DNA from: a virus
Length of the DNA: 64,000 nucleotides
Strand: one strand, 5' to 3'
IMG/VR virus record: IMGVR_UViG_3300046463_000715
Span: 1 to 64,000 of that record
In this document: piece by piece, positions 1 to 64,000 of the stretch
Layout: each line of letters opens with the position of its first letter
Position numbering within the stretch: the stretch's first letter is position 1
The notes under the pieces: model-generated
Databases searched by the model: none
What the model was told of the DNA's origin: nothing
The model's input: only the letters and a program-made list of their open reading frames with translations
Program-made: the position numbers and the translations under genes

Positions 1-1944
1 GCGGTCAATGTATTGGGTGACAGCGCGGTCGAAGTCGTCTCGGTTGGTGAAGCCCTTCTCGCCTACGATTTGTTCGACGTAGTCGCGCTTCGCTTGGTCG
101 AGCGTTTTTCCAGTGCGCTGAAGAGACGAATCAATTTGCGCCTTAAGCTCCGGGCGATTCGCGACCACAGAATCGAAGAGAGGATGGGTGAGCTCATGCA
201 AAAGAGTTGTGTCGGCTCCTCGGCCAGAGTCGGCATTCAGGTAAATTGTTCGAGCGGTCGGGTCCCAGAAACCAGCCGATTGCGCTGAGGCATCCGACTT
301 GGTCGCTTGTTCAGCAAACTGCCCGCTCTCTCCATCGAGGAACCGGACCTTGACGTCGCCGAACATTTTCTGCGCAGCGGCAGCGTTCATCATCGTCGAG
401 TCGTCAACTTTCTTGAGGGTCTCGGGCGACACGCCTTCGCTGACGTGCTGGTGATAGAGCTCAGCAGCAGCGTCCGACATCTTCTGCATGACACGGGCTC
501 TGTTCTGCGCCGGTAAGGTCAGAGCACGAGCGGCTCCGCCGAACCCGCCCATCTGTCCAACGCTCTGTCCAAACTCTTCGGGGGTGTCGGCATTGGCAGA
601 ACCGAGAGCGGCTCCGATAGCTGCGCCGTGGAGGGTGCCAGCGGCGACATCGCCAACTGCTCGGACAGCCGGGGCTGCGGCTTTGACTAGGCGGGAGGAC
701 GCAGCGTAGCGCATCCACTCCGGGGCATCAGAATCTTTCGCCAGGGCAGCGAGACGACCAAAAGGATTATTGCGGTCAGCCTCGGCCAAGGCCACAGAAG
801 CCTCGCCAGCACCCTGCAGAGCTTTACCGGTGCGCTTCGCACCTTCGAGACCGGCCATAACCATTTCAGGTGCCCCGCCGTGAATGACAGCAGTGACAGC
901 AGAAATAGGTCCGACAGAAGCACCGAGCTTCTTCGCGGCCTCTCCAGCCTGGGGTCCGAGAGCTCCCTCGGTGATTTTTTGAGCGAGTGTCTCGGGCAAC
1001 TCTCCGGTCTTCTCCAGAACGTGGCCGGTTGTCTTCATGACATTGCCAGCGACCTGCGCGGCCTTCTCGGCAGCGCTCGCTGTCTTTATACCGGCCTCGA
1101 CTTTGCGAAGGGCCTGGGCAGCGGGAGCTCCACCTAAGCTGAGATAGTTGAGCGGGTCCGCGACCATGCTGACTGCGCCGGTCAAGTTGGGGAGCGACTC
1201 GGCTCCGCCGGACACGAGCTGCTGAAGAGCAGCAGGGGCAGCAGGAGTTTTTGCGAGCTCGTCTTTGTCTTGCTGAGCTCTCTTCCAAGTTTGATACTCG
1301 GCCTCTTCCTGTTCCGGGGTCGGATTAATTATTCCGGCCTTCTTCAAAAGATTTCGGACCATGCCCCCGGGCTTATTAATCTCGTGATGAACCTGGGCAC
1401 TCAGAAGAGTGCTAGGGTTTAGTCCACCGGCAACACCACTGGCGAGGTCTTCGGCATTGGGCATGTCGTGCGAGACCATGTTCAAATAGTTTCGGCCAGT
1501 CGTCGCTGCGCCTTCGAGAGCCGTTGCGCGGAGCCTGCGCGCTCCCTCTGATTCCTGGAAGCCTAGAGGATTTCGCTCGGCACTGGATTCGATGTCGCCG
1601 TAGGATTGCCCGAGCTCTGCGGCTCCGCCGGTAGCCATCTTGGCGAGGGACTTGACTCCCTCCCACGCGCCCTTCGCTACATCGCCGAGGCCCTGGTTCT
1701 TTTGCTGAGAGTAGAGCTGACGGTAGTGGGCATCGCCGGGGTTGAGCTGGTCGAAGATGTCCTGCTGAGGATTAATCTGGTCGAAGATGTCCCCGGTCGA
1801 GGGAGTCGCAGCGACCTGTTGCTGCTCTTGCGGTGCTTGCGGAGCACCGGCGGCAGACGAGTCGTTGAACTTTAGACCCTTGCTAGGAGTAGGCTTTGTG
1901 CCCTGGAGAGTTCCAGGATTTAGCTGGTCGAAGATGTCAGACAT
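1..1944 (-). CDS. Giant virion protein, N-terminal part (runs off left edge)
   Basis: From an ATG at 1944 the frame stays open for 648 codons to the window edge, so the gene is partial. A short motif, DIFDQLNP or DIFDQINP, occurs three times near the N-terminus (residues 3, 52 and 62). Long Ala/Gly-rich helical stretches follow. A zinc-peptidase signature HELTH lies at residues 583-587, preceded by a segment (ARTIYLNADSG) typical of peptidase domains embedded in phage polyvalent proteins. The position after the other internal virion proteins suggests a protein carried in the capsid and ejected with the DNA. If the genome is circular, the gene continues in frame into the one ending at 61067. 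The peptidase assignment rests on the HExxH motif only. Confidence 0.8.
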   Translation of the reverse strand, partial: MSDIFDQLNPGTLQGTKPTPSKGLKFNDSSAAGAPQAPQEQQQVAATPSTGDIFDQINPQQDIFDQLNPGDAHYRQLYSQQKNQGLGDVAKGAWEGVKSLAKMATGGAAELGQSYGDIESSAERNPLGFQESEGARRLRATALEGAATTGRNYLNMVSHDMPNAEDLASGVAGGLNPSTLLSAQVHHEINKPGGMVRNLLKKAGIINPTPEQEEAEYQTWKRAQQDKDELAKTPAAPAALQQLVSGGAESLPNLTGAVSMVADPLNYLSLGGAPAAQALRKVEAGIKTASAAEKAAQVAGNVMKTTGHVLEKTGELPETLAQKITEGALGPQAGEAAKKLGASVGPISAVTAVIHGGAPEMVMAGLEGAKRTGKALQGAGEASVALAEADRNNPFGRLAALAKDSDAPEWMRYAASSRLVKAAAPAVRAVGDVAAGTLHGAAIGAALGSANADTPEEFGQSVGQMGGFGGAARALTLPAQNRARVMQKMSDAAAELYHQHVSEGVSPETLKKVDDSTMMNAAAAQKMFGDVKVRFLDGESGQFAEQATKSDASAQSAGFWDPTARTIYLNADSGRGADTTLLHELTHPLFDSVVANRPELKAQIDSSLQRTGKTLDQAKRDYVEQIVGEKGFTNRDDFDRAVTQYIDR

Positions 1945-1950
1945 AAAGTG

Positions 1951-3696
1951 CTAGATGGCATAACCAGCACTTTTGGCTAACTGTCTCGCTTTAGCATTGT
2001 CTCCCTTGGCTTGGTCAATGAACTTCTGAGCCGTGGCGGCATCCAGAGTTTTATTCTGACCAGAGCCAGCGGAGCCTTCGACGGTGCCGTTGCCGACACG
2101 AGGCGAAGTTCCAGTTGCTTCTCCTGGGAGTTCCGGAACTTGGGTCATGAGCCGTAAGGCTCTTTTCTTTCCAAGTGCCAGTTCGCCGAGCGAGCGAGGT
2201 GCCTGAGTGCTCTGTATTGCTGCGCTGTGAGCTGCTTGCGCATTAAGCCGCGCTGATTCGAGAAGGGCTTCTCGATGCTCGGGCAAAAGAGTCTGCCCGG
2301 ACAGCGCGTGATAAAGTGGTTGCTTGATTGCGTCGATGATGTTGTGGGTGTCACCGACTAACTCCTGGGTCGCTTCGTTGAATTTCGCGTTAGGAGCAAA
2401 AGTTTGTGCGTAGAGCTGCGCCAGGGTCCGGTCGTTTACGCCGGGAGCCTTCGAGGTCTTCGCGAGCTCGGCCTGATGCAGCATGTTGCCGTAGGCCTTG
2501 ATGACATTCTGGGCAGACTTCATGTTCTCGTCGCCAGAGATTGCCTTGTTGAGAGAGTCGACCTTCCCGGCCATTTCCAGACCGGCAGGTGTAGCCATGC
2601 CGCCCCCGCCTTCGTCGCCCTCTCCAGCGAAAGGATTCGCTTTGTATTTGATGGTAGGCAGGCCGGTGCTCGGGTCGACGGTCATTTCGTCCGCATACAT
2701 TCCTTGAGGAGTGGAAATTCCCGAGCGTGCCCACTGCTGCATACGGTAAGCGCGGACTGCCTCGGTCGGAGAAACTGTGGTCCCTCCGGGGGCTCCCTTT
2801 TGGTAACCAGCGATGACTTTTTTCTGTTCGCTCCGGGAGAGCTCATCCCACGGGGTTGAAGCATCATGAGAAGCGGACTGCGCGGCTGCGGCAGCTGCCG
2901 AAAAAGGTTTGCCGTGAATTCCGAACTGCATTGCATCGGTGCTCGGGCCAGCGTCACCACCAGCAGAAGCACTGGAGGCAGTCGTTGCAGAAGGGATAGC
3001 GTTGAGCCGAGAAGCGGAGCCGAGGCTCGCACTGTCCGGCTGAGGAACACCAGAGCTCGGAACATCGGGCAGAGAGTTGGCTGCTTTCTGGTCGCCCTTC
3101 AGAGCGGGGATTTGCCGGTTCGGTTTCGCGAACGTGGTCTTCGGGTTGCTGGCCTTGACATCACCAGGGTGACCGGTGCCAGCTTTGAAGCCGTAAATAT
3201 TGTAATCGAAACCGTTGTCTCCCTCGGTGCTCGGGGAAGTCGCGGTCTCGGTCGCATCAGATTTCGGCAGAGTGGTCGTCGACTGCGCCGAGGCCTGCTG
3301 CGGATTTTGGAAAGAGGTTGGCTCTCCAGCGGCAGCGGTCGCGCCAGCCTGGGGCGGGGGCGGAGCCTGTTCCTGGCCTACGTCATTGCCCGAGGGAACA
3401 CTCTCGTCGTTTCCGAATGCGCCCTGCGGGTCGTAAGTCATCAGATGGAACTGACGCTTCGCGTTATTCAGATTGAACTGGCCGGTCTCCTGAGCAAGGC
3501 CGGATTGAGCGTGAGTGTCCTGAAACTGTTTGTCGGCTAGCTCCTGGTTGTGCTGGCGGAACTCGTTCTCTTTTTGGATTTGGGCCTGCTGCGCGATATA
3601 CTCAGGCGACTTGGACTTCAGCCAATTCTGGACAAGAGTTTGCACCCCCGTCCACTGAGGAGGGGTCGGCGTTCCGAAACCTGTAGCGCTTGCCAT
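1951..3696 (-). CDS. Putative internal virion protein, low-complexity
   Basis: A 581-aa protein rich in Ala, Gln, Ser and Pro. The N-terminus (about residues 25-85) is a Gln-rich helical stretch. Residues 90-270 look disordered. The C-terminal 200 residues are helical and end in a Lys/Ala-rich segment (KFIDQAKGDNAKARQLAKS). The start has an AGGAG ribosome site 10 bases upstream. It lies between other late genes and the giant protein, where short-tailed phages encode their ejected internal proteins. That role is inferred from position and composition; no catalytic motif is visible. Confidence 0.75.
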   Translation of the reverse strand: MASATGFGTPTPPQWTGVQTLVQNWLKSKSPEYIAQQAQIQKENEFRQHNQELADKQFQDTHAQSGLAQETGQFNLNNAKRQFHLMTYDPQGAFGNDESVPSGNDVGQEQAPPPPQAGATAAAGEPTSFQNPQQASAQSTTTLPKSDATETATSPSTEGDNGFDYNIYGFKAGTGHPGDVKASNPKTTFAKPNRQIPALKGDQKAANSLPDVPSSGVPQPDSASLGSASRLNAIPSATTASSASAGGDAGPSTDAMQFGIHGKPFSAAAAAAQSASHDASTPWDELSRSEQKKVIAGYQKGAPGGTTVSPTEAVRAYRMQQWARSGISTPQGMYADEMTVDPSTGLPTIKYKANPFAGEGDEGGGGMATPAGLEMAGKVDSLNKAISGDENMKSAQNVIKAYGNMLHQAELAKTSKAPGVNDRTLAQLYAQTFAPNAKFNEATQELVGDTHNIIDAIKQPLYHALSGQTLLPEHREALLESARLNAQAAHSAAIQSTQAPRSLGELALGKKRALRLMTQVPELPGEATGTSPRVGNGTVEGSAGSGQNKTLDAATAQKFIDQAKGDNAKARQLAKSAGYAI

Positions 3697-3713
3697 AAAA
3701 CTTTTCTCCTATT

Positions 3714-4049
3714 TTACAGACCACCACCGAGAGCCGCGCCAGCTGCTTTACCAGCCAGAGCACCAGCGGCAGCGTTAGTCCCTTGCTGGGCAGCTCCGCT
3801 GGTATTGGAGCCGCCTGGACCCCCGGCTCCGCCATCTGTGGCAGGGGGTGCGAGCGGAGCCTGATTGGCGGGAGCGACAGCGGGCTGCTGCATCAGTCCG
3901 TGCAAATAGTTCAAGAACCCGCCCGAGCCATCGGTCACCATCTTGCCTTGGGGATTGAGCTGAAGCTTAGGTTGAATGCTGCCTCCGCCGGTCGAGCCAG
4001 ACATCGGGGCGTCCTTGTTTCCTTGTCCGAATCCTAGTGAGATTGCCAT
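3714..4049 (-). CDS. Small Gly/Ala/Pro-rich virion-region protein
   Basis: A 111-aa protein composed mostly of Gly, Ala, Pro and Gln, ending in a run of small residues (AGKAAGAALGGGL) that could form a membrane-active or packing helix. It lies 17 bases beyond the start of the 581-aa gene and just after the 225-aa gene, in one late transcription unit. I do not recognise the family; an accessory of the internal virion proteins is a guess from context. Confidence 0.65.
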   Translation of the reverse strand: MAISLGFGQGNKDAPMSGSTGGGSIQPKLQLNPQGKMVTDGSGGFLNYLHGLMQQPAVAPANQAPLAPPATDGGAGGPGGSNTSGAAQQGTNAAAGALAGKAAGAALGGGL

Positions 4050-4056
4050 AAATTTT

Positions 4057-4734
4057 TTACAGGTTGCCGATTAAACTCGTGAGCCCGGACTCTTGCGCGA
4101 GCCCCGGTTTATTGTAGACAGCGGTGCTCGGTGTCGCAACCTGTCCGGTCGAAAGTCCTGAAACTAATCCGGCCTGCGTTTGCAGCGGGCTCATGTATGC
4201 GCCTGGGACAGCTCCCAAATAACTTAGCGGGACGCCGGTTGCGGTCGCGAGCGCTTGCGGAGCCTGCGATTGCAGCTGACGTTCGGCCATGTAATTCTGG
4301 CCGATGACCTGAGCGTTCTGGCCTTGCGCCTGACCGGCAGCGGCAGCGCGGTTCGCTTCCTGGGCCTGCTGGTTCGCCGTGGAGAAGCTCATTCCGGAGC
4401 GCGCAAACTGGGAACGGATGCGGGCGTCCTGGTCTGCAGAAGCGGAGAGGGCGCGATTGTAGTTCGCGTCGAGCTGGGCCTTGAGCTGAGGGGAGCCGCT
4501 GAGGTAGCTTCCGCCAGCGGTCTTGCCAGCTTCAGCGGCAGCGGTTGCCCAGCCTGGGTCGGCTGCAGCGGTCTTGAGCCCGCCAGCGTAAGCCTGGGTG
4601 CCAGCGTTGATTGCGCCCTTGTTCTGGTCGAGCTGGCTGTAGATGTTCGAGCGCTGTTGCTGGCCCTGACCCGTCATGGTGTCCAGGACCTGCGGCTGGT
4701 CGGTATATTTCTGTGTCGAATTGCAAAAAGGCAT
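4057..4734 (-). CDS. Putative internal virion protein, Ala/Gln-rich helical
   Basis: A 225-aa protein with long Ala/Gln/Asn-rich helices (residues 30-160) and a Gly/Pro/Ser-rich tail. It resembles in composition the small internal proteins of short-tailed phages (such as T7 gp14), which line the ejection channel, but no sequence signature proves this. The start ATG follows a GGGGAG ribosome site. A good phage promoter lies at 4754-4782, so this gene may head the internal-protein unit running to the giant gene. Confidence 0.7.
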   Translation of the reverse strand: MPFCNSTQKYTDQPQVLDTMTGQGQQQRSNIYSQLDQNKGAINAGTQAYAGGLKTAAADPGWATAAAEAGKTAGGSYLSGSPQLKAQLDANYNRALSASADQDARIRSQFARSGMSFSTANQQAQEANRAAAAGQAQGQNAQVIGQNYMAERQLQSQAPQALATATGVPLSYLGAVPGAYMSPLQTQAGLVSGLSTGQVATPSTAVYNKPGLAQESGLTSLIGNL

Positions 4735-4753
4735 AAGGCTCCCCTATTGATTT

Positions 4754-4782
4754 AAGATACCACGTTTAAGCCCTTTTGGCAA
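4754..4782 (-). promoter_or_regulatory. Promoter for internal virion protein unit
   Basis: Reading leftwards: TTGCCA (4782-4777), 17-base spacer, TATCTT (4759-4754). It matches the promoter type found elsewhere in the window and sits 20 bases before the start codon at 4734. Confidence 0.65.
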
Positions 4783-4784
4783 AG

Positions 4785-5219
4785 CTAAGAAGTGGCGTCA
4801 AAGTAATAACTGCGGTATTTCGCCTGCATCGCGAGGCAAAAGTCCATTCCGCCCACGAGGAGCGCGACCTGGATAAAAACGTCCTGATACTGGCTCTTAA
4901 TCACTTGGCTTGATAGCCGGTCCAGGGCGTTGTCCCGTTTCTTGAAGTCCTCGGACGAGACCCAAGCCAGGGACGAGCTGAAAATGACCGGCAGAAAAAC
5001 TGCGCGGTGCTCCTGGTAAAACTTGTTCTGGCTGACCTCGATGAGCAGGTCCATGTTGGCGCTCACCAGCTGCGAGGCAGTCACATCCTGGTCCCGGTCG
5101 AAGAGGTCATCTTGGACCTGGACCCACACGTAAAATGCCCGCATAAAGCGGTGGGCATCTTCGTTGCCGTTCGAGATTTCCTTCAGTGCTTCGAGAACAG
5201 TCACAGTATAAGGTAGCAC
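4785..5219 (-). CDS. Conserved-looking helical protein of unknown function
   Basis: A 144-aa, all-helical-looking protein with an acidic motif VQDDLFDRDQD near residue 34. The motif superficially recalls the DDxxD metal site of isoprenoid synthases, but the protein is far too short for that fold. The start is a GTG without a clear ribosome site, 10 bases after the stop of the gene at 5230, so translation may be coupled. It lies between fibre and internal virion genes; I do not recognise a function. Confidence 0.65.
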   Translation of the reverse strand: MLPYTVTVLEALKEISNGNEDAHRFMRAFYVWVQVQDDLFDRDQDVTASQLVSANMDLLIEVSQNKFYQEHRAVFLPVIFSSSLAWVSSEDFKKRDNALDRLSSQVIKSQYQDVFIQVALLVGGMDFCLAMQAKYRSYYFDATS

Positions 5220-5229
5220 ACAAAAAGGC

Positions 5230-5955
5230 TTACGACATCTTCTGAACCGCTACTGAGTAAATCTCCATCGGGAAGCCCGAGAGATTGCAGTGAATGTTCA
5301 CCGTGTCGAAAGCGCCGGTTGCTTCGCTGGCTGCAATGGCAACTGAGTGCGTCTGCAAGGGCTCACCATTGCTCGGAAAAGTAATCGCGCCGGTTTGGGA
5401 CATAGCAAAAAGCAAGTCCGCAGTAGTTTGGTCAACGCCGGTCGAGCCGCCGTGAGCCGGAGGGTCCTGAGCCCAATGCGTCACCGTGTAGTTCGGAGTC
5501 CCTTTCAGGATGTCCACCAAAATAATCCAGTGTCTTTGCGTGCCGACACCCTGGACAGGGATGCCAGCATTCCAACCTCCGCCCAAAGAAACCGAGCTAA
5601 CGGTGGTCCCGACTTTCGTAAGAGCGAAGTTGCCGCCGTTCCAATCGAAGACCGGCTGAACCCCGCCTGTTCCAGCAGCATAAAAACCTCCTATTGTTAA
5701 GGCAGACGAAGCTCCTACGAAGTTATTGGTGCTCACCATTCCATAGGTTGAGCCGATGCCAGAGCACATGCCGATTGTAGGCCCAGAAGGAGTCGGAGTG
5801 CTCGCTACTCCAGCAGGATTGATTGCCAACATGCAGCCGATGCGGATTTTAGTCCAGAAATTCCCGATGGAAAGAGTGCGCGCCCATTCCTCGGTGCCGA
5901 GCTGAAGTGCGATGTCTGCGCCCGATGCAAAAGTTCTTGAGACGAATAGTGACAT
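5230..5955 (-). CDS. Putative virion surface or fibre-associated protein
   Basis: A 241-aa protein, predicted mainly beta, rich in Gly, Thr and Ser. I take the ATG at 5955 (MSLFVSRTF) rather than the longer frame because a GGAGG ribosome site lies 13 bases upstream and the start then just clears the stop of the gene at 5960. Residues about 120-170 (GGGWN, HWIILVDI) look like a jelly-roll or ConA-type sandwich. It follows the 712-aa fibre protein and is probably a fibre or decoration subunit; the exact role is unknown. Confidence 0.7.
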   Translation of the reverse strand: MSLFVSRTFASGADIALQLGTEEWARTLSIGNFWTKIRIGCMLAINPAGVASTPTPSGPTIGMCSGIGSTYGMVSTNNFVGASSALTIGGFYAAGTGGVQPVFDWNGGNFALTKVGTTVSSVSLGGGWNAGIPVQGVGTQRHWIILVDILKGTPNYTVTHWAQDPPAHGGSTGVDQTTADLLFAMSQTGAITFPSNGEPLQTHSVAIAASEATGAFDTVNIHCNLSGFPMEIYSVAVQKMS

Positions 5956-5959
5956 AAAA

Positions 5960-8098
5960 TTAAACAGAGCCTCCACCTAGTGCCACGCGCAGCGTCTGCA
6001 CTCGGTTGAAGAGATTAGATAGGTCAGTGGACGACATGTTGAAATGGAAGCACGCGAACGAGAGAGTGTCCGAGCAGAAAGAGTTATTCGCCCCGTTACC
6101 GTTTTGTGCAAACACCGACATGGGGTTAGTAGCTACCGCTGTGCCGGTGAAGCTCGTTGTGTCTGTCGCATTAATCTGCGCGAAAGCGGAGCCCGTCTTC
6201 GCAAACCAGACTCGGTGGTCCGTCGAGGATGTCCGGTTGTTCGCGTAGAAGCCTATGCCTGGAGATAGGGTGCCGCCGATTAAGTTCGCGTTCGCACCAT
6301 CGAAGCTGTAGAAGAAGGTGTCGCTGAACTTACAGGATAGAGTCAGACGGGAGGTTGCGCCTGCTCCGTCCCAACTACCCATAACTGCACCGTTGGACCC
6401 AGTCGCGGGCATCATGACAGCTAGGCCTATGTTGTTTGTTCCTGCGACGATGGGCTTAATCCCCGTGTTCAACCACTTATTCGAACCGTTGCCAGTGAGA
6501 CCATTGACGGTCAGGTCTCCGCCCACGAAGTTAGTATTAGTCCAAGGGTCGTTGAATGCACCGACTAGCGCGCTAATCAGTGGAGTGATTGCCGCAGTTA
6601 AGCTGTCGGGGACAAAGCAGTTGCAGGACAGAATTTTATTGTCGATGGCATCGGTAGCCAGTCCGGCCATAAAAGTTTTCAGAGCAGTCACGGTGCCGCC
6701 ACTCGGAGCTGCCCCGCCGTTTGCGACCACGCGCAGAGCCCAGTCGTCGACGCAATCGTTTCCAGACAGGGTCACATAACCACCGTGAAGGTCCTTCCGC
6801 ATTTGATGGACGCGAGTGAATAAGTTTGCCGACTGCCCCGAAGACAACCCGCCATGCACAGCGGCAAAGGACATTCTCCTATTACTAAAACCTGCCGGGG
6901 TTCCGTTGGCGTTCGAACCAAAGCAGTAAACCGAACGGGTTGAGCTCCTGGTCTGGTCTGAGACACCGGAACCTGTCACCAAAGTGGAGTGCGGGAAATT
7001 TGACGAACCCTTATAGACCGCATGAGCATTGGACGCAGTGCGGTTGGATGACACAAACCCAGTAGCCGCCGGATAGGCGACAGCGATACGCCCCGTCCCG
7101 GCTCCGTAAATGTCACTGTAAATATTTCCATCGCTCCAAGGAGCGTAAAGGTGGAACGAATTGACGTTGAAAGCGCTTCCCTCACAACCCAGGTCGATGA
7201 TACCGCTAGTGCTTGCGGAATAGTTATAGACCGTCAGAGCTCCGTCATTGTCACTGGCGAAGGTCGGATTGGGTAGAATGCCGGTGTCTAAATATTTAGA
7301 AGAGCCGTTGCCTTTGAGACCATTGAGGGATAGGTCGCCCAAGACAAAACTATGGTTTGTCCAAGGGCTGATACCCGTGCCCTTGATGAGAGGAGTGATT
7401 GAAGCAATGAGGCTGTCTGGCACAAAGCAGCAGACACCCTTCATCGAAGTGTAGATGCTGTCGGTGACCAGACCGTTCATGAACGTAGTCAGAGCGGTCT
7501 GAGTTGCCCCACTAGGCGTTGCTCCACCGGCTGCAACTACCCGAGTCACCCAGTCGCTGGTGATGTCCGTGACCACACAAGCAGTCGATGTAGCTGACGC
7601 GCTGGCGGCGTCCGTTGCAATCAGGGTGTAGCTGCCGTAATCGCCTGTGCTAATACCGGTGAGAGTGAGAGTCGTAGTGGTCGCACCGGAGACAACGCCA
7701 CCGTTGCTCAAGTTTACTCCATTCTTCTGCCACTGGAAAGTGACCGGCGCAGCGCCATTGATTTCAGTCGCGGTGATTATGATGTTGTCACCAGCCATCG
7801 CACCTACTGAAGCGGTGGGCTGGACAGAGAAGGACGGAGGTGTCCCTACGCCCCCTGATGCCCAGCCGAAGACGGGCAGGATAGTAGAGTTGAGTGTGCT
7901 GGTCTCGTAATTCTCGAACGCTACCAGAGCGGCGTAGGTGTAGACTACACCAGGACCGGCCCAGCCTCTTTCAGGCCCGCCATAGTCCAATCTCTGCGAT
8001 TCGAAGTCCTCGAAGGCCCCGATGCTCGGGGAAGGAAATTCACCGAGAGAGAAGCGACGTTGACGCCTAAGAAAATGAATTCTTCCAAAAGTGCTCAT
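5960..8098 (-). CDS. Tail fibre protein: Ig-like domain plus two fibre repeats
   Basis: A 712-aa protein. Residues about 85-175 form an immunoglobulin-like domain (FQWQKNGVNL, then TGISTGDYGSYTLIATD). After it come two copies of a domain of about 250 residues, each starting DW-R-V-GGA-PSG and carrying CFVPDSL-A-ITPLI, DPWTN or SPWTN, GNGS-K-L-TGI and a closing L-GG segment. The gene at 18940-19767 holds a third, more divergent copy. Ig-like and jelly-roll modules of this kind are common on phage fibres that bind the cell surface. It overlaps the preceding gene by 4 bases. Confidence 0.8.
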   Translation of the reverse strand: MSTFGRIHFLRRQRRFSLGEFPSPSIGAFEDFESQRLDYGGPERGWAGPGVVYTYAALVAFENYETSTLNSTILPVFGWASGGVGTPPSFSVQPTASVGAMAGDNIIITATEINGAAPVTFQWQKNGVNLSNGGVVSGATTTTLTLTGISTGDYGSYTLIATDAASASATSTACVVTDITSDWVTRVVAAGGATPSGATQTALTTFMNGLVTDSIYTSMKGVCCFVPDSLIASITPLIKGTGISPWTNHSFVLGDLSLNGLKGNGSSKYLDTGILPNPTFASDNDGALTVYNYSASTSGIIDLGCEGSAFNVNSFHLYAPWSDGNIYSDIYGAGTGRIAVAYPAATGFVSSNRTASNAHAVYKGSSNFPHSTLVTGSGVSDQTRSSTRSVYCFGSNANGTPAGFSNRRMSFAAVHGGLSSGQSANLFTRVHQMRKDLHGGYVTLSGNDCVDDWALRVVANGGAAPSGGTVTALKTFMAGLATDAIDNKILSCNCFVPDSLTAAITPLISALVGAFNDPWTNTNFVGGDLTVNGLTGNGSNKWLNTGIKPIVAGTNNIGLAVMMPATGSNGAVMGSWDGAGATSRLTLSCKFSDTFFYSFDGANANLIGGTLSPGIGFYANNRTSSTDHRVWFAKTGSAFAQINATDTTSFTGTAVATNPMSVFAQNGNGANNSFCSDTLSFACFHFNMSSTDLSNLFNRVQTLRVALGGGSV

Positions 8099-8448
8099 GC
8101 GATGTTGTTCACGAAACCGTCGAGGTTGATGACAGCGGTAGTGTCAGCGTAGGCTTTGACGATGAGAGAGTTTTGCAGAAGCATACCGTCGAAGAGCTCG
8201 ATGCGGCCAGCCTGGGCCGGTATGGTCATTTTGATTTCGTTGTCGGGCTCGGTCGTCCCTCCCCACAGAACAGTCAGGACCACGGGAGCTGTGGAGTGGT
8301 TGTAAGCATAGAGCCAAATTTCATCCAGGGCAGATGTCCCGGACACAGCGGTATGAATTGTCTGCGCGGTGCCGCTGGTGATTGCAGTCACCTTAATCTG
8401 CTTCCCGTTGGTGCTCCCACTCAAGAGTTGTTTTGTGAACGTTGCCAT
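8095..8448 (-). CDS. Small beta-rich virion protein
   Basis: A 117-aa protein, predicted as an all-beta sandwich (STAPVVLTVLWGG, IELFDGMLLQNSLIVKAYADT). Proteins of this size and pattern are frequent next to phage fibre genes and are thought to be small head or fibre accessory subunits. The start ATG follows GAGGG. Its stop overlaps the start of the fibre gene. The precise role is not deducible. Confidence 0.7.
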   Translation of the reverse strand: MATFTKQLLSGSTNGKQIKVTAITSGTAQTIHTAVSGTSALDEIWLYAYNHSTAPVVLTVLWGGTTEPDNEIKMTIPAQAGRIELFDGMLLQNSLIVKAYADTTAVINLDGFVNNIA

Positions 8449-8460
8449 AAATTAGCCCTC

Positions 8461-9348
8461 TTAAGAGAATACCTGAACCTGGAGCACATTGGTAGCGCTA
8501 AGGCTGGAAATAGTGGGAGCTGCCCAGACGGTGTCGTAGTTCGTTCCAGAGTTCTTGGTCAGCACCTCATTGGTCGCACCACCGGCAGGGACCTCGTGCG
8601 TGTCTCTCCAGACCTCGTCGTAGTTCGTCCCAGAATTTTTGCTGAGAACCTGGGCAGTCGAGCCGCCGGTAGGAACCTCGTGGACATCCTGCCAAGCCTC
8701 GTCGTAATTTGTTCCAGAATTTTTCCTCAGTGCCTGACCGGTCGAGCCGCCGGTAGGAACCTCGTGGACATCCCTCCAGCCCTCGTCGTAGTTCGTCCCG
8801 GAGTTCTTGCTGAGCACCTGAGCGGTGGAACCACCGGCAGGAACCTCGTGGACATCCCTCCAGCCCTCATCATAGTTCGTCCCAGAATTTTTGCTGAGCA
8901 CCTGAGCGGTAGAACCGCCGGTGGGAACCTCGTGGACATCCTGCCAGCTGTCATCGAAATTAGTGGAAGAGTTCTTCCGCAATGCCTGACCGGTCGTGCC
9001 CCCAGTAGGTAGACCCGAGGCGGCTGCTTGCCAGCTTGCATCGTAGTCCGTTCCAGAATTTTTGGTCAAGACCTCGCCGGATGCTCCACCAATAGGTAGC
9101 TCGTGTAAGGTCTTCCAGCTGGCATCGCCATCTGTGGAAGAATTTTTCTCCAGCGCTTGGCCGGTCGTTCCGCCGGGAGGGAGACCCGAGCCGCCGGTAG
9201 TAGACAGAGAGCGGAGGAACCGTTCAATCTGCCGAACGGTCTGCTCGGCTTGACGGGTCCATAGAGACACATTCTGCTGATACTCCGGAAGGCTAAGAGA
9301 GCCTAGCTTCGGAGTGGGCGGCAGAATAATATTTCCGAGCTCGCTCAT
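8461..9348 (-). CDS. Fibre protein of eight 28-residue repeats
   Basis: A 295-aa protein. Residues 1-50 form a helical N-terminal anchor (PEYQQNVSLWTRQAEQTVRQIERFL). From about residue 54 there are eight consecutive repeats of 28 residues with the core P-GG-T-Q-L-KNSGTNYD--W. This repeat is widespread in phage fibres and is expected to build a slender trimeric shaft. One further copy occurs in the protein at 19767-20879. The stop lies 12 bases before the next gene. Confidence 0.8.
   Translation of the reverse strand: MSELGNIILPPTPKLGSLSLPEYQQNVSLWTRQAEQTVRQIERFLRSLSTTGGSGLPPGGTTGQALEKNSSTDGDASWKTLHELPIGGASGEVLTKNSGTDYDASWQAAASGLPTGGTTGQALRKNSSTNFDDSWQDVHEVPTGGSTAQVLSKNSGTNYDEGWRDVHEVPAGGSTAQVLSKNSGTNYDEGWRDVHEVPTGGSTGQALRKNSGTNYDEAWQDVHEVPTGGSTAQVLSKNSGTNYDEVWRDTHEVPAGGATNEVLTKNSGTNYDTVWAAPTISSLSATNVLQVQVFS
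8512..9190 (-). repeat. Eight tandem 84-base coding repeats
   Basis: In-frame repeats of 84 bases encode the shaft of the fibre protein. Central copies are nearly identical at the DNA level, outer copies are diverged. Near-identical neighbours make copy-number change by recombination likely. The arrangement is coding and continuous, not spacer-separated. Confidence 0.85.
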
Positions 9349-11954
9349 TAGTAGGTCCCTCCGGGTCGGCAGTGAATTTCAAAACTGGAAACGGCCCACT
9401 CTACGTCGGCGTCCTGAGAGAACATGCGGAGCCTGAGATAGCGACCGGCCCCGCCAGGGTTAATCCTGACGACGTCGCTGGTATTGCCCGACACACTCAC
9501 AGGGAATGGGTCAGTGAATAAGATGCTGTCTTCCGGAGTGCCTAGACCGGCGCGCTGCCCCACTTGGAGATAGAGCGTGCGAGTCTGATTCGTCGCGGCA
9601 GAAATAGTTAGGCCGATGACGACCACATCGACATACTTCCAGATGTCTGGCTCGCCCAGGTCAAAGTCCTGTGTCTCGGACAGACACTTGTAGCCTCTGC
9701 CGTTTCGGTTAAAGGTATTGCCGAATCCCCAAATGACAATTTCTCCGTCGCCGAAGCCGAGCAGAAGGACTCGGTCGGTGCTCGAACCGGCGAAGCTGAG
9801 CCAGTTGAGTGTCGGGTCCATCGTGTCCCAGGTCAGAGACTCGGGCAGCGAATTCCACGGCGGGTCGACCGAGAAGTCGACATCGGAAGCCGCGCTGATG
9901 CCCCTGACCGAGCTGTCGTAGTAGTCGAAGCTGCAGGTGTCCTCGACGTAATTCCAAATGAGAGTCTTTTGTCCACCGTTGATGGGATAGGAAATCCAGA
10001 CCTCGTGCCGGATTTCTTTATGCACCATAACGATTTCGTTCAGGCGAGTGCGGTCAATTTCTTTCAGCACCTGCCGAGTGACTTGAGTAGCGATAGGCTG
10101 AGGAGAAGGCCCGCCGGTATAAAGGTAGAGCTCTTTGTGGCCGAGGAAAACAATTCGACCGTCGCCGAGATTCAGGACGGCAGTGCGCGAGAGCGCGCCC
10201 TCATCGCTGATTTCGGGATGGATGAAGAACGTCCCGGACCCCAGGCCGACATACTGGATTGACTGAATCGAGCGCTCTTTGAAAATGTAGGCGTAGTCGC
10301 CCATCGCGATGATTTTGAAAATCTTTCCGTTCATCTTCGAGCCGACTACCCGGGTCTCCCCGGCTTCGTTCGCATCGACCGTGAAGAGCTGCTGACCGGC
10401 AGCGATAGTCAGACCAGTGGTCGTGTGTCCGGTCAGGTCTTGCAGACGAGCGGTGATGACGTTAGGTCCGGTCGCGACCGCAGTGACCTGATAGTAGTTG
10501 TAGAACTGGTTAACAGTTCCCGAACCGCGATTGTCCTGAACAAAAATAAACTGACCCACGACGATGCCAGCAGCAACTGGGTCCGTGGTAACCGGAATGG
10601 CTACAGTCGCGCCAGTGGCCGGTTGAACGTAGCCAGGGGTGTCGAGGACGAACACTGCAGAAGCAGCGGTCTGCGCGACCGGAATCCAGTTCGTGTAGTC
10701 GTCCTTGTCTGACCATTTGAGACGGTCGTCTTTCCACAGAAGGGCATGACCGAAGAAGGCTTCGACTCCGTCCCATTGCGAGTCTGCTGACGGCAGTCCC
10801 GGAATCGGCTGGCAAACATTAGGAAGGGGAGCGGTCCAATACTGCGCTGGGTTGTCGTGTTGCGCCAGGAGGATGGTGTCGAAAAAGTCTGTGGCTGTCC
10901 AGGGATAGCCTGTGGTCGGCGTAGCCCCGCTGAACAAATTCGTTGGAGTGAGGAAGAACACCCCACTAGTAAAAGAGCGGTCGAGAGATTCTACCAGACC
11001 ACCGTGCGCTCCGATGAGAGGAGTCGGCACAGAGCCGATGAGGTTGCCCTGATACAAAAGAGAGTAGGCCCCGGCGTTGAACGGGAAGTCGAGGCCAGTG
11101 CCCGCATTGTAAATCGTGGTCAGCTCCGTTCCGCTCAAGACCCGATTGAAAACGGACATCGAGTCTGCCGCAACGGTCTCGGAGTTTGCAGCGTCAAAAA
11201 CAGTTACCGTCTGGGGACCGGCAGCACCGAGGACTACAGAGAAAGTCGAAGCGGTGCCGTTGTTGATTTTGAGCGTTACCGTCGCCCCATCGTAAGTCAG
11301 GGAAATGAAATACCAAGTGGCGAGAGGCATGAAGCCAGCACTAGAAAAAGTGTTGGTCACGAACCCAGCCGTAGGAGTGGACTTGAAAAAAGTTCCTCTG
11401 ATGAAACCACTGACCGACTCCAGCTTTGCACCAGGGAAAGAAAAGAGAGTCGAGGTGTGAGATACCGAGCCAACGTAGAACCACCCAGCGATGGTGAAAG
11501 GCGCGCTGGCTAAATGCACGAGAGCTGGTGCCTCGGTGTGCAGAAACGGATACGAGGTGTAGCTGGCCGGGACGAAGCCGGAAAATTTCTGCGCACCTTT
11601 GCCGATTTTCCCGCCCACCTGATTGATGTGAACAATAGGAGGAACAACGTCGTCGTTGTTCCCGGGGGACTCTGCTAGGTCATAGGAATTAATGGACGCA
11701 TCTATGCGTGTGCCGCTGGCCTCTTCCATGCGCCAGTGGGCCAGTAGGCCGGTCACCAGGGAGCCTACCTGGGCCTGGGTGTAACCAGGAGCGTTCTTGG
11801 TCACTCCGTCTTCATAGCGGACATTCTGCGCGTCCGTAGCGGTGCGCTGCATGTCGCCTTGGCGATACATGTCTGCGGACTCGTGAGGAAAGCGTGTGAC
11901 TAGTCCACGCGACGGAGCCCGGACTCGGACGCTGATTGGGTCTGCGCGTCTCAT
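9348..11954 (-). CDS. Tail nozzle/stabilisation-like protein with inserted LamG domain
   Basis: An 868-aa protein. Residues 1-60 (FPHESADMYRQGDMQ, NVRYEDGVTKNAPG) are of the type that starts short-tail hub and nozzle proteins, and residues about 290-860 are a long beta-rich body with WSDKDDYTNW, VVGSKMNGKIFKI and SDEGALSRTAV. Residues about 65-290 form a laminin-G/concanavalin-like sandwich (LLAHWRMEEASGT, APFTIAGWFYV, ATWYFISLTYDG) that looks like an insertion. In short-tailed phages such proteins close the tail tip. The nozzle role is inferred from size, context and the conserved core; the LamG domain may bind a surface sugar. Confidence 0.7.
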   Translation of the reverse strand: MRRADPISVRVRAPSRGLVTRFPHESADMYRQGDMQRTATDAQNVRYEDGVTKNAPGYTQAQVGSLVTGLLAHWRMEEASGTRIDASINSYDLAESPGNNDDVVPPIVHINQVGGKIGKGAQKFSGFVPASYTSYPFLHTEAPALVHLASAPFTIAGWFYVGSVSHTSTLFSFPGAKLESVSGFIRGTFFKSTPTAGFVTNTFSSAGFMPLATWYFISLTYDGATVTLKINNGTASTFSVVLGAAGPQTVTVFDAANSETVAADSMSVFNRVLSGTELTTIYNAGTGLDFPFNAGAYSLLYQGNLIGSVPTPLIGAHGGLVESLDRSFTSGVFFLTPTNLFSGATPTTGYPWTATDFFDTILLAQHDNPAQYWTAPLPNVCQPIPGLPSADSQWDGVEAFFGHALLWKDDRLKWSDKDDYTNWIPVAQTAASAVFVLDTPGYVQPATGATVAIPVTTDPVAAGIVVGQFIFVQDNRGSGTVNQFYNYYQVTAVATGPNVITARLQDLTGHTTTGLTIAAGQQLFTVDANEAGETRVVGSKMNGKIFKIIAMGDYAYIFKERSIQSIQYVGLGSGTFFIHPEISDEGALSRTAVLNLGDGRIVFLGHKELYLYTGGPSPQPIATQVTRQVLKEIDRTRLNEIVMVHKEIRHEVWISYPINGGQKTLIWNYVEDTCSFDYYDSSVRGISAASDVDFSVDPPWNSLPESLTWDTMDPTLNWLSFAGSSTDRVLLLGFGDGEIVIWGFGNTFNRNGRGYKCLSETQDFDLGEPDIWKYVDVVVIGLTISAATNQTRTLYLQVGQRAGLGTPEDSILFTDPFPVSVSGNTSDVVRINPGGAGRYLRLRMFSQDADVEWAVSSFEIHCRPGGTY

Positions 11955-12658
11955 TAGAGTCTGATGATAAAGTTAGAACCGAAGGACGGCTGCAAGTTCG
12001 TGTGCGAAGCAGCGTCGGCCTTCAGCTTGACGTTGGTGACGCCGGTCCCCGAGCCGTCGCCAAAGTTGTGTGCGTTCACGATTAGTTTTTCGAGAGACAC
12101 ACGACCACCGGTCTGTGCATCACCGTCGTCTTCCTCGATATTAATGTCCAAGCTGCCCTGCTGACTCGGAGACAGAGTGACAGAATCTACACCGGCTGAA
12201 TCGCCGAGGGCAGCGATAGCTGGGGTTCGGCCCGCTCCACCGTCGAGGCCAACGGCAACACGACCGCGCCGGTCCGGGACATTGAAGTGACTCGCGCCCC
12301 CGGAATTTCCGTAGGTCGTCGCGATGACTGCGAAGAGCGCGGCATACGTCGGGTCAGTCCCGTCGTAGTTGGCTCCATCGCACAGAACATAGTTGGTGGG
12401 AGCTGCAGAGCCTGCAAACTCCAGGACAGCCCCTGTAGGAACCTGGAACAGTGTGCCTACACCGGCAGTGAGCTTGGCGGGCGTGACGGTTGCGTCGACG
12501 AGAGCCGCGCCGGTCACCACGTTGTTCTTGAAGGTGCCGTCGTCATTCAGAAAAACGCTGAAGATGACATTGAGAGCCGTCTTGACAGCGCGAATCGCCG
12601 AGGCCCCGAGTTTTACTGGGTCTGTGTCGGCTGGAATTGAGTCGGGAAAAAGAGCCAT
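11954..12658 (-). CDS. Tail collar-domain protein
   Basis: A 234-aa protein starting at the ATG at 12658 (MALFPDSIP), which has an AGGATG ribosome site and clears the stop of the adaptor gene at 12663. Residues about 80-150 carry the phage tail-collar signature: PTGAVLEFAGSAAPTNYVLCDG, then a segment ending FNVPDRRGRVAVGLD. Collar domains sit in short fibres or tail-tip proteins and often fold into receptor-contacting knobs. The stop overlaps the start of the nozzle-like gene by one base. Confidence 0.8.
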   Translation of the reverse strand: MALFPDSIPADTDPVKLGASAIRAVKTALNVIFSVFLNDDGTFKNNVVTGAALVDATVTPAKLTAGVGTLFQVPTGAVLEFAGSAAPTNYVLCDGANYDGTDPTYAALFAVIATTYGNSGGASHFNVPDRRGRVAVGLDGGAGRTPAIAALGDSAGVDSVTLSPSQQGSLDINIEEDDGDAQTGGRVSLEKLIVNAHNFGDGSGTGVTNVKLKADAASHTNLQPSFGSNFIIRL

Positions 12659-12662
12659 AATT

Positions 12663-13325
12663 TTACATCCTATTTTCTCTGCCGGTTGTGTCTTTGTAAG
12701 CGTCCTGGCGCATAGCAACTCCGAACTGCTCTCCGAAGAGCTGCTCGGTTTGACCAGCGGCTGGGTCGTTGATTCGGTTGAAAGCTTTTGTCTTCGCCTT
12801 GAGCTCGACCATTTCAGGATACTGAATCATGAACTGGTTCGTGTCGTTGTCGTTGACGAGGTCCGGGAAAAATCTGTAGTAGCGGACATTGAAAACCAAG
12901 TCCTGCGTGCCAGGGATGACGATGCCGAGGGTCTTGACCTGCGTGCCGTAAGTGGTGAGGTCGCTCTCCTCGGTGAGGAACACCGACATAAGAGGGAACA
13001 TCGTGATGTCGAAGTTCCAGGCGGAGCGCACCTGCTCGGACTCGGTGACGACATTGACCGGCTTGGCGACAGCTCCACCAGGGACGGCAGGGTCTTGAAT
13101 CGCCAGGGTGACTGCGGGCCGGACGTTCTGGAGCTCCTTGTAGTCAGCTGGGAGCGCGACAGAAGTCTGACCGGCGAGAAGTGTGACCGTGGCCCGGGTC
13201 CGCATGAAGGACCACGAGCGGCGATTTTGGATTTCGCGGAGAGCGGCGTTAACGAATCCGTCGTAGGACAAATCGTTGCGGAGAACACCTTGCTTTACCG
13301 CTGCCTGCATGTCAGCGAAGTTCAT
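12663..13325 (-). CDS. Head-tail adaptor (connector) protein
   Basis: A 220-aa protein. Its N-terminal helices (MQAAVKQGVLRNDLSYDGFVNAALREIQNRRSW), the LPADYKEL strand and the helical C-terminus match the adaptor proteins that sit under the portal ring in short-tailed phages (P22 gp4 / T7 gp11 type). It is the first gene after the terminator at 13341-13378 and precedes the collar and nozzle genes, the usual order. The family call is by pattern, not alignment. Confidence 0.7.
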   Translation of the reverse strand: MNFADMQAAVKQGVLRNDLSYDGFVNAALREIQNRRSWSFMRTRATVTLLAGQTSVALPADYKELQNVRPAVTLAIQDPAVPGGAVAKPVNVVTESEQVRSAWNFDITMFPLMSVFLTEESDLTTYGTQVKTLGIVIPGTQDLVFNVRYYRFFPDLVNDNDTNQFMIQYPEMVELKAKTKAFNRINDPAAGQTEQLFGEQFGVAMRQDAYKDTTGRENRM

Positions 13326-13340
13326 ACAATACTATAACGC

Positions 13341-13378
13341 AAAAAACCGAGAAGCGCTACTTGCATAGCACCTCTCGG
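13341..13378 (-). terminator. Rho-independent terminator after the capsid cluster
   Basis: Reading leftwards, CCGAGA and TCTCGG arms enclose an inner GCTA/TAGC-type stem and are followed at once by TTTTTT. It lies between the 54-aa gene (ends 13412) and the adaptor start (13325), and should cut capsid transcripts from tail transcripts. Confidence 0.8.
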
Positions 13379-13411
13379 CGATGAAAACTGTCTTCAGAGG
13401 CGCGTGGCCAC

Positions 13412-13576
13412 TTAATGGAGGTCCGAGGGACCCCGCTTCACGGAATTCTCTTTCTCGATTGCTTCGACGGCTTTCTTGTCAGGGATACCGTCCAGGACTT
13501 TCGAGGCATAGGTTTCGTGGTCGAGGCCAGATTTTACATCTGCCTTCGCGAACGTGGGCTTAACATTGTCGGCCAT
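13412..13576 (-). CDS. Small charged protein in capsid cluster
   Basis: A 54-aa protein starting MADNVKPTFAK and ending GPSDLH, rich in Lys, Asp and Glu. It has a good AGGAG ribosome site 8 bases upstream of the ATG at 13576. It is the last gene before the terminator at 13341-13378, which supports it being translated. Function unknown. Confidence 0.7.
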   Translation of the reverse strand: MADNVKPTFAKADVKSGLDHETYASKVLDGIPDKKAVEAIEKENSVKRGPSDLH

Positions 13577-13588
13577 AATTTTTCTCTC

Positions 13589-13888
13589 CTACTTTGCTGG
13601 GACTTCCACCACACCATAACCGGCGGGTAGCTGTCTCAAATTTTCTGCTAACTTTTCGTCTTCGGTGACAATCTCAGAAGACGGACTAAAGGTCCGGTCC
13701 TGGCGATGTCTCAGAGGGAACGTAAACGCGCTCCCGTCCTTGAAAACAAGCTCCTGTCCTACACAGTGCAGCTTCGCAAACTTCCATCGAGGCTTTTGCT
13801 CGACGGCTGGTGGGCTAACCAGCTCTTCTCTTTCTGGAGAGGCTGGGGTCGCCAGCTTCTCCGCCCTTACAATTCTCTTAGCCTCCAT
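13589..13888 (-). CDS. Small protein downstream of major capsid gene
   Basis: A 99-aa protein with a charged N-terminus (MEAKRIVRAEKL), a Pro/Glu-rich linker and a beta-rich second half (KFAKLHCVGQELVFKDGSAFTFPL). The start lies 6 bases after the capsid stop. Position suggests a head-associated protein, but no family is recognised. Confidence 0.7.
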   Translation of the reverse strand: MEAKRIVRAEKLATPASPEREELVSPPAVEQKPRWKFAKLHCVGQELVFKDGSAFTFPLRHRQDRTFSPSSEIVTEDEKLAENLRQLPAGYGVVEVPAK

Positions 13889-13893
13889 TGGGC

Positions 13894-15153
13894 TTAGGTG
13901 ATTTTCTGCAGCGACTGCGCGTAGCCGAAGGCGTTCGCGAAGCGGAGCTTCAGACCGAGCTTAGCCCGGAACTGCTCCTTGTAGCTGTCCTGGCCCGGGG
14001 TCTGGATGTTGGGTTCCAGGAACAAGGGCTCCATAGTTTTCTGCATGACGTGCGCCAAGTCCACAACGAACATCCAGTCGACGAAGGTCGGGATTTCTTT
14101 GAGGAGCGGGTGGAACGCGAGGTCGAGCTCACCGAAGGGAGTGTTGACCACGGTGATGTTCATACCGAACACAGTTTCCTGGTTCATGATACGGAACCCG
14201 TTGGCCGCGCTGTTGGCGAAAGTGCTGAACACGCTGTAAGCGGTCGGGCCGCAGAGAGCGAGCTTCGCGTCCGAGCCGACAGTCATGAACGAGTTCAACC
14301 AAGCATTGACGTTCGCGAGCGAGGTGCCCGAGCCGCCGTTACCGTTGAGTGCGTTGACCGTGAGGCCAGCAGCGTCGACTGCATTCTTGATGCCGCCGGT
14401 GAAATATTCGTAGCCGCCGGAAGCGCCGGTTGCGCGCCGTTTCAGGCCGAGCAAGAAGCTGCCTTCGATGTCCTTCGAAATACGTTCGAGGGCCTGGATG
14501 CGCCGAGCCTTCAGAGGACCGGCTTGGTCGGAGCGGAGCTTGTTCGCTTTGAAAGCGTTCGAGAGCTCGATGACCGAGTTGAAAGTCTGCACGTAGTTCG
14601 TGAGAACCGTGGGCTCTTCGTAGGAACCGCGAGAAGGAACCACGCCCTCTTCTTTACCAGCAGTAACGATGCTCCAGGTGTCGTCGATGTTGATGACGGT
14701 CGCACCGGTAGGCGCGGCGTCAATCGACCGAGCCACGGTGACCGTGTTGGTCGTCGGGGTCGCGGTCACTTCGATATACTCGCCGGTCCGCGCATTGCGC
14801 AGAATGTGACCCTGAATGAGGTAGGGCCAAGCATCGACCGAGGAGCCGCTGGCGGCTGAGAAAACGATTGTGCCAGAAACGCCCTGAGAGACAGGGGGAA
14901 CGGCGTTTGCGCCGGACGTATGGTCGGCGAAGATTTCCCGCTTCACTGGGTCGCGTTCGAACCAGTTGAATTCGGTGTTTTCGGCGGGCTCGGCTTTCAA
15001 CCGGGACATCAGCCCGAACAGCGTTGAACCGGCATTCATGCCTTTGCTGTTACGGACCAAGATGCTCTCCTGGTATTCACCGACGAGGTCGCCCTTATTG
15101 TCCAACGAATTGCTTACGTTGGTTTGAGAAAGTAATCCTGCTACTGCGCTCAT
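13894..15153 (-). CDS. Major capsid protein
   Basis: A 419-aa protein of the size and pattern of HK97-fold capsid proteins of short-tailed phages. There is an N-terminal arm (residues 1-60), a long spine helix region (about 200-240, ALERISKDIEGSFLLG) and beta strands near the C-terminus including FGMNITVVNTPFGELDLAFHP. It has its own promoter (15211-15239) and follows the scaffold gene, the standard order portal-scaffold-capsid. The family is inferred from context and pattern. Confidence 0.85.
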   Translation of the reverse strand: MSAVAGLLSQTNVSNSLDNKGDLVGEYQESILVRNSKGMNAGSTLFGLMSRLKAEPAENTEFNWFERDPVKREIFADHTSGANAVPPVSQGVSGTIVFSAASGSSVDAWPYLIQGHILRNARTGEYIEVTATPTTNTVTVARSIDAAPTGATVINIDDTWSIVTAGKEEGVVPSRGSYEEPTVLTNYVQTFNSVIELSNAFKANKLRSDQAGPLKARRIQALERISKDIEGSFLLGLKRRATGASGGYEYFTGGIKNAVDAAGLTVNALNGNGGSGTSLANVNAWLNSFMTVGSDAKLALCGPTAYSVFSTFANSAANGFRIMNQETVFGMNITVVNTPFGELDLAFHPLLKEIPTFVDWMFVVDLAHVMQKTMEPLFLEPNIQTPGQDSYKEQFRAKLGLKLRFANAFGYAQSLQKIT

Positions 15154-15210
15154 GAGTTATGTCCCCTTGTTAGGTTGTTTCGATTGGACGAAGGTCGTCC
15201 TTACACTGGA

Positions 15211-15239
15211 AGAATAGCCTGATTAAAACGCATTGGCAA
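15211..15239 (-). promoter_or_regulatory. Promoter for the major capsid gene
   Basis: TTGCCA (15239-15234), 17-base spacer, TATTCT (15216-15211), reading leftwards. The predicted start of transcription leaves a leader of about 50 bases before the capsid ATG at 15153. Together with the upstream terminator it would allow capsid-specific expression. Confidence 0.65.
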
Positions 15240-15284
15240 ATGGTTGGGATTTTATGTCTGCAGAAAATGGTTTTGAATCTGGGC

Positions 15285-15321
15285 AAAAAGAAGCCCCGCA
15301 GGCGAAGGTTAACCTGCGGGG
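15285..15321 (-). terminator. Terminator between scaffold and capsid genes
   Basis: A perfect 9-base inverted repeat (CCCCGCAGG / CCTGCGGGG) followed, on the minus strand, by GCTTCTTTTTG. It lies downstream of the scaffold stop (15360) and upstream of the capsid promoter, so the capsid has a separate transcript. Confidence 0.75.
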
Positions 15322-15359
15322 TTGTGATGATGACCGGAGCGGGAGCTCCGTCTTTGCGA

Positions 15360-16478
15360 CTAGTCTTGCAAATCTTTTGCCACGCTTTTGTGGAAGTCGG
15401 GCGTAGAGCCAGCCGCGATAGCAGCCGGTGAATTTCCAGAAGGAGCTTGAACCCGGGGCTTAGCTGGCGCGGCGGGCGCGGCGGCAGCGGCAGGTGCGGG
15501 AACGACTGCGGCGGGCGCGGCGGCAGCGGCAGCTGCTACATCGCGGGCGGCTTTCTCTCTCCAGGTGTCGGTAGCAGTGGGAAACCACCGCTTGTATTCG
15601 GTCTGCAGCATGGAGTCGACTTGAGCGGCGACTTCCTTGCCGAACTGGTCCTGAGACATCGCGGCGACTTGCTGCGGGAACTGCGCTTCGAGGCCTTGCG
15701 CGATTTCTCGAACGAGGCTCATGTGCGGCTTGAGGTCCGGGAAGGCTGAGCTGAATTGCGTCTCAGCAGCAACGCGAGCGATGTCCTGGTGGTTGGTTAG
15801 GAGCGGGGTCAGCGTGGTCTGCAGATTCTGAATCATCGGCTCCAGGTCTTCATACATCGACTTGCGAGCGAGGAGCGCCGTGCGGGCAGAAACTGTTGCG
15901 AGCTTCTGGCCGAAGAGTTCGACAGCACCCTTGCCGCCGGACAGAATGGTTTCCATTTCGTCTTCGGTGACGGGGAAGCTGATGGCTTCTTTCTTGATGA
16001 AGCTGTTGACCCAGGCTTCCTCGCGCTGTGCGACGTCGGCCTTCGAGGCAGCAATCTCCTCGGGAGTCGGTTGACGCTGAGCAGCAGGAGCTGCGGGCGC
16101 GGCTGCGGGTTTCGGTGCGGGCGCGGGAGCCGCCGGTTTCGCAACCAGGGCTTCGAGCTCTTTGACGGTGTATTCCTTGTCGCCGATTTTGACTTTCTCG
16201 GGCGCGGCAGGAACAGCAGGTTTTGCAGGAGCCGCCGGGGTAGCCGGTGCGGCAGCAGCTGCGGGCTTCGATGCAGGAACGGTCTCGGTGGGCTCTGCAG
16301 GTTTCGCCGGTTCCGCTGGCTTCGAAGGTTTCGGGTCCAGAGAAGTTTCCAGTCCTAGCGCGCTGGCCGGGACGGTTAACTTAGCGGGAGGGTCGGGAAT
16401 TCCAACGGGGAGATTCGGTGTAGCAGCAGGTGATGGTATAACCGCTGCGGGCGTTTCGAGTGTAGCTGCGTCTGCCAT
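15360..16478 (-). CDS. Capsid scaffolding protein
   Basis: A 372-aa protein. Residues 1-145 are extremely rich in Ala, Pro and Lys and likely disordered. Residues about 150-300 are helical (EEAWVNSFIKKEAISFPVTEDEMETIL, LEPMIQNLQTTLTPLL). Then comes a further Ala/Pro linker and a charged C-terminal helix (FHKSVAKDLQD). Position between portal and capsid genes plus this architecture fits scaffolding proteins, which bind capsid subunits through a short C-terminal helix and leave the finished head. Confidence 0.8.
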   Translation of the reverse strand: MADAATLETPAAVIPSPAATPNLPVGIPDPPAKLTVPASALGLETSLDPKPSKPAEPAKPAEPTETVPASKPAAAAAPATPAAPAKPAVPAAPEKVKIGDKEYTVKELEALVAKPAAPAPAPKPAAAPAAPAAQRQPTPEEIAASKADVAQREEAWVNSFIKKEAISFPVTEDEMETILSGGKGAVELFGQKLATVSARTALLARKSMYEDLEPMIQNLQTTLTPLLTNHQDIARVAAETQFSSAFPDLKPHMSLVREIAQGLEAQFPQQVAAMSQDQFGKEVAAQVDSMLQTEYKRWFPTATDTWREKAARDVAAAAAAAPAAVVPAPAAAAAPAAPAKPRVQAPSGNSPAAIAAGSTPDFHKSVAKDLQD

Positions 16479-16480
16479 AA

Positions 16481-16750
16481 TTATTTTTCCTTCAGTTTGT
16501 TGATAAGTTCGGACATTGCGGGTGCGACTGTCGTTCGGGCGAGGAATTCTCTGCTCCTGCGAGCTTCTGCAATTTCTCCCTGGACTCTTGCGAGCCCCTC
16601 GGGCGTAACGTTCTCAAGCGAACGAACCAATTCGGCGATTCGCTGGTCGAAGTGTGCCAGGAGAAATGAGTTGATTGATGAGTCACGAAAAACGCACCAG
16701 CGTGATTCGACCTCATTCTTAATGCCTTCAAGATGAAACCTCGTTTCCAC
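16481..16750 (-). CDS. Small helical protein between portal and scaffold
   Basis: An 89-aa protein, GTG start at 16750, with two helices (LLAHFDQRIAELVRSLENV and a basic C-terminal helix ending SELINKLKEK). It stops 3 bases before the scaffold start. Small helical proteins are common here in short-tailed phages; function unknown. A promoter lies just upstream at 16760-16789. Confidence 0.65.
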   Translation of the reverse strand: METRFHLEGIKNEVESRWCVFRDSSINSFLLAHFDQRIAELVRSLENVTPEGLARVQGEIAEARRSREFLARTTVAPAMSELINKLKEK

Positions 16751-16759
16751 TTACACACC

Positions 16760-16789
16760 AATATAGCCCGATACCTCTTTAATTGTCAA
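16760..16789 (-). promoter_or_regulatory. Promoter for small protein and scaffold
   Basis: TTGACA (16789-16784), 18-base spacer, TATATT (16765-16760), read leftwards, 10 bases before the GTG start at 16750. Both hexamers match the phage consensus well. Confidence 0.65.
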
Positions 16790-16794
16790 ACAGC

Positions 16795-18933
16795 TCAAGT
16801 GTTAGACGGCTTCGGCTGCGGAGCCGCAACGCGAGGAAGCGTTAACGGCGGGAGCTCGGGAGCGGCGATACCTTGCGGGGTCGGTCCAGGTGCTTGAGCC
16901 GCCGGTTGAACCGGGAGAGCCGGTGCGCCAGCCATTGCGGGACTGCCTGCAGGACCAGCAGGTGTTCCGCCGGGAGGCCCGCCAGGAGCCCCACCCTGTG
17001 CAGCTGCGAGCTGGTCTGGAGTGTAGACGAAATTTTCGACAGAGACACCGGACGCTTTCGCGGCAGCGAAGATAAGCAGGCGTGGGTCGAGGTTGCCAGG
17101 AGCCGGTTGAAACACCTGCGGAAACGCTGTCGCCGCTTCGAGCAGACGAGTAATAGCCGCGACCTTGCGACCGTCAGGCCCAGGTAGCGCTCCGTCGTGC
17201 GCGATGAAATCAAACTCACCTTCGATTGTGTCTCGGGAAATATTAATGGCGTAGGCATTCGCTAAAGCTGGAGGAAGATTTTCGACGTTGGTCGATTTGA
17301 ATTTAACCATCTGGGCATCGTTCATGAACTGTTGAAAGTTCGAAACGAACTGCTTGGTCTGAGGCACGAGGCCCTGGACAGAGAGGAGACGAGCGAGCGC
17401 AGTCATGCGTCCGGCACTCATTTGCTGGGTGCCTGCATATTCGGTCGCGCTCTGGTCACCAGAAGGTGTAACCCCCTGCATGTTGGAATTTGCAGCGGTG
17501 ACGGACTCGGACCATTTTACGAAGTCCATCGCTTCCTCTAAAAAGTTTTCGGTAAGGTCCTTGATGGGGACCTGCGTGAACACGTCACTGATTTTCTTCC
17601 CGGCGGCTTCGGGGCGCAGAGAAATAAGCAGCCCTTCCTTGTCGGGGTTCATGAAGTCGGAGACGTCCACACATGCGGGGTCATAGACAAAGATGTTGCC
17701 CACGGTCCGGCTCAGTGCTTCCTGGTGTCGGTTTTTCAACCAGTCAACGTAGTCTTGAATGCCTTTCAGCATAAAAACCCACCCAGGAGAAAACTGGAAG
17801 TGCGCGTTAGGCCGACCTTCCGCAACAGAATATGGATACATCCCGTGCGCGTAGGTTGACTCGGTCATGGATAAGAGGACATCACCACCAGAAATAAGAA
17901 TCTGGAAAATTACAGGCTCGTCACCCACGTCATCAGCGTAAATCTCGTTGTCGCGAGGCACGAGTCGCACCCACAGCTCCCAACATTCAACGTTCCCAGT
18001 GTCGTTCTTGTCGGCTTGAGACGCGCCTGTAGGCTGTAGTGCGCGGGTGCGCTCATACGCAGTGCGCGAGAGGCGAATCTCTGCAGGGTTAGGTAGAACG
18101 CCAGGAAGAGAGGGAACAGCGGCGTCAGCTTGCGCGACACCTTTCTTGGCCTTCTCGACGAGTTCGGTGACTGCGGATGGTAGAACATATTGTGGATGGT
18201 CTGGAGAAAGTTTTGCGCGCCTGCGGAGCTCGGTCACGGGAATGACTGTGCGGTGACCGGCGAAGCGCATTTCCTGCATACGCCAGAGAGGAAGAGCGGG
18301 GTCGCAAATCCAGTCGTAGGGAGAGACGAGCTCCATGTTGTTATAACCGCCGACTTCGACATTCGTCCGTCGAGTGCGCGGGTAGGTCTTCGGTTTCGAC
18401 TCGCCGGTCTCGGGGTCGGTCTCGGTTTCGTCGGGGATGGGCACATCTTCCTGCACCATCTGCGGACGGAAAATCGGTCTCCAAGAATTGTAGAAGATGC
18501 CACGGTTAACCGCGAGAGCGTCCTTAGTCCAGAGGTAGCCCATCTGATACGAGCCCCCAGGCTGCTGCTCAGAATTCCAGCGAAGGAGCTGGTTCACAAA
18601 CTCGGCAGGAATTTCGTCTTCCGGTCGTCGGCCTTCCACTGCATTGGGCGTAGCCTGACCGAAGAGCACTTGCGAGACGTAAGTTGTCATCGTCTCGATT
18701 TGCGTCGAGGTCATCGGCAAAATGTAACGCTTCGGACTGCCGCGCTCCAGGGCGTCCATGTCCTTCTTCGTGAGAGGGGCGTAGACGTTCAGGATGTCGT
18801 AAGCGACGTCGAATTCATTCGACCAATACGCGAGTGCGTCTCGGCCCAGGCGCAAGTAATCCTTCGCGAGCTTGACCATCTTCGCTCGGAAATCCTTGTC
18901 CTTCTCAATCCGCCTTGCGAGTAATAAGTCCAT
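16795..18933 (-). CDS. Portal protein
   Basis: A 712-aa protein of the long P22-like portal class. The helical N-terminus (residues 1-60), YILPMTSTQIETMTTYVSQVLFG near residue 80, the central wing region, the crown-side helix (about 430-470, DYVDWLKNRHQEALSRTVGN) and a Pro/Ala/Gly-rich tail after residue 640 fit a dodecameric ring that threads DNA into the head. It is followed by scaffold and capsid genes and preceded by fibre and terminase genes. Confidence 0.85.
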   Translation of the reverse strand: MDLLLARRIEKDKDFRAKMVKLAKDYLRLGRDALAYWSNEFDVAYDILNVYAPLTKKDMDALERGSPKRYILPMTSTQIETMTTYVSQVLFGQATPNAVEGRRPEDEIPAEFVNQLLRWNSEQQPGGSYQMGYLWTKDALAVNRGIFYNSWRPIFRPQMVQEDVPIPDETETDPETGESKPKTYPRTRRTNVEVGGYNNMELVSPYDWICDPALPLWRMQEMRFAGHRTVIPVTELRRRAKLSPDHPQYVLPSAVTELVEKAKKGVAQADAAVPSLPGVLPNPAEIRLSRTAYERTRALQPTGASQADKNDTGNVECWELWVRLVPRDNEIYADDVGDEPVIFQILISGGDVLLSMTESTYAHGMYPYSVAEGRPNAHFQFSPGWVFMLKGIQDYVDWLKNRHQEALSRTVGNIFVYDPACVDVSDFMNPDKEGLLISLRPEAAGKKISDVFTQVPIKDLTENFLEEAMDFVKWSESVTAANSNMQGVTPSGDQSATEYAGTQQMSAGRMTALARLLSVQGLVPQTKQFVSNFQQFMNDAQMVKFKSTNVENLPPALANAYAINISRDTIEGEFDFIAHDGALPGPDGRKVAAITRLLEAATAFPQVFQPAPGNLDPRLLIFAAAKASGVSVENFVYTPDQLAAAQGGAPGGPPGGTPAGPAGSPAMAGAPALPVQPAAQAPGPTPQGIAAPELPPLTLPRVAAPQPKPSNT

Positions 18934-18939
18934 AAATCG

Positions 18940-19767
18940 TTAAACAAACCCACCACCCAAAGAAGTTCTCAGAGCCTGCACCGCTGCGTAGAGCGTGCCG
19001 CTGTCCGTAGCGTTCATGCCGGTAGTGACGGCTGCGAACGAATAGATGCGCCCCAGTGCCTCGCCGAATGTCCCGTCTGTGTTCATTCCGATACCCATTG
19101 AAAAGTTGAGGTTCGAAATGTCCCCGGTCTCGGCTGTAGCGATGCTACCGATAGATGCGTGAGCGCTGCCGCTGTTGGCAAAATACATGTTGAGGCTGGT
19201 GCTACCCGTGCGCTGGCAGGAGTAGAAGCCGTTAGCTCCTGCGCCAGCTACGGTGAGGAGCACTTTCCCGATTTGAGTTTTTTTATTCCCAGAAGCGGTG
19301 CCGAAGTAGAGCCCGTCACCGGTCGCAACGTGGAGGGCTCCGAAGTCTATAGCGTGCTGAGGGTCAGCGGCGATGTCGTAGCCATAGAGCACTACGCCCG
19401 CACTGTTAAACGACAGGCCAGAAAGCGACGGCTGAATAATGCCAACAAGTGTCGGGTCTCCGACAATGTTGAGTGCCCAGCCGTTCAATCCGCTTCGACC
19501 GTCGTAGTTGTCATGAGCTAGATTGTCCCAAGGGTCGACACCACTTGGACCGACGATGAGAGGAGTCCGGGCGGCAATCACACTGTCCGGAGCAAAGAAA
19601 TTGCACGCAACGATTTGGCTCCTGATGTCCCTGATTGCCAGATTGAATGACGCCAGTGCTGTGAGCGTGTTACCGCTCGGCATGGGTCCACCGTTCACCA
19701 CAACTCGACGAGCCCATTGGTCGCCGAGAGCCATGAACGGAAGGTCGTTGACAGATTGCGTAATCAT
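18940..19767 (-). CDS. Fibre-domain protein (third copy of the fibre repeat)
   Basis: A 275-aa protein that is essentially a single copy of the roughly 250-residue domain found twice in the fibre protein at 5960-8098: QWARRVVVNGGPMPSG, then NFFAPDSVIAARTPLI, DPWDN and a closing LRTSLGGGFV. Its location between the portal and a second fibre gene is unusual. It probably forms a fibre tip or a capsid-surface knob; binding partner unknown. Confidence 0.75.
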   Translation of the reverse strand: MITQSVNDLPFMALGDQWARRVVVNGGPMPSGNTLTALASFNLAIRDIRSQIVACNFFAPDSVIAARTPLIVGPSGVDPWDNLAHDNYDGRSGLNGWALNIVGDPTLVGIIQPSLSGLSFNSAGVVLYGYDIAADPQHAIDFGALHVATGDGLYFGTASGNKKTQIGKVLLTVAGAGANGFYSCQRTGSTSLNMYFANSGSAHASIGSIATAETGDISNLNFSMGIGMNTDGTFGEALGRIYSFAAVTTGMNATDSGTLYAAVQALRTSLGGGFV

Positions 19768-20879
19768 TACGGTTGAGCCGCGAAGACCGCGACGATGTCG
19801 GTTTCAGCGGTGCCGTAACAAGTGAGCGAGAGCACCGCGATTTTTCCACTCGCGAGCGTGACGCCTGCAGAGTAGTCAGCCCCGAGCCATTTCCAACTCG
19901 CGTTGAAAGAGAGTGCTCGGCTAGAGCCGTTCGAGTCAATCCGGATGCTCTTGAAGAGACCGTTCGCTCGGTTGGCAGTAGAGAAGGTCGGCGCGCCGGT
20001 TAGGACCACCCTGTCAAACTCTTTGCCCGGGGTGAGGTCGATGGCGATTGCGCCGGTCGTGGTCGTCTCGGTTCCGCTTCCGAGGAGGTTGACGAAGCTC
20101 GCGTCGAAGTTGGTGCCGGAATTTTTCTTAACGACCTGACCAGCCGTGCCGCCGGTCGGCAGGGTGCCGCTGTTCAAACGAAGGATTTCCTCGATGCGGT
20201 CAAACTCTGCATCCGCCTGAAGGCCGAAGAAAACTCCGGTGATTGCGACCGTGGTGTTGACGTTGATGTTGACCTGGGAGAAATCACCCTGGTCGGCTTC
20301 GAGATAAATGGTGTGGGAGCCGCTGACATACGCGCCCTTGATGGGGTCGGTGTCGAGGACGTTCGGGTGCAAGAAGACGCGCCGGACTCTATTCCAACCG
20401 GCATTGAGCTGGACCGCTTCAGACAGAATGTCAGCAGCGAGGGTGCCGCCAGCGTAGACATTGCTTTTCGCGATGCGAACACCGAAGGTCCCAGCGATAG
20501 ACGAGTAGGCGAAAAAGTTGAGCTCGACGATTTGATTCGACAGAGCCTTCGGCGAAGCGTTCACAACCTGAGTGACCTGAGCGAAGCCGGTGCGTGCAAC
20601 GCCAGGGGCGCGCAGCGGGCCGGACTCCAGGTCGATAAGCAGAAGAGAATCACCGATGACTTCCGCAGGGGGCTCGGTCACTTTGCTCGCGGCCACTGCG
20701 GCGGCAACGCCGATGTTGCGGATGCGAATATATTTGTTCGTCCCGACATCGGTCTCGTCCACGTTGAGTGCCCAGGAGCCGACAAGGTCTGTCGAGGTTG
20801 CGACTGTGCCCGCACCGTTACCGACTTTGACGTCGAGGGTGCCGGTGCGAAAGTCGCCGGTTGCGAGTAAGTTTCTCAT
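19767..20879 (-). CDS. Putative fibre or appendage protein
   Basis: A 370-aa beta-rich protein. Residues about 90-220 look like a carbohydrate-binding jelly roll (FGVRIAKSNVYAGG, SHTIYLEADQGDFSQV). Near residue 245 it carries one copy of the 28-residue shaft repeat (LPTGGTAGQVVKKNSGTNFD), followed by a C-terminal beta domain. The one-base overlap with the gene at 18940 suggests the two are made together. Confidence 0.7.
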   Translation of the reverse strand: MRNLLATGDFRTGTLDVKVGNGAGTVATSTDLVGSWALNVDETDVGTNKYIRIRNIGVAAAVAASKVTEPPAEVIGDSLLLIDLESGPLRAPGVARTGFAQVTQVVNASPKALSNQIVELNFFAYSSIAGTFGVRIAKSNVYAGGTLAADILSEAVQLNAGWNRVRRVFLHPNVLDTDPIKGAYVSGSHTIYLEADQGDFSQVNINVNTTVAITGVFFGLQADAEFDRIEEILRLNSGTLPTGGTAGQVVKKNSGTNFDASFVNLLGSGTETTTTGAIAIDLTPGKEFDRVVLTGAPTFSTANRANGLFKSIRIDSNGSSRALSFNASWKWLGADYSAGVTLASGKIAVLSLTCYGTAETDIVAVFAAQP

Positions 20880-20888
20880 AAAAGTCCT

Positions 20889-21527
20889 TTAGTCTCTGGA
20901 GAAGCCCCAGACGAATTGTAGTGCGCCGACAGCGTAAGTTGGGGTTGAGCCGGTCGAGGCGATGACGGCAGCGTAGAGGTTGTTGCCGCCAGAAGATTTC
21001 AAAGAGGTTCGAAGGTTCGACTTCACAGCGACAGCTTCGCTGGCAACCGTGACGTAGTCGCCGGTCGCGATAGATACGCGAGCGATGACCTTGAGGTCGT
21101 CCGTCGAGAATACGAAGGCGGAATTGTCCGTGATGGTCGCAGCGGCTGGACTCGATTCGAAAATCAAAACGTCGAGAGCGACTTTTTGGTTGGACTTGTC
21201 GAGCAGCACGAGGGACTCCAGAAGACCGCTACCGTTCGGGGTAAGCGCGCCTGTGAGGGTCTGGGCCGGTCCGACAGAGTCGCCGACAGAATACGGAGTC
21301 GTGGTGATGACCGGCACGACTTTGATGACGGTCTCGGTCCGAGTAAACTTGGAGAGGATGCCCTTGAGCAGAGCAACCACTGACCAGGACGAAGTGGTGT
21401 TCGTCGCAGCGGCATCGGCCAACGCACCTTGCGTCACGTCTGCGCCGTCGAGAACGGTTTCCGCCATTGTCCCGATGGTGATGTCACTCGGGTTTGTAAC
21501 CTCTACTTTTAAAATTACGTCCTGCAT
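20889..21527 (-). CDS. Putative head decoration or appendage protein
   Basis: A 212-aa beta-rich protein starting MQDVILKVEVTNPSDI, with a Thr/Ser-rich centre and a C-terminal AVIASTGSTPTYAVGALQFVWGF. It has an AGGA ribosome site in the preceding gap. It lies in the head/fibre cluster between the 116-aa and 370-aa genes. Similar small beta proteins decorate phage heads, but I cannot assign the family. Confidence 0.65.
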   Translation of the reverse strand: MQDVILKVEVTNPSDITIGTMAETVLDGADVTQGALADAAATNTTSSWSVVALLKGILSKFTRTETVIKVVPVITTTPYSVGDSVGPAQTLTGALTPNGSGLLESLVLLDKSNQKVALDVLIFESSPAAATITDNSAFVFSTDDLKVIARVSIATGDYVTVASEAVAVKSNLRTSLKSSGGNNLYAAVIASTGSTPTYAVGALQFVWGFSRD

Positions 21528-21530
21528 AAA

Positions 21531-21881
21531 TTATTGTCCTGGTTGACCAGCGTTCTGCTGCTTGCCCGCATTGATGGCAGAAATTACTTTCACGACTGGC
21601 CCGGGCGAGCCGTCCGGCTTGTTGAGGTGCATCAGAATCGAGCCGTCTTCCTGAGTCACTGCCGTGTATTGCGGCAAAACATTCTGCGGCCCGGGCGGCA
21701 ACAGTCCAGGCTGGCCCGGGTTGCTCACAGGAGTCGACTGCTGGATTGCAGCAGCGAGGTTCGGAGCGATAGTGCCTCGGCCTTTGATTGCGCCCATAGC
21801 GTCAGCCGATTGGCTGGCTCCGGGGACAGCTGAGGGCATCGTGTTCGCTCCAGTTCCGGAGCCTAGATAATTGAGGGCCAT
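21531..21881 (-). CDS. Small Gly/Pro/Gln-rich virion-cluster protein
   Basis: A 116-aa protein with a disordered N-terminal half (many Gly, Pro, Gln, Ser) and a short beta segment (AVTQEDGSILMHLNKPDG). The gap to the next gene is 3 bases. Context suggests a structural or assembly role; no motif is recognised. Confidence 0.6.
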   Translation of the reverse strand: MALNYLGSGTGANTMPSAVPGASQSADAMGAIKGRGTIAPNLAAAIQQSTPVSNPGQPGLLPPGPQNVLPQYTAVTQEDGSILMHLNKPDGSPGPVVKVISAINAGKQQNAGQPGQ

Positions 21882-21884
21882 AAA

Positions 21885-22262
21885 TTAGCTCTCCAGGTCC
21901 TTCGCACTCGCGCCGGGGGCTGGTTTGTTTTCTTTCGTGGGGCGCTTATACCCCAAAATCTTTTCCTCGTCGCCGCTGTCAGCGGGCTCTTCACCCTCGT
22001 CAGCGGGCTCTTCGGACTCTTGCGCGGGTGTCTCGCTGTTCTCTTCCTCGGCGGAGCCCTCGGGGGCGATTGGGCCGGTAGCTTCGAGGCGGATACTCGG
22101 GCCGGATTGCTCGCTGTGGGACTTCGAAACGACTTTGAAATCTCCGGAGATTCGGCAAGTGTGGCCCACGTCGTAATCCATGAAGGGTTCGGCTTGGTCA
22201 CCGTCGAGCATGAGTGACGGCTTAATTTCGGGCGCTTCGGCTGGCATTGATAAATCGGGCAT
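21885..22262 (-). CDS. Small acidic virion-cluster protein
   Basis: A 125-aa protein. Residues 1-75 contain a likely beta domain (DYDVGHTCRISGDFKVVSKS). Residues 75-125 are very acidic (repeated EEPAD) and disordered, with a basic end. A strong AGGAG site precedes the ATG, and a good promoter lies at 22282-22310, so this gene heads a head/fibre transcription unit. Function unknown. Confidence 0.7.
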   Translation of the reverse strand: MPDLSMPAEAPEIKPSLMLDGDQAEPFMDYDVGHTCRISGDFKVVSKSHSEQSGPSIRLEATGPIAPEGSAEEENSETPAQESEEPADEGEEPADSGDEEKILGYKRPTKENKPAPGASAKDLES

Positions 22263-22281
22263 AGAAAATTCTCCTTAACTC

Positions 22282-22310
22282 AATATACGCAGGTTTCCAG
22301 ATTCTGGCAA
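22282..22310 (-). promoter_or_regulatory. Promoter upstream of head/fibre unit
   Basis: TTGCCA (22310-22305), 17-base spacer, TATATT (22287-22282), read leftwards. It lies in the 50-base gap between the terminase stop and the 125-aa gene. Confidence 0.7.
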
Positions 22311-22312
22311 CC

Positions 22313-23854
22313 TCAGTAATACCGTTTAGCCCGATTTGGGGTCGGCTTCACGTCGAGCGGACCGGTTAAACCCTTTTTCCCCTCGACCTCGGCGCGGATA
22401 AGTTTCAAGCAGTTGAACTTGCCGTAGCGCGATGCGTCCGCGATATGGTCGAAGTTGCCGCCGGACGGTCCTTTGAGCGGCTCGTCTCCTCCGAAGCCCG
22501 CCTCACCCTCGACAGGATACCGGTAGCCGCCCAGGCTCGCGACGTAAAGCATCGGGCAGCACTCCTTGTCGATTTGATAAATGTGGTTGCCCCACGAGTC
22601 TTTCTTTTCGAGGAGCCGGTTGTAGACGGCGATTGACTCCGAGAGACCCATCCGCATGAAGCCAGGATAAATTTCGTAGGTGCTCAGCACTTTGATGTTG
22701 GAGCCGAGGGAGGTCTTGGCGTTGCCCGCTGGGTCGCAATAATCCTTCACACCGTTGCAGACGGAGCGGTCATTCCAGAAAGGGAAAACTGTGTTCGTGA
22801 TTTCGAGGACGGCTTTACACTGCCGGTCGGTGTCGGACTGCATCGAGAATTGTTCCGCGAGGTCCCACCAGTATTCGTCCTTGCCCACGGTCCAGTAGGC
22901 GGAGAAGACACACGAGTTGGTCGCACCGAAGTCCCACGAGCGAATCAGATATGCGCCCTTGGGCCACGGCAAATCTTTTTTCGAGTGCGGCTCCTCGAAG
23001 GCGTAGAACACGGGGGTGCCGTTGAAGGCCTCGGCGTATTCTCCGAGCACCATCCGCTTATACATCGCAGCGTTCTTGCGGTATTGCCGCTCCAGGTCCT
23101 GGACGTAGTTGGGCGGGAGGTTGTGTGCGTTTTCTTTTGTCGGGATGTGCCAGAAGCGAACAGCGACGTCGTCCTTGGTCTCCTCTTCATACGATGCAAT
23201 CCAGTGGCGCGGAGAAGGAGGATTTGTGTCGAGGATGACGCAGGTGTCTTTGATGAAGCCACGGGGGTCACACGTCTCCGGGTCCGCGCCCTTCCATCGC
23301 AAGCAGGCGACTCCGAGGTCGAGGTCACCACGCGAGAGCTGGTCGGCTTCGACGAAGATGAGCATTGAGCACTCGTAACCCCTGAACCGTGTTGCGGAGT
23401 AGCGCTCCTCGGGGACACCGGCGAATTGAATCCAGCTGCAGAACTTATTGCCGACAGCTTCGAACCATTGGAGGATTGCACTCTTCGGCGCGGCTGGGTT
23501 CATCGCCTTCCATGCGTTGAAGAGCTCGACGGCTTTCTTCGACGGGATGCGATAAGTTTTTCCACCGTCGATTTTCTTGAAGAGCGAGACACCTGTGTCC
23601 ATGTATGCGGTGCCGAGTTTCGGGAACACTTGCTTTTCAAAAGTTTCGAGAGTCGTGTCTTCGTTCGAGTCCTGAGTCTTCCGGAGAATGTAAATTTTGC
23701 CGCCAGCATTCCAGAAGCCGTGGCCGACTGCTTCCATCGCAATCGCTGTGGTTTTTCCAGTTCCACGACCACCGATGAGAGCGCGCACACGGCACTTGGT
23801 CGCGTGGAATTCTTTGATTGAGTTACCTGGAAAATACCACTCAGCTGTCTGCAT
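22313..23854 (-). CDS. terL: Terminase large subunit
   Basis: A 513-aa packaging motor. The N-terminal ATPase has a Walker A-type loop GGRGTGKTT (residues 28-36) and a Walker B segment MLIFVEAD (about 164-171). The C-terminal RNase H-like nuclease begins at a SWDFGATNS motif near residue 300, with a second acidic cluster at CDPAGN. It pumps DNA into the head through the portal and cuts the concatemer. The gene follows a terminator at 23859-23894. A likely small subunit is far away at 30650-31363. Confidence 0.9.
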   Translation of the reverse strand: MQTAEWYFPGNSIKEFHATKCRVRALIGGRGTGKTTAIAMEAVGHGFWNAGGKIYILRKTQDSNEDTTLETFEKQVFPKLGTAYMDTGVSLFKKIDGGKTYRIPSKKAVELFNAWKAMNPAAPKSAILQWFEAVGNKFCSWIQFAGVPEERYSATRFRGYECSMLIFVEADQLSRGDLDLGVACLRWKGADPETCDPRGFIKDTCVILDTNPPSPRHWIASYEEETKDDVAVRFWHIPTKENAHNLPPNYVQDLERQYRKNAAMYKRMVLGEYAEAFNGTPVFYAFEEPHSKKDLPWPKGAYLIRSWDFGATNSCVFSAYWTVGKDEYWWDLAEQFSMQSDTDRQCKAVLEITNTVFPFWNDRSVCNGVKDYCDPAGNAKTSLGSNIKVLSTYEIYPGFMRMGLSESIAVYNRLLEKKDSWGNHIYQIDKECCPMLYVASLGGYRYPVEGEAGFGGDEPLKGPSGGNFDHIADASRYGKFNCLKLIRAEVEGKKGLTGPLDVKPTPNRAKRYY

Positions 23855-23858
23855 AAAG

Positions 23859-23894
23859 TAAAAAGGGGTCTCCCAGTGCTAACCGAGAGACCCC
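23859..23894 (-). terminator. Terminator just upstream of terL
   Basis: Read leftwards, GGGGTCTC and GAGACCCC arms (23894-23887 and 23872-23865) with a 14-base loop are followed by TTTTTA. It would stop most transcripts coming from the tRNA-Met and small-gene cluster before terL. Confidence 0.75.
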
Positions 23895-23913
23895 GTCCCC
23901 TTGATTTCCCCAA

Positions 23914-24099
23914 TTACCTCCCGGCCTTGTGTGCGGTGTGAATGAAGTCTTTTGTGTTCTTGTCGCCCTCGGAGTGCATGACGGCAAGAGCGGAGCCGAT
24001 TGCTTTGCCCTTAGTGGCATGGCGGCTCATAATTTTTCCCGTGGCGCGATTTTTCTTCGCCCACTGGCCGGACGGGAGTTTCACAATGTCATACGGCAT
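23914..24099 (-). CDS. Small basic protein
   Basis: A 61-aa basic protein (MPYDIVKLPSGQWAKKNR, then HATKGKAIGSALAVMHSEG). The composition and the KGKA-GSALAVMHS stretch are seen in small conserved phage proteins of unknown function. It lies between tRNA-Met and the terminator before terL. Confidence 0.6.
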   Translation of the reverse strand: MPYDIVKLPSGQWAKKNRATGKIMSRHATKGKAIGSALAVMHSEGDKNTKDFIHTAHKAGR

Positions 24100-24108
24100 A
24101 GATTTGGG

Positions 24109-24180
24109 TGCAGGAGCTGGATTTGAACCAGCGACCTTCTGGTTATGAGCCAGACGAGCTACCTAGCTGCTCCATCCTGC
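24109..24180 (-). tRNA. tRNA-Met (anticodon CAU)
   Basis: The minus strand folds into a full cloverleaf. The acceptor stem pairs six of seven positions, the anticodon arm is TCTGG-CTCATAA-CCAGA, and the T arm is GCTGG-TTCAAAT-CCAGC. No CCA is encoded, so the tail must be added by an enzyme. CAU reads Met; a lysidine-modified Ile tRNA is possible and cannot be excluded from sequence. Confidence 0.9.
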
Positions 24181-24189
24181 AGAAAATTG

Positions 24190-24366
24190 TTACGGGGTCA
24201 TCAGGTCGCCGCGAGGATTGTCGCTGGTCGAGCCACTTGAGCCCTTGCGGTCTTCCTGGTTCACCGGCTGGGAGCGCGAATCACTCGGAGAGAATTCGGC
24301 CACTCGCGGAGCCTGCTTGGCTTCGGTGCCGGGGCGCTGTTCGTCAGTTTGTCGCATGTCACTCAT
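24190..24366 (-). CDS. Small disordered protein
   Basis: A 58-aa hydrophilic protein (MSDMRQTDEQRPGTEAKQ) rich in Ser, Gln, Asp and Arg with no hydrophobic core, likely disordered. It lies 9 bases upstream of the tRNA-Met and 3 bases after the next small gene. Function unknown. Confidence 0.5.
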   Translation of the reverse strand: MSDMRQTDEQRPGTEAKQAPRVAEFSPSDSRSQPVNQEDRKGSSGSTSDNPRGDLMTP

Positions 24367-24369
24367 ACG

Positions 24370-24531
24370 TTAGTTCCTCGGGGTTCGAGACCCGTTCTTT
24401 GCGGAGCAATACTCAGCAAGGCGTTTGGCCCGCTGGTCTCGCTCGTTTTTCTGTTTCCGCCCAGCGACGGCTTTTCCTTCAGGAGAAGCTGCCCAGGCGT
24501 TAATAGCACGAATTGATTCGAGTCCACCCAT
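24370..24531 (-). CDS. Small basic protein
   Basis: A 53-aa basic protein with one predicted helix (SPEGKAVAGRKQKNERDQRA). It heads the small cluster that includes tRNA-Met, and has a phage-type -10 element just upstream at 24540-24545. Function unknown. Confidence 0.5.
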   Translation of the reverse strand: MGGLESIRAINAWAASPEGKAVAGRKQKNERDQRAKRLAEYCSAKNGSRTPRN

Positions 24532-24539
24532 AATGCTTC

Positions 24540-24568
24540 AATATACCACGACTCTTTGGGTTTGGCTA
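24540..24568 (-). promoter_or_regulatory. Candidate promoter for tRNA-Met cluster
   Basis: TAGCCA (24568-24563), 17-base spacer, TATATT (24545-24540), read leftwards. The -10 is perfect, the -35 fits less well. The predicted RNA begins within a few bases of the ATG at 24531. Confidence 0.5.
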
Positions 24569-24691
24569 CCGCTTCGTGGCGAACCGGACGACGACGCAGG
24601 CGGCAAAGGTGTAGATGGCAACCTTCGCCAGAAAGGCGACGGCGCTGATTGCTAGGACGAATTCGATTGGCATGATGGTGACTTTGGTCAT
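24566..24691 (-). CDS. Small single-span membrane protein
   Basis: A 41-aa peptide with one hydrophobic span (FVLAISAVAFLAKVAIYTFA) and a basic C-terminus (VVRFATKR). The start overlaps the stop of the preceding gene as ATGA, which implies translational coupling. Possible membrane or lysis accessory; not assigned. Confidence 0.55.
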   Translation of the reverse strand: MTKVTIMPIEFVLAISAVAFLAKVAIYTFAACVVVRFATKR

Positions 24692-24906
24692 GCGCGATGG
24701 GCTTCGATAACAGCGTTGAATGCTCGCGCACAAGCAAACTGTTTCCTGGTTCCGAAAGGTCTCCACAAAACTGTGGTCCCTCCGCCCTGGATTGGGATTG
24801 TGACTTCGGTGTGAGTCGAGGACATACGGACGATGTTCGACGCGCCTTGAGCTCGGAGAGCCCTGGCTTGCTTTGCGCTGGTCGCAATAAGAATCTCTTC
24901 CTTCAT
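24688..24906 (-). CDS. Small protein of unknown function
   Basis: A 72-aa protein starting at ATG 24906 (a GTG one codon upstream is possible). It alternates strands and helices (KEEILIATSAKQARALRAQG). It is divergently oriented to the zinc-binding gene at 25019. The promoter at 24913-24942 lies so close that its mRNA should have almost no leader. Confidence 0.6.
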   Translation of the reverse strand: MKEEILIATSAKQARALRAQGASNIVRMSSTHTEVTIPIQGGGTTVLWRPFGTRKQFACARAFNAVIEAHRA

Positions 24907-24912
24907 CACTAT

Positions 24913-24942
24913 AATATGAGCCGAGGTCGGCTAAATTGTCAA
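24913..24942 (-). promoter_or_regulatory. Divergent promoter, leftward
   Basis: TTGACA (24942-24937), 18-base spacer, CATATT (24918-24913), read leftwards. It abuts the GC-rich element of the rightward module (24945-25018), so one bound protein could affect both directions. Confidence 0.45.
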
Positions 24943-24944
24943 AT

Positions 24945-25018
24945 CCAGGGGTTTCCCCGGGGCTCGGATTAGTAAGATATTTGTTGACACCTAACCGGTG
25001 AGGGTATACCGTATCCCC
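24945..25018 (+). promoter_or_regulatory. Three-copy promoter/operator module, copy 1
   Basis: Read rightwards: CCAGGGG-TTT-CCCCGGGGC, then GATTAGTA, then TTGACA (24984-24989), 17 bases, TACCGT (25007-25012), then ATCCCC directly before the ATG at 25019. Closely matching modules precede the genes at 40939 (minus) and 58522 (plus). The GGGG-CCCC-GGGG block sits about 30 bases upstream of the -35 and looks like a binding site or stem-loop. Transcription should begin at or next to the start codon. Confidence 0.65.
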
Positions 25019-26098
25019 ATGAACGAACGACAGAGCAGAATGGAAGAGCTGAAGGCGAAAATCGCCGAGCTGAGCAAGGCCCTCGAAGCCTCCTTTAACG
25101 CTGCCCAGAACGACGAGCTGGTGAAGGCCGACGATGAATTCTACCAGCTGTCCCTCGAAGAGGAACGTGCCTTCCGCGCCCCTCACAACCCCTCGAATTT
25201 CCATCCAGAAGACTACGAAGTGGTCGAATACCTGGACAACCAGCCGCCCCGTCTCGCGAGCTTCTGCGCGCCCCTGAGCTCCTTCTCGGACCACCAGCGC
25301 TCGGTTGAGGCTCACCAGCGGATGATGGACGCCTGGAGGAAGGAAATGGACTTCTTCTTCCCGAACCGTCGCGAGCACAAGCCCTCCATCCACCAATGCA
25401 CCCACTGCGGGAACACCAGGGTCCGCTACATCGTGGCCTGCCTGCACAAGCCCTCTGGCCAGCACGTCGTGTTCGGCTCGGACTGTGTCGAACGCCTCGG
25501 CTTTGCCAACCAGTCGTCCTTCAAAGCCGCCCAGATTCGCTCCCGCGCCGAAGCTGGCAACGCCCGCATGGCTGCTTTTGTAGCGCGCCAGAAGTTCCTC
25601 GCTGCGAACCCGAACGTCGCTGCCGCGATTAATGACCTGACCTCTAATGTCGAGCTCCACAAGCGGAACAATTTCGCCCACGACATCCTGGCGAAGTTCA
25701 ATAAATACGGGAACATGAGCGAGCCCCAGCAGTATCACTTTGTGAAATCCCTGGAGCGCGACCACGAGTTTGCCGCCCGCCGTGCCGCCGAAGACGCTGT
25801 GCCGAAGGGTGAATTCCCCAGCGGTCGCATCCAGTTCACCGGCGAAGTCATCAGCGTCAAACAGCAGGAAAGCGATTTCGGCATCCAGATGAAGTGCCTC
25901 CTGAAAATCATTTCCGAGGTCGGCACCGGCTGCAAAGTCTGGATGACCCTCCCCTCCGGAGCTGGCGAGGTCTCCCGTGGTGACCGTATCGTGGTGAAGG
26001 CCGGACTGGAAGTCTCGAAGGACGACAAATCCTTCGGATTCGGGAAGCGCCCGCACTTCGTGTCTAAAATTGAAAACACCCCGGCAGTTGCCGCTTGA
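25019..26098 (+). CDS. Zinc-binding protein of unknown function
   Basis: A 359-aa protein. Residues 1-30 form a coiled-coil helix (SRMEELKAKIAELSKALEAS). Around residue 125 there is a treble-clef-like zinc site (QCTHCGNTR, then HKPSGQHVVFGSDCVERLGF). A basic helical middle follows, and residues about 265-350 are a beta-rich domain (GRIQFTGEVISVKQQESDFG). I chose ATG 25019 over an in-frame upstream codon because of the module at 24945-25018. Nucleic-acid binding is likely but unproven. It is the first gene of a short plus-strand island and probably early. Confidence 0.8.
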   Translation: MNERQSRMEELKAKIAELSKALEASFNAAQNDELVKADDEFYQLSLEEERAFRAPHNPSNFHPEDYEVVEYLDNQPPRLASFCAPLSSFSDHQRSVEAHQRMMDAWRKEMDFFFPNRREHKPSIHQCTHCGNTRVRYIVACLHKPSGQHVVFGSDCVERLGFANQSSFKAAQIRSRAEAGNARMAAFVARQKFLAANPNVAAAINDLTSNVELHKRNNFAHDILAKFNKYGNMSEPQQYHFVKSLERDHEFAARRAAEDAVPKGEFPSGRIQFTGEVISVKQQESDFGIQMKCLLKIISEVGTGCKVWMTLPSGAGEVSRGDRIVVKAGLEVSKDDKSFGFGKRPHFVSKIENTPAVAA

Positions 26099-26123
26099 CA
26101 GTCCGCCGGGAGTAGATTAAATA
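26095..26123 (+). promoter_or_regulatory. Promoter for 26131 unit
   Basis: TTGACA (26095-26100) overlaps the stop codon of the preceding gene. A 17-base spacer and TAAATA (26118-26123) follow, and the start codon lies 7 bases further on at 26131, so the leader is very short or absent. Confidence 0.6.
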
Positions 26124-26130
26124 TAAGCCT

Positions 26131-26400
26131 ATGAATTCGACGTTTGGATTTCACGGTCTCCTGAAGGATGCCATAAGCGAAGCCCGCAAGCTGGCAGTAA
26201 AATACGACGAGTCGATTAGGGTCTGGGACATCGCCAGCAAAAAGGACCCGGACTGCGAGGTCCAGGGCGTGGCGAAGTCTTACACCCTGGCAACAGACGA
26301 GGCCGACAGAAGGGTCAGCGGTATAATGGTCGCGAGGGTGTGGCCGGGAGGGACCTTGGATGTCTATTCAAAGCGGTTTGCAGAAAGAAACGGACTGTGA
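26131..26400 (+). CDS. Small protein of unknown function
   Basis: An 89-aa protein with an N-terminal helix (LLKDAISEARKLAVKYDESI) followed by beta strands (SGIMVARVWPGGTLDVYS). Its stop overlaps the GTG start of the next gene as GTGA. No family recognised. Confidence 0.6.
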   Translation: MNSTFGFHGLLKDAISEARKLAVKYDESIRVWDIASKKDPDCEVQGVAKSYTLATDEADRRVSGIMVARVWPGGTLDVYSKRFAERNGL

Positions 26401-26510
26401 AAAAGAAACCGATTAAAATCCGCCGGACTTGGGGCACGCTCAAGCCGGTCACCAGGGTCAAGGGTTCAAAGAAAATCTACCGGCGCGACAACCGGCCCCC
26501 GGCGGAGTGA
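26397..26510 (+). CDS. Very small basic protein
   Basis: A 37-aa, strongly basic peptide (MKKKPIKIRRTWGTLKPVTR) with a GTG start coupled to the preceding stop. It carries a GGAG sequence at its 3' end that serves the next gene. Too short to classify. Confidence 0.5.
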   Translation: MKKKPIKIRRTWGTLKPVTRVKGSKKIYRRDNRPPAE

Positions 26511-26514
26511 TATT

Positions 26515-26646
26515 ATGCTACTCATATTCGTCAGCTTTTGCATCGGCCTGTGTTTGCTCTTCACCGCAATCGGTGCGGCCTGCCTCGTCGCCAAGTGGGC
26601 CTGGGAGAAGCTGGTCGACCTTATTCAGGTCATCTTCCAGCGGTAA
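26515..26646 (+). CDS. Small single-span membrane protein
   Basis: A 43-aa peptide with one hydrophobic span (MLLIFVSFCIGLCLLFTAIG) and a short amphipathic tail (WEKLVDLIQVIFQR). A GGAG ribosome site lies 9 bases before the ATG. Last gene of the plus-strand island. It might be a small lysis or membrane-remodelling peptide; unproven. Confidence 0.55.
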   Translation: MLLIFVSFCIGLCLLFTAIGAACLVAKWAWEKLVDLIQVIFQR

Positions 26647-26748
26647 GCTCCAAAGCTGGACGCACCGCAGCAGGTAGAAGTAATTCCCCTTCGGGTCTTT
26701 CTTGAGATACCGCTTCAGCCGGTGCGGGTTACAGCAGAGCAGGGTCAC
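26518..26748 (-). CDS. Doubtful small ORF opposite the membrane peptide
   Basis: A 76-codon frame with a GTG start. Its first half (CNPHRLKRYLKKDPKGNYFYLL) looks protein-like, but its second half is antisense to the 43-aa membrane gene. It could be the last gene of the leftward cluster or a chance frame. No ribosome site is visible. Confidence 0.3.
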   Translation of the reverse strand: MTLLCCNPHRLKRYLKKDPKGNYFYLLRCVQLWSLPLEDDLNKVDQLLPGPLGDEAGRTDCGEEQTQADAKADEYE

Positions 26749-26756
26749 AAAAACTC

Positions 26757-26879
26757 AATCGCGCCCGGGAATCGAACCCAGTCCTCTCGGTAGGCAGTGG
26801 CAATTTTCCCACGGCAACCCAAGTGTGTCGAAGCCACCTGAAGCGAGCGCTCGCCCAGGACGCACAACACTGACGCGAT
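26757..26879 (-). ncRNA. tRNA-like element with long insert (not a standard tRNA)
   Basis: The minus strand has a 10-base closing helix (TCAATCGCGT with GCGCGATTGA, spanning 26882-26873 and 26764-26755, with one G-T pair). A canonical T arm, CTGGG-TTCGATT-CCCGG, lies directly inside its 3' side, as in a tRNA. The enclosed body is about 123 bases, too long for a normal tRNA. It contains a GC-rich hairpin around GCGAGCGCTCGC and another around GTGG/CCAC, and no convincing anticodon arm. It may be a degenerate or intron-bearing tRNA or a tRNA mimic. Confidence 0.45.
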
Positions 26880-27045
26880 TGATAAACTCATGGTCGAGGG
26901 TCGATGGTGCTGAAGGCGCATCTGCACCGCTCACACCCGACAAAATTCTGGCCCCACTGCCGCCAAGTAATGTGGTGGTGCTTGCGGTGGGCCACGCGAC
27001 ACCATAAAATCGCGAGGCGTAATTTGAACAGCTTCATGTCAATTC

Positions 27046-27085
27046 AATTGATTTTACGTCGACTCAATTGATTTTACCGAGTCAA
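27046..27085. repeat. 20-base tandem duplication at gene end
   Basis: The core TCAATTGATTTTAC occurs twice with a 20-base period, covering the last codons and the downstream bases of the 97-aa gene. The TCAATTGA core is palindromic. It may be a slippage duplication or a pair of operator half-sites. Confidence 0.6.
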
Positions 27086-27347
27086 CGTCTCCCGTTACGA
27101 TTTTCCTCCAGCGCTTCGCGATGTCGAGCGGTCCCGGTTCGCTGTGCTTGCCGTCGCTGTTGTCGTAACCCAGGACCTTGTTCATGTCCAGAATCGACTG
27201 GCCCCGGCTGGAGATTTCGACGTCCATGAGCTCGATAATTTCTCGGAGCCTTCTCTCCCGAATGTCGTCGGGATGAAAACAGTCGTCGATTAATTGCGAA
27301 GCCTCTTCGGCGAGCGGGCTGAGCTCGTAACCTATTGGACCTTTCAT
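27054..27347 (-). CDS. Small protein of unknown function
   Basis: A 97-aa protein. I take ATG 27347 because it overlaps the preceding stop as ATGA, the usual coupling in this cluster; a longer GTG start at 27410 would overlap the upstream gene by 67 bases. Helical segments are LAEEASQLIDDC and RERRLREIIELMD. The last codons lie in a 20-base tandem duplication (27046-27085). Confidence 0.6.
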   Translation of the reverse strand: MKGPIGYELSPLAEEASQLIDDCFHPDDIRERRLREIIELMDVEISSRGQSILDMNKVLGYDNSDGKHSEPGPLDIAKRWRKIVTGDVDSVKSIEST

Positions 27348-27580
27348 GATTTTGTTCTGTAGGAGTTGCAGCCGAACGGTCGGCCAATTAGTGTTGAGAT
27401 TGAGTGACACGTCGTGCAGGGCCTGGACGAAAACTGGTGCGGGTCTTTCTCCGTCAGTTCCAGGGCGACTTCCAACTGAGCGGAGCGCGCTGCCGATTTC
27501 AGAAGCTGAGTCTGGGCCTTGAGCTCGTTCTCAAGCTCTTCAATCCGGTCGTTCATCGCTGCCCATTCCGAAGCGCTCAA
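27344..27580 (-). CDS. Small coiled-coil protein
   Basis: A 78-aa protein with a clear coiled-coil helix (MNDRIEELENELKAQTQLLK) and a Cys-containing tail (RPCTTCHS). The most upstream start is TTG 27580 (TTGA overlap with the preceding stop); ATG 27556 is an alternative. Its stop is coupled to the next gene. Function unknown. Confidence 0.5.
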   Translation of the reverse strand: MSASEWAAMNDRIEELENELKAQTQLLKSAARSAQLEVALELTEKDPHQFSSRPCTTCHSISTLIGRPFGCNSYRTKS

Positions 27581-28074
27581 TTAACGTTCCCCCGGCTAGG
27601 GTCGGTGCAAAGGTCGCACTCGCACTTGTAGGTGTGCTTGATTTCGGGGAGGTTCTTGACCTCGGGGACGGGGAATCCAACAAGAGCTTCTCGGCAGTGC
27701 TTACAGTTCGGGTCGTAGGCCTTGTGGTCACGGATGTGGCGCAGCCTGCGGCCTTCAGCTCGGACAGCATCACCGTGAGCTCGTGCCTTCTCCCGTTTGG
27801 CAGCACGCACCAGGGGGACCGCGAGAACAACCCAGGTCGTGTTAGCAATCACCAGGGCGACTCCCCCGGCGAAGCTGGCCCACTGCCCGAGCTGAGGGTA
27901 GTAGAATAAATTCCAGAAGCCCCACGCAGAGAAGAAAGCTGAGACTCGCCAATCGACTCCCTGGACGCTGCGGTCGCGCAGAAGGCGTTTGACGTTTAGC
28001 CAGCAAACAACTCCGCCGGTCAGTTCGAAGGCACCGTTAACGAGGTCGGGTATGTTAATCATTCCAATGTTCAT
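27577..28074 (-). CDS. Membrane protein with PQ-loop-like half and Cys-rich tail
   Basis: A 165-aa protein. Residues 5-90 contain three hydrophobic spans, with SVQGVDWRVSAFFSAWGFW and YYPQLGQWASFAGG. The YYPQLGQ stretch recalls PQ-loop (SWEET/MtN3-like) transporters, which act as dimers of three-helix units. Residues 95-165 are soluble, basic, then Cys-rich (CKHCREA and CECDLC), a probable zinc site. It may place a metal-binding domain at the membrane; substrate and role are unknown. Confidence 0.65.
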   Translation of the reverse strand: MNIGMINIPDLVNGAFELTGGVVCWLNVKRLLRDRSVQGVDWRVSAFFSAWGFWNLFYYPQLGQWASFAGGVALVIANTTWVVLAVPLVRAAKREKARAHGDAVRAEGRRLRHIRDHKAYDPNCKHCREALVGFPVPEVKNLPEIKHTYKCECDLCTDPSRGNVN

Positions 28075-28231
28075 TGAGGATTTTGACTAGCTTGCGGACG
28101 TCCTTGTCCACTTCTTTGTGGTCGACGTCATCGTAGTCGATTTGAATTGCGAGGCTGCAGTTGTCCGGGGCGACGATGTCCAGCTCTTTGCCCCAGCTGC
28201 CGATGCCTTCTACTTTGAATTTACTGCTCAT
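28055..28231 (-). CDS. Small protein of unknown function
   Basis: A 58-aa protein from ATG 28231 (MSSKFKVEGIGSWGKEL), which overlaps the preceding membrane peptide's stop as ATGA. Beta strands then a charged helix (DVRKLVKILNEHW). Overlaps the next gene by 20 bases. Confidence 0.55.
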   Translation of the reverse strand: MSSKFKVEGIGSWGKELDIVAPDNCSLAIQIDYDDVDHKEVDKDVRKLVKILNEHWND

Positions 28232-28368
28232 GGTTTTTTGTATTGCTCCCGAATCATCCACCAGAGAAGAATCATCCACCAGAGAATGAGGACGAGGCAG
28301 ATTGCGTCGACCAGGAGGTTAAACGGAAAGGTGTCACTCAGGCGAGACCAAAAGTCTTGAGGGTTCAT
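28228..28368 (-). CDS. Small single-span membrane protein
   Basis: A 46-aa peptide with one Trp-rich hydrophobic span containing a duplicated WWMI motif, from an 18-base tandem DNA repeat at about 28252-28286. Coupled by ATGA to both neighbours. Possible membrane accessory; function unknown. Confidence 0.55.
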   Translation of the reverse strand: MNPQDFWSRLSDTFPFNLLVDAICLVLILWWMILLWWMIREQYKKP

Positions 28369-28568
28369 TTCCGGATGCTCGGGTATTTGTTCTTGTGCTT
28401 GGTGAAGCTCAGGCCGATGCGGGCGCTCCCCTGACCGAAGTTGATGAAGACCCTCGCGCCTTTCTTAGCGGTCAGGCCCAGGCGCGCTACTCGGAGAATC
28501 TCTTCGCTGGTCTCGGTAATGAGCTCGACATTGAAGTCGTCGTCATACTCGGTGAATTCGATTTTCAT
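28365..28568 (-). CDS. Small protein of unknown function
   Basis: A 67-aa protein from ATG 28568 (MKIEFTEYDDDFNVEL) with a beta-rich pattern and a basic end (FTKHKNKYPSIRK). ATGA overlap with the preceding stop fixes the start. Not recognised. Confidence 0.6.
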   Translation of the reverse strand: MKIEFTEYDDDFNVELITETSEEILRVARLGLTAKKGARVFINFGQGSARIGLSFTKHKNKYPSIRK

Positions 28569-28903
28569 TCGTCGGAGAGTTTGATTGAGATTTGGTTGCT
28601 GACGTGGGGAGTGATTTCCAAAGGCCCGCAGCCGTAGCCGGTGACTTCGATGCGGTCTCCGCTCAGGTTGACGCAAATCTTGCGACCGTTGTCGAGCTCG
28701 AAGTAGACTCGGTCGTCCTGAATATATTTTCGCTCGTCATTGAGCGGAGCCCAGAGCGAGACCTTCGAGGGAGTCTGACTGTCGAGATACTCCTTCAGTC
28801 GCTGCTCGGCGTTAAAGCGGAGCCCGTTGATAAGCTGGATGTGTTTCTGAGCCCAGGCCGGGAGCTTCAAAACCATTTCGGCGCTGACTTGTTTTTGTTT
28901 CAT
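28565..28903 (-). CDS. Protein of unknown function
   Basis: A 112-aa protein: N-terminal helices (MVLKLPAWAQKHIQLINGL) followed by a beta domain (RVYFELDNGRKICVNLSGDRIEV). Coupled to both neighbours by short overlaps. No catalytic motif is visible. Confidence 0.6.
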   Translation of the reverse strand: MKQKQVSAEMVLKLPAWAQKHIQLINGLRFNAEQRLKEYLDSQTPSKVSLWAPLNDERKYIQDDRVYFELDNGRKICVNLSGDRIEVTGYGCGPLEITPHVSNQISIKLSDE

Positions 28904-29460
28904 TCGAGAGGGGTGACTCGGTTTGCTTTGGCCCAGGCGCAGTGTGCCTCGGCCACGGGGTAAAAATCTTGCTTCGCCGGACCGTTCAGGTCTCGCTTGA
29001 AGTCGTCGAGAGCGCGCACCGTGTAACCGTATTTTACGAACGGCTGGTGACGCTTCAGGTAATACCGCAGGAGCGGAGCCGAGGTCCGGTCGTCCGGATT
29101 TGAGTTGAACCAGGAGACGAGCTCGGGAACAGAAATGACTTCGCCGAGGTCCAGGGCGTCCTCTCCACCTCTGAATTCCTTGTCCTGCTTGTCGATTCTG
29201 GTCACGATGAGCTTGGTCGCAGGCCGACCGATTTCGGTCTTCACGTCCGGCAGCTCCTCGACGACTTGCGTGATGCCTTCTTCGAGCCGAGAAATTTGCT
29301 CCTCGGGGAGTTTGAAGGTGAAGAGAGGCGAGAGCAGCCCATTCGCATCCAGGACGAAAAGGAGAACAGAAGAAAGCTTGCTCGGGACGGTCTCCGCCTG
29401 GACTGTCGCGGGAGTTTGGGCGGGCTTCGCTTGGGGCGCTCGGTCTTGTGCTTTAATCAT
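28900..29460 (-). CDS. Protein of unknown function
   Basis: A 186-aa protein from ATG 29460, which overlaps the previous stop. A disordered Ala/Pro/Gln N-terminus leads into a beta region (SVLLFVLDANGLLSPLFTF) and a helical C-terminus (LLRYYLKRHQPFVKYGY). The longest small-cluster gene before the non-coding gap. No family recognised. Confidence 0.6.
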   Translation of the reverse strand: MIKAQDRAPQAKPAQTPATVQAETVPSKLSSVLLFVLDANGLLSPLFTFKLPEEQISRLEEGITQVVEELPDVKTEIGRPATKLIVTRIDKQDKEFRGGEDALDLGEVISVPELVSWFNSNPDDRTSAPLLRYYLKRHQPFVKYGYTVRALDDFKRDLNGPAKQDFYPVAEAHCAWAKANRVTPLE

Positions 29461-29668
29461 TGGAGGGTAATAGTTGAACTTTTTTATTTGATACCGGCTG
29501 AATGCAAACCCACTTTTCTGGGTTGCCGGGAAACTGGTCACGGCGGAGCTTGCAAATCTTTCGAGCGAGCGTAGCCCACCCGGAACCGATTAGGTTCAGC
29601 TCACCACCTGCGAGAATCTCGACCACCCCGGAGTTGGGGTAGGTGACTTTGTAAAAGGTCGGCTTCAC
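29453..29668 (-). CDS. Small beta-rich protein
   Basis: A 71-aa protein with a GTG start coupled to the preceding stop (GTGA). The pattern VTYPNSGVVEILAGGELNLIGSG suggests a small beta barrel. Function unknown. Confidence 0.55.
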   Translation of the reverse strand: MKPTFYKVTYPNSGVVEILAGGELNLIGSGWATLARKICKLRRDQFPGNPEKWVCIQPVSNKKVQLLPSND

Positions 29669-29805
29669 TTCTCCCCGAGCAGGGCTCGCGCCTGTTTGAC
29701 CTTCTCCCTGCGCTTGCGTTGCGCTGCGCTCATGTTCTTGCGAGTCTGTTCCTCCCGCTCCAGGATGGCGCGAGCCTCTGCTTCGGTCATTGTCTGTTCA
29801 GTCAT
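29665..29805 (-). CDS. Small basic helical protein
   Basis: A 46-aa, highly charged helix (AEARAILEREEQTRKN, then AAQRKRREKVKQARALL). First gene of the leftward unit from promoter 29817-29845. It may be a nucleic-acid-binding helix; unknown. Confidence 0.55.
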   Translation of the reverse strand: MTEQTMTEAEARAILEREEQTRKNMSAAQRKRREKVKQARALLGEK

Positions 29806-29816
29806 GCTTACACAAC

Positions 29817-29845
29817 AATATATGCACAGGTATTCCGGATGTCAA
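29817..29845 (-). promoter_or_regulatory. Promoter for the 29.8 to 27.0 kb unit
   Basis: TTGACA (29845-29840), 17-base spacer, TATATT (29822-29817), read leftwards: a full consensus match. The ATG at 29805 is 11 bases further, giving a leader of only a few bases. Confidence 0.75.
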
Positions 29846-30649
29846 ATAGACCGGCCCCGGATGTGCATTGCGGCGGGAGGAGAAGGGGAGGGGGGGGGAG
29901 TATATACTTATTATTTTTTCTTTTTCTTAAAGAATATAAAAAATAAGTAATAGGTAGGTAGAGTATTGTCTGTCTATCGCCGAGCTCGGGCGGAGCCCGT
30001 TTTCTGTAAAGCCCGCTTCCGGCAAATTCGGTTGTGTTAAGCCGTCCGGCCACTTTTCTGCACATCGCCGAAAACATCGACGGTCGACACCCGCCAGGGG
30101 AGGTCCGGCCAAAAAAATCAAATGGGGGGAGGGGGAGTAACGAGCCTGTGTGTTCCCCACCCCGGCCCCGTTGACACCCCTGAATGGGACCCAAAAGGCC
30201 TAAGTTGAGATAAGCACCTCGAAGGCAAGCACTTGCGCTACGCCCGGGGGATGGTCCACCCTCCTCAGCTCCCATGCCACTCGCAGCTGGTCGCGCTCCG
30301 CTCTAACTCATTGTCTCTTATAGTCTTAGCATCGAAGCGAAGCCCAATTGAATATAACTATTATTGTGCGAAGCGGGGCGACTAAGGTGCTGTGAATCAA
30401 TGGGTTAGGCGGAGCGCGGGTTGGCACGGGACCTGGAGGCGGGTAGCCCGGGGGGTTGGTCGTCGACTGTGGCAGTGCTAACCGGCCCTCCTCGGACCCA
30501 CTACAGGTTGTATGCGCTACGCCTAGACCCCAAGCTATAGACACTCGGGCTCCGCTTGGAATACTACAGTAAGACGCTAGAGATACTCAGGTGCCTACCA
30601 TAGTAACATGAGCAAGTTACTCATGATTGAAACTCTCCGGATGTCGGGC
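29846..30649. other. Non-coding region with G tracts and inverted repeats
   Basis: About 800 bases with no credible gene on either strand, in a cluster where genes otherwise overlap. Visible elements are as follows. A G-rich stretch at 29872-29900 includes a 9-G run, and 30124-30135 has a 6-G run then a 5-G run; both are able to form quadruplexes. An AT hairpin lies at 29905-29949 (TACTTATT with AATAAGTA). A GC hairpin CGGGC-GGA-GCCCG followed by TTTT lies at 29987-30003. CATGAG/CTCATG lies near 30607-30625. It borders the candidate small terminase gene. A packaging site, genome end or replication origin are the leading ideas; none is proven. Confidence 0.6.
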
Positions 30650-31363
30650 TCAGCTGGCTGGCTCGCCTGGAAGGCCTGCTGGCGGCTCTGGCGTGCCCGG
30701 GGGCGAGCTTTCTGGCTCTGGACGCAGGTCGATGACCGGACCATTCCCTTGGGGCAGGATGCGCTCTCCTCGCGGAGCCCCGATTGCGGTCGGCAAGATG
30801 ATGGTGATTGCCTGCTGCGGGCTGTTCGTGGCGCTGACCTCGGCCCGACGCTCTTGTCCATCGGCTGCGGCGTCACCGAGGGCTCGGTAGGCCAAGTCTG
30901 CCAGGGTCCGGGCGTAGGTGCCGATGTTCACGAGGTCTGCTGGCCCTGGTGCTGCCTCGACCCAGACCGGTCCAACCTTGGGGACACTGATGTGCTTGCC
31001 GACTCTGTAGGTCCCTTCCTTGATGCCTTGCAGGATTCTGTCGAGCTCCTCGCCCATGCGAACGGCCCGCTGGTATTGCTGCTCTCGGTTCTGTTTGATG
31101 AGGGCGAGGCGCGCTCTAATCTCTGGCGGCAGAAGCTGGTTGTTGGCTTCGAGCTGGCTCACCGGCCCTGAGTTGCTGTCGGTCGTGACCAAGGCCCTGG
31201 ACTGCGCCAGGATTTTCTCTCGCATCACTAACCACTTCTCGTCGATGCTGCGCCTCTTGACCGACTCAGGTGGGATTCCGAAGACCGCTGCGACCTCATC
31301 GAGTGTGCTGCCGCCGACGTATGCCGTGAATGCTGCGGCCCAATTGTGCTGTGCGATTGCCAT
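30650..31363 (-). CDS. Candidate terminase small subunit
   Basis: A 237-aa protein. Residues 5-45 form a helix-turn-helix (WAAAFTAYVGGSTLDEVAAVFGIPPESVKRR). Residues about 85-160 are helical (QQYQRAVRMGEELDRILQGI, ARTLADLAYRALGD). The rest is a Pro-rich tail with ITIILPTAIGAPRG. DNA-binding HTH, oligomerisation helices and tail match small terminases, which recognise the packaging site. It is 7 kb from terL, unusual, but borders the non-coding gap. A transcription regulator is the main alternative. Confidence 0.55.
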   Translation of the reverse strand: MAIAQHNWAAAFTAYVGGSTLDEVAAVFGIPPESVKRRSIDEKWLVMREKILAQSRALVTTDSNSGPVSQLEANNQLLPPEIRARLALIKQNREQQYQRAVRMGEELDRILQGIKEGTYRVGKHISVPKVGPVWVEAAPGPADLVNIGTYARTLADLAYRALGDAAADGQERRAEVSATNSPQQAITIILPTAIGAPRGERILPQGNGPVIDLRPEPESSPPGTPEPPAGLPGEPAS

Positions 31364-31369
31364 AGATTA

Positions 31370-31398
31370 AATATACCACACACAGCTACGGCTGTCCC
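31370..31398 (-). promoter_or_regulatory. Promoter for candidate small terminase
   Basis: GGGACA (31398-31393), 17-base spacer, TATATT (31375-31370), read leftwards; only 6 bases separate the -10 from the ATG at 31363, so the transcript should be leaderless. Confidence 0.55.
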
Positions 31399-31721
31399 TC
31401 GAATAGGTCGCAGGCTTCCTCGAAGTCTTCGAACTTAAAGTCATTCCAACTCGGCTTGTCCGGCCAGCTCTTCATGTAACGCCAGTTCCCGAACATCACC
31501 AGTTTTTTGTCACGCTCTCGTTGTGCCTTCAGAGATTCTCTGACCGGTCGCCTGCGCCATCGGTGCATTAAGTCGCCCCGCCTCAGAGATTCTGTGTCGA
31601 ACTTCTGGCCGCATTCGTTGCAGTTACTCAGCTGGTGACCTTGGCTGGCTCCGCACCAGCAATAGGGTCCATCAATTGATTGCTGCAGCCATTCTAGGGC
31701 GCTCTGGACTTTGCTATTCAT
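31386..31721 (-). CDS. Zinc-ribbon-like small protein
   Basis: A 111-aa protein with two Cys pairs (YCWCGAS and CNECGQKF, residues about 20-40) that form a likely zinc ribbon, then a basic helix and an acidic C-terminus. The start overlaps the upstream stop. Probably nucleic-acid or protein binding; unknown. Confidence 0.6.
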   Translation of the reverse strand: MNSKVQSALEWLQQSIDGPYCWCGASQGHQLSNCNECGQKFDTESLRRGDLMHRWRRRPVRESLKAQRERDKKLVMFGNWRYMKSWPDKPSWNDFKFEDFEEACDLFEGQP

Positions 31722-32002
31722 CACACGCTCATGTGCAGCGAGTCCAAGCTGTCGTCGTAATGCACACCGCAGCGAACGAGCTCGTCGACTTGGTCCTGAG
31801 TGATACCGGCCTTCTCAAGTTGCTCTGGGTCGACAGCCAGCCAGATTTCATCGTGCTCCGCCGCGCTCACCATGTCAGCTGTTCCCGGCACGAGCTGATT
31901 GATAAGGTTGAAGGCCAGCAGGTCCTGCCGTGCCTCGGGTTTCACATAGGGACGACCAAGCCAGCGCTCGGTTGCTTCTTCGAACATTGCTTTGATAGTC
32001 AT
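31721..32002 (-). CDS. Small helical protein
   Basis: A 93-aa, mostly helical acidic protein (MFEEATERWLGRPYVKPEAR, then LEKAGITQDQVDELVRCG). No recognised domain. Coupled to the downstream gene. Confidence 0.6.
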   Translation of the reverse strand: MTIKAMFEEATERWLGRPYVKPEARQDLLAFNLINQLVPGTADMVSAAEHDEIWLAVDPEQLEKAGITQDQVDELVRCGVHYDDSLDSLHMSV

Positions 32003-32008
32003 ATCGGC

Positions 32009-32281
32009 TCATTCAATCGCGTAGAGCATCCCCTCGAACAGTTTGATTTTGCTCCACCGCTTGCCGCGCACCAGCAGCGCAATCCATTTGCTCGGCACAA
32101 CGGTGCAGAACTTCTTAATCTCTTCGACACGTCTCTTCGGTATGTCGTAGTGGTCGACATGAAACCAGCAGCGTTTAATCTGCAGCAGCCTCGCCATTTG
32201 GTGCAGGTTGTCGACGCTGTAGGGAATGCACACGAGGTGCCTGCTCTCGTCGCAGAAGAACTTCAGTGGCTGTTGACTCAT
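32009..32281 (-). CDS. DUF4031-like protein
   Basis: A 90-aa protein from ATG 32281. The pattern SVDNLHQMARLLQIKRCWFHVDHYDIPKRRVEEI matches the conserved core of DUF4031 proteins (a Leu-His pair, W-F, and H-Y-D-I/L-P). The biochemical role of that family is not known. Small, single-domain, overlapping the upstream gene by 4 bases. Confidence 0.65.
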   Translation of the reverse strand: MSQQPLKFFCDESRHLVCIPYSVDNLHQMARLLQIKRCWFHVDHYDIPKRRVEEIKKFCTVVPSKWIALLVRGKRWSKIKLFEGMLYAIE

Positions 32282-32472
32282 GATAGATTGTGGACCCTGC
32301 CTTCGACGCACGCGAAGAGAATGCCAGGGCGAAACACCCAGCGCTCGCTCTGCGCTCGCTCTGCGATTTCCTTGAGCTCTTTCATGTTACCGAAACTCGC
32401 GTTAATCACGAGGCTGATGACGATGGGCTGGCCCTTATGGTCCGCTTCCAGTAAGTAGATGTCGGCTCTCAT
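32278..32472 (-). CDS. Small protein of unknown function
   Basis: A 64-aa protein from ATG 32472 (MRADIYLLEADHKGQPIVIS), alternating beta strands and a helix (MKELKEIAERAQSE). Short overlaps with both neighbours support the start. Not recognised. Confidence 0.55.
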   Translation of the reverse strand: MRADIYLLEADHKGQPIVISLVINASFGNMKELKEIAERAQSERWVFRPGILFACVEGRVHNLS

Positions 32473-32756
32473 GGTGTCAGTCTTCGAAAATTCTTTTCCC
32501 AAAGTTCTTTGGCAATCACCGTCGCGACCTCGCCCACCACTTCCTCGCGCAGGAAGCAAAACTCCCGGTGCAGAAGCTCGTGGATGAGTGTGTCCATGTA
32601 GTGCAGAGAGCTCAACCTCGGGTCAATCTCGATGGCTCCTGTGTTGAACGAGTCGCAGTGGCCCCACACCGTGTCCTTCCCTTTGTAAGGGTCACGACTG
32701 AGATTGCGCTCGACGACCGGCGCGAACTTCTTCGATTTATTTGGTGATACTCTCAT
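32469..32756 (-). CDS. Small HExxH metallopeptidase-like protein
   Basis: A 95-aa protein with DTLIHELLHREFCFLREEVV near residue 56: the HELLH motif is the zinc site of minimal metallopeptidases (SprT/ImmA-like folds), with a glutamate about 11 residues later as a possible third ligand. Several phages carry such tiny predicted peptidases without known targets. Enzyme activity is inferred from the motif. Confidence 0.6.
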   Translation of the reverse strand: MRVSPNKSKKFAPVVERNLSRDPYKGKDTVWGHCDSFNTGAIEIDPRLSSLHYMDTLIHELLHREFCFLREEVVGEVATVIAKELWEKNFRRLTP

Positions 32757-33109
32757 AAGAACTGTGCTCCCCAGATTAATGCCTCGGCTGCGTTGGCAAA
32801 GGCTGGCCTGCGCTTCGCCTTGATTGCAGCGAATCTTTTGCTCAGCTCCTCGTCGCCCATTTCACTGAGTGTCTCGCTCAGATAGCCGAACGCTGTCCGC
32901 TCTTCGGGGTCTCGGGTGTTCTTGTCGGCCTCGGCGCGCAGAGCATCGCAATCGTTGCAGGTCTTGTAGCGAGCTGGCTCGTGGTCCCAGATGCCAGAGA
33001 CACGGTGATACTTCTCACCCTCCATGATTAAGCCGCCGCACTCACAGCACTTATGCCGCTTGCGCGCCTTGGGCTCCGCTTCGGTTATACACGATGGCAG
33101 CTCACACAT
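32753..33109 (-). CDS. Zinc-ribbon protein
   Basis: A 118-aa protein. CCECGGLI (about residue 21) and CNDCDAL (about 51) make a four-cysteine zinc ribbon preceded by a basic stretch. The C-terminal half is helical. Many phage early proteins have this layout. Function unknown. Confidence 0.65.
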   Translation of the reverse strand: MCELPSCITEAEPKARKRHKCCECGGLIMEGEKYHRVSGIWDHEPARYKTCNDCDALRAEADKNTRDPEERTAFGYLSETLSEMGDEELSKRFAAIKAKRRPAFANAAEALIWGAQFL

Positions 33110-33326
33110 AAATTCTTGGGGCGATTGGGTTCAGGATTGGTTCGCTATTGCCGAGCACCATCGCAACTCGGCAGACTTCCTTCGGCTCGGTGCGCCACCG
33201 GTAGCAGTGACAGATGACGCAGAGACCGGCGCTCACCTTCATGATGCTCTCGCAGTTGTCGCACACCTTGCAGGCCTCTGGGTTCGCAATAATCTTCTGG
33301 GCCTGGGCTAATCGTTCTTTGTTCAT
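33102..33326 (-). CDS. Small zinc-binding protein
   Basis: A 74-aa protein from ATG 33326 (MNKERLAQAQKIIANPEA) with CKVCDNC and CVICHCYRW, a compact cysteine cluster. The helix plus C-x2-C layout recurs in small phage proteins. Function unknown. Confidence 0.65.
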   Translation of the reverse strand: MNKERLAQAQKIIANPEACKVCDNCESIMKVSAGLCVICHCYRWRTEPKEVCRVAMVLGNSEPILNPIAPRIYV

Positions 33327-33526
33327 GATGGGTTCTGTAATTTCCTCTCGTGGCACTCATCCCAGGCGCGCTTTCGAAATTGGCAGTGCAGCTCGCTGTC
33401 GGTGAACATCGCGATGTGGGGAACGTCCCCGCTCTTGATGCCCACTTTGCCAAGCAGCCATTGCCAAGTCTTGGGCGGGCATTGCCCCTTCACTGCATAG
33501 CTTCGGCCTGTTATGCTTAAGTTCAT
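33323..33526 (-). CDS. Small protein of unknown function
   Basis: A 67-aa basic protein (MNLSITGRSYAVKGQCPPKT) with a helix near the C-terminus (LHCQFRKRAWDECHERKL). Four-base overlaps with both neighbours. Not recognised. Confidence 0.55.
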   Translation of the reverse strand: MNLSITGRSYAVKGQCPPKTWQWLLGKVGIKSGDVPHIAMFTDSELHCQFRKRAWDECHERKLQNPS

Positions 33527-33735
33527 GAGTTAAAGCGTTTCAGAATGTTGCCCAGCTCCATCGCGTCCTGCAGTGTCTGCCCAATCTGCTGTAGCGTCTT
33601 CAGCTCGTGCTCGATTAGGCTCAGGCTGGCCTTGCGCACGAGGTTGGTGCTGCTCTTGAGGTCCTGCTGCTTGCGATAGAGCTCGTCGCATTTCCAGTTA
33701 ATCCACTGCAGTTGTTCTTGTATTTTGTTCATCAT
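33523..33735 (-). CDS. Small helical protein
   Basis: A 70-aa all-helical protein (MNKIQEQLQWINWKCDELYR, then LIEHELKTLQQIGQTLQDAM), likely a coiled-coil dimer. Overlaps its neighbours by 4 bases. Function unknown. Confidence 0.55.
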   Translation of the reverse strand: MMNKIQEQLQWINWKCDELYRKQQDLKSSTNLVRKASLSLIEHELKTLQQIGQTLQDAMELGNILKRFNS

Positions 33736-33995
33736 TGTTCTTCGGGGTTTGTTATTGCTTTGAACGGCGGGAGCTTGCTCGGGACACCTATGGCAATCGC
33801 TTCCCAGCGGAGAATCTCTTCGTCGACCGGCGCTGACTTCATTTCGCTCAGCTCCCAGCTCGCCTTGTTGGCCCAGCGTTTGAGGTCGAGGTAGTAGACC
33901 GTGCCCAAGCTGCCTTCGGCTGGGAACACGATGATGTCTTTCTTGAAAGGCTCCTCGGTGCCTCTGAAGTAGCGGGGAAAAGTTTTCGGGGGCAT
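33732..33995 (-). CDS. Small protein of unknown function
   Basis: An 87-aa protein with a beta-rich N-terminus (DIIVFPAEGSLGTVYYLDL) and acidic middle. Its stop overlaps the next start. Not recognised. Confidence 0.55.
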   Translation of the reverse strand: MPPKTFPRYFRGTEEPFKKDIIVFPAEGSLGTVYYLDLKRWANKASWELSEMKSAPVDEEILRWEAIAIGVPSKLPPFKAITNPEEQ

Positions 33996-33996
33996 A

Positions 33997-34206
33997 TTAG
34001 CGGTCTCGGTTTAAGTTCCGGTATTTACAAAAAGCGTTTGAGAATTCAATGTGTGCAGCGCGGATGTCGTCGACTGCAGAAATGATAGAGGCCCAGGCGA
34101 GTCGTTCCTTCTTCTGGGCTCGTGCGCAGGCCTTGTAAGGATGATTGGGGCGTTCGAGGCGCAGGAGCTTCTCTTCGGCTGCCTCTTTGATTTCAGATGC
34201 GGTCAT
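33997..34206 (-). CDS. Small helical protein
   Basis: A 69-aa helical protein from ATG 34206 (MTASEIKEAAEEKLLRLERP), basic in the middle (ARAQKKERLAW). The start overlaps the upstream stop by 4 bases. Function unknown. Confidence 0.55.
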   Translation of the reverse strand: MTASEIKEAAEEKLLRLERPNHPYKACARAQKKERLAWASIISAVDDIRAAHIEFSNAFCKYRNLNRDR

Positions 34207-34385
34207 GGGACAATTTTGTGTGCTGCTAGTTGTGCTGTCGGCCAAGTGGTCTCCCAGTCGCTGTTGGTGCGCTTAAACTCCTGGAAGACCACGCTCTCGG
34301 ATTTGCTGAACTGAATCGAGCTGCCGTTGTTCCGCCATACCTTGCGGATTTCCACCAACTGAATTGCGGCCTCTCGAAGTGTCAT
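34203..34385 (-). CDS. Small protein of unknown function
   Basis: A 60-aa protein (MTLREAAIQLVEIRKVWRNN) with a Ser-rich middle and helical ends. Adjacent on both sides to cluster genes. Not recognised. Confidence 0.5.
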   Translation of the reverse strand: MTLREAAIQLVEIRKVWRNNGSSIQFSKSESVVFQEFKRTNSDWETTWPTAQLAAHKIVP

Positions 34386-34390
34386 CTTAT

Positions 34391-34567
34391 TTACGTGGTT
34401 GCGACTAGGGTTTGTTCGGCAGTGGAGCGCAGGCCCGCCCGTTGCGGCCTCGGTGCTGCGTTCCAGCGGCGTTTGTTTTCCAGGTAGAGTGAGCGGTGCG
34501 CACTCTGGCCTGTTCCAGTGCCGTGCCCCGAATACTTTCGCAGTAGCTTTGCAGTTTTTCCATTCAT
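34391..34567 (-). CDS. Small basic protein
   Basis: A 58-aa, Arg-rich protein (MNGKTAKLLRKYSGHGTG, RSLYLENKRRWNAAPRPQR), probably RNA- or DNA-binding by charge alone. It fills the gap between two cluster genes in the same direction. Confidence 0.5.
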   Translation of the reverse strand: MNGKTAKLLRKYSGHGTGTGQSAHRSLYLENKRRWNAAPRPQRAGLRSTAEQTLVATT

Positions 34568-34572
34568 GTGTT

Positions 34573-35187
34573 TTAAATACCGTAGACCGATTTGCTGATT
34601 GCGCCGAGTGTGTCGATTAAGCTAGTGGTCCGGCTCTCGGCCTGATTAATGTAGCGCAGGGCTGTCTCGTGCCGTGACTCGTCGGGGTGCTTGCTCGCGA
34701 CCGCGAAGAGCAGCTCGTTGTAGAGCTCCTGAACACTTCGGCCCTCGTTCACTGCCTCGGAGCCAATGATTTCACAAGCTCGCTCGTGTGTGATGGGCTT
34801 GTAAACGTGTGCCCACTCTTTGACGTGCTCGACCATCGAGCGGTCATCCGCACACGGGCACCATCTGTTCGCCCTGTCCGACCACAGGAACCCAAAGCAT
34901 CGCTCGCTGTTCGAGCGATACACAACGTCTCCGTTGAGCCAGAAGAGAGGGAATGACACCACCGGCACTTCTAACTTGCGTCGGCGAGGTCTCCAGTGCG
35001 TGAGTAAAGGCTTGCCAGCTTTGGTCTCTTCCTTGGCCCAGCCTTGCCTCTGTCGCCAGACCTCGTCGGTGCCGATGATTATTTCGAAGGGTTCGAGGAG
35101 CCTGTAGCCTACCCCGGGCTCCGCTTGTTCGATACGATACTGAGCTCGCCGAGGAGCTGAGTGTGTCACTGTGCTTACGTTCATCAT
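34573..35187 (-). CDS. Protein of unknown function
   Basis: A 204-aa protein. Residues 20-110 look like a beta domain (YRLLEPFEIIIGTDEVWRQR, VVSFPLFWLNGDVVYRSNSE) and residues 125-204 are helical (ELLFAVASKHPDESRHETAL). The N-terminal part recalls small phage proteins that process a state reported by DEVWR-type motifs, but no family is certain. Coupled to the upstream gene by ATGA. Confidence 0.6.
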   Translation of the reverse strand: MMNVSTVTHSAPRRAQYRIEQAEPGVGYRLLEPFEIIIGTDEVWRQRQGWAKEETKAGKPLLTHWRPRRRKLEVPVVSFPLFWLNGDVVYRSNSERCFGFLWSDRANRWCPCADDRSMVEHVKEWAHVYKPITHERACEIIGSEAVNEGRSVQELYNELLFAVASKHPDESRHETALRYINQAESRTTSLIDTLGAISKSVYGI

Positions 35188-35426
35188 AATTTTGCTAACA
35201 GTTCTGCTTTGGTTTTTGCTGCGCGCTCTGCCGGGACCCAGGTCAAATCGTCGTCCCGGCTGGTCTTGTTTCCTACCTGATACTCCACCTTCGGAGTCTC
35301 AGGAGTCGCCCCAGCATAGCGGGCAGTTTGTCTGACCCGGACTTCGATAATATTCAGCAGCTTGACTTGGTTGTCAAGTAGGAAGTAGCCAGCGCTTCCT
35401 GCATCCATTTCAGTTTCGATGTTCAT
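35184..35426 (-). CDS. Small protein of unknown function
   Basis: An 80-aa protein, acidic start then basic beta-rich middle (LLNIIEVRVRQTARYAG) and a helical Lys/Ala end. Follows the RNA ligase gene by 16 bases. Not recognised. Confidence 0.55.
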   Translation of the reverse strand: MNIETEMDAGSAGYFLLDNQVKLLNIIEVRVRQTARYAGATPETPKVEYQVGNKTSRDDDLTWVPAERAAKTKAELLAKL

Positions 35427-35442
35427 TGTGCTTCGGAGTTGA

Positions 35443-36432
35443 TTATAGTTTCCTGGTAGACGCTCGGGCCATTCGCCAGAAGTTTCTGATAGAACTCTGA
35501 TAGAACTGCGCGAACCCTACCACTGTGCCGTTGAGAATCTGTTTCGAAAACTCATCGAACAGCCGCTGCTTAATCCAGTCGGTCTCCTCGGCCAGGATGT
35601 CGGCCTGAATCTCTCTGCAGAGCGGGCCAATGTCCTTGTTCTCGTTCGTCAGCTTACCGGCTTCGCGCAGGTGCTGAATAGCCTTGAGCCAGCGTGCCTC
35701 GGTGCGCAAACAGTTCGTGAGCTTCTCGACAATCTCTTTCGCTCCGTCCTTGCCTGGGTTGCCAGGGATAGTTGCGCGCTTCTCTTTGAAAGCAGGCGCG
35801 ACGATTTTAGCAGTCATCGGGGCCTTCGCTAACCTGTGGTCGAGCGGTGTCGAGCTCTCGGATTCGGGGTGAACCTTCGAGTAGTTCTTCACCACCACAC
35901 CCTCGACCTTTACACCACCGAGCTGAGACTCGCGGGAGTGATACTCGCCGAAGCTGTCGAAGTTCGTAGTCACCGGAAGGTAGCCCTGGTAAAAGACCTG
36001 GACCGCTTCGATGCCGAGCTCTGCTGCCCACATTTCACGCGCACCGCGACCGGCGTAGGAGCCATCCGGCAGTCGGACATCGAACAGCACGAGGTTGTTC
36101 TTCGGCACGCGAGAGTAGGCCAGGATGTTGTGCTTCGGCTTCGCGAGATACTCGCATTGAAAGATAAGGCCTTCGAGGCTGACGGTGTGACTGCTTCTGT
36201 AGAGCACCATCTGCACCGCGCCCACGGCGTTGCTGAAGGCCAGCTTAAACATGCCCGGGTCGTTGGGGTCAATCGGCTGGCCCTTGCTGCGGCACTCAAT
36301 CTTGCCGTTGACGACACCGAAGCTGAATTGCGAGCCGTCGATTTTCTCCTCGACCTGGACGAGGTCTTCGAAGATGCAGCTGTTGTGGCGCTGACCTAGC
36401 GCGTAGATTTTCGGAATGCTTGGGAGGTTCAT
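35443..36432 (-). CDS. RNA ligase (Rnl2-like)
   Basis: A 329-aa nucleotidyltransferase. Motif I is EEKIDGS with the nucleophile Lys30. LVLFDVR (114-120) is motif IIIa-like, EGVVVKNY (177-184) is motif IV and AKIVAPAFKE (208-217) is motif V with its second lysine. The C-terminal 100 residues are helical. Such enzymes join RNA ends through an enzyme-AMP intermediate. In phages they repair host- or toxin-cut tRNAs. Another RNA-repair-type enzyme is encoded at 37118-37924. Confidence 0.8.
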   Translation of the reverse strand: MNLPSIPKIYALGQRHNSCIFEDLVQVEEKIDGSQFSFGVVNGKIECRSKGQPIDPNDPGMFKLAFSNAVGAVQMVLYRSSHTVSLEGLIFQCEYLAKPKHNILAYSRVPKNNLVLFDVRLPDGSYAGRGAREMWAAELGIEAVQVFYQGYLPVTTNFDSFGEYHSRESQLGGVKVEGVVVKNYSKVHPESESSTPLDHRLAKAPMTAKIVAPAFKEKRATIPGNPGKDGAKEIVEKLTNCLRTEARWLKAIQHLREAGKLTNENKDIGPLCREIQADILAEETDWIKQRLFDEFSKQILNGTVVGFAQFYQSSIRNFWRMARASTRKL

Positions 36433-36435
36433 GAT

Positions 36436-36633
36436 TTATTCTGGTTTGATGTTCTCGCTCTTGAGCCTTCGGCTCATCACAACTTTATACGCTGCGGCCT
36501 CGGTGGTCCCGTGACCGCTGATTTCTTGCGCCTCGCAGTTTCGGTGCGGGCAGTAGACCGTGATACCGTCGTTCGGGTCCAGTGACGAGCCTCTCTGACT
36601 CGCCATCGGTTGTTTGCAGACTGGGCAGTTCAT
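36436..36633 (-). CDS. Small zinc-ribbon protein
   Basis: A 65-aa protein with CPVCKQPM and CPHRNCEA, a classical four-Cys zinc ribbon. It ends 3 bases before the RNA ligase gene. Probably binds nucleic acid; partner unknown. Confidence 0.65.
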   Translation of the reverse strand: MNCPVCKQPMASQRGSSLDPNDGITVYCPHRNCEAQEISGHGTTEAAAYKVVMSRRLKSENIKPE

Positions 36634-36932
36634 TTATTGACAAGCCCGTGGTCAACGTCGAGAGCGAACTGCACGATACTGAACGAGTCAGCGTATTCCT
36701 TGGACGCTTTCGCGCTGGGCATAGCAGCCTCGGCCAGCTCCCGCGAAGAGTAGATGCCGAAGATTGAGAAGCCTTCGTAGTCGTAGCCAATCTCAATTAC
36801 GAAAACCTGGGGACCAGAGCGCTCCAGGCGCACGGCTTCGGCCTCGGCTGCAACAGCTGCATCGCGCAGGGCCTTAGCCTCGGCGAGTTTCTCGTCTTTG
36901 AGTTGGCGGAGGGTTTTTTCAGAGTTGTCCAT
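36630..36932 (-). CDS. Protein of unknown function with coiled-coil N-terminus
   Basis: A 100-aa protein from ATG 36932: a charged helix (LRQLKDEKLAEAKALRDAAV) then a beta-alpha domain (VFVIEIGYDYEGFSIFGIYS). Overlaps the zinc-ribbon gene by 4 bases. Not recognised. Confidence 0.55.
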   Translation of the reverse strand: MDNSEKTLRQLKDEKLAEAKALRDAAVAAEAEAVRLERSGPQVFVIEIGYDYEGFSIFGIYSSRELAEAAMPSAKASKEYADSFSIVQFALDVDHGLVNK

Positions 36933-36937
36933 AGTTT

Positions 36938-37063
36938 TTATAGTTTTGAGACCAGCACCGACAGCTCGTGACCGATGTAGGCCAGCTCCACGGCGATAAC
37001 CAGGAGCAGGGTGAGTGCGGTGCAATCGTTGAGCTCTCTAAGCATTTCACGAATTTTGTTCAC
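36938..37063 (-). CDS. Small single-span membrane protein
   Basis: A 41-aa peptide with GTG start and one hydrophobic span (ALTLLLVIAVELAYIG). It fills the gap between genes in the same direction. Function unknown. Confidence 0.5.
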   Translation of the reverse strand: MNKIREMLRELNDCTALTLLLVIAVELAYIGHELSVLVSKL

Positions 37064-37117
37064 GCCCTACAATCGCACCGCACAAGCCACGTCGCAAGTT
37101 TTATTTCGTCCGCAGTT

Positions 37118-37924
37118 TTACTGAGGGCTACCCAGGGGTTCCCTGGTGCTCTCCGCCGGGAGGTGCGCAACGTGGCCCGGGTCAATCGCAGGGTCGACCT
37201 CGCGCAGCAGTCCGCAGATGATTCGAGAGAATACCCGAGGGGCACTGTCTGCAGCGAGCTGTGCAGAAGACTCGCCGTCGATGTTCGGCATGAGCTTCGC
37301 GAAGTCCACACCCTCGACAAGTCTGGTGATGACATCGGCCAGAGAGTCGAGAGGGATGCGGTAACCCTTCTGGTAATACTTCAGCACGCGCAGCATCGAA
37401 CCACCAGCGTCTTCGTTGCGAACTGGGTTGCGGTAGATGAGCCGCTTCCCAGCAACGTCGCAGTAGAAACGCTCGTCGCACACTGAGTGCCAGTCGGTGC
37501 CGGTCCAGCTGAACGCAGCGCAGCAGCAGGTGAAGTCGAAGCTGTCGGCCACGCTCCGGTCCGAGCCGAAGCTCCAGCGGTGGATGATTTGAATGGTTGG
37601 CTTGAAGGCCAGCAACGTGTAGGCGTTGTCGGTCGTCCAGATTCGGTTCAGCTTTTTGCCGTCTTCAGCGGTGAACTCGTCGCTGCTACTGTCGGGCAAG
37701 TCGAAGAGCTCGGCGTTGAGCGTCATCGCCAGGAGCAAAGCCGTCTGCTTGTCCGGGCAGAAGACGTCGATGTCGTTGATTGGGTCCCCGGCGACGATGG
37801 AGCGGAGGAAGCCCCCGCCGACAAAGATTTTGTTAGCCCACTCCGGGCGCTTCATTATTGTCAGAAGCTGCTTCGGGGTTCGGAGGAGTGCAAACTGCAG
37901 GTCGTGATACGTTAGACTGTTCAT
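37118..37924 (-). CDS. Nucleotidyltransferase (tRNA/poly(A) polymerase head-like)
   Basis: A 268-aa protein. IFVGGGFLRSIVAGDPINDIDVF (residues 33-55) is the class II nucleotidyltransferase signature (GG...R...DxD) of CCA-adding enzymes and poly(A) polymerases; Asp51 and Asp53 should bind Mg2+. A second domain (LRVLKYYQKGYRIPLDSLAD) resembles the neck helices. Together with the RNA ligase it suggests RNA-end processing, for example restoring CCA to tRNA, since the phage tRNA-Met encodes none. The start is shared with an overlapping gene by 92 bases. Confidence 0.7.
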   Translation of the reverse strand: MNSLTYHDLQFALLRTPKQLLTIMKRPEWANKIFVGGGFLRSIVAGDPINDIDVFCPDKQTALLLAMTLNAELFDLPDSSSDEFTAEDGKKLNRIWTTDNAYTLLAFKPTIQIIHRWSFGSDRSVADSFDFTCCCAAFSWTGTDWHSVCDERFYCDVAGKRLIYRNPVRNEDAGGSMLRVLKYYQKGYRIPLDSLADVITRLVEGVDFAKLMPNIDGESSAQLAADSAPRVFSRIICGLLREVDPAIDPGHVAHLPAESTREPLGSPQ

Positions 37925-38090
37925 GCTTTTTTGTTTCTTGGTTAAGTGCTTTCTCTAAATCTTCGATGATTACTTCGAGCATCGCGCCAAGGTGCCGGAA
38001 GCTGTGCAGCTGCCTCATGGTGATGACGCGCTCCGCTCGGTGAACCCGACCGTCTCTAACTTCCTGGTAGGTTAGGCGTAATGTTCTCAT
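37833..38090 (-). CDS. Small helical protein overlapping the nucleotidyltransferase gene
   Basis: An 85-aa protein from ATG 38090 (MRTLRLTYQEVRDGRVHRAE), helical in the middle, with a Pro/Asn-rich tail. The last 92 bases overlap the nucleotidyltransferase start in another frame. The start is coupled by ATGA to the preceding gene, which supports it being real. Confidence 0.5.
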   Translation of the reverse strand: MRTLRLTYQEVRDGRVHRAERVITMRQLHSFRHLGAMLEVIIEDLEKALNQETKKHEQSNVSRPAVCTPPNPEAASDNNEAPGVG

Positions 38091-38488
38091 ACCAGTCCCT
38101 CCTCTTTGAGGTAGCTCTCGAAGTCTGCCGTGGCGACTCCGCACCAGCTTGCCTCGCGATACATGGTCTTGTAAAAGTCCTGAATCATTTCCCACTCGTC
38201 GGTGTCCGGCTGCGGGTCCCGAGGGACACAGATGAGACGGTGAAAGGTCCAGTGCTCTCCGCTCACGATGCTGTTGCTCAGTGTCGCGAAGCGAATGTCG
38301 AGCTCGCCATTGTCTTGGCTGAGGTCGCGCACCCAAAGCGCGCTGCGCTTGCCCTGCATGAGCACAGCATCGCGCATCGTCTTCTGGACATCGTCGGGCA
38401 CGAACTTGGTCGTCTCATCGTTGTTGGCCTCGATGATGTGGGTCGCATTGCCCTGCTCGCTGCGGGAGCTTAGGCTTCGGAGAGACAT
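38087..38488 (-). CDS. Protein of unknown function
   Basis: A 133-aa mixed alpha/beta protein (MRDAVLMQGKRSALWVRDLS, HRLICVPRDPQPDTDEWEMI). It overlaps the upstream gene by 19 bases and the downstream one by 4. No motif recognised. Confidence 0.6.
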   Translation of the reverse strand: MSLRSLSSRSEQGNATHIIEANNDETTKFVPDDVQKTMRDAVLMQGKRSALWVRDLSQDNGELDIRFATLSNSIVSGEHWTFHRLICVPRDPQPDTDEWEMIQDFYKTMYREASWCGVATADFESYLKEEGLV

Positions 38489-38778
38489 GAGGGGCCTGTG
38501 ACGTAAACCGAGTTGCGGGTGCGGAAGCCCTCGGGCGAAACCTCCAGGACCTTCGATGTCTGGAAGATGCCGTCAGCCTTTTGTCCGTTGCGCCGGTCGC
38601 GGAACACCAGGACGCTCTCGCCCACCTTGATAGGTCCGGCCAGCTCGCCCTCGATTTCGTATTCAACCGGCAGAGATAAGCCGTCCCCGTGGTCGCCGAT
38701 GCCAGCGACGTGGTCAGCAGCCTCTCGCGCCAGGGCTCCGCCCGGACTCGCAGAGATTTTCTTGATTTTTATTCGCAT
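38470..38778 (-). CDS. Small beta-rich protein
   Basis: A 102-aa protein from ATG 38778 (MRIKIKKISASPGG), predicted as a beta barrel (SLPVEYEIEGELAGPIKVGE, SVLVFRDRRNGQ). The fold resembles small OB- or SH3-like phage proteins. Function unknown. Confidence 0.6.
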   Translation of the reverse strand: MRIKIKKISASPGGALAREAADHVAGIGDHGDGLSLPVEYEIEGELAGPIKVGESVLVFRDRRNGQKADGIFQTSKVLEVSPEGFRTRNSVYVTGPSCLSEA

Positions 38779-39026
38779 GATTCGATTAGCTTTCCTGTTC
38801 CTTGGCACACATAGCAAGGCACGGTCAGACTGCCCTGCGGCAGCTCTCCGTAGCCTTCGCACTCGGTGCATTGAAAAGTTTTGGGCTCCGCTGGTTTCGC
38901 AGGCGCGGACTTGGACCGCTTTTTACCGAAGATTCTGTCGTAGCCCGCTCGATATACTTTCGTCGAGACGTTGGACTCCGGTCGAGAACCTTTACCTGCT
39001 CTTGTTGTGATGTCGGTGTATGCCAT
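38769..39026 (-). CDS. DnaJ-type zinc-finger protein
   Basis: An 85-aa protein whose C-terminal half holds two CxxCxGxG-type repeats: CTECEGYG and CYVCQGTG, the building block of the DnaJ central zinc domain. The N-terminus is basic. Single zinc modules like this occur in small phage and plasmid proteins; a chaperone-like or binding role is possible. Confidence 0.65.
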   Translation of the reverse strand: MAYTDITTRAGKGSRPESNVSTKVYRAGYDRIFGKKRSKSAPAKPAEPKTFQCTECEGYGELPQGSLTVPCYVCQGTGKLIESCE

Positions 39027-39039
39027 TAGTTTTAGTATT

Positions 39040-39279
39040 TCATTTTAGTATGGTGTCCCATTGAACTACCTTGCCTACGTTCCAGTGTCCGCGAAGCATT
39101 GTCTTCAGCTGTTCCGGGGTGTTGACCCAACGTCCGAGGTCCTTGCCCGAAAGGGGCGCGTTCCACAGGACGAGAAAGCCGTCCTTGTAGCGGAATATTT
39201 TGAGGAGCTCATTTTCTTGGGTGCCGTCGACCGGAAGGTCTGCAGCTTGGTCAATCCACCACGGGTCTGGTTGTTGCAC
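39040..39279 (-). CDS. Small protein of unknown function
   Basis: A 79-aa protein starting at GTG 39279 (MQQPDPWWIDQAADL), Trp-rich (FLVLWNAPLSGKDLGRWVN). A perfect phage promoter at 39285-39313 puts the transcription start on or next to this GTG, so it is predicted to be translated from a leaderless message. Confidence 0.65.
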   Translation of the reverse strand: MQQPDPWWIDQAADLPVDGTQENELLKIFRYKDGFLVLWNAPLSGKDLGRWVNTPEQLKTMLRGHWNVGKVVQWDTILK

Positions 39280-39284
39280 AATTA

Positions 39285-39313
39285 AATATACGGAGACTTT
39301 TGTTTACTGTCAA
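39285..39313 (-). promoter_or_regulatory. Promoter for 39279 unit (leaderless)
   Basis: TTGACA (39313-39308), 17-base spacer, TATATT (39290-39285), then TAATT and the GTG start codon. A full consensus match with only 5 bases between -10 and start codon. Confidence 0.75.
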
Positions 39314-39507
39314 CTGCGAGCGAAATCTGCTGCTGTCGTTTCGTGCTGCTCTTTACCTCTCGGCGTCCAGTAAAAGTGGAAGCCGTCGAATTCCATGTAG
39401 CCCTGCCGCCGGTTCCAACCCATGAGCCCGAGGTAGTCGTAAAACTCCTCCAGGCTCATGCTGTCGGCAGCGTGGATGCTCCTGGCGCAACCGGCTCGTC
39501 GTTTCAT
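39310..39507 (-). CDS. Small protein of unknown function
   Basis: A 65-aa protein. SMSLEEFYDYLGLMGWNRRQG followed by EFDGFHFYWTPRGKEQHE suggests a small alpha/beta fold. Coupled to the upstream gene by a 4-base overlap. Confidence 0.55.
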   Translation of the reverse strand: MKRRAGCARSIHAADSMSLEEFYDYLGLMGWNRRQGYMEFDGFHFYWTPRGKEQHETTAADFARS

Positions 39508-39746
39508 GCGAAGAGCGCTTCGGCGTAACGGTTGCGGATGTTCTGGTCAGTGGTCGACCACCACTTGGTGATGAACCGCTTCGCTTTCCCGCCCACCAGG
39601 AAAACGGTGTTACGGAACTTAGCGGAGTGAACCACGACGCCGTGCATCGGGTCACCCTGCCAGGAGCATTCCCGGTTGTGGTTGTCTTCGACCTTCACGC
39701 GACAGGCGCGTTCGTTCATTGCGATGATACCTTGGAGTGAGTGCAT
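39504..39746 (-). CDS. Small protein of unknown function
   Basis: An 80-aa protein with an AAAGGA ribosome site 8 bases upstream of the ATG. Beta-rich centre (HGVVVHSAKFRNTVFLVGGK) and a basic helix at the end. Not recognised. Confidence 0.6.
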   Translation of the reverse strand: MHSLQGIIAMNERACRVKVEDNHNRECSWQGDPMHGVVVHSAKFRNTVFLVGGKAKRFITKWWSTTDQNIRNRYAEALFA

Positions 39747-39783
39747 TTTATGTGTTCCTTTCGATAACTGTGTTTTATGTGCT

Positions 39784-40050
39784 CTAGCCCACGTAGGCCA
39801 CTAGCTCGTAGCGTCCGCTGTCGAGACGGGTGATGACGACGTGGAAATATTTCTTGGTCGGGCGGTTCTTGAAAAGGGCAATCGCGAAGTGGGCTCGGCG
39901 CTGCTCCCCGTAGTTCATGGAACGCTCAAGGCCTTCGAGAGCCGAGGCGTTCTCGTCCGAGAGAATCGGGAGGACAGCCTTCGAGATTACCGCTTCAGCA
40001 AATGCGCCCTGGACCGCTGCACCGAGAGTTTCAAAATACGGACTGTTCAT
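39784..40050 (-). CDS. Small protein of unknown function
   Basis: An 88-aa alpha/beta protein (LGAAVQGAFAEAVISKAVLP, then KKYFHVVITRLDSGRYELVA). Starts inside the end of the papain-like gene. No motif. Confidence 0.55.
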   Translation of the reverse strand: MNSPYFETLGAAVQGAFAEAVISKAVLPILSDENASALEGLERSMNYGEQRRAHFAIALFKNRPTKKYFHVVITRLDSGRYELVAYVG

Positions 40051-40580
40051 ACCGATACCTTCTCACAAGCCACAACACTTGTCAAATTTTTATTTACGCA
40101 TACCGGAAGATTAATAGCACCAGGGCGTTGCAGCTTCGGGGTGACCTCGAAGGCATACCGCACACGGCGATTTAAATTGGTGCGCGCATCGCAGAGCCTG
40201 CCGTCGACAACTGCCATCGCGTGGCCCGAGACCGTAATAAGATACCGCTTGCCGTGGTCGCAGGCCCGCAGGAAGGTTTTGACGGTCATTCCGGCGCGCC
40301 TTCCGTTCCAGACCCCGCTCTCGTTGTAGAGCCACTTCGCCTCGACGACCGTGCCATAGGGCTTGACCAGATTGTGACCGGCGATTTTCCAGGTCGAGAA
40401 GCCCTTCTTCCGCTTTCTGCCCATGCGTTTTAACAGGGCCTGGGCCTCGTCCCAGAGAATGTTCAGCGCGTAAGCGGTCGCTGTGACCGTGCAGCAGTTG
40501 CAATCGTCCAGGTCGGTGATTTTCTTCTGCCCGCTGCTGAGGCAGACGTGCAGCTGAGGGTCTGGGAAAAATACGCTCAT
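40047..40580 (-). CDS. Papain-like cysteine peptidase-fold protein
   Basis: A 177-aa protein from ATG 40580. A cysteine-rich helix start (DLDDCNCCTVTATAYALNI) and a distant SGHAMAVVDGRLCDA match the Cys...His...Asp/Asn order and spacing of small papain-fold (C39-like) peptidases. It could process a host or phage protein early in infection, or act as a lytic enzyme. It lies second in the leftward cluster, which favours an early role. Family and activity are inferred from pattern. Confidence 0.55.
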   Translation of the reverse strand: MSVFFPDPQLHVCLSSGQKKITDLDDCNCCTVTATAYALNILWDEAQALLKRMGRKRKKGFSTWKIAGHNLVKPYGTVVEAKWLYNESGVWNGRRAGMTVKTFLRACDHGKRYLITVSGHAMAVVDGRLCDARTNLNRRVRYAFEVTPKLQRPGAINLPVCVNKNLTSVVACEKVSV

Positions 40581-40939
40581 ATTCTGTTGTATTTCGAACG
40601 GTCCAGGGACTTGTGGTTGTCGTCGGCCCGATTGAACCAGACGGTCTTTACGAAGGCCTCTGAGCCCACCGGCGCGCCCAGGACCATGACGAGGTCGAGC
40701 TCGTCGCTGTAGGGGAAGCGAGCCACACCCCAAACGGGTTTGCCGTCTTCCATTGTAACCTCGACGATGTCGCCGACTTCAAACTCGGCTGAGCCGAACT
40801 GCTCGGCGCGTCCGTAGCGGTCAATGTCTGCCTCTTTTTGTGCATGGTATCCCCAGCGCAGGCTGAGCTTGCTGGCCCAGAGCTGAGCCGCCCCGGCGGG
40901 TAGCCCGAGCAGCTTGTGGTAACGTCCGTTTTTAATCAT
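40577..40939 (-). CDS. First gene of leftward early cluster, unknown function
   Basis: A 120-aa protein with a basic helical N-terminus (LLGLPAGAAQLWASKLSLRW), a small beta-barrel middle (VGDIVEVTMEDGKPVWGVAR) and a charged end. It is driven by copy 3 of the promoter/operator module at 40940-41013, whose -10 ends 5 bases before the ATG. Function unknown. Confidence 0.65.
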   Translation of the reverse strand: MIKNGRYHKLLGLPAGAAQLWASKLSLRWGYHAQKEADIDRYGRAEQFGSAEFEVGDIVEVTMEDGKPVWGVARFPYSDELDLVMVLGAPVGSEAFVKTVWFNRADDNHKSLDRSKYNRI

Positions 40940-41013
40940 GCCTCAGCTTACACCCTGGCGCTCCGCACGCAAGCCGGAAAATCTACTAACCGTGGCCCCG
41001 GGGCTTCCCCTGG
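40940..41013 (-). promoter_or_regulatory. Three-copy promoter/operator module, copy 3
   Basis: Read leftwards: CCAGGGG-AAG-CCCCGGGGCC, ACGGTTAGTA, GATTTTCCGGC, TTGCGT (40972-40967), 16 bases, TAAGCT (40950-40945), GAGGC, then ATG at 40939. It is very similar to copy 2 at 58446-58521, including TTAGTAG-TTTTCC and CGCC-GGGTGTA. A 9-base inverted repeat (GCAAGCCGG at 40969-40977 with CCGGCTTGC at 41054-41062) overlaps its -35. Confidence 0.65.
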
Positions 41014-41525
41014 TAGAGGGTCCGTAATCGCTCTGTAAAATAAAGTTCGACAACCGGCTTGCCCGGGCCTATTGTGCTCACAGTTCTTTGAGAGTTTGAA
41101 GTCGGTTGAGGGCAAATCCTCTGCGGGTCAAGCCCGCTAGCATCCGGACCCGTCAGTCCGGAAGGGTGATGAGCTCAATGTAAATACGCTGCAATGCTGC
41201 TGTGGTTTGAGTCCCGCTTGACACCGGGGCAGAGGGCGAGAGCAGAGGGCAGCGGGGAAAAGCAGGGGATAAGCCCTCAGCCGATTTTTTCGCCTCAATC
41301 GAGGAACCGGTGCCTTGCCTTCAATGGTGACGCAACGAGACAGAAACGGGAGCCGAAAGCTCACGAAATTTCTTGGCCGGTTTGCAGGTCGGTAACTGCG
41401 GGCGAATTTTATGGTCCCGATAGGCTGAGGCCCGAAACCGCTACACTGGCGGCTGCGACCGAGGGAACCGGAACAGGTAGTGCTGACCGGGAGAGGGTTT
41501 GAATCCCTCCGGGACTTTTGATTTT
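41014..41525 (+). other. Non-coding, strongly structured region (candidate RNA gene)
   Basis: About 510 bases between divergent units with no credible gene. Perfect short hairpins follow one another on the plus strand: GCGGG-TCAAG-CCCGC near 41123, TCCGGAC-CCGTCA-GTCCGGA near 41143, GAGC-CGAAA-GCTC near 41350 and GCAG-N8-CTGC near 41384. A tRNA-like element closes the region (41413-41517). A TAAAAT at 41036 could be a -10. The density of paired elements suggests one or more structured RNAs rather than plain spacer; no known RNA family is recognised. Confidence 0.5.
41413..41517 (+). ncRNA. tRNA-like element, about 105 bases
   Basis: GGTCCCG (41413-41419) pairs over seven bases with CGGGACT (41510-41516, two G-T-type or terminal wobble allowed), and a T-arm-like hairpin GAGGG-TTTGAAT-CCCTC sits directly inside the 3' strand, as in a tRNA. 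The T loop lacks the invariant C, and the 70-base body has no clear anticodon arm. It ends 9 bases before the next gene. A degenerate tRNA, a tRNA mimic or a chance fold are all possible. Confidence 0.35.
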
Positions 41526-41660
41526 ATGGCACACAAACGAAAAGACACATTGGTCGCTCCGAAGCAGTGGTGGAAGCACCTGCGCGACTGGAAGCGACCG
41601 CAGAACAAGGCCGAGAGGCGGGCAGCGAAACTAAAATTTGACAAGCAAAACGACCTGTGA
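41526..41660 (+). CDS. Small, strongly basic protein
   Basis: A 44-aa protein (MAHKRKDTLVAPKQWWKHLR) with about one third Lys/Arg. First gene of the long rightward unit. It may bind DNA or RNA; no ribosome site is obvious. Confidence 0.5.
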   Translation: MAHKRKDTLVAPKQWWKHLRDWKRPQNKAERRAAKLKFDKQNDL

Positions 41661-41671
41661 GAAGTTCAGGC

Positions 41672-41878
41672 ATGGAAAATAAGTTTTATAGGCGGGTGGA
41701 CAAGTTCGTCTACCACCGTCTCTGGCTCGTGAGGCCGGACACCGGCAGCACCTGGACCTGGGAATGGAACGGCGGCTTCTGGGAGCGCGCTACGCCCGAC
41801 TTCGACCTGTTCAACGAGAAGGTCTCCAGGCCTCTGACGGTCGAGCGCTTGAAAATCGAAATCAAACACCGCTTATGA
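41672..41878 (+). CDS. Small Trp-rich protein
   Basis: A 68-aa protein from ATG 41672 (MENKFYRRVDKFVYHRLWLV) with many Trp and Arg residues. Its stop overlaps the next start as ATGA. Not recognised. Confidence 0.55.
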   Translation: MENKFYRRVDKFVYHRLWLVRPDTGSTWTWEWNGGFWERATPDFDLFNEKVSRPLTVERLKIEIKHRL

Positions 41879-42048
41879 GAATTGTGCGAGTCAGAATCAG
41901 TGGCTGGGCTATCCAGGAAGGTGACCGGTGGTTGTGTTGGTCAATTCCGCCGCACTTTGGTTGGACTGAATACCCTGAGCTGGCCCACGTTTTCAAGCGG
42001 CTCTCCGAGGCCGAGGCCTGGGTGCTCAATAATTCCAAGAAAGATTAA
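41875..42048 (+). CDS. Small protein of unknown function
   Basis: A 57-aa protein (MRIVRVRISGWAIQEGDRWL), predicted beta then helix. Start coupled to the preceding stop by ATGA. Not recognised. Confidence 0.55.
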   Translation: MRIVRVRISGWAIQEGDRWLCWSIPPHFGWTEYPELAHVFKRLSEAEAWVLNNSKKD

Positions 42049-42049
42049 C

Positions 42050-42166
42050 ATGATTGCAACTGTGGACGGATTCGAATGTTTGAACAGTATGCCCTGGCTC
42101 GTGCCAGTCGGCCTGCTCGTAATTGTGCTGGTCGTAAAAGTCCTGCTTGACTTCTTGTTCGACTAG
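42050..42166 (+). CDS. Small single-span membrane protein
   Basis: A 38-aa peptide with one strong hydrophobic span (WLVPVGLLVIVLVVKVLLDF). One base separates it from the preceding stop. Function unknown. Confidence 0.5.
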   Translation: MIATVDGFECLNSMPWLVPVGLLVIVLVVKVLLDFLFD

Positions 42167-42182
42167 TGCGAAAGGTATCAGC

Positions 42183-42518
42183 ATGAAAGTAAAAATTGGC
42201 GAAATCTTCCGAAGGTCCTGGGGCTACGACCAGACCAACGTCGACTACTTCCAGGTGGTCGCTCTCAAGGCGAAGACGGTTGTCGTTCGCGAAATCAATC
42301 ACCGTGAAGTCCCGGGCTCGAACCAGGGCGGCATGAGCTGCAACGTCGTCCCGGTGAAGGACAGCTTCGACGAGAGCAAGCTGCCTCGTCAGGTCCGTAT
42401 CGCTGTCGGCCACGAGGGCTCGCCGGTGCTCGTCGTCGGACCGAGTAAATGGGCGCAGCTCGTGCCCGCAAACACCGATGGAACCTACCCCCATTCCTAT
42501 TGCTCCTGGTATGCTTAA
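42183..42518 (+). CDS. Protein of unknown function
   Basis: A 111-aa beta-rich protein from ATG 42183 (MKVKIGEIFRRSWGYDQTNV); the motif WGYDQTNVDYFQVV occurs in several phage small proteins without known role. Overlaps the phosphoribosyltransferase start by 8 bases. Confidence 0.6.
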   Translation: MKVKIGEIFRRSWGYDQTNVDYFQVVALKAKTVVVREINHREVPGSNQGGMSCNVVPVKDSFDESKLPRQVRIAVGHEGSPVLVVGPSKWAQLVPANTDGTYPHSYCSWYA

Positions 42519-43080
42519 CACCAACGACGTGGACCCGTTCCAAAATATCGCGTCAGACTATCTGACCTCCTGCTTCATCGACTTGAACGCGAAGGTCGAG
42601 TTTGCGGTCGAGAAATTAAAGCCCGACGCAGGCCGGTTCGATGCAATCGTAGTCCGGGGAGTTTCTGGCCTGCTGGTCGGACCGATGGTCGCCTCGCGCC
42701 TGGGCAAGCCCTGGTGCATTGTCCGCAAGCCAGGGGACGGCACGCACTCGGACCACAAGGTGGTCGAGGGCTGGTATAATTTCAAGAGCTACATCATCGT
42801 CGACGACTTAATCGCGACCGGCGGGACCATTAAGCTCATCCAGAAAACGCTTCACGAGCACGGGAAAGCCTACCGTGAAGAGTGGCAGCTCGGTGTTCCC
42901 GAGTGTGTCGGCTACTACCTCTTCAACCACGACGAGCTGGTGTGGCGCGGCGACGGTAAAAATTATTCCTTCCATGACAAATATTTCCTCTTTCAAGAAA
43001 TTCCTGCACGACCAAGTGTGTCCGAACAAATCTTTGCGGCAGCTAGTTCGAGACCGCTCCTTGCTGAGACTAATCCTTGA
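42511..43080 (+). CDS. Phosphoribosyltransferase (type I fold)
   Basis: A 189-aa protein. YIIVDDLIATGGT is the PRPP-binding loop (two acidic residues then a Thr/Gly-rich turn) and VVRGVSGLLVGPMVA the preceding flexible loop region. These enzymes transfer phosphoribose to bases in nucleotide salvage, and some phage versions modify nucleotides or NAD. Start at ATG 42511 is preferred; 42478 is possible. Substrate cannot be deduced. The C-terminal coding region overlaps another gene. Confidence 0.7.
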   Translation: MLNTNDVDPFQNIASDYLTSCFIDLNAKVEFAVEKLKPDAGRFDAIVVRGVSGLLVGPMVASRLGKPWCIVRKPGDGTHSDHKVVEGWYNFKSYIIVDDLIATGGTIKLIQKTLHEHGKAYREEWQLGVPECVGYYLFNHDELVWRGDGKNYSFHDKYFLFQEIPARPSVSEQIFAAASSRPLLAETNP

Positions 43081-43111
43081 ACTGGCAGTCCTCTCCATTT
43101 TATTTTTATGA
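42974..43111 (+). CDS. Overlapping small membrane-anchored peptide
   Basis: A 45-aa frame (MTNISSFKKFLHDQVCPNKS) with a basic N-terminus and a hydrophobic C-terminal segment (LILELAVLSILFL). It overlaps the end of the phosphoribosyltransferase gene by 107 bases in another frame, and its stop is coupled to the next gene as ATGA. Either a true overprinted gene or a coupling frame only. Confidence 0.4.
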   Translation: MTNISSFKKFLHDQVCPNKSLRQLVRDRSLLRLILELAVLSILFL

Positions 43112-43425
43112 ACCATCAAGCACCAAAACTCCTCCCGACTCTCGTGGCCTTGTGGCCCGGAGACGAAAACAACAAAGTGGTAGTTCGAATCACTGCGACC
43201 AATCGAATCTACTGTGTCTACAAAGGTCTCACCGCATTCCCCTACATCGCCGGGAGCTCGGAGCTGAAATATGACGTTTCAGATTTCGTGCTGCCAGAGG
43301 GGGCTACGGCTCAACTCAAAAAACTGCTCATGAAGCAAATCCAGGTGCGCATGAGTCCCGGCTACCGGCGAGACCTGGAAGACGAGAACAACAAAGAACT
43401 GTGGCAATACACTGACGAAGTATGA
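43108..43425 (+). CDS. Protein of unknown function
   Basis: A 105-aa alpha/beta protein (NKVVVRITATNRIYCVYKGL, then a charged helical end). Stop coupled to the next start by ATGA. Not recognised. Confidence 0.6.
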   Translation: MNHQAPKLLPTLVALWPGDENNKVVVRITATNRIYCVYKGLTAFPYIAGSSELKYDVSDFVLPEGATAQLKKLLMKQIQVRMSPGYRRDLEDENNKELWQYTDEV

Positions 43426-43631
43426 ATCATATCCTATACCTGAACCAGAGCGCTGTGCGCAAACTGGTCAAAGAAAACGGCAAGCGGTGCTCGGGGGAAT
43501 TCCTCCTGGCCCTGGACGACCTCGTCCGGAGCCGAGTAGTCGCCGCTGCCAAAATCCATAACGGCGGGCGGGTTACACTCGACGCATCTGTCCTGGGACA
43601 CGTCTCGGGAGCAAGGCTGCACAATGCCTAA
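43422..43631 (+). CDS. Histone-fold-like small protein (tentative)
   Basis: A 69-aa protein whose layout follows a single histone fold. Helix 1 is SAVRKLVKENG and loop KRCS. Long helix 2 is GEFLLALDDLVRSRVVAAAKIHNG. Loop GRVTL carries the Arg-x-Thr pair. Helix 3 is DASVLGHVS. Small bacterial and archaeal histones share this pattern of G-x-R-x-S and GR-x-T loops, and bind or coat DNA as dimers. The call rests on pattern only. It overlaps the next gene by 8 bases and precedes the replication genes. Confidence 0.5.
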   Translation: MNHILYLNQSAVRKLVKENGKRCSGEFLLALDDLVRSRVVAAAKIHNGGRVTLDASVLGHVSGARLHNA

Positions 43632-43950
43632 GCTAGTCAGAGCTCTAACGTTCCGGGCTGCGCTTGACCAAAAGCTGGTCACGATTGCCCGGGCCTTTGG
43701 CTCTGCTGCTGAGGGGGCGCGGCAGTGTGGGGTAACTTATCGGTGCTTCGCTAGGTGGAAGACCGGTTTCCCCGCTGCCGCGCTGCTTCAGAAAATCGAC
43801 GACGTCTACGCGATGGCTGTCGAGCTTCTGAACGACCCGGAGCTGATGAGGAAACGCCGAGCGACCTCGAAGAAAATCGTCAGCCTCGCCATAAAGCTGA
43901 GGCTGAGCCGGAAAACAGTTCAGCTGCTCCAGGAGCAGGGACTCTATTGA
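43624..43950 (+). CDS. Putative HTH DNA-binding protein
   Basis: A 108-aa helical, basic protein with a likely helix-turn-helix at residues 24-52 (AFGSAAEGARQCGVTYRCFARW) and a second helical hairpin at the end (SLAIKLRLSRKTVQLLQEQG). It may be a transcription regulator. It ends 2 bases before the promoter at 43952. Confidence 0.55.
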   Translation: MPKLVRALTFRAALDQKLVTIARAFGSAAEGARQCGVTYRCFARWKTGFPAAALLQKIDDVYAMAVELLNDPELMRKRRATSKKIVSLAIKLRLSRKTVQLLQEQGLY

Positions 43951-43951
43951 A

Positions 43952-43980
43952 TTGACGCTTGTTGTGAACCGAGCTATATT
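43952..43980 (+). promoter_or_regulatory. Promoter for 43986 unit (leaderless)
   Basis: TTGACG (43952-43957), 17-base spacer ending CGAGC, TATATT (43975-43980), then 5 bases to the ATG at 43986. Near-perfect consensus; the mRNA should start at the initiation codon. Confidence 0.75.
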
Positions 43981-43985
43981 GCTAC

Positions 43986-44216
43986 ATGGCAAAGGCAAAG
44001 CTATCGAGACAGCAGAAGTGGCAGGCAGCGCGCAGAGCTCAAGGGCTCTGCATTCGCTGCGGTGCCGAACCCCTAATAAATAAAAATCATGGAAAAAGGT
44101 GTGCAGAGAAGCAACGCGAGCATATGCGCAAAGTTACCGGAGCGAAAATTCGCTACAAGAGTGCCGGGAGCTACGCGAAACTGGCAACCAGTGACCAGAA
44201 ACGAGTTCGCCATTGA
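43986..44216 (+). CDS. Small zinc-binding protein
   Basis: A 76-aa basic protein (MAKAKLSRQQKWQAARRAQG, CIRCGAEPL, then RCAEKQREHMRK): the RRAQGLCIRCG pattern is common as the N-terminal zinc knuckle of phage HNH and homing proteins. Here it is a separate small gene that ends inside the HNH gene, perhaps a split from it. Transcribed from the leaderless promoter at 43952-43980. Confidence 0.55.
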   Translation: MAKAKLSRQQKWQAARRAQGLCIRCGAEPLINKNHGKRCAEKQREHMRKVTGAKIRYKSAGSYAKLATSDQKRVRH

Positions 44217-44676
44217 GGGAGACCTCGTCTGGATTAAGCTCACTCAGGGACAAGAAACCTGTGTCGACCTGGACGATTGGCCGAAGGTTGCACCACACCG
44301 CTGGCATGCGGACAAGAACACCAGCGGGGGATTCTATGCGAGGTGCAGGAAGACAGGCATCCTACTTCACATCGCCTTGTCGGTCTACTTAGAAGTGGAC
44401 CACAAAGATGGAAACGGGCTCAACAACAGGGGTAGCAATCTCCGTGACGCAACCCACCAGCAGAACTGCAGAAACCGGAGAAGCGCGGGCCTCTACAAAG
44501 GGGTGTCCCGGGACGGTAAACTTTGGAGAGCCAGAATCTGTGACGGGACAATGAAAAATGCCTGCACCTATCTCGGAGCCTTCGAGACCGCTGTCGAAGC
44601 AGCAAAAGCATACGATGAAAAAGCTAAAGAATTATTTGGCGAGTTTGCTCGCCTCAACTTTCCGGAAGGGGAATGA
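44191..44676 (+). CDS. HNH homing endonuclease with AP2 domain
   Basis: A 161-aa protein if started at GTG 44191, an approximate choice. The HNH core is LEVDHKDGNGLNNRGSNLR (about residue 66), preceded by a WHADKNTSGGFYARC strand pair. The C-terminal AP2-like DNA-binding domain is YKGVSRDGKLWRARICDG with YLGAFETAVEAAKAYDEKA. Such free-standing nucleases cut phage or host DNA and spread themselves. It sits at the start of the replication block next to a zinc-knuckle gene. Confidence 0.8.
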   Translation: MTRNEFAIEGDLVWIKLTQGQETCVDLDDWPKVAPHRWHADKNTSGGFYARCRKTGILLHIALSVYLEVDHKDGNGLNNRGSNLRDATHQQNCRNRRSAGLYKGVSRDGKLWRARICDGTMKNACTYLGAFETAVEAAKAYDEKAKELFGEFARLNFPEGE

Positions 44677-44849
44677 CTTTCAACCTCATCGAGCTGCGAA
44701 GTCTGTTGTGGTTTTCCGCAACCCGAGGGCACAAGCAGACAGCTCGGGCTCTTCTGGACGCAATCCAAAAAGAGCGAGCACGGTTAAATTCACAACCAAC
44801 GGCTACAACGAAATCATCGAACCATGAGCGCATTTTGGAAAGACCCTGA
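44673..44849 (+). CDS. Small basic protein
   Basis: A 58-aa protein (MTFNLIELRSLLWFSATRGH), helical and basic, coupled to the HNH stop by ATGA and overlapping the next gene by 26 bases. Function unknown. Confidence 0.5.
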   Translation: MTFNLIELRSLLWFSATRGHKQTARALLDAIQKERARLNSQPTATTKSSNHERILERP

Positions 44850-45018
44850 AATCTCGCTCGGACAGAGGAAGCGTGGCAGGCCTAAAGGTCCGGCAAAGGT
44901 CCGGCTCCAGACCTGGGTCCTGCCTGAGACGCTCGACGCGCTCCGCAAGAGAGCTTTTGCAAAGGACACCAACCTGGGAGCGTTCCTGGATTGGCTGCTT
45001 GGCCGGAAGAAACAATAG
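44824..45018 (+). CDS. AT-hook plus ribbon-helix-helix-like DNA-binding protein
   Basis: A 64-aa protein. RKRGRPKGP (residues 14-23) is an AT-hook, which inserts into the minor groove of A/T runs. KVRLQTWVLPETLDALRKRA plus a second helix (LGAFLDWLLG) fits a ribbon-helix-helix dimer. It is probably a transcription regulator. Notably, an A/T-rich inverted repeat lies just downstream (45032-45066), a plausible target. Confidence 0.65.
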   Translation: MSAFWKDPEISLGQRKRGRPKGPAKVRLQTWVLPETLDALRKRAFAKDTNLGAFLDWLLGRKKQ

Positions 45019-45026
45019 ACTATAAT
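44999..45026 (+). promoter_or_regulatory. Candidate promoter for 45089 unit
   Basis: TTGGCC (44999-45004), 16-base spacer, TATAAT (45021-45026). The -10 is perfect, the -35 moderate. The leader of about 55 bases contains the inverted repeat at 45032-45066. Confidence 0.45.
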
Positions 45027-45031
45027 AATTA

Positions 45032-45066
45032 TTTATTTTTTTAACTGAAAGAATTAAAAAAATAAA
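45032..45066 (+). promoter_or_regulatory. Perfect 13-base A/T inverted repeat in leader
   Basis: TTTATTTTTTTAA (45032-45044) and TTAAAAAAATAAA (45054-45066) are exact complements around a 9-base loop. It lies between the AT-hook gene and the 92-aa gene that starts the replication unit. A hairpin in the leader RNA or a DNA site for the AT-hook protein are both possible; the T run on either strand would also allow terminator-like action. Confidence 0.6.
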
Positions 45067-45088
45067 AGAGAAGAGAGACAACAATACA

Positions 45089-45367
45089 ATGAAGACAATA
45101 CAGAAACTGCAGAAGGCCGCGAGACGCATACCCCGTTTGAAGCGGAAGTTCGAACAAATCATCGCCAAGGGTCGGCGCGGCGGGCATGTGCTCACCGATG
45201 ACGCCATCGGCTTCTACAACGTCCGAATCCTCGCCTGCGAGAACGCGCTCCGCCTTCTGGCCCTGGAGCTGTTCAATCGGAAGGTCGGACAGCCGCCGGT
45301 CCGCGATGCTCGACCTCTCAAGGTCCAGCGTCAGCTCGGCTTAATCCCCGCCGTCTTCGTATCATGA
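45089..45367 (+). CDS. Protein of unknown function
   Basis: A 92-aa basic helical protein (MKTIQKLQKAARRIPRLKRK, then TDDAIGFYNVRILACENALR). Stop coupled to the HD hydrolase start by ATGA, so it belongs to the nucleotide/replication unit. Not recognised. Confidence 0.6.
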   Translation: MKTIQKLQKAARRIPRLKRKFEQIIAKGRRGGHVLTDDAIGFYNVRILACENALRLLALELFNRKVGQPPVRDARPLKVQRQLGLIPAVFVS

Positions 45368-45939
45368 GCGTCATCGACTACGAACGCCGCTACATCCGGA
45401 CGCACAGCGACGGCAAGTTCTTTGCCCTGGAGCCCGAGCACGGCGACATCCGAATCGACGACATCGCCCACGGCTTAGCGAATAACTGTCGCTGGGGCGG
45501 GCAGTGCAAATACTGGTATCCGGTCGCGGCTCACGCAATCTGGGTCTCGCTCCTGGTGCCGAAGCCGTTCAAGCTCTGCGCTCTCATGCACGACAGCAGC
45601 GAGGGCCTGGGTCTGGCCGACATCGCCTCTCCGTTCAAGGCCTTTCTGCCGGACTACAAGAAAATCGAAGACAGCGCCATGAGCGGCATCGCCCGCAAGT
45701 TCGGCTTCGAGTGGCCGGTTCCTCCCGAGGTGAAAAAGGCCGACATGCTCGCTCTCTATCACGAGAGGGTCGCCCTTTTCGATTCTCACCACTCCGTCGA
45801 CAAGGCAACCATTCCGATGCAGGCCTTGCCGAAAGGCTGGAAGCTTCCTACCTGGAGTTACAAGGGCTGGACACCAGAGAAGGCGAAGAGGCTCTTCCTC
45901 GCATACTTCGACGTCTACACCCACGGCGAATTCGCCTAA
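45364..45939 (+). CDS. HD-domain phosphohydrolase, DatZ/YfbR-like
   Basis: A 191-aa enzyme. DIAHGLANNCRWGG at residues 33-46, His57, the His76-Asp77 pair in LMHDSSE and Asp127 in KKADMLAL are the metal ligands of the HD superfamily. The R-W-GG and W-Y-PVAAH spacing is that of small phage and bacterial deoxynucleotide phosphohydrolases, including DatZ, the dATPase of 2-aminoadenine (Z-DNA) phages. Substrate is not proven; other dNTPs or dNMPs are possible. The stop overlaps the helicase start. Confidence 0.75.
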   Translation: MSVIDYERRYIRTHSDGKFFALEPEHGDIRIDDIAHGLANNCRWGGQCKYWYPVAAHAIWVSLLVPKPFKLCALMHDSSEGLGLADIASPFKAFLPDYKKIEDSAMSGIARKFGFEWPVPPEVKKADMLALYHERVALFDSHHSVDKATIPMQALPKGWKLPTWSYKGWTPEKAKRLFLAYFDVYTHGEFA

Positions 45940-47327
45940 TGGACCTGACCGGGACATTGCCCTGGCAACCTCCACACATTGCAGCGCTCCTCGCAGCGTT
46001 GCAAAAGTATGGGAGTGTGCTCGATGCCTCAGACACGGGGACAGGCAAGACCTTCTGCATTCTCATCATCTGCAGAATCCTCGGCATCACCCCGCTCGTG
46101 GTTGGCCCGAAGGCTGCGCGAGCGGGCTGGGAAGACGCTGGGAAAATCCTCGGGGTCGAATTCGAGTATATCAACTACGAGAAGTGCCGCCCCCGGCTCG
46201 TCAAGCAGACCGAGGAAGAATTCACCGCGAACGGTTTCAACGAAAAGCGCGAGAGCGAATACACCATCGAAGTCCCGTGGGGCAAGGGCTCTTTCGTGAA
46301 GTGGCGCAACAGCTACGAAATGGTTATCTTCGATGAGGCCCACCGTCTCGGCGGCACGACCTCTCTCAATTCGAAGCTCGGCATCGCTGCGAAGCGTCAG
46401 GCGAAGTATGTCGTCGCGCTCTCCGCCACTGCCGCTGACGACCCGAGGCAGATGAAGGCCCTCGGCTACATTCTTGGAATTCACGGCTTGAACACAATCA
46501 AGTGCGAGACCAAGCTGAACTGGATGAACTGGCTGCTGCGCCACGGTGTGAAGCCCGGGCACTTCGGCGGCTGGGACTTCACGAGCGACGAAGACAAGCA
46601 GAAAAAATCCTTCACGAAAATCCACGGCGAAATTTTTCCCCGGCACGGCTCGCGGATGCGCAAGTCCGAAATCCCTGGTTTCCCTCTGACCGAGGTCCTG
46701 GTGAAGATGCTCGACGACGAGACCGGCAAGGCTAAAAAAATTACCGAGGAGCTCCACGAGTTGAACGAGGAGGGCGGCAACCAGCTCGCGGCGACTGTCG
46801 AGTGTCGGCAGAAGCTGGAGAAGCTGATGATTCCCCACTTCGCGGGCTTCGCAGAGGATTCTGTCGCGCAGGGCTCGAAGGTCGTTTTCTTTCTCAACTT
46901 CACAGACCCACTTTTTGAACTTTATGAAAAACTCCAAAAGCAGTTTGGTAACGGTCGAGTTGGCTACATTTCTGGACGGCAGACGGGTCCTAACGGGGAG
47001 AGCGAGCGAAGAGCTTTCGTGTCCAACTTCCAGCGTAACCGGCTCGATGCTCTGTGCGTTAACATCTTCGCTGGGGGAGAGTCTGTTAATCTGCACGATG
47101 AAATCGACCAAGTCACCAGGGACACATTCTCCTCGCCGTGCGAGAGCGGTCGCCAATACAAACAGCAACTCGGGCGCGTCAATCGAGCGAAGGGCGGCTT
47201 CTCGAACCAGTATCTCTGTTTCTTTGCGGGCACGCGACAGGAAGTGGTTGCAGACCGTATGAGACACAAGGGATTGTGCATTGACCTTTTTAACGATGCC
47301 AGCTGGGACCGCAACTTGGTGGTCTAG
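45939..47327 (+). CDS. DEAH superfamily 2 helicase
   Basis: A 462-aa helicase starting at ATG 45939, overlapping the HD stop. Motifs: TGTGKT (33-38, Walker A), DEAH (132-135, in VIFDEAHRLGG), SAT (162-164), a C-terminal RecA domain with VVFFLNFTDPLFELYEKLQK and motif VI QQLGRVNRAKG. This is the SF2 (SNF2/UvsW-like) type that many phages use in replication or recombination. It is followed by a promoter at 47328. Confidence 0.85.
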   Translation: MDLTGTLPWQPPHIAALLAALQKYGSVLDASDTGTGKTFCILIICRILGITPLVVGPKAARAGWEDAGKILGVEFEYINYEKCRPRLVKQTEEEFTANGFNEKRESEYTIEVPWGKGSFVKWRNSYEMVIFDEAHRLGGTTSLNSKLGIAAKRQAKYVVALSATAADDPRQMKALGYILGIHGLNTIKCETKLNWMNWLLRHGVKPGHFGGWDFTSDEDKQKKSFTKIHGEIFPRHGSRMRKSEIPGFPLTEVLVKMLDDETGKAKKITEELHELNEEGGNQLAATVECRQKLEKLMIPHFAGFAEDSVAQGSKVVFFLNFTDPLFELYEKLQKQFGNGRVGYISGRQTGPNGESERRAFVSNFQRNRLDALCVNIFAGGESVNLHDEIDQVTRDTFSSPCESGRQYKQQLGRVNRAKGGFSNQYLCFFAGTRQEVVADRMRHKGLCIDLFNDASWDRNLVV

Positions 47328-47356
47328 TTGACAGAAAAAACTTATCCGCGTATCTT
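47328..47356 (+). promoter_or_regulatory. Promoter for nuclease/SSB unit
   Basis: TTGACA (47328-47333) right after the helicase stop, 17-base spacer, TATCTT (47351-47356), and ATG 12 bases later at 47368. Strong match. Confidence 0.75.
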
Positions 47357-47367
47357 TAACTGTTAGC

Positions 47368-48648
47368 ATGAGTGAATTAAAAACATTAAACACAGCAGTC
47401 GACGTCACGAAGCCCGCGAAGCTCCACCATAAGTTCGGACCCTCCCGCCTCAACTATCTCGACGAGTGCGCTGCCTTTACCTCGAAGCCCGGAACTACCG
47501 AAGCCGCTGAAGAGGGAACCTTCATGCACGACCTGATGGAGAAATTCGTCAAGCTCGTCGTCGCGAAGAAATACAAAACCACTCTCGAACAGGTTGCCCT
47601 CGCTGCGAAAGAACACGAGCTCGATGACCTCCAGGTCTCGCTGTTGCGCTTCGCCTGCAAACGTGTCGACGTCTACCTCGCGAAAAATCCCGAGAGCATC
47701 TACGTCGAATTGAACGTCCGGGTCCGCAACTACGACGGCTCGGAATTCAATCACGGCACACTCGACCTTCTGCTCATCTTCAAGGGCGGCATCGGTGTCC
47801 TCATCGACTACAAATTCGGTGGACAGCCGGTTCGTTTCGCTGTCGACAACCTCCAGGGTTTCAACTACGTCGTCGGCGCGTTTCAGAACATCGAGAAGCT
47901 GACGAAAATCTGCTGCGAGTTCATCCAGCCGAAGCTCAACGTCATTACCAATTTCATTTTCACGAGGGACAAAGTTACCGCGCTCTTCGACCGCATCGCT
48001 GCAGTCGTCCAGCAGTCAATCTTTGTCCAGTCCCACCAGGAGGAAGCGCAGAAGTTCACGAAGGTCGGAACCTACTGCAAATACTGCGAGCTGGCGGGCG
48101 AGTGCTCGGCACTGAACAACTCCCGAGCACTTGCCGTCAGCAAGCACGAGGGCCTGCCGTTGCCGAAACATTTTTCTGGACTGAAGCTCAAGTCCCCCGA
48201 AGACTTTGCCCTGGCGCGCTACTACGTCGACATCATCGAACAGGGCTTCGAGAGCCTGAAGCAGCGCGCCTACGAGGTCGCTGACGAGAACGGCGGAGAA
48301 ATTCGCTGCACTCTCCCGAACGGCAAAGAGGTGCTCTACGAAGTCGCCGAGCGCTCAGCTGACCGTGTCCTGGGAGAGGCCGCGCTAGTCGCTGACGCCC
48401 TCAAGGAAGTCTTGACCGAGGCCGAGGTGCTCGGAGCTGCGAAGCTCAACATCGGAGCTCTTGAGACCGTCTCAAAGAACGCGATGGTCGAGAACGCGAA
48501 ACTGCGCGGCGAGAAAATTACGAAGAAAGCCGCCTGGGAGTCGATTACCTCGATTCTCGAAGCCAATGGACTTTTGAGCAGGCCGGACACTAAAGTCCGC
48601 TACCTGCGACTCAAAAAACAACAAGAACAACTGGAAGACAAAAAGTAA
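47368..48648 (+). CDS. PD-(D/E)XK nuclease, DUF2800/Cas4-like
   Basis: A 426-aa protein with the layout of DUF2800/RecB-type nucleases: GTFMHDL (His54), VELNVRV (Glu114), HGTLDLLL (Asp133) and LIDYKFG (Asp147, Lys149). A four-cysteine motif (YCKYCELAGEC, near residue 230) could hold an Fe-S cluster as in Cas4. It is probably a 5' to 3' DNA exonuclease for recombination. It is adjacent to a likely ssDNA-binding protein, an arrangement seen in several phages. Confidence 0.75.
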   Translation: MSELKTLNTAVDVTKPAKLHHKFGPSRLNYLDECAAFTSKPGTTEAAEEGTFMHDLMEKFVKLVVAKKYKTTLEQVALAAKEHELDDLQVSLLRFACKRVDVYLAKNPESIYVELNVRVRNYDGSEFNHGTLDLLLIFKGGIGVLIDYKFGGQPVRFAVDNLQGFNYVVGAFQNIEKLTKICCEFIQPKLNVITNFIFTRDKVTALFDRIAAVVQQSIFVQSHQEEAQKFTKVGTYCKYCELAGECSALNNSRALAVSKHEGLPLPKHFSGLKLKSPEDFALARYYVDIIEQGFESLKQRAYEVADENGGEIRCTLPNGKEVLYEVAERSADRVLGEAALVADALKEVLTEAEVLGAAKLNIGALETVSKNAMVENAKLRGEKITKKAAWESITSILEANGLLSRPDTKVRYLRLKKQQEQLEDKK

Positions 48649-48649
48649 T

Positions 48650-49681
48650 ATGGTTAAAGCATCACTCCGAAACGCCAACGCTGGCAGCGCGACTAAATCG
48701 CCAGCAACGAATAAACCCGTGGTCGACGTAACTGCTACGGTCACCACCAGCGCTCCCGCGACCAGTCACACGGTCGAGGAAGCCAATGTCGACAACGTCC
48801 TGGCTGACATCGCGGAAGCCGCGCAGCTGAACGCTGCCGAAGAGGTTCCCGAAACCGCTCCCGCGACTACCGCTGTGGCGACTCGGCCCACCAACACCGC
48901 TGTCGGTCGCCCCGTGCAGCACGAGGAAGGCTTCGAAGGCGACTGGGGCAAGGAAGACCTCAAGTTCCCGCAGCTGAAGCTCGTCCAGGGCTCTGGCCCG
49001 CTCTCGCAGCGGTTCAACAACGGGACCATCATCTTTGACGACGAAAAGCTGTTGCCAGCTCCGAACGTCGAAGAGGGCGCGGACAATCCGCTTATCACCT
49101 TCGTGCCTCTCATCATCACGAAGCAATACCGCGAGAAGCTCTCGCAGGAAGACATCGACGACGGAGCCCTGCCCCGCATTGCGAGCGGCATCGCTGAAGT
49201 CGAGGAGCTCGGCGGCACGACCCGCTACGTCAACAACGAACGACCGGACAATTACTGGGAGCCCAGCTCTCGGTGTATTTTCCTCATCGAGCGTCCGAAC
49301 CACGACGCAGCTGCGGAACACCCGGGCTTCAACGAAGTCTTCGACGGCAAGGAATTTGCCGTGGCAGTCTACTACGCCGCTGGCGCAGCCTTCACGGCTT
49401 GCCCGAAGGTGATTTACAACACCTATCGGAAATCTCTGTTCATGCCGATTCTCGGCGCGGACAAGACCCCGCTCGTGGTCGACGGTCGCATCCAGAAGCG
49501 TCCGTGCATCTACAAAAACTACTGGAGCCTGGGCTTCGCAAAGGTCAAGGCCGGTAAGTTCAACCCCTGGCGTCCGTATGTCCGGCTGCAAAAAGTCGAG
49601 ACCGGCCCCGAGGTTCGCGAGTATTGTGCAAACCTGCTCCAAGTGGCTCCGCAGGCTCCGCACGATGACGACGCAGTATAG
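48650..49681 (+). CDS. Probable ssDNA-binding protein
   Basis: A 343-aa protein. Residues 1-95 are Ala/Thr/Pro-rich and disordered. Residues about 100-330 form a beta-rich core (EDLKFPQLKLVQGSGPLSQR, RCIFLIERP, VVYNTYRKSLFMPILGADK-like stretches) ending in an acidic tail (HDDDAV), as in phage ssDNA-binding proteins. The location between a DUF2800 nuclease and a primase-helicase supports a DUF2815/SSB-like role. Inferred from context and pattern. Confidence 0.6.
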   Translation: MVKASLRNANAGSATKSPATNKPVVDVTATVTTSAPATSHTVEEANVDNVLADIAEAAQLNAAEEVPETAPATTAVATRPTNTAVGRPVQHEEGFEGDWGKEDLKFPQLKLVQGSGPLSQRFNNGTIIFDDEKLLPAPNVEEGADNPLITFVPLIITKQYREKLSQEDIDDGALPRIASGIAEVEELGGTTRYVNNERPDNYWEPSSRCIFLIERPNHDAAAEHPGFNEVFDGKEFAVAVYYAAGAAFTACPKVIYNTYRKSLFMPILGADKTPLVVDGRIQKRPCIYKNYWSLGFAKVKAGKFNPWRPYVRLQKVETGPEVREYCANLLQVAPQAPHDDDAV

Positions 49682-49726
49682 TTTCCCATAAGGCAACCAG
49701 AACGTCCTGGCTGTAGACGTGACTTC

Positions 49727-49764
49727 GGTCGTTCAGAGTAACGACCCTCGTTTTAATTTTTTTT
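49727..49764 (+). terminator. Terminator after the SSB gene
   Basis: GGTCGTT (49727-49733) and AACGACC (49740-49746) form a perfect 7-base stem with a short loop, followed by CTCGTTTTAATTTTTTTT. It lies in the only sizeable gap of the replication unit and would reduce read-through into the primase-helicase gene. Confidence 0.8.
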
Positions 49765-49776
49765 CATGAAAGCCTT

Positions 49777-51939
49777 ATGGAATTCCGAGAAGACTCAGAC
49801 AAATTTCTGCCGCTCTATGTCGCCAAGAACTTGGTCGACCCAGAGCTGACCGTAGCGAAGCCCTGGAACTGGATTGTCAATAACACCTTTGACGGTGTGG
49901 ACAAAAAGCTTCGCCGCAAAATCATGCTCGACCCCGAGTGTGACTGGTTAGCGTATAGTGGCTTCCGCGCACAAGTCCCCACTGCCCGTATCTCGAAAGA
50001 GAACCCCGGCATTGCGATGCGCGCAATCGTCATTGACTACGACTCACGCACCAGCCCCGAGGATGCGGAGCGCCTCATTAACGAAAATCTGCCGCCCGAG
50101 CTCCGCCCGAACCTCATGGAAATTTCCTTGAGCGACAAGCTGCGGCTGGTCTGGTGTCTGCAGCGCGAGGTGCTGTTCATGTCTCCCGCTCACCAGCAAG
50201 AAATCATCGCTACCTTCAAGAGGAAGCTGAAGCTCGACACACTCCTGGCCGGTTACGACGAGAACAGCGAGAAGCCGTCCGAAATGTGGACCGCTGGCAA
50301 AGAATGGTTTTACCTCGACAAGCAGGAGCCCCTGGCGGAGTCAATCATCGCCGGAATTCAGATGCAGGCCGGTAAGAAGACCTCGCTCTACAATCACGCG
50401 GACGTGCCCCTGGCCGACATCGCAAAAGAGCTCGAAGCACGCTTCCCCGGTCGCTGGGCAGGCGACTTCAAACTCGACGCTGTCGGTGTGCGCTTCTGGG
50501 ACTCGGATGCCGACAACACCTCTGGCTGTCAGGTTAAGCCGGATGGTATGCTCTGCTTCACCGGCACCGTGCCCTTCATGAAGTGGGACCAAATTTTCGG
50601 CAAGGTCTGGTGCGACGAAAAGCGAATTCTTAAACTCGGCAACGGTGCGAAGGGCATGTATACCGATGGCAAAACTTATTTCGAAGTCGTCAACGGTATG
50701 CAGGTCGATTCGAACAAGGACGCAATCATCACCCGATTGAAGTCTGCCGGTCTCTCGGACAAAGTCGAGAAGGGCCAGACGCAGAGCGAAATCGGCGAGC
50801 TCTTGAACTACATTCAGACTGTCAACCGTGTCCTGGGCGCGGCCCCGATGATTAACTATCCCCCGGGCATCGTAGAAATCGAGAACGAGCGCATTCTGAA
50901 CCTGTCGGCGCTCAAGCCGGTCCAGCCGGTCAAGCCCCCTCGCTCTTTCAAGGAAGACGCACCGTTCCTGCACTGGTTTTTCGTCGAGCACAAGTGTGTC
51001 GGAGAGGGCACGGACCACTTGCTCTTTTGGACTCTGCGCAGTTCGCAAAATTACCGCTACTACCGGCGAGAGCTCGGCCAAGCAATCTTCATCTGCGGTC
51101 CGGTCAATTCCGGCAAGACACTTCTGAACATGCGAATCCTGGCTCCGCTCCTGGGCGGGAAGACATCGGACCCGATGAAATATCTCATGGGAGAAACGGG
51201 TTTCACCGATGATTTATTCTCTGCTGGACTCCTGGCAGTGAACGACAGCGACTATCCGAAAAACGAAGCCCTCCGCCTCAAGGTTCTCCAGGGCTATAAG
51301 GACTGGGTCGTAAATCCGAAGCACGTCTACCATCCCAAGTTCCAGAAAAAGCTCTCCATCGAAAGCGTAAGCCGTATCTGCGCTACTCTGAACGACAGCG
51401 CCGACGCTGCCGGTGCTCTGCCCGAGGTGAATATCTCGACGCAGGACAAGTTCATGTTCTTCCGAATGAAGGCAGTCCCGGCTGGGACCTTTCCTTCGAA
51501 GACCGAGCTCGAAGCGACAATCGCCCGCGAGCTGCCCTACTTCATCTGGTGGTTAGAGAATGAGTGGCAGTGCCCACCAGAAATTCTTCTGCCGGACGGA
51601 GAACGCACCGGCTGCACGAGCTACTACGACCCGTTCATTTTGAAGATGTCGCAGACTCAGACCTACAGCTCGAACCTCCTCGAAATTCTGAACCTGTTTA
51701 TTTCGGTCCACGAAGACTTCCAGGACGGTGCCTGTGGTTTCTTCGAGGGCTCGCCTACCGACATCTTGTCCGCTCTCCAGCGGTGCAACGAGACCGCGAC
51801 AATATCAAAAGAGTGGAAGCAGCAAATGATGGCTCGTAACTTACTCGGGCTCTCTAAAATCAAAGGCTCCGGGGTTTCCCTGGCGCGAGACGAGAGCGGT
51901 CGGTATTTCAGAATCGTTCCAGCAACAAATGAGAGTTAA
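49777..51939 (+). CDS. Primase-helicase (AEP-like primase plus superfamily 3 helicase)
   Basis: A 720-aa replication protein. Residues about 80-200 contain IVIDYDS (Asp87, Asp89), a DhD metal motif of archaeo-eukaryotic primases, with KLRLVWCLQREVLF as a possible later strand. The C-terminal half has the P-loop GPVNSGKT (about 440) and LLAVNDSDYPKNEALR, as in phage D5/SF3 helicases. It should synthesise primers and open the fork. Start ATG 49777 is the only in-frame choice after the terminator. It overlaps the next gene by 11 bases. Confidence 0.8.
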   Translation: MEFREDSDKFLPLYVAKNLVDPELTVAKPWNWIVNNTFDGVDKKLRRKIMLDPECDWLAYSGFRAQVPTARISKENPGIAMRAIVIDYDSRTSPEDAERLINENLPPELRPNLMEISLSDKLRLVWCLQREVLFMSPAHQQEIIATFKRKLKLDTLLAGYDENSEKPSEMWTAGKEWFYLDKQEPLAESIIAGIQMQAGKKTSLYNHADVPLADIAKELEARFPGRWAGDFKLDAVGVRFWDSDADNTSGCQVKPDGMLCFTGTVPFMKWDQIFGKVWCDEKRILKLGNGAKGMYTDGKTYFEVVNGMQVDSNKDAIITRLKSAGLSDKVEKGQTQSEIGELLNYIQTVNRVLGAAPMINYPPGIVEIENERILNLSALKPVQPVKPPRSFKEDAPFLHWFFVEHKCVGEGTDHLLFWTLRSSQNYRYYRRELGQAIFICGPVNSGKTLLNMRILAPLLGGKTSDPMKYLMGETGFTDDLFSAGLLAVNDSDYPKNEALRLKVLQGYKDWVVNPKHVYHPKFQKKLSIESVSRICATLNDSADAAGALPEVNISTQDKFMFFRMKAVPAGTFPSKTELEATIARELPYFIWWLENEWQCPPEILLPDGERTGCTSYYDPFILKMSQTQTYSSNLLEILNLFISVHEDFQDGACGFFEGSPTDILSALQRCNETATISKEWKQQMMARNLLGLSKIKGSGVSLARDESGRYFRIVPATNES

Positions 51940-52723
51940 AATCCTCCTCGCAGTCCCGGACGAAAAATCTTACGGTCCTTGCACACTGGTGCTGGACACA
52001 ATCCGGACAGGCTACCCGAACGCCTTCGTTACCGTCTACATTAACCCCATCGGGGACGTCCACGAAGACCTCCGCGACGACCTCGTGCATCGGGCCACTT
52101 TGAAGGAGTGCCGAGTCGTGCAGCTGTTCGGCGACAACAGCCACGCCCGCTGGATTTTCAACCAAGTCATAGCGCACTCCGAAGACCTGGGGGACCAGGA
52201 GCCGCTTATCATTCTCGACGGCGACATCCTGTTCCATTCCTCGTGCGAGGGCTGGCAATTTGACAACTCATTTCTTGCGGGGTATTATACCCCGACGATG
52301 TTCAGCGACTTTACCCAATGCCCCGCACTTGCGCGCCTGCACACGTCTCATCTTTGGTTCACTCAGCCTCGCACGATGGTCCGAGGCATCCCTAAAGTCT
52401 TCCCCGCAGCGGCTGCGGCACGGTCAGACCTGTGCCCGCTCGACCTCTTCAGTCCGAGCGTTAACTTCGTCAATGGTGTCCCCTACTTCTGGGACAGCTG
52501 CTGCGGCCTCTATCAAATGTTCGGCGGCAAAGAATTCGGCCCCGAGCACCTAGCCTGCTACGAGCACCTGACGAGCTCCTCAGCCTACGAGCTGAAGAAA
52601 CACTTCGCGCCAAACCCGGACGCGACCGAGTGGCTGCACACCGAGGGTTACAAACACCCCGAGCTCCTGAAGGGCAAGCTCTGGGAAGCAATCAATCAAT
52701 ACTACAAAGAAAGAGCACTGTGA
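51929..52723 (+). CDS. Glycosyltransferase-like protein (GT-A fold)
   Basis: A 264-aa protein starting MRVKILLAVPDEKSYGPCTL, with alternating strands and helices and IILDGDILFHSS (DGD, a DxD motif, near residue 95) that binds a nucleotide sugar and metal in GT-A enzymes. It is wedged between the primase-helicase and DNA polymerase genes with overlaps on both sides, so it is expressed with replication. Sugar, acceptor and target (DNA base, protein or lipid) are unknown. Confidence 0.65.
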   Translation: MRVKILLAVPDEKSYGPCTLVLDTIRTGYPNAFVTVYINPIGDVHEDLRDDLVHRATLKECRVVQLFGDNSHARWIFNQVIAHSEDLGDQEPLIILDGDILFHSSCEGWQFDNSFLAGYYTPTMFSDFTQCPALARLHTSHLWFTQPRTMVRGIPKVFPAAAAARSDLCPLDLFSPSVNFVNGVPYFWDSCCGLYQMFGGKEFGPEHLACYEHLTSSSAYELKKHFAPNPDATEWLHTEGYKHPELLKGKLWEAINQYYKERAL

Positions 52724-54510
52724 AAGACGTTATTATCGACTTCGAAACCTACTACGACGGGGAGACCTCCGTCACGGCGCAGGGCAACCGAAATTATACT
52801 CGCGATGCTGACGCCTACATTGTCGCGGCCACGATTGACGACGATGTCCACTGCGGGACCATTCCCGAAATGGGTCCTGCCCTGGAACAGATGGCAGACG
52901 ACCCGCAGCTGCAGCTCTGGGCAGCGAATTCGAACTTCGACCAGGGCTTCTTTGAGAAGCACACCGGTAAGAAAGCGCGCAACCCCTGGCAGTGCATTCT
53001 CGACCTCGGCTCGTTCAATCAGTGCCCTCGGGACTTGGCCGGATTGGCGAAGACCGTTCTGAGGGTCGAAATGGACAAGAGCACACGCGACCAGATGAAG
53101 GGCGTTCACTACGAGGAGCTCAACGAGGCCGCGAAGGAGAAGGTCCAGCAATACTGCCTGGACGACGTTATTCACGCCCGGGACATTCTCGCGCAGCTCC
53201 CGCGCATGACTCCCGGCGAGCAGGCAATTTCTGAATACACCAGGATGACGAACCGGCGCGGCATCTGTGTCAACGTCGACCTCGTCGAGGAAGACAAGAC
53301 CCGCCTTGCAGAAATGAACTTCTGCGCGCTGAAGGCAATCCCCTGGCACAACGATGCAGCTCCGCTCAGCTACCGGCAGCTGCAGCAGTGGTGCGCTACG
53401 CAAGGTCTCCCGTGTCCGAAGAGCACCTCGAAGAAAGACGAAGAGTGCCAGGAGCTCATGAGCGAAAATCCGAAGCTCAACGAAATGCTCGGCACAATGC
53501 GCAGGCTCCGCCAATCGAACATGATGCTGAAAAAGCTGGAGTCGATGATGCTGCGAATCGGTGACGACAACGTCATGCCTCTCGACCTGATTTATTGCGG
53601 AGCCCCGCACACTCGCCGCTGGAGCTCGCAAGGCTTCAACATTCAGAACCTCGACAAAGAGCCGGTGAAGGTCCACAACGCTGCGAACGAGACCGTGTGG
53701 ACACGCAACTGGCTCGTGCCCCGCCCTGGTAAAAAGTTTCTCATCCTGGACTTCGCGCAAATCGAGCCACGCTGTTTGAACTGGCTCGCGGGCAATGCTC
53801 CGCTCCTCGAAGCGATGCACGCTGGCTTCAGCTACTACGAAGCGTATGCCTCGGCAGCGCGCAACTGGAAAGGCGCAGCCGGTTCCCTCAAGGCCGAATA
53901 CGGCAAGCAGAAATACACTCTTCTGAAGAACGAGTGCCTGGGCCTGGGTTACGGCATGGGCTGGGAAAAATTCATCGGCTACAATGCGCAGTCCGGCTCA
54001 ATCGTGACTCCCGAAGACGCGAAGAAAACCGTTGCGATGTTCCGGACCAACAACAAATGCGTCACTGACTTCTGGGCCTTCCTGGACGAGCAGCTGACTC
54101 GCGGAATTCGCGACAAAGAAAAGCACCTCGCGATTGACTTGCCGAACGGCGAGCCGATTCACTACTTCAACATGGCCCGCACCGCGAAGGGCGCAATCGG
54201 CTTCGTCATCAAAGGTGACCGCTCGCACCTGAGCAAGTCTTACCTGTGGGGCGGGGTCGTGACAGAAAATCTTTGCCAGCGCATGAGCCGGGACCTCCTG
54301 GCGACTGCAATACCCAAGCTGGAGAGCGCCGGTCTGCCGGTTATCTTCTCCTCGCACGACGAAGTCATCATCGAAGTCGAGGCCGACACCGACAGCCAGA
54401 AACTCGAAGCGAAGACTAACGCGCACAGAATTCTCTGCACCCCGCCGGACTGGGCCGAGGGCTTGCCTCTCCAGGTCGAGGGCGACTTCGCTGACTCCTA
54501 CTGCAAATGA
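52720..54510 (+). CDS. Family A DNA polymerase with 3'-5' exonuclease
   Basis: A 596-aa enzyme starting at GTG 52720 (GTGA overlap with the preceding stop). The proofreading domain has IIDFET (Asp7, Glu9), NSNFDQGFFE and YCLDDVIHARD. The polymerase has motif A LDFAQIEPR (about 344), motif B KNECLGLGYGMG (about 403) and motif C SSHDEV (about 546). It has no 5' to 3' exonuclease domain. It is of the phage PolA class, to which the Z-DNA phage polymerase DpoZ also belongs. Last large gene of the replication core. Confidence 0.9.
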   Translation: MKDVIIDFETYYDGETSVTAQGNRNYTRDADAYIVAATIDDDVHCGTIPEMGPALEQMADDPQLQLWAANSNFDQGFFEKHTGKKARNPWQCILDLGSFNQCPRDLAGLAKTVLRVEMDKSTRDQMKGVHYEELNEAAKEKVQQYCLDDVIHARDILAQLPRMTPGEQAISEYTRMTNRRGICVNVDLVEEDKTRLAEMNFCALKAIPWHNDAAPLSYRQLQQWCATQGLPCPKSTSKKDEECQELMSENPKLNEMLGTMRRLRQSNMMLKKLESMMLRIGDDNVMPLDLIYCGAPHTRRWSSQGFNIQNLDKEPVKVHNAANETVWTRNWLVPRPGKKFLILDFAQIEPRCLNWLAGNAPLLEAMHAGFSYYEAYASAARNWKGAAGSLKAEYGKQKYTLLKNECLGLGYGMGWEKFIGYNAQSGSIVTPEDAKKTVAMFRTNNKCVTDFWAFLDEQLTRGIRDKEKHLAIDLPNGEPIHYFNMARTAKGAIGFVIKGDRSHLSKSYLWGGVVTENLCQRMSRDLLATAIPKLESAGLPVIFSSHDEVIIEVEADTDSQKLEAKTNAHRILCTPPDWAEGLPLQVEGDFADSYCK

Positions 54511-54635
54511 AGACCAAAATTGCCATAGTCAGATGCCCGGACGGCACTGCCTATGTCTGCAGTCCAACCAAGCAGCAGCTCGAAAGAGCTAGACGAGCGT
54601 TTCAAAAACTTGCACACTTAAACAAATCGAGTTAA
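54507..54635 (+). CDS. Small basic protein
   Basis: A 42-aa protein (MKTKIAIVRCPDGTAYVC) coupled to the polymerase stop by ATGA. Small beta-hairpin then a basic helix. Its end overlaps the promoter at 54610-54638. Confidence 0.5.
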   Translation: MKTKIAIVRCPDGTAYVCSPTKQQLERARRAFQKLAHLNKSS

Positions 54636-54638
54636 ATT
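54610..54638 (+). promoter_or_regulatory. Promoter for metallophosphoesterase unit
   Basis: TTGCAC (54610-54615), 17-base spacer with CGAG, TAAATT (54633-54638); the ATG at 54650 is 11 bases downstream, giving a very short leader. Confidence 0.55.
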
Positions 54639-54649
54639 AGAATTACCTT

Positions 54650-55903
54650 ATGGCATCACACTGGACAGACTCTGAAATCAAACTCCTCGGCACAAAACCT
54701 GACAACGCACTAGCAGCCCAACTCGGGCGGAGCTATACCAGCGTCAGAGTGGCGAGAATGCGTCGGGCAATCCCGGCTTTTAACTCCCAAGACTCTTCGA
54801 AGGAAACAACCTTCGAGCAGGACCGAAACGCTGTCGACACTCAGGTGTGGCGTTCGCGCTACGCTCAGCTCGAACGGAAATACACGAAGGCCCTGCAGGA
54901 AAATTCTGTTGTGGCTCAGCTCGTCGCTGAAATCAAGGACTGCGCTCCGCAAAGTTACAGCCCGCTCCCGCCGGTCAAGTTCGAAAAGCGCAGCTCAAGC
55001 TCGGGCCAGAGCGCCGTGCTTCAGTTCTCCGACACTCACGCTGGCAAGGTCGTCTCTCCGGAGCAGACACTCGGCTTCGGCGGCTACAACTTTCCCACCT
55101 TCCTGGCGCGCCTCAAATACCTGGAGAATTCCATGCTCTCCATCTGCACGAATCACTCGACGGTGCCGATTGACGAGCTCGTAATTGCGATGCTGGGCGA
55201 CATGCTCGACGGCAATTTGCAACACGCAGTCGAGGCCGGTCAGCGGAACACACTCTTCTCCCAATACTTCAACGCCGGTCACGCAATCGCGCAGATGTTC
55301 CGGAACGTCGCCGCGCACTTTCCGAAGGTTCGGGTGAAGACCTGCGTCGGCAATCACACACGCTGGGCTAATCAGAGAAAGATGCCCACCGAGAACCGGT
55401 TCTCGAACCTCGACCAATTTCTGTATGCCCTGGTGCAGGCCCTCGTCAAGGACATCCCGAACATCGAGTTTGACCTGGATGCGCAACCCTTCGCCCTCTT
55501 CGACGTCAAGGGATTCGTCTTCCACGCTGCGCACGGTGACCACTGGCGCGGAGGAGACAAGAACCTCGGCATTCCGAACCACGCAATCGGGCGTGAGATT
55601 TCCACGAAGGTCCAGCTCTTCGCCAAGAACGGCAGGAAGGCCCCGGACTTTTATTTGGTCGGGCATCTGCACCGCGAAATCACCATCCCGCACGCGACCG
55701 GCTCGGTTCTCATTAACGGCGGCTTCCCCGGGCTCGACAATTACGCCCTGGCGGAGAACTTCAATCCGGTTGACCCCACTCAGAAGCTTTTCTTCGTCCA
55801 CCACAAATACGGGAAGACAGCGGAGTATTCTCTGTCGCTCAAGTTCGCCAAGGTCACGAGCGAAGCGCCCTACACCCTGCCCCCTAACTTCACAGTCGAA
55901 TAA
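54650..55903 (+). CDS. Metallophosphoesterase with HTH N-terminus
   Basis: A 417-aa protein. Residues 1-45 are a Myb/HTH-like helix set (SHWTDSEIKLLGTKPDNALA). The calcineurin-like core has DTHAG (Asp128, His130), GDMLDG (about 187), GNHTR (about 240), HAAHGDHWRGG and GHLHRE (about 338). Phages place such enzymes near replication genes, where they may act as DNA exonucleases or process DNA ends. DNA is the likely substrate but this is inferred. Confidence 0.8.
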   Translation: MASHWTDSEIKLLGTKPDNALAAQLGRSYTSVRVARMRRAIPAFNSQDSSKETTFEQDRNAVDTQVWRSRYAQLERKYTKALQENSVVAQLVAEIKDCAPQSYSPLPPVKFEKRSSSSGQSAVLQFSDTHAGKVVSPEQTLGFGGYNFPTFLARLKYLENSMLSICTNHSTVPIDELVIAMLGDMLDGNLQHAVEAGQRNTLFSQYFNAGHAIAQMFRNVAAHFPKVRVKTCVGNHTRWANQRKMPTENRFSNLDQFLYALVQALVKDIPNIEFDLDAQPFALFDVKGFVFHAAHGDHWRGGDKNLGIPNHAIGREISTKVQLFAKNGRKAPDFYLVGHLHREITIPHATGSVLINGGFPGLDNYALAENFNPVDPTQKLFFVHHKYGKTAEYSLSLKFAKVTSEAPYTLPPNFTVE

Positions 55904-55909
55904 TCCAAA

Positions 55910-56098
55910 ATGAACATCTTCGACAAAATTTTCGGGGTAATGTGCATGCTAGCGGGAGCCGGAATACTAATCCTTGGACTAGCCGCTGTTTGGGCTATAC
56001 GGCACACCAATCCGCTGGCTCCGCTGCTTGGTATAGTCATTTGCGGAGCAGGATTCTTACTTTTTTCTGCAGGCCACGTTAGCTTCACAAACGAATGA
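55910..56098 (+). CDS. Small two-span membrane protein
   Basis: A 62-aa protein with two hydrophobic segments (VMCMLAGAGILILGLAAVWAI and LLGIVICGAGFLLFSAGH). It overlaps the next gene by ATGA. It has the size of a holin or antiholin, but lies before the nucleotide gene rather than beside the spanin. Confidence 0.55.
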   Translation: MNIFDKIFGVMCMLAGAGILILGLAAVWAIRHTNPLAPLLGIVICGAGFLLFSAGHVSFTNE

Positions 56099-56394
56099 AA
56101 GCATCTGACGAAACACGCTCAAAAATCACCGCACTGTTTGAACAGTTCAAACCAGCACTCGATGGCTACCACGACTACGCGCAGCGGGTCACCGCACTCT
56201 CAGAAGAATACCATAAGGCACGCTTTGCTGAGAGCTTTTCTACTCCCGTCGAGGAGCTCACCCTTTTGGCGCAACTCCACGCCCATCAAACACCGAAGAC
56301 GCTGGACGAATTTCTGGCGAAGCTTCCGGCAGGTGTGGCAGTCAAACGCATTATCCACGACCGCAAAAATTACACTTACTATATCTATGTCTGA
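56095..56394 (+). CDS. Protein of unknown function
   Basis: A 99-aa helical protein (MKASDETRSKITALFEQFKP, then LDEFLAKLPAGVAVKRIIHD). Overlaps the downstream gene by 8 bases. Not recognised. Confidence 0.55.
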   Translation: MKASDETRSKITALFEQFKPALDGYHDYAQRVTALSEEYHKARFAESFSTPVEELTLLAQLHAHQTPKTLDEFLAKLPAGVAVKRIIHDRKNYTYYIYV

Positions 56395-56848
56395 CGCAAA
56401 AATTCCCGACACCGCAAACCCCAAAGACGCGCAGGCGCGCAAAAAAGTCCCCATCGGTCTCGTCCCTCCAGCCCTCGTCATTGGCGCGGCTGAAGCACTC
56501 GCAGACGGAGCCCGGAAGTATGGGGCTTACAACTGGCGCGACATCGCGATTCAGTATTCGGTCTACATCGAAGCGATTGAGCGGCACACCCTGGCGCTCA
56601 AAGACGGCGAAGACATCGCAGCTGATTCTCTGATTCACCACGTCAAGCACATCGCTGCCGGTTGCGCCATTATCCTGGACGCCCTCGGGCACGGCAACCT
56701 TATCGACGACCGCAAGCCCGGACCTGGGGCTAAGCTCCTCGCCGAGGCCCACCAGAAGCGTCTGCAGGCCCTCCAAGCAGCTCCGCCCGCCCCGAAAGCC
56801 GTTGAAACGGTCCAGGGCAAGACCTTCGACAGCGGAGAAGGCTGGTAA
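56387..56848 (+). CDS. dATP/dGTP diphosphohydrolase-like protein (MazG-like)
   Basis: A 153-aa all-helical protein from ATG 56387. KVPIGLVPPALVIGAAEALA, GARKYGAYNWR, EAIERHTLALKDGED and HHVKHIAAGCAIILDA match the phage family annotated as dATP/dGTP diphosphohydrolase (DUF5664), a MazG-like fold that hydrolyses dNTPs to dNMPs. MazZ of Z-DNA phages has a similar activity. With the HD hydrolase at 45364 it suggests a phage that reshapes its purine dNTP pool. Substrate inferred from family. Confidence 0.7.
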   Translation: MSDAKIPDTANPKDAQARKKVPIGLVPPALVIGAAEALADGARKYGAYNWRDIAIQYSVYIEAIERHTLALKDGEDIAADSLIHHVKHIAAGCAIILDALGHGNLIDDRKPGPGAKLLAEAHQKRLQALQAAPPAPKAVETVQGKTFDSGEGW

Positions 56849-56852
56849 CCCG

Positions 56853-56881
56853 TTGACGAGTCAAAATAATCGAGCTATCTT
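56853..56881 (+). promoter_or_regulatory. Promoter for lysis genes
   Basis: TTGACG (56853-56858), 17-base spacer ending CGAGC, TATCTT (56876-56881). The 40-base gap to the ATG at 56922 holds a GGGAG/CTCC hairpin candidate and a strong AGGAG site. Confidence 0.75.
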
Positions 56882-56921
56882 ATGGTGTGGGAGCACACTC
56901 CTGCACCATAGGAGTTGTTTT

Positions 56922-57140
56922 ATGCCCAATTTACTAGATTTTCTCGAACGTCGACCGATGGTCGGCACGGTCACGAGTGTATTCACCAGTTCCCTCGGCT
57001 GGTTCCTGGCGCACCTCAGTGCAATCACCGGGGTCCTCGGCTTCTTCTCAGCCTGTTTCGGTATCGGAGTAGGCTACCTCACATTCAGAATTCAGCTCAA
57101 ACGTTGGTTAGAAATCCGCAAGTTCAAAAACGACAAATGA
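56922..57140 (+). CDS. Candidate holin
   Basis: A 72-aa protein from ATG 56922 with an AGGAG site 8 bases upstream. Hydrophobic spans at about 14-34 and 36-56 (TSSLGWFLAHLSAITGVLG, FFSACFGIGVGYLTF) are followed by a basic tail (KRWLEIRKFKNDK), typical of a small two-span holin that opens the inner membrane. It is coupled to the lipoprotein gene that follows. Confidence 0.6.
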   Translation: MPNLLDFLERRPMVGTVTSVFTSSLGWFLAHLSAITGVLGFFSACFGIGVGYLTFRIQLKRWLEIRKFKNDK

Positions 57141-58093
57141 AAAAATTACTGGCCCTCATTCCTCTCCTCCTCGCCCTCACCGGCTGCTCCATCGTCCCTC
57201 ACATTCCGATTCTGAAAAGCATCTACTCCGGTCCAACGACCAGGGAGACTCGTGCTGTCACGAAGGCGCAGGACAAGACCGACAAAGAACGTGCGCAGCT
57301 CGAAGGGGCTCAGGCCAAGTTTGACGCGAAGTTCTCCGCCCTGGAATCGAACAAAGTCCAGACGGGCTCCGCTTTTGTTTATGGGACCGGCAAGGCCCTG
57401 GAGCGCGCTCCGCAGGATGACCCAGCAGTGAAGCTCGCGCAGAATCTAAACGACGTCTCGCAGCAGGCCCTCCCTAAGCCTTCGACCTCGGACACGATTG
57501 CGATGGACAGAGCCGTGGCCGATTCTTTTGGGACTAACTCGGTGCGAGGAGCAAAAGAAATTACCGCTTTGCGAGAGCGCTTGGCGAAGACCGAGGGCCA
57601 GCTTGCCTCGACTCAGGCGCACTACACCAAAGACGTTGCCGATTTACAGAGCGACGTCGACAAAGCGATTGCCAAAGAACGGGCCACGAGCTCGAAGGTT
57701 GCCGTCAAGGCCAACAAATTCGATGAAGCAAACTCTCTCTGGGGCTCGACCAAGTTATTTTTCTCGAACGGAGTCCACGTCGTTTTCTCTCTGCTCATCT
57801 TCGGCGTCATCGGCTGGGTTGTGTGGAAGGTCGGCAAGATTGCAGCTGCGATTTACTGCCCGCCGGTCGCCCTCGGCATGAACAGCGTCGAAGGCCTGAC
57901 CTCTCACGAGGTCGCTGCGGGCTTCGCTCAAGTCGTGAGTGGGGGTAAGAATTTTCTGGCTGCGGTTGAGAAAAGCAACATACTGCCCGAGACCAAGGCC
58001 AAAATTTCCGAGCTGTTCGCATCGGCCCACAAGGAAGCGCAAGACCTGCACATCCAGGACGCTGTGAAAAAATTAATCCAGCCCCATGCCTGA
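57137..58093 (+). CDS. Lipoprotein with coiled coil and membrane span, spanin-like
   Basis: A 318-aa protein coupled to the holin candidate by ATGA. MKKLLALIPLLLALTGC is a lipoprotein signal with LTGC lipobox at Cys17. Residues about 55-200 are charged helices with a coiled coil (REITALRERLAKTEGQLAST-type stretches). A membrane span lies at about 213-237 (VHVVFSLLIFGVIGWVVW). An outer-membrane lipid anchor plus an inner-membrane span is the plan of a unimolecular spanin, which fuses the membranes at lysis. Unusually, 75 residues follow the span. Confidence 0.55.
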   Translation: MKKLLALIPLLLALTGCSIVPHIPILKSIYSGPTTRETRAVTKAQDKTDKERAQLEGAQAKFDAKFSALESNKVQTGSAFVYGTGKALERAPQDDPAVKLAQNLNDVSQQALPKPSTSDTIAMDRAVADSFGTNSVRGAKEITALRERLAKTEGQLASTQAHYTKDVADLQSDVDKAIAKERATSSKVAVKANKFDEANSLWGSTKLFFSNGVHVVFSLLIFGVIGWVVWKVGKIAAAIYCPPVALGMNSVEGLTSHEVAAGFAQVVSGGKNFLAAVEKSNILPETKAKISELFASAHKEAQDLHIQDAVKKLIQPHA

Positions 58094-58280
58094 CGCTTAC
58101 TACTGGTTCCCAAAAAAGGAACAGGTGAACACCCCCGGCTGGGAAGGCTGGGTCATCGTTTCAAATGCGTGCCCGAACCAAAAAATCTATCGTCGGCTCA
58201 CAAGAGCAGAGCGTCTCTCGTATGAGAAAGTGGCTCGCCGGACTACTGGTCTGGCTTTTGCAAGGGGTCCTCGGGGCTGA
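58086..58280 (+). CDS. Small protein of unknown function
   Basis: A 64-aa protein (MPDAYYWFPKKEQVNTPG) starting inside the end of the spanin-like gene and overlapping the next gene by 59 bases. Not recognised. Confidence 0.5.
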   Translation: MPDAYYWFPKKEQVNTPGWEGWVIVSNACPNQKIYRRLTRAERLSYEKVARRTTGLAFARGPRG

Positions 58281-58443
58281 CAGTCAAGAGGGTCCTGTCC
58301 TGGACGGGATTCGCTGTTCCCGCTGCACAAACTTTTTCTGGATTACGGACGCCCACCTTGAGTCTCCCACCTTCTGCCCCTACTGCGGGGTGAGGTTCAC
58401 CGGCCACAAAGCCGTCTCTGACTTCAACGACCTGGGTCACTGA
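58222..58443 (+). CDS. Small zinc-ribbon protein with hydrophobic N-terminus
   Basis: A 73-aa protein from ATG 58222. A hydrophobic helix (KWLAGLLVWLLQGVLG) may be a signal or anchor. CSRCTNFF and CPYCGVRF form a zinc ribbon. The function is unknown; it ends the lysis-side unit just before the module at 58446. Confidence 0.55.
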   Translation: MRKWLAGLLVWLLQGVLGADSQEGPVLDGIRCSRCTNFFWITDAHLESPTFCPYCGVRFTGHKAVSDFNDLGH

Positions 58444-58445
58444 TG

Positions 58446-58521
58446 TCCAGGGGAACCCCCGGGGCCACGATTAGTAGTTTTCCTGGGTTGCACTCGTTTC
58501 GCCTGGGTGTATGCTCTCCCC
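58446..58521 (+). promoter_or_regulatory. Three-copy promoter/operator module, copy 2
   Basis: Read rightwards: CCAGGGG-AAC-CCCCGGGGCC, ACGATTAGTA, GTTTTCCTGGG, TTGCAC (58488-58493), 16 bases, TATGCT (58510-58515), CTCCCC, ATG 58522. The downstream message should be leaderless. It shares long identical stretches with copy 3 at 40940-41013. Confidence 0.65.
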
Positions 58522-58908
58522 ATGAGAATGATAAGCGAAAACGAACAAGAGCACCTCGACCACGTCGCGGGCTCCGCAAGTGAAGCCCAGAACTGCCTCT
58601 CCGAGGCTCGTTCCTCCCTCTCCGCACACAATGCCGGTTCCCTGGCGCGCATTAACCGCGCCCTGCAGTCGGGTGCCTACGTCGTGGTCTCCAGGGGTGC
58701 GTGGTATTGCAAGGCCACAGACGGGCTCGCTGGCGAGGCAATCGACATCGAAGCCGTCCGAGACGACCGAGCGGAGGCCGGTATCCTGGCCCGGGAGCTC
58801 GGCGAGCGCTTCCAGGGCGAGCTGGACGTGTATGTCCTCCCCCGGTTTTCGGACCCGTCCGAGCTGGTTCTGCAATCTCCTGTTGACAACGACGAATGCC
58901 CGTTTTAA
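58522..58908 (+). CDS. Early-module protein of unknown function
   Basis: A 128-aa protein from ATG 58522 (MRMISENEQEHLDHVAGSAS): N-terminal helices, then a beta region (GAYVVVSRGAWYCKATDGL) and an acidic end. Transcribed from module copy 2, so its timing should match the genes at 25019 and 40939. No family recognised. Confidence 0.65.
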   Translation: MRMISENEQEHLDHVAGSASEAQNCLSEARSSLSAHNAGSLARINRALQSGAYVVVSRGAWYCKATDGLAGEAIDIEAVRDDRAEAGILARELGERFQGELDVYVLPRFSDPSELVLQSPVDNDECPF

Positions 58909-58918
58909 GGTAACACCC

Positions 58919-59296
58919 ATGAACAACGTTTTAAATATCTCGGCCAAGCTGGTAAACCACTACGGCAACCTCAACAGCGGCATCATGGCGCAGACACTGC
59001 CCAAGCCGGACGCCAAGGTAGGCGATGAGGCCACAATCCTTCGCGGTCGCGACCGTGACCCTGCGCGCATCGTCGAAATCGTCCTGGCGAAGAACGGCAA
59101 GGTCAAGGCCTACGTGCTCCAGGCCTTCCAGTGGGTCATCGACAACAAGACCGAGGGCTACGCCAAAGAGATTCGCTGGGACCACCCCGAGGGCTCCCCG
59201 AGCACCCACGAGGTTATCGTTCGCGGGAACCGGAAGGGCACTGTCCGCGATGCCCTTATCGGCCACGCCTCGGCATTCTACGACCGGAGCTTCTGA
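58919..59296 (+). CDS. Protein of unknown function
   Basis: A 125-aa beta-rich protein (VGDEATILRGRDRDPARIVE, KAYVLQAFQWVIDNKTEGYA) with an AAGG ribosome site. The pattern resembles small phage proteins that may bind DNA as OB-like domains; not assigned. Start ATG 58919. Confidence 0.6.
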   Translation: MNNVLNISAKLVNHYGNLNSGIMAQTLPKPDAKVGDEATILRGRDRDPARIVEIVLAKNGKVKAYVLQAFQWVIDNKTEGYAKEIRWDHPEGSPSTHEVIVRGNRKGTVRDALIGHASAFYDRSF

Positions 59297-59652
59297 TGAA
59301 CGACCGGCAGCTTTTGAGAGCCGTCCAGAAGAGTCTCACCCCGGACCTTCTGGTCGGTCGCTGGCAGAAGCAGTCGCACCCTTTGGAGGGTCACTGCTAC
59401 GTGGCTGCAGAGGCCCTTTATCACCTTGTGGGACCGGCCTGGAAGCCGTGCTGCGCCAGTTACCAGGACGAAGGCGGGCGCGCTACGCACTGGTGGTTGG
59501 AACATCGAGAGACAGGCAAGAGGCTTGACCCTACTCGCGAGCAATACGGGGAAGAGCTCCCTCCGTATCACCTGGGGAAGGGCTCTGGTTTTCTGACCAG
59601 GAAGCCCAGTCGGAGAGCGCAGATTGTTTTGGACCGAGTGAAAAATTTATGA
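59296..59652 (+). CDS. YunG-like protein
   Basis: A 118-aa protein. HPLEGHCYVAAEALYHLVG, ATHWWLEHRETGKRLDPT and a following EQYG match the conserved core of YunG-like proteins. They have Cys, His and Asp in papain-like order, but no function has been shown. A single stop base separates it from the upstream gene. Confidence 0.65.
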   Translation: MNDRQLLRAVQKSLTPDLLVGRWQKQSHPLEGHCYVAAEALYHLVGPAWKPCCASYQDEGGRATHWWLEHRETGKRLDPTREQYGEELPPYHLGKGSGFLTRKPSRRAQIVLDRVKNL

Positions 59653-59897
59653 GCTTATTTTCTGAACCCGACTTAGCTTGGCTGCGGCAGAAGTTCGAGC
59701 GAATGACTAAACCCGAGGTCAACTCTGAGACACATCTTTGGATGCAGAAAGTTGTCCGGGGTTTCACTCGCGAGACCCTGGCTCAGCTCTTTGCCGCGAA
59801 CATACGGTGGTTATCGAACATGGCGAACGATGAAATTCGCGTCCGCGAGGGAATGGCCCCGGTGCCAGTCCCTGGCTGGTATGGGAGCAGTCTATGA
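59649..59897 (+). CDS. Small helical protein
   Basis: An 82-aa helical protein (FSEPDLAWLRQKFERMTKPE, ETLAQLFAANIRWLSNMAND). Coupled by overlaps to both neighbours. Function unknown. Confidence 0.55.
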   Translation: MSLFSEPDLAWLRQKFERMTKPEVNSETHLWMQKVVRGFTRETLAQLFAANIRWLSNMANDEIRVREGMAPVPVPGWYGSSL

Positions 59898-60220
59898 AGA
59901 GATTTAAAAAGGTCTACGGCATGGGTCACCCGTGCAGCGGTGGCTTTCGCGTCAACGTCGAGGGTATCATGAAGGTGTGTGTCGAAGCCATCGTGCTTAC
60001 TGGCTACCACAACGAGCGCAAAGAAGCCCACCTCGTGAAACCGGGCTACCTATTCTACTCGCACTTCGGGTTCGGGGCCTGGACAGACGTCATTCCTGTG
60101 TGGCAGTGCAAAAAAGAAGAGGCCTTCGCTTTCGTGTCCAGGTATGGCGACAGCGGGGACGCTCGTGAGCGGAAGAACAAAAAATTTATCGTAGCGAAAG
60201 TCGACCACCGAGATTTATGA
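59894..60220 (+). CDS. Protein of unknown function
   Basis: A 108-aa beta-rich protein (MKVCVEAIVLTGYHNERKEA, KPGYLFYSHFGFGAWTDVIP). Last gene of the rightward unit; its end overlaps the end of the convergent resolvase gene by 6 bases. Not recognised. Confidence 0.6.
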   Translation: MKRFKKVYGMGHPCSGGFRVNVEGIMKVCVEAIVLTGYHNERKEAHLVKPGYLFYSHFGFGAWTDVIPVWQCKKEEAFAFVSRYGDSGDARERKNKKFIVAKVDHRDL

Positions 60221-60826
60221 TGAACTGGGAAGACTCTGAATGGTTTGCGGTGTGGCTTGCACTGGCGCGGCACGAGGCTTACGACGCTTCCGCTTTTCGA
60301 CGACAGGCGGCTGCATTAACTGCTGACGCGCTTCGGGACCTTGCAGAAGAAACCACGTCGCCAGGAGAATAGCGTCGGCAGTGTTGTGGTCCTTTTCTCT
60401 TTGTAAATATGGCTGCGCGTAATGTGGGAAGAGTCTGGATGCGATGCTCGGAGAGTGGAAAGCTACGCTTTTGTCCACCCCCATTTCCGAACGGAAGAAG
60501 TTTTGCCATTTCAATGGTGCTACTTCCAGTAGGGGAGCCGTCTTCGCGAGCGCTAGAAATAACGCTCCAAAGGCCACTCCGGTGGCCTTCCCAAAAGTGA
60601 ACATCGAGACCACCCCTTGCCCTGGCATCGCGTGAACGTTCTCGATGATGCCGTAGTCGCAGCCTCGTGCGAGGTCGGCAATGGCGAGGGCGATTGACTG
60701 AAAGTCTTTGAAGTCGCGCCGGACATCGAAGGAGCCTTTCCCGATACGGACGACAGCGCCGGACTTGCCTGGGTCTACGCCAATCACCTGGACCGGCGCG
60801 CCGACAAGAATCTTCTCGGTCATCAT
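60215..60826 (-). CDS. RuvC-like Holliday-junction resolvase
   Basis: A 203-aa protein. VIGVDPGKSG (Asp18), YGIIENVHAMPGQG (Glu62) and DHNTADAILLA (Asp146, Asp151) are the acidic metal sites of the RuvC/RNase H-fold resolvases found in phages. A basic Pro/Gln tail follows residue 175. It should cut branched DNA before or during packaging. It is the last gene of the late minus-strand block, which crosses the window edges. Confidence 0.8.
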   Translation of the reverse strand: MMTEKILVGAPVQVIGVDPGKSGAVVRIGKGSFDVRRDFKDFQSIALAIADLARGCDYGIIENVHAMPGQGVVSMFTFGKATGVAFGALFLALAKTAPLLEVAPLKWQNFFRSEMGVDKSVAFHSPSIASRLFPHYAQPYLQREKDHNTADAILLATWFLLQGPEARQQLMQPPVVEKRKRRKPRAAPVQATPQTIQSLPSSS

Positions 60827-61053
60827 CGCGCAGCCTGTGCTTCTTTGAAGGCCTTATGCTCGTCTTCAGAGATTTCCTGCAGCTGCTTCCATCCGCCGGG
60901 GAGTAGCCGCGCCAGCTTTCTGTGGTGAGGGTTGCGCCGGTCGACGTTCAGGGGAGTCGTCTCGGGCGCGTGCTGCGGATTCGTGGGCTCCGCTCCTGGC
61001 TCGGCAACGGGGATTGGCCCGATACCTTCCATTGCCTTCTTCATCGTTTCCAT
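60823..61053 (-). CDS. Small protein of unknown function
   Basis: A 76-aa protein (METMKKAMEGIGPIPVAEPG) with a Pro-rich middle and a basic helix (HHRKLARLLPGGWKQLQEIS). The stop overlaps the resolvase start. It is driven by a leaderless promoter within the end of the giant gene. Confidence 0.6.
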   Translation of the reverse strand: METMKKAMEGIGPIPVAEPGAEPTNPQHAPETTPLNVDRRNPHHRKLARLLPGGWKQLQEISEDEHKAFKEAQAAR

Positions 61054-61058
61054 AATTT

Positions 61059-61087
61059 AATATACATCAGAACGGCTCTTCCGGCAA
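61059..61087 (-). promoter_or_regulatory. Promoter for resolvase unit (leaderless)
   Basis: TTGCCG (61087-61082), 17-base spacer, TATATT (61064-61059), then 5 bases to the ATG at 61053. It overlaps the last codons of the giant gene. Confidence 0.7.
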
Positions 61088-64000
61088 TCGCCGCGCACGG
61101 TAGTTGATAAGCTTAGGCGCGGGCTCCTCGGCCTTGGGCGGGCTCGGCAGTCGCTGCGGCAGTGGTCCGTTACCGCGCTTCTTCGCGCTTTCAAACTCCC
61201 GCTTCATCCGAGCGATTTCTTCCGAGGTCACCAGCTCCTGCTGGTTCTCTGAGGTAGCCTCGGCGGCAGCGCGCTTCGCAGCGGCAGCTCCGTGGTTGGC
61301 CTTCGAATTCCACTTCTCGAATTCGGCAACGAGTTGCTTCTGCGCTTCGTCGCGAGTGATTTCACCCTTCTCGGCCTTGGCCCAGATAGTTTCAAAAGGT
61401 CCGACAGAGCCCTTCTCGAAGGCTTTCTTCTGCGCGTCCTGCACCATGCGCTTCGCAGCGGGATTCAGTTCCTTGCGCATTTGCTCCCAGACGATTGACT
61501 GCAGCTCTCGCGGCAAGATGCCGTTCTTCTGCGCGACCTTTTCATAGGCATCCTGGTAGACAGGGTAGACCCCGTTGATACCGGTATTCTTATGGTTCGG
61601 GTTGCCGAAGTTCGAGGTCACGGCTTTGTCGCTCCCGCCGTAGGGGTAGAGGTTACCGGCAGCGGTCGCGTGCGTGTCGATGGTCGTCCAGAGAGGGCTC
61701 GACGGGTCGACGTGGTTATTGTAGAACGAGCGGACCTTGTGGTTTCCACCGAGCAACTTGTTGACGTTCTCGAACGACGGGTTGCGGTAGATGTCGACGA
61801 CATCGGCGAGGTCCTGGAAAGGCTTAGACCACTTCAGGTAGTCACCAGGGATGCGCTTGAGATTGTGGTCATGGAGCGGAGAGCGCGCTGCATAGAGCTC
61901 GTTGTGAGAGCGCATGAACATCCCGGCCTGGAGGGTGTCGAGCTCGGACATCTTGTCCCCGACTTTCATTCCGGCCAAGGCTTCGAGCTGCTTGTTCTCC
62001 AGGTTCAGCGACTGAGTCGTCCGAGGAGCTTCTTCTGTGCTCTCGGGTTTCGTGATTTTGGCTTTCAGAAATTCGAGGTCGGCCTGCGTGACGGTCGGGT
62101 CCTTCTTAATTGTGTCGAGGGCTCGACGAGTCAGCGTGACGTTGTTGTTCCACTCCATCTGTGGAGAAAGGCGCGCATTAATTGCGGAGACGACGTCACC
62201 GTGGACACCGTATTCTTTTCCCCACCGATGAGACATGTCGTGCGCGAAGTCATACCACTGCTTCCACAGGGCTCGGTCTTCGGGCGTTGCACGGTCGAAG
62301 AGAAACTGCAGGTTGTGCTGAACTCGATTGTTAATTTCATCTATTGCCTTGTTGGTGTCGCTTCCGTCGATGTCTCGGAACCCGGGCTGGGTCCGGAACT
62401 GCTCGACGACTTTTTTTCGATAGCCTTCCATGTCCGGAGCCGCTTTAATAGCGTCTAGGCTAAGGTGCTGGGACTCCTGGACGGTGCGGACACGTCCCTT
62501 AGAGTTGTCTGTGCCCTCGGGGAGAGCGGCTGCAACCGGCCCGCGAACTTCACCCTGCGGCAGCTCTTGAGTTTTATTGAAGCTGGCCTTCGCCTGGGGG
62601 ACGCGCTCCAGGGCAGGAGGCATGTTCTCCATCGGCTCACCGTTGCCGCTGGTCTTAACTTCCTGCTGGCCTTTGATGTCCCAGTAGGCTTTCTGGTTGA
62701 ACATTTCTGCAGCGTGCTTCGCGATGTTCTCGTTCGGCGCGATGTAGCTGACGTCCAGATAAGTCTTGCCGGACTCCTTGTCGTTCCAGGTGCCGATTAC
62801 GTGGTCGGGCTGCGCCAGGAGGTCGGCGTTCTTTTGTGCGAAGCCTTTGATTGCCTCGGGAGTGAGCTCACCCTTTTCGACGAGCTGCGTGCGGTCAGGA
62901 TACAGAGAAGTTGCGAAGCCCTTTGTCGGGGCCTTGCCGCTGGTGACATCGAAGCTGGCTCCGCCGTTTTTCTCGGTCAGTGCTGCGATGCGCGAGGCGT
63001 AGCGGTCCAGAGATTTGTCATCCGGCATTTCACGAGGAAGGTCCGGGCTCTGTGAAGGAGTCACATCGGTCGGAGTGAACTTCGCCGCGACCTTCGCACT
63101 CTTGTTGACGTAGCCCTCGTAACCGGCGTCCTTGATTTTTTTCTCGAAGAGAGTGACAGCTGCGCGCTGGTCGAAGGGAGCGAAGCCGCTTTTCTCCAAC
63201 TCTTCCCTTCCCGGGTAGAGGCCCTTCGGGTCGGATTCGAAATCGTAAAGGGCCTTGGCCGGGACCTTGGCCTTGTATTTATTCTCGCCCAATCCGGGCT
63301 CTTTCTCGTAGCCCTTCATGCCGAAGTAGGTTCGAGGCTGATAGAGTTCGGGGTAGTCCCTCATTCGCTTCGCTTCGGCTCCGAGCAAGCCAGTGCCGTG
63401 CTTCTCTGGGTCGAGTGTCTTCAGGCCTTCCTCCTGGCTCCAGTGCGTGAGGTCCGGGCTAAGTTGCGGAGCACTCTCCGGAAGACTTGCACCGTAAATT
63501 TCTTTCGCGCCACGCTTCATTTTCTGCAGGTCAGCAGAAGGAGCGGCAGCAGCGGCTTCGACTTTCGGGGCCTCGGCCTTGGGCAGCTCGAACTTGTAGC
63601 CTTTGCTCTCAAGAGAAGGTCCGTAGGTCGTGGTGTGCTTCGTGAAGCCCGGGGCCTCGTCGAGCATGGTGATTTGAGGGACCTTGCCTTTTCCGATTGC
63701 AGAAAAGTCCTGGTCTCCGTCGTAGGTCGCTTTGTATTTTTTCCCGTCCGGCCCAGTGACCTCGATTGGTTTCTTCAAGTCGGGGCTGAGGTTCTTAACC
63801 TGCTTCGAGTAGTCGGGCTTGGAGAATTCGGTCTCGTGCGGAGCGAGTGTCTCCATGCGGTCCATGCGGTAGCTGCGGACAATACCTTGGGCATCGCTCC
63901 CGCGCATTCCGGCGCGAAGAGGGTTGGCCTTCTCCCAAGTGACGTTCTTGCCAACGAGGAACGCATTGATGGCGTTTTTCTTTTCGTTGCCGATGCCGGT
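61067..64000 (-). CDS. Giant polyvalent virion protein, C-terminal part (enters from right edge)
   Basis: Open from the right edge to a stop at 61067, 977 residues visible. In reading order there is an ART-like polyvalent segment (YFGMKGYEKEPGL to DAGYEGYVNKS, about residues 220-305), a second module (SLDRYASRIAALTEKNGGAS to NQKAYWDI, about 325-455), a helical region (MSHRWGKEYGVHGDVVSAIN), and a last module with WTTIDTHATAAGNLYPYGGS and YQDAYEKVAQKNGILPRELQ. The C-terminus is basic and charged. Such domain strings occur in phage proteins injected with the DNA. If the genome is joined end to end it continues the gene at 1-1944 in frame, giving at least 1,625 residues. Confidence 0.8.
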   Translation of the reverse strand, partial: TGIGNEKKNAINAFLVGKNVTWEKANPLRAGMRGSDAQGIVRSYRMDRMETLAPHETEFSKPDYSKQVKNLSPDLKKPIEVTGPDGKKYKATYDGDQDFSAIGKGKVPQITMLDEAPGFTKHTTTYGPSLESKGYKFELPKAEAPKVEAAAAAPSADLQKMKRGAKEIYGASLPESAPQLSPDLTHWSQEEGLKTLDPEKHGTGLLGAEAKRMRDYPELYQPRTYFGMKGYEKEPGLGENKYKAKVPAKALYDFESDPKGLYPGREELEKSGFAPFDQRAAVTLFEKKIKDAGYEGYVNKSAKVAAKFTPTDVTPSQSPDLPREMPDDKSLDRYASRIAALTEKNGGASFDVTSGKAPTKGFATSLYPDRTQLVEKGELTPEAIKGFAQKNADLLAQPDHVIGTWNDKESGKTYLDVSYIAPNENIAKHAAEMFNQKAYWDIKGQQEVKTSGNGEPMENMPPALERVPQAKASFNKTQELPQGEVRGPVAAALPEGTDNSKGRVRTVQESQHLSLDAIKAAPDMEGYRKKVVEQFRTQPGFRDIDGSDTNKAIDEINNRVQHNLQFLFDRATPEDRALWKQWYDFAHDMSHRWGKEYGVHGDVVSAINARLSPQMEWNNNVTLTRRALDTIKKDPTVTQADLEFLKAKITKPESTEEAPRTTQSLNLENKQLEALAGMKVGDKMSELDTLQAGMFMRSHNELYAARSPLHDHNLKRIPGDYLKWSKPFQDLADVVDIYRNPSFENVNKLLGGNHKVRSFYNNHVDPSSPLWTTIDTHATAAGNLYPYGGSDKAVTSNFGNPNHKNTGINGVYPVYQDAYEKVAQKNGILPRELQSIVWEQMRKELNPAAKRMVQDAQKKAFEKGSVGPFETIWAKAEKGEITRDEAQKQLVAEFEKWNSKANHGAAAAKRAAAEATSENQQELVTSEEIARMKREFESAKKRGNGPLPQRLPSPPKAEEPAPKLINYRARRLPEEPF

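Follow-up and report, generated by a model that had tools for sequence, protein, structure and literature searches.

A candidate tandem array of structured, partly tRNA-like noncoding RNAs where two gene blocks of a phage genome diverge

The stretch of DNA analysed (hereafter the window) comprised 64,000 of the 65,867 bases of virus record IMGVR_UViG_3300046463_000715, and its gene content included a terminase-like protein, an SU10-type capsid protein, a family A DNA polymerase, a helicase and an RNA ligase. The sole ordinary tRNA found in it was a tRNA-Met at 24105-24181, 17 kb from the locus described here; these are the ARAGORN coordinates, Rfam placing it at 24108-24181, and nothing else in the window reached the gathering cut-off of the Rfam tRNA family (RF00005). 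The first leftward ORF beside the locus, 40577-40939 (- strand), corresponded to phrog_24108, with relatives in Xanthomonas phage XacN1 and in Streptomyces phages. The leftward block also encoded a nucleotidyltransferase-like protein (37118-37924, - strand) with the motifs GGGFLR and DIDVF, for which pairwise alignment with a FoX4 phage protein gave 42% identity. In PHROG it matched one nucleotidyltransferase family and otherwise families without an assigned function, and a Pfam search with it gave no match. The idea that it might be a CCA-adding enzyme was dropped, given that PolyA_pol was found in neither of the two records searched and that no credible solved relative was found. The features of the locus and its surroundings were as follows:

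35443-36432, leftward block: RNA ligase
40945-41013 (-): promoter/operator-like element lying outside the RNA, with the box CCAGGGGnnnCCCCGGGG and, by eye, the leftward hexamers TTGCGT and TAAGCT at a spacing of 16
41047-41075 (+): candidate rightward promoter for M1, TCGACA and TATTGT at a spacing of 17
41099-41288 (+): M1, a predicted RNA of ~190 nt with a closing helix of 15 bp plus 9 bp round several hairpins
41123-41137 (+): hairpin GCGGG/TCAAG/CCCGC
41143-41162 (+): hairpin of 7 bp with the loop CCGTCA
41194-41502 (+): longest internal ORF, 102 aa
41285-41290 (+): six T in a row where the M1 closing helix ends, which is the insertion point in the relative
41289-41406 (+): M3, 118 nt, with a 7-bp closing stem (TTCGCCT/GGGCGAA), a long branched arm and a T-arm-like hairpin
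41350-41362 (+): hairpin GAGC/CGAAA/GCTC
41413-41516 (+): M4, a predicted tRNA-like RNA of 104 nt with acceptor, T-arm and a long variable-like arm
41526-41660 (+): small ORF of 44 aa, the first rightward one, immediately downstream of M4

Scans of viral_contigs showed the locus in one close relative, IMGVR_UViG_3300046454_000614 (55,450 bases; the labels L001, L004 and G001 below all refer to it). Identity between the two was 93-98% in the large blocks flanking the locus and 73-100% in the 22.6-36.1 kb blocks. Four further records, fragments of 12-26 kb, had the terminase gene in common with the window and gave no match to the locus; because they are fragments, its absence from them is not demonstrated. 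The 720-aa replication protein, used as query in the genome contigs, revealed no relative. Four records of the phages collection that matched over 25-37 bases with E about 7 were dropped, as was a match of IMGVR_UViG_3300044505_000028 to an M1 hairpin, that record being otherwise without nucleotide similarity to the window and having only weak translated matches to it, at a different place.

An earlier sequence-only reading, from which the label 'early' for the two diverging gene blocks comes, had described 41014-41525 as a structured stretch into which no gene fits, containing perfect short hairpins in series and ending with a tRNA-like fold, and had recognised no named RNA family in it. These observations were borne out. 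The longest internal ORF loses its start ATG in the relative, where it is crossed by an 82-nt insertion and by small indels, and a crude coding model also left 40754-41525 free of genes, the same model truncating the real-looking ORF 40577-40939 as well. Perfect hairpins stand at 41123-41137, 41143-41162 and 41350-41362, and the terminal fold (41413-41516) has seven acceptor-like pairs with an adjoining 5-bp T-arm. Rfam, at gathering thresholds and at E values up to 10, gave no family match at its cut-offs in the locus, and ARAGORN, run on the region with several settings including introns, reported nothing at its usual cut-off. In the comparison with shuffled sequence that the same reading had proposed, the + strand of 40980-41525 folded better than shuffles (z -3.27), the value for the opposite strand being -0.94. 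The stretch is thus real, but its start had been set off the mark: 41014 is the edge of the repeat element 40945-41013, and a probable start for the RNA itself lies near 41082.

Within this stretch, the closing helix of M1 pairs 41099-41113 with 41273-41287 (15 bp) and 41116-41124 with 41262-41270 (9 bp). With -98.1 kcal/mol M1 was the strongest local domain of the + strand of the window (folding z -5.63, vs -3.77 for its reverse strand), and in 300 shuffles of the region no + strand domain came out as strong; on the reverse strand of the region, the observed value was reached by 17 of 300 shuffles. A domain of the - strand at 48730-48920 was slightly stronger (-99.3 vs -98.1 kcal/mol). A grid scan with 180-nt windows, 1394 of 1420 of which were computed, did not flag the region (lowest z there -1.45) because the two strands of the M1 closing helix never fell together inside one grid window. 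The lowest z of that scan, -5.71, belonged to 43649-43835 (+), inside ORF 43624-43950; among the + strand folds of the window, M1 alone is stronger than this one.

In the relative, the aligned part of M1 differed by 16 substitutions, and the folds of both phages share the closing helices and three hairpins, with none of the 25 pairs of the closing helix differing between the two sequences. The hairpin 41143-41162 has an additional pair in the relative, formed by a T and an A added on opposite sides. With the structure predicted from the window alone, the substitutions broke 2 pairs vs a mean of 5.4 at random placement (P 0.024), with no two-sided change; with the structure from L001 alone, they broke 4 vs a mean of 7.6 (P 0.030), with one two-sided change. 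These figures supersede a stronger result obtained on the joint two-sequence structure (P 0.00045), in which one two-sided pair change appeared that is lost with the window-only structure. M3 differed by three substitutions, two of which form one compensatory change from a T-A to a C-G pair in its closing helix. Against random placement, on structures from each sequence alone, this two-sided change had P values of 0.019 and 0.039, and the count of broken pairs was unremarkable (P 0.71 and 0.17). Two-sequence shuffles of the pair counts were nearly powerless, with 251 of 500 (M1) and 249 of 500 (M3) reaching the observed values. Since the locus occurs in two records only, support from covariation is thin and comes from two two-sided changes, one in M1 and one in M3. 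The covariance search that had been suggested was carried out with an M3 model, which recovered its two source sequences and otherwise a single match at E 4.6.

M3 is joined directly to M1, the final two T of the run 41285-41290 doubling as the first two bases of its closing stem. Its T-arm-like hairpin (41384-41399) has an 8-nt loop and adjoins that stem without a gap, and T-arm-like remnants could be read by eye in both M1 and M3. The folding z of M3 was -1.62. M4 has a more complete tRNA-like anatomy. In its minimum-energy fold, the acceptor-like stem 41413-41419/41510-41516 is formed by seven of seven pairs and adjoins a 5-bp T-arm at 41493-41509 (GAGGG TTTGAAT CCCTC), the loop of which is one position off the canonical pattern, with T in place of tRNA C56. 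A small D-like hairpin is also found, and at the position of the anticodon arm the predicted fold has a stem CCGCTA/TGGCGG with the triloop CAC, without a 7-nt loop and T33. M4 was detected neither by ARAGORN at its usual setting nor by Rfam at its cut-offs. When its threshold was lowered, ARAGORN made four calls in the 801 bases of the region, among them a tRNA-Ser at 41428-41517; as 98 such calls were obtained in L004, these calls weigh neither way. The folding z of M4 (-1.33) was near that of shuffles, and M3 and M4 folded together gave -0.51, with 49 of 200 shuffles as good; by energy alone the two are not special.

The arrangement of acceptor stem and T-arm in M4 was also compared with shuffled sequence. 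Under a strict definition, such an element arose on the + strand in 2 of 3000 shuffles of a 591-nt region and, under a looser one, in 22 of 2000 shuffles of the 801-nt region, both tests having been devised after the M4 element was seen. A strict scan of the whole window, which omits the ordinary tRNA-Met, returned three places (41413-41516, 26757-26880 on the - strand and 23756-23831), where 60 shuffles averaged 0.13 and never gave more than 1. The place at 23756-23831 lies within the terminase gene and was put down to chance. The loose scan gave 11 rows, falling at 7 places; its 60 shuffles averaged 4.3 and reached 11 at most, and by this measure the window was not clearly above shuffles. 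The tRNA-like pieces found elsewhere in the window and in the relative were the following:

26757-26880 (-), window: a second tRNA-like RNA, 124 nt, with acceptor AATCGCG/CGCGATT and T-arm CTGGG TTCGATT CCCGG
4614-4683 of L001: inserted tRNA-like piece with the loop TTCGAGC
4819-4962 of L001: unrelated tRNA-like piece of 144 nt in the place of M4, with an acceptor-like stem and the loop TTCGAAC

The RNA predicted at 26757-26880 has a fully paired acceptor and a canonical T-arm, and its D-like and anticodon-position arms are expanded. It was reported by neither ARAGORN nor Rfam at their cut-offs, and it sits in a segment (26064-27703) without counterpart in the compared part of the relative. 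The piece at 4614-4683 is part of the 82-nt insertion of the relative, which interrupts the T-run where M1 meets M3; the piece resembles a tRNA by eye, and lowered-threshold ARAGORN called it a tRNA-Leu among the 98 calls already mentioned. A replacement beginning at 41410 removes M4 and the greater part of the 44-aa ORF from the relative, which has a different small ORF there, and similarity returns at 41633, within the tail of ORF 41526-41660. The 144-nt piece in the replacement had a folding z of -1.00 and so, like M3 and M4, did not surpass shuffles. Both pieces of the relative passed the loose acceptor/T-arm test, with two or more such ends occurring in 15 of 2000 shuffles of that region, and both failed the strict one, the T-arm being absent from their minimum-energy folds. 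The borders of the modules coincide with two of the three breakpoints between the window and the relative, and from this pattern of insertion and replacement the modules were read as separate units and not as one large RNA.

The candidate rightward promoter at 41047-41075 matches 9 of 12 positions, where 0.3 such matches are expected in the 1001 bases scanned, and in the relative both hexamers are identical and the spacer has two changes. The T-run at the end of M1 could possibly act as a terminator or attenuator. On the leftward side, the 69-nt element 40945-41013 has a copy at 58447-58515 that is 80% identical, and its 18-mer core, CCCCGGGGnnnCCCCTGG, is found in three exact copies, at 24945-24962 (-), 40996-41013 (+) and 58447-58464 (-), vs 0.16 expected even with up to two mismatches. 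Since each copy adjoins an ORF start and promoter-like hexamers (the latter read by eye), the repeat most probably combines a promoter with the site of an activator or repressor, belonging to the regulation of the phage.

Taken as a whole, the locus would consist of three or more separate structured noncoding RNAs arrayed in tandem on the + strand, co-transcribed as tRNA mimics, trimmed by the host and perhaps serving as decoys, a reading to which we give moderate confidence. What the sequence analysis itself established is how M1 folds, where the modules end and that M4 has acceptor and T-arm; for their transcription, processing, stability and function we infer the following course. Rightward transcription would yield a precursor RNA across M1, M3 and M4; M1, perhaps from its own weak promoter, would fold and partly terminate transcription at the U-run; M3 and M4 would be excised by host RNase P and the enzymes of the 3' tRNA end, and the excised modules would persist as stable tRNA mimics, whose most likely use would be to occupy host proteins that bind or cut tRNA. 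An acceptor stem next to a T-arm comprises the parts of tRNA that processing enzymes recognise, and M4 and the pieces of the relative retain this arrangement without a normal anticodon arm. The RNA ligase and the nucleotidyltransferase-like protein of the leftward block make a conflict centred on tRNA plausible; an action of either protein on the array RNAs would be conjecture.

Other explanations were weighed against this array. A long leader with control elements, which the sequence-only reading had also proposed, keeps its standing because the modules stand immediately ahead of the first rightward ORF at 41526. Here the M1 helix and U-run would stop rightward transcription unless the helix were opened by a ribosome, a protein or antitermination, and M3 and M4 would belong to the same leader. 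The six T that end M1 and the candidate promoter at 41047 agree with such a leader, which we nevertheless consider rather unlikely: the replacement of M4 in one block with the greater part of the first ORF would be odd for a control leader, no Rfam leader or riboswitch family matches, and the acceptor/T-arm anatomy would be left unexplained. In another reading, the hairpins and T-arm-like pieces would be unselected remnants of normal phage tRNAs, and the remnants seen by eye in M1 and M3, the gain and loss of tRNA-like pieces between strains and the likeness of the inserted piece to a tRNA (by eye and in its single tRNA-Leu call) point in this direction. Such a decayed tRNA array is nonetheless a decidedly unlikely origin of the locus, as M1, the strongest + strand fold of the window, has no tRNA shape and its substitutions break fewer pairs than random placement would, and as the acceptor and T-stems of M4 are still fully paired.

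The analysis supports a structured noncoding region ending in a tRNA-like fold, but not the suggestion of a single ornate RNA some 500 nt long, of the GOLLD/ROOL kind and with its own tertiary fold. Length, phage origin and the z of -3.27 would suit it, but Rfam gave no match, the relative has an insertion between M1 and M3 and a replaced M4, and the locus does not adjoin a tRNA array; we regard such a single RNA as improbable. In favour of a replication origin, or of another DNA-level site where the two gene blocks diverge, are the position at the switch of strands and the nearby maximum of the cumulative GC skew at 40-44 kb. This proposal went unsupported and is very improbable, given that neither direct repeats nor an A+T-rich stretch were found, that the fold favours the + strand and that the skew turns at the point where the genes switch direction. 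Least probable of all is an attachment site in which the phage would carry the 3' end of a tRNA gene of its host. Positions 41493-41516 do resemble such an end, but the complementary 5' acceptor strand, which an attP core would not need, is present too, and the Phage_integrase and Resolvase models had no match in the record of the window or in the relative (two records, possibly incomplete).

By anatomy, the nearest known kind to the preferred array of separate tRNA-like RNAs would be the species 1 RNA (rnaC) of phage T4, the comparison with M4 being one of anatomy and not of descent. We know of no function for it. It is annotated as 'small, stable RNA; species 1 RNA' (139 nt), next to the species 2 RNA rnaD (119 nt), which showed no T-arm in our scan. 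Like M4, rnaC exceeds the usual length of a tRNA, has a 5-bp T-arm with a 7-nt T-type loop (canonical in rnaC, CCGGG TTCGAAT CCCGG), bears long arms in place of the normal anticodon arm, stands in a row with small-RNA neighbours and stays below the Rfam tRNA cut-offs (best tRNA-Sec, 17.5 bits vs a cut-off of 47). They differ in that the T4 small RNAs end a tRNA cluster, whereas the tRNA nearest to M4 is 17 kb off, and in that the rnaC acceptor is weak, with five of seven pairs at nearly the annotated ends vs seven of seven in M4. The accessible text of PMC2988022 does not mention rnaC.

Comparison with other families gave partial likenesses. The tmRNA keeps the acceptor and T-arm and has its other arms replaced; it was detected by neither ARAGORN nor Rfam, and M4 is much shorter. 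YrlA and the bacterial Y RNAs combine a closing helix with tRNA-like parts; a match to RF02553 and a Ro60/TROVE protein were each found in neither of the two records. The mascRNA of MALAT1 is an acceptor/T-arm mimic that steers tRNA-processing enzymes, and its model gave the lowest E-value of six sub-threshold Rfam matches, covering the 3' part of M4 (41479-41516, 18.2 bits, E 0.81), a score far under its gathering threshold of 42.5; mascRNA is eukaryotic. With tRNA proper (RF00005), M4 has in common the acceptor beside the T-arm, but it has no anticodon arm of the tRNA kind and falls below the gathering cut-off. GOLLD and ROOL, both included in Rfam according to the accessible text of PMC12286853, are likewise structured phage RNAs of unknown function; unlike them, the locus had no match to the Rfam models, and its modules are separate, shorter and outside a tRNA island.

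A bolder form of the array reading, which we find doubtful, would have it that the tRNA mimics are exchangeable cassettes devoid of an anticodon, accompanied by M1 as a new RNA of 190 nt, that they act as host-trimmed decoys against tRNA-targeting defences and that strains swap them to track those defences. If the array reading itself holds, small stable tRNA-like RNAs of the T4 species 1 kind would be a modular class of phage genes and not an oddity of T4, and a class of this sort would be overlooked by tRNA finders and Rfam. The swapping from strain to strain offers natural variants for probing the function of such RNAs. Among the matches listed by a literature search, whose coverage mostly excluded subscription journals, no array of this kind was described. 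Another small cassette, of 90 nt, was observed directly behind the tRNA-Met of the relative (L017 1481-1570, reverse strand; G001). It was present in one of the four records compared, being missing from the window and two others, and it ends in a T-arm-like hairpin and ACCA, followed by ATTTTATG.
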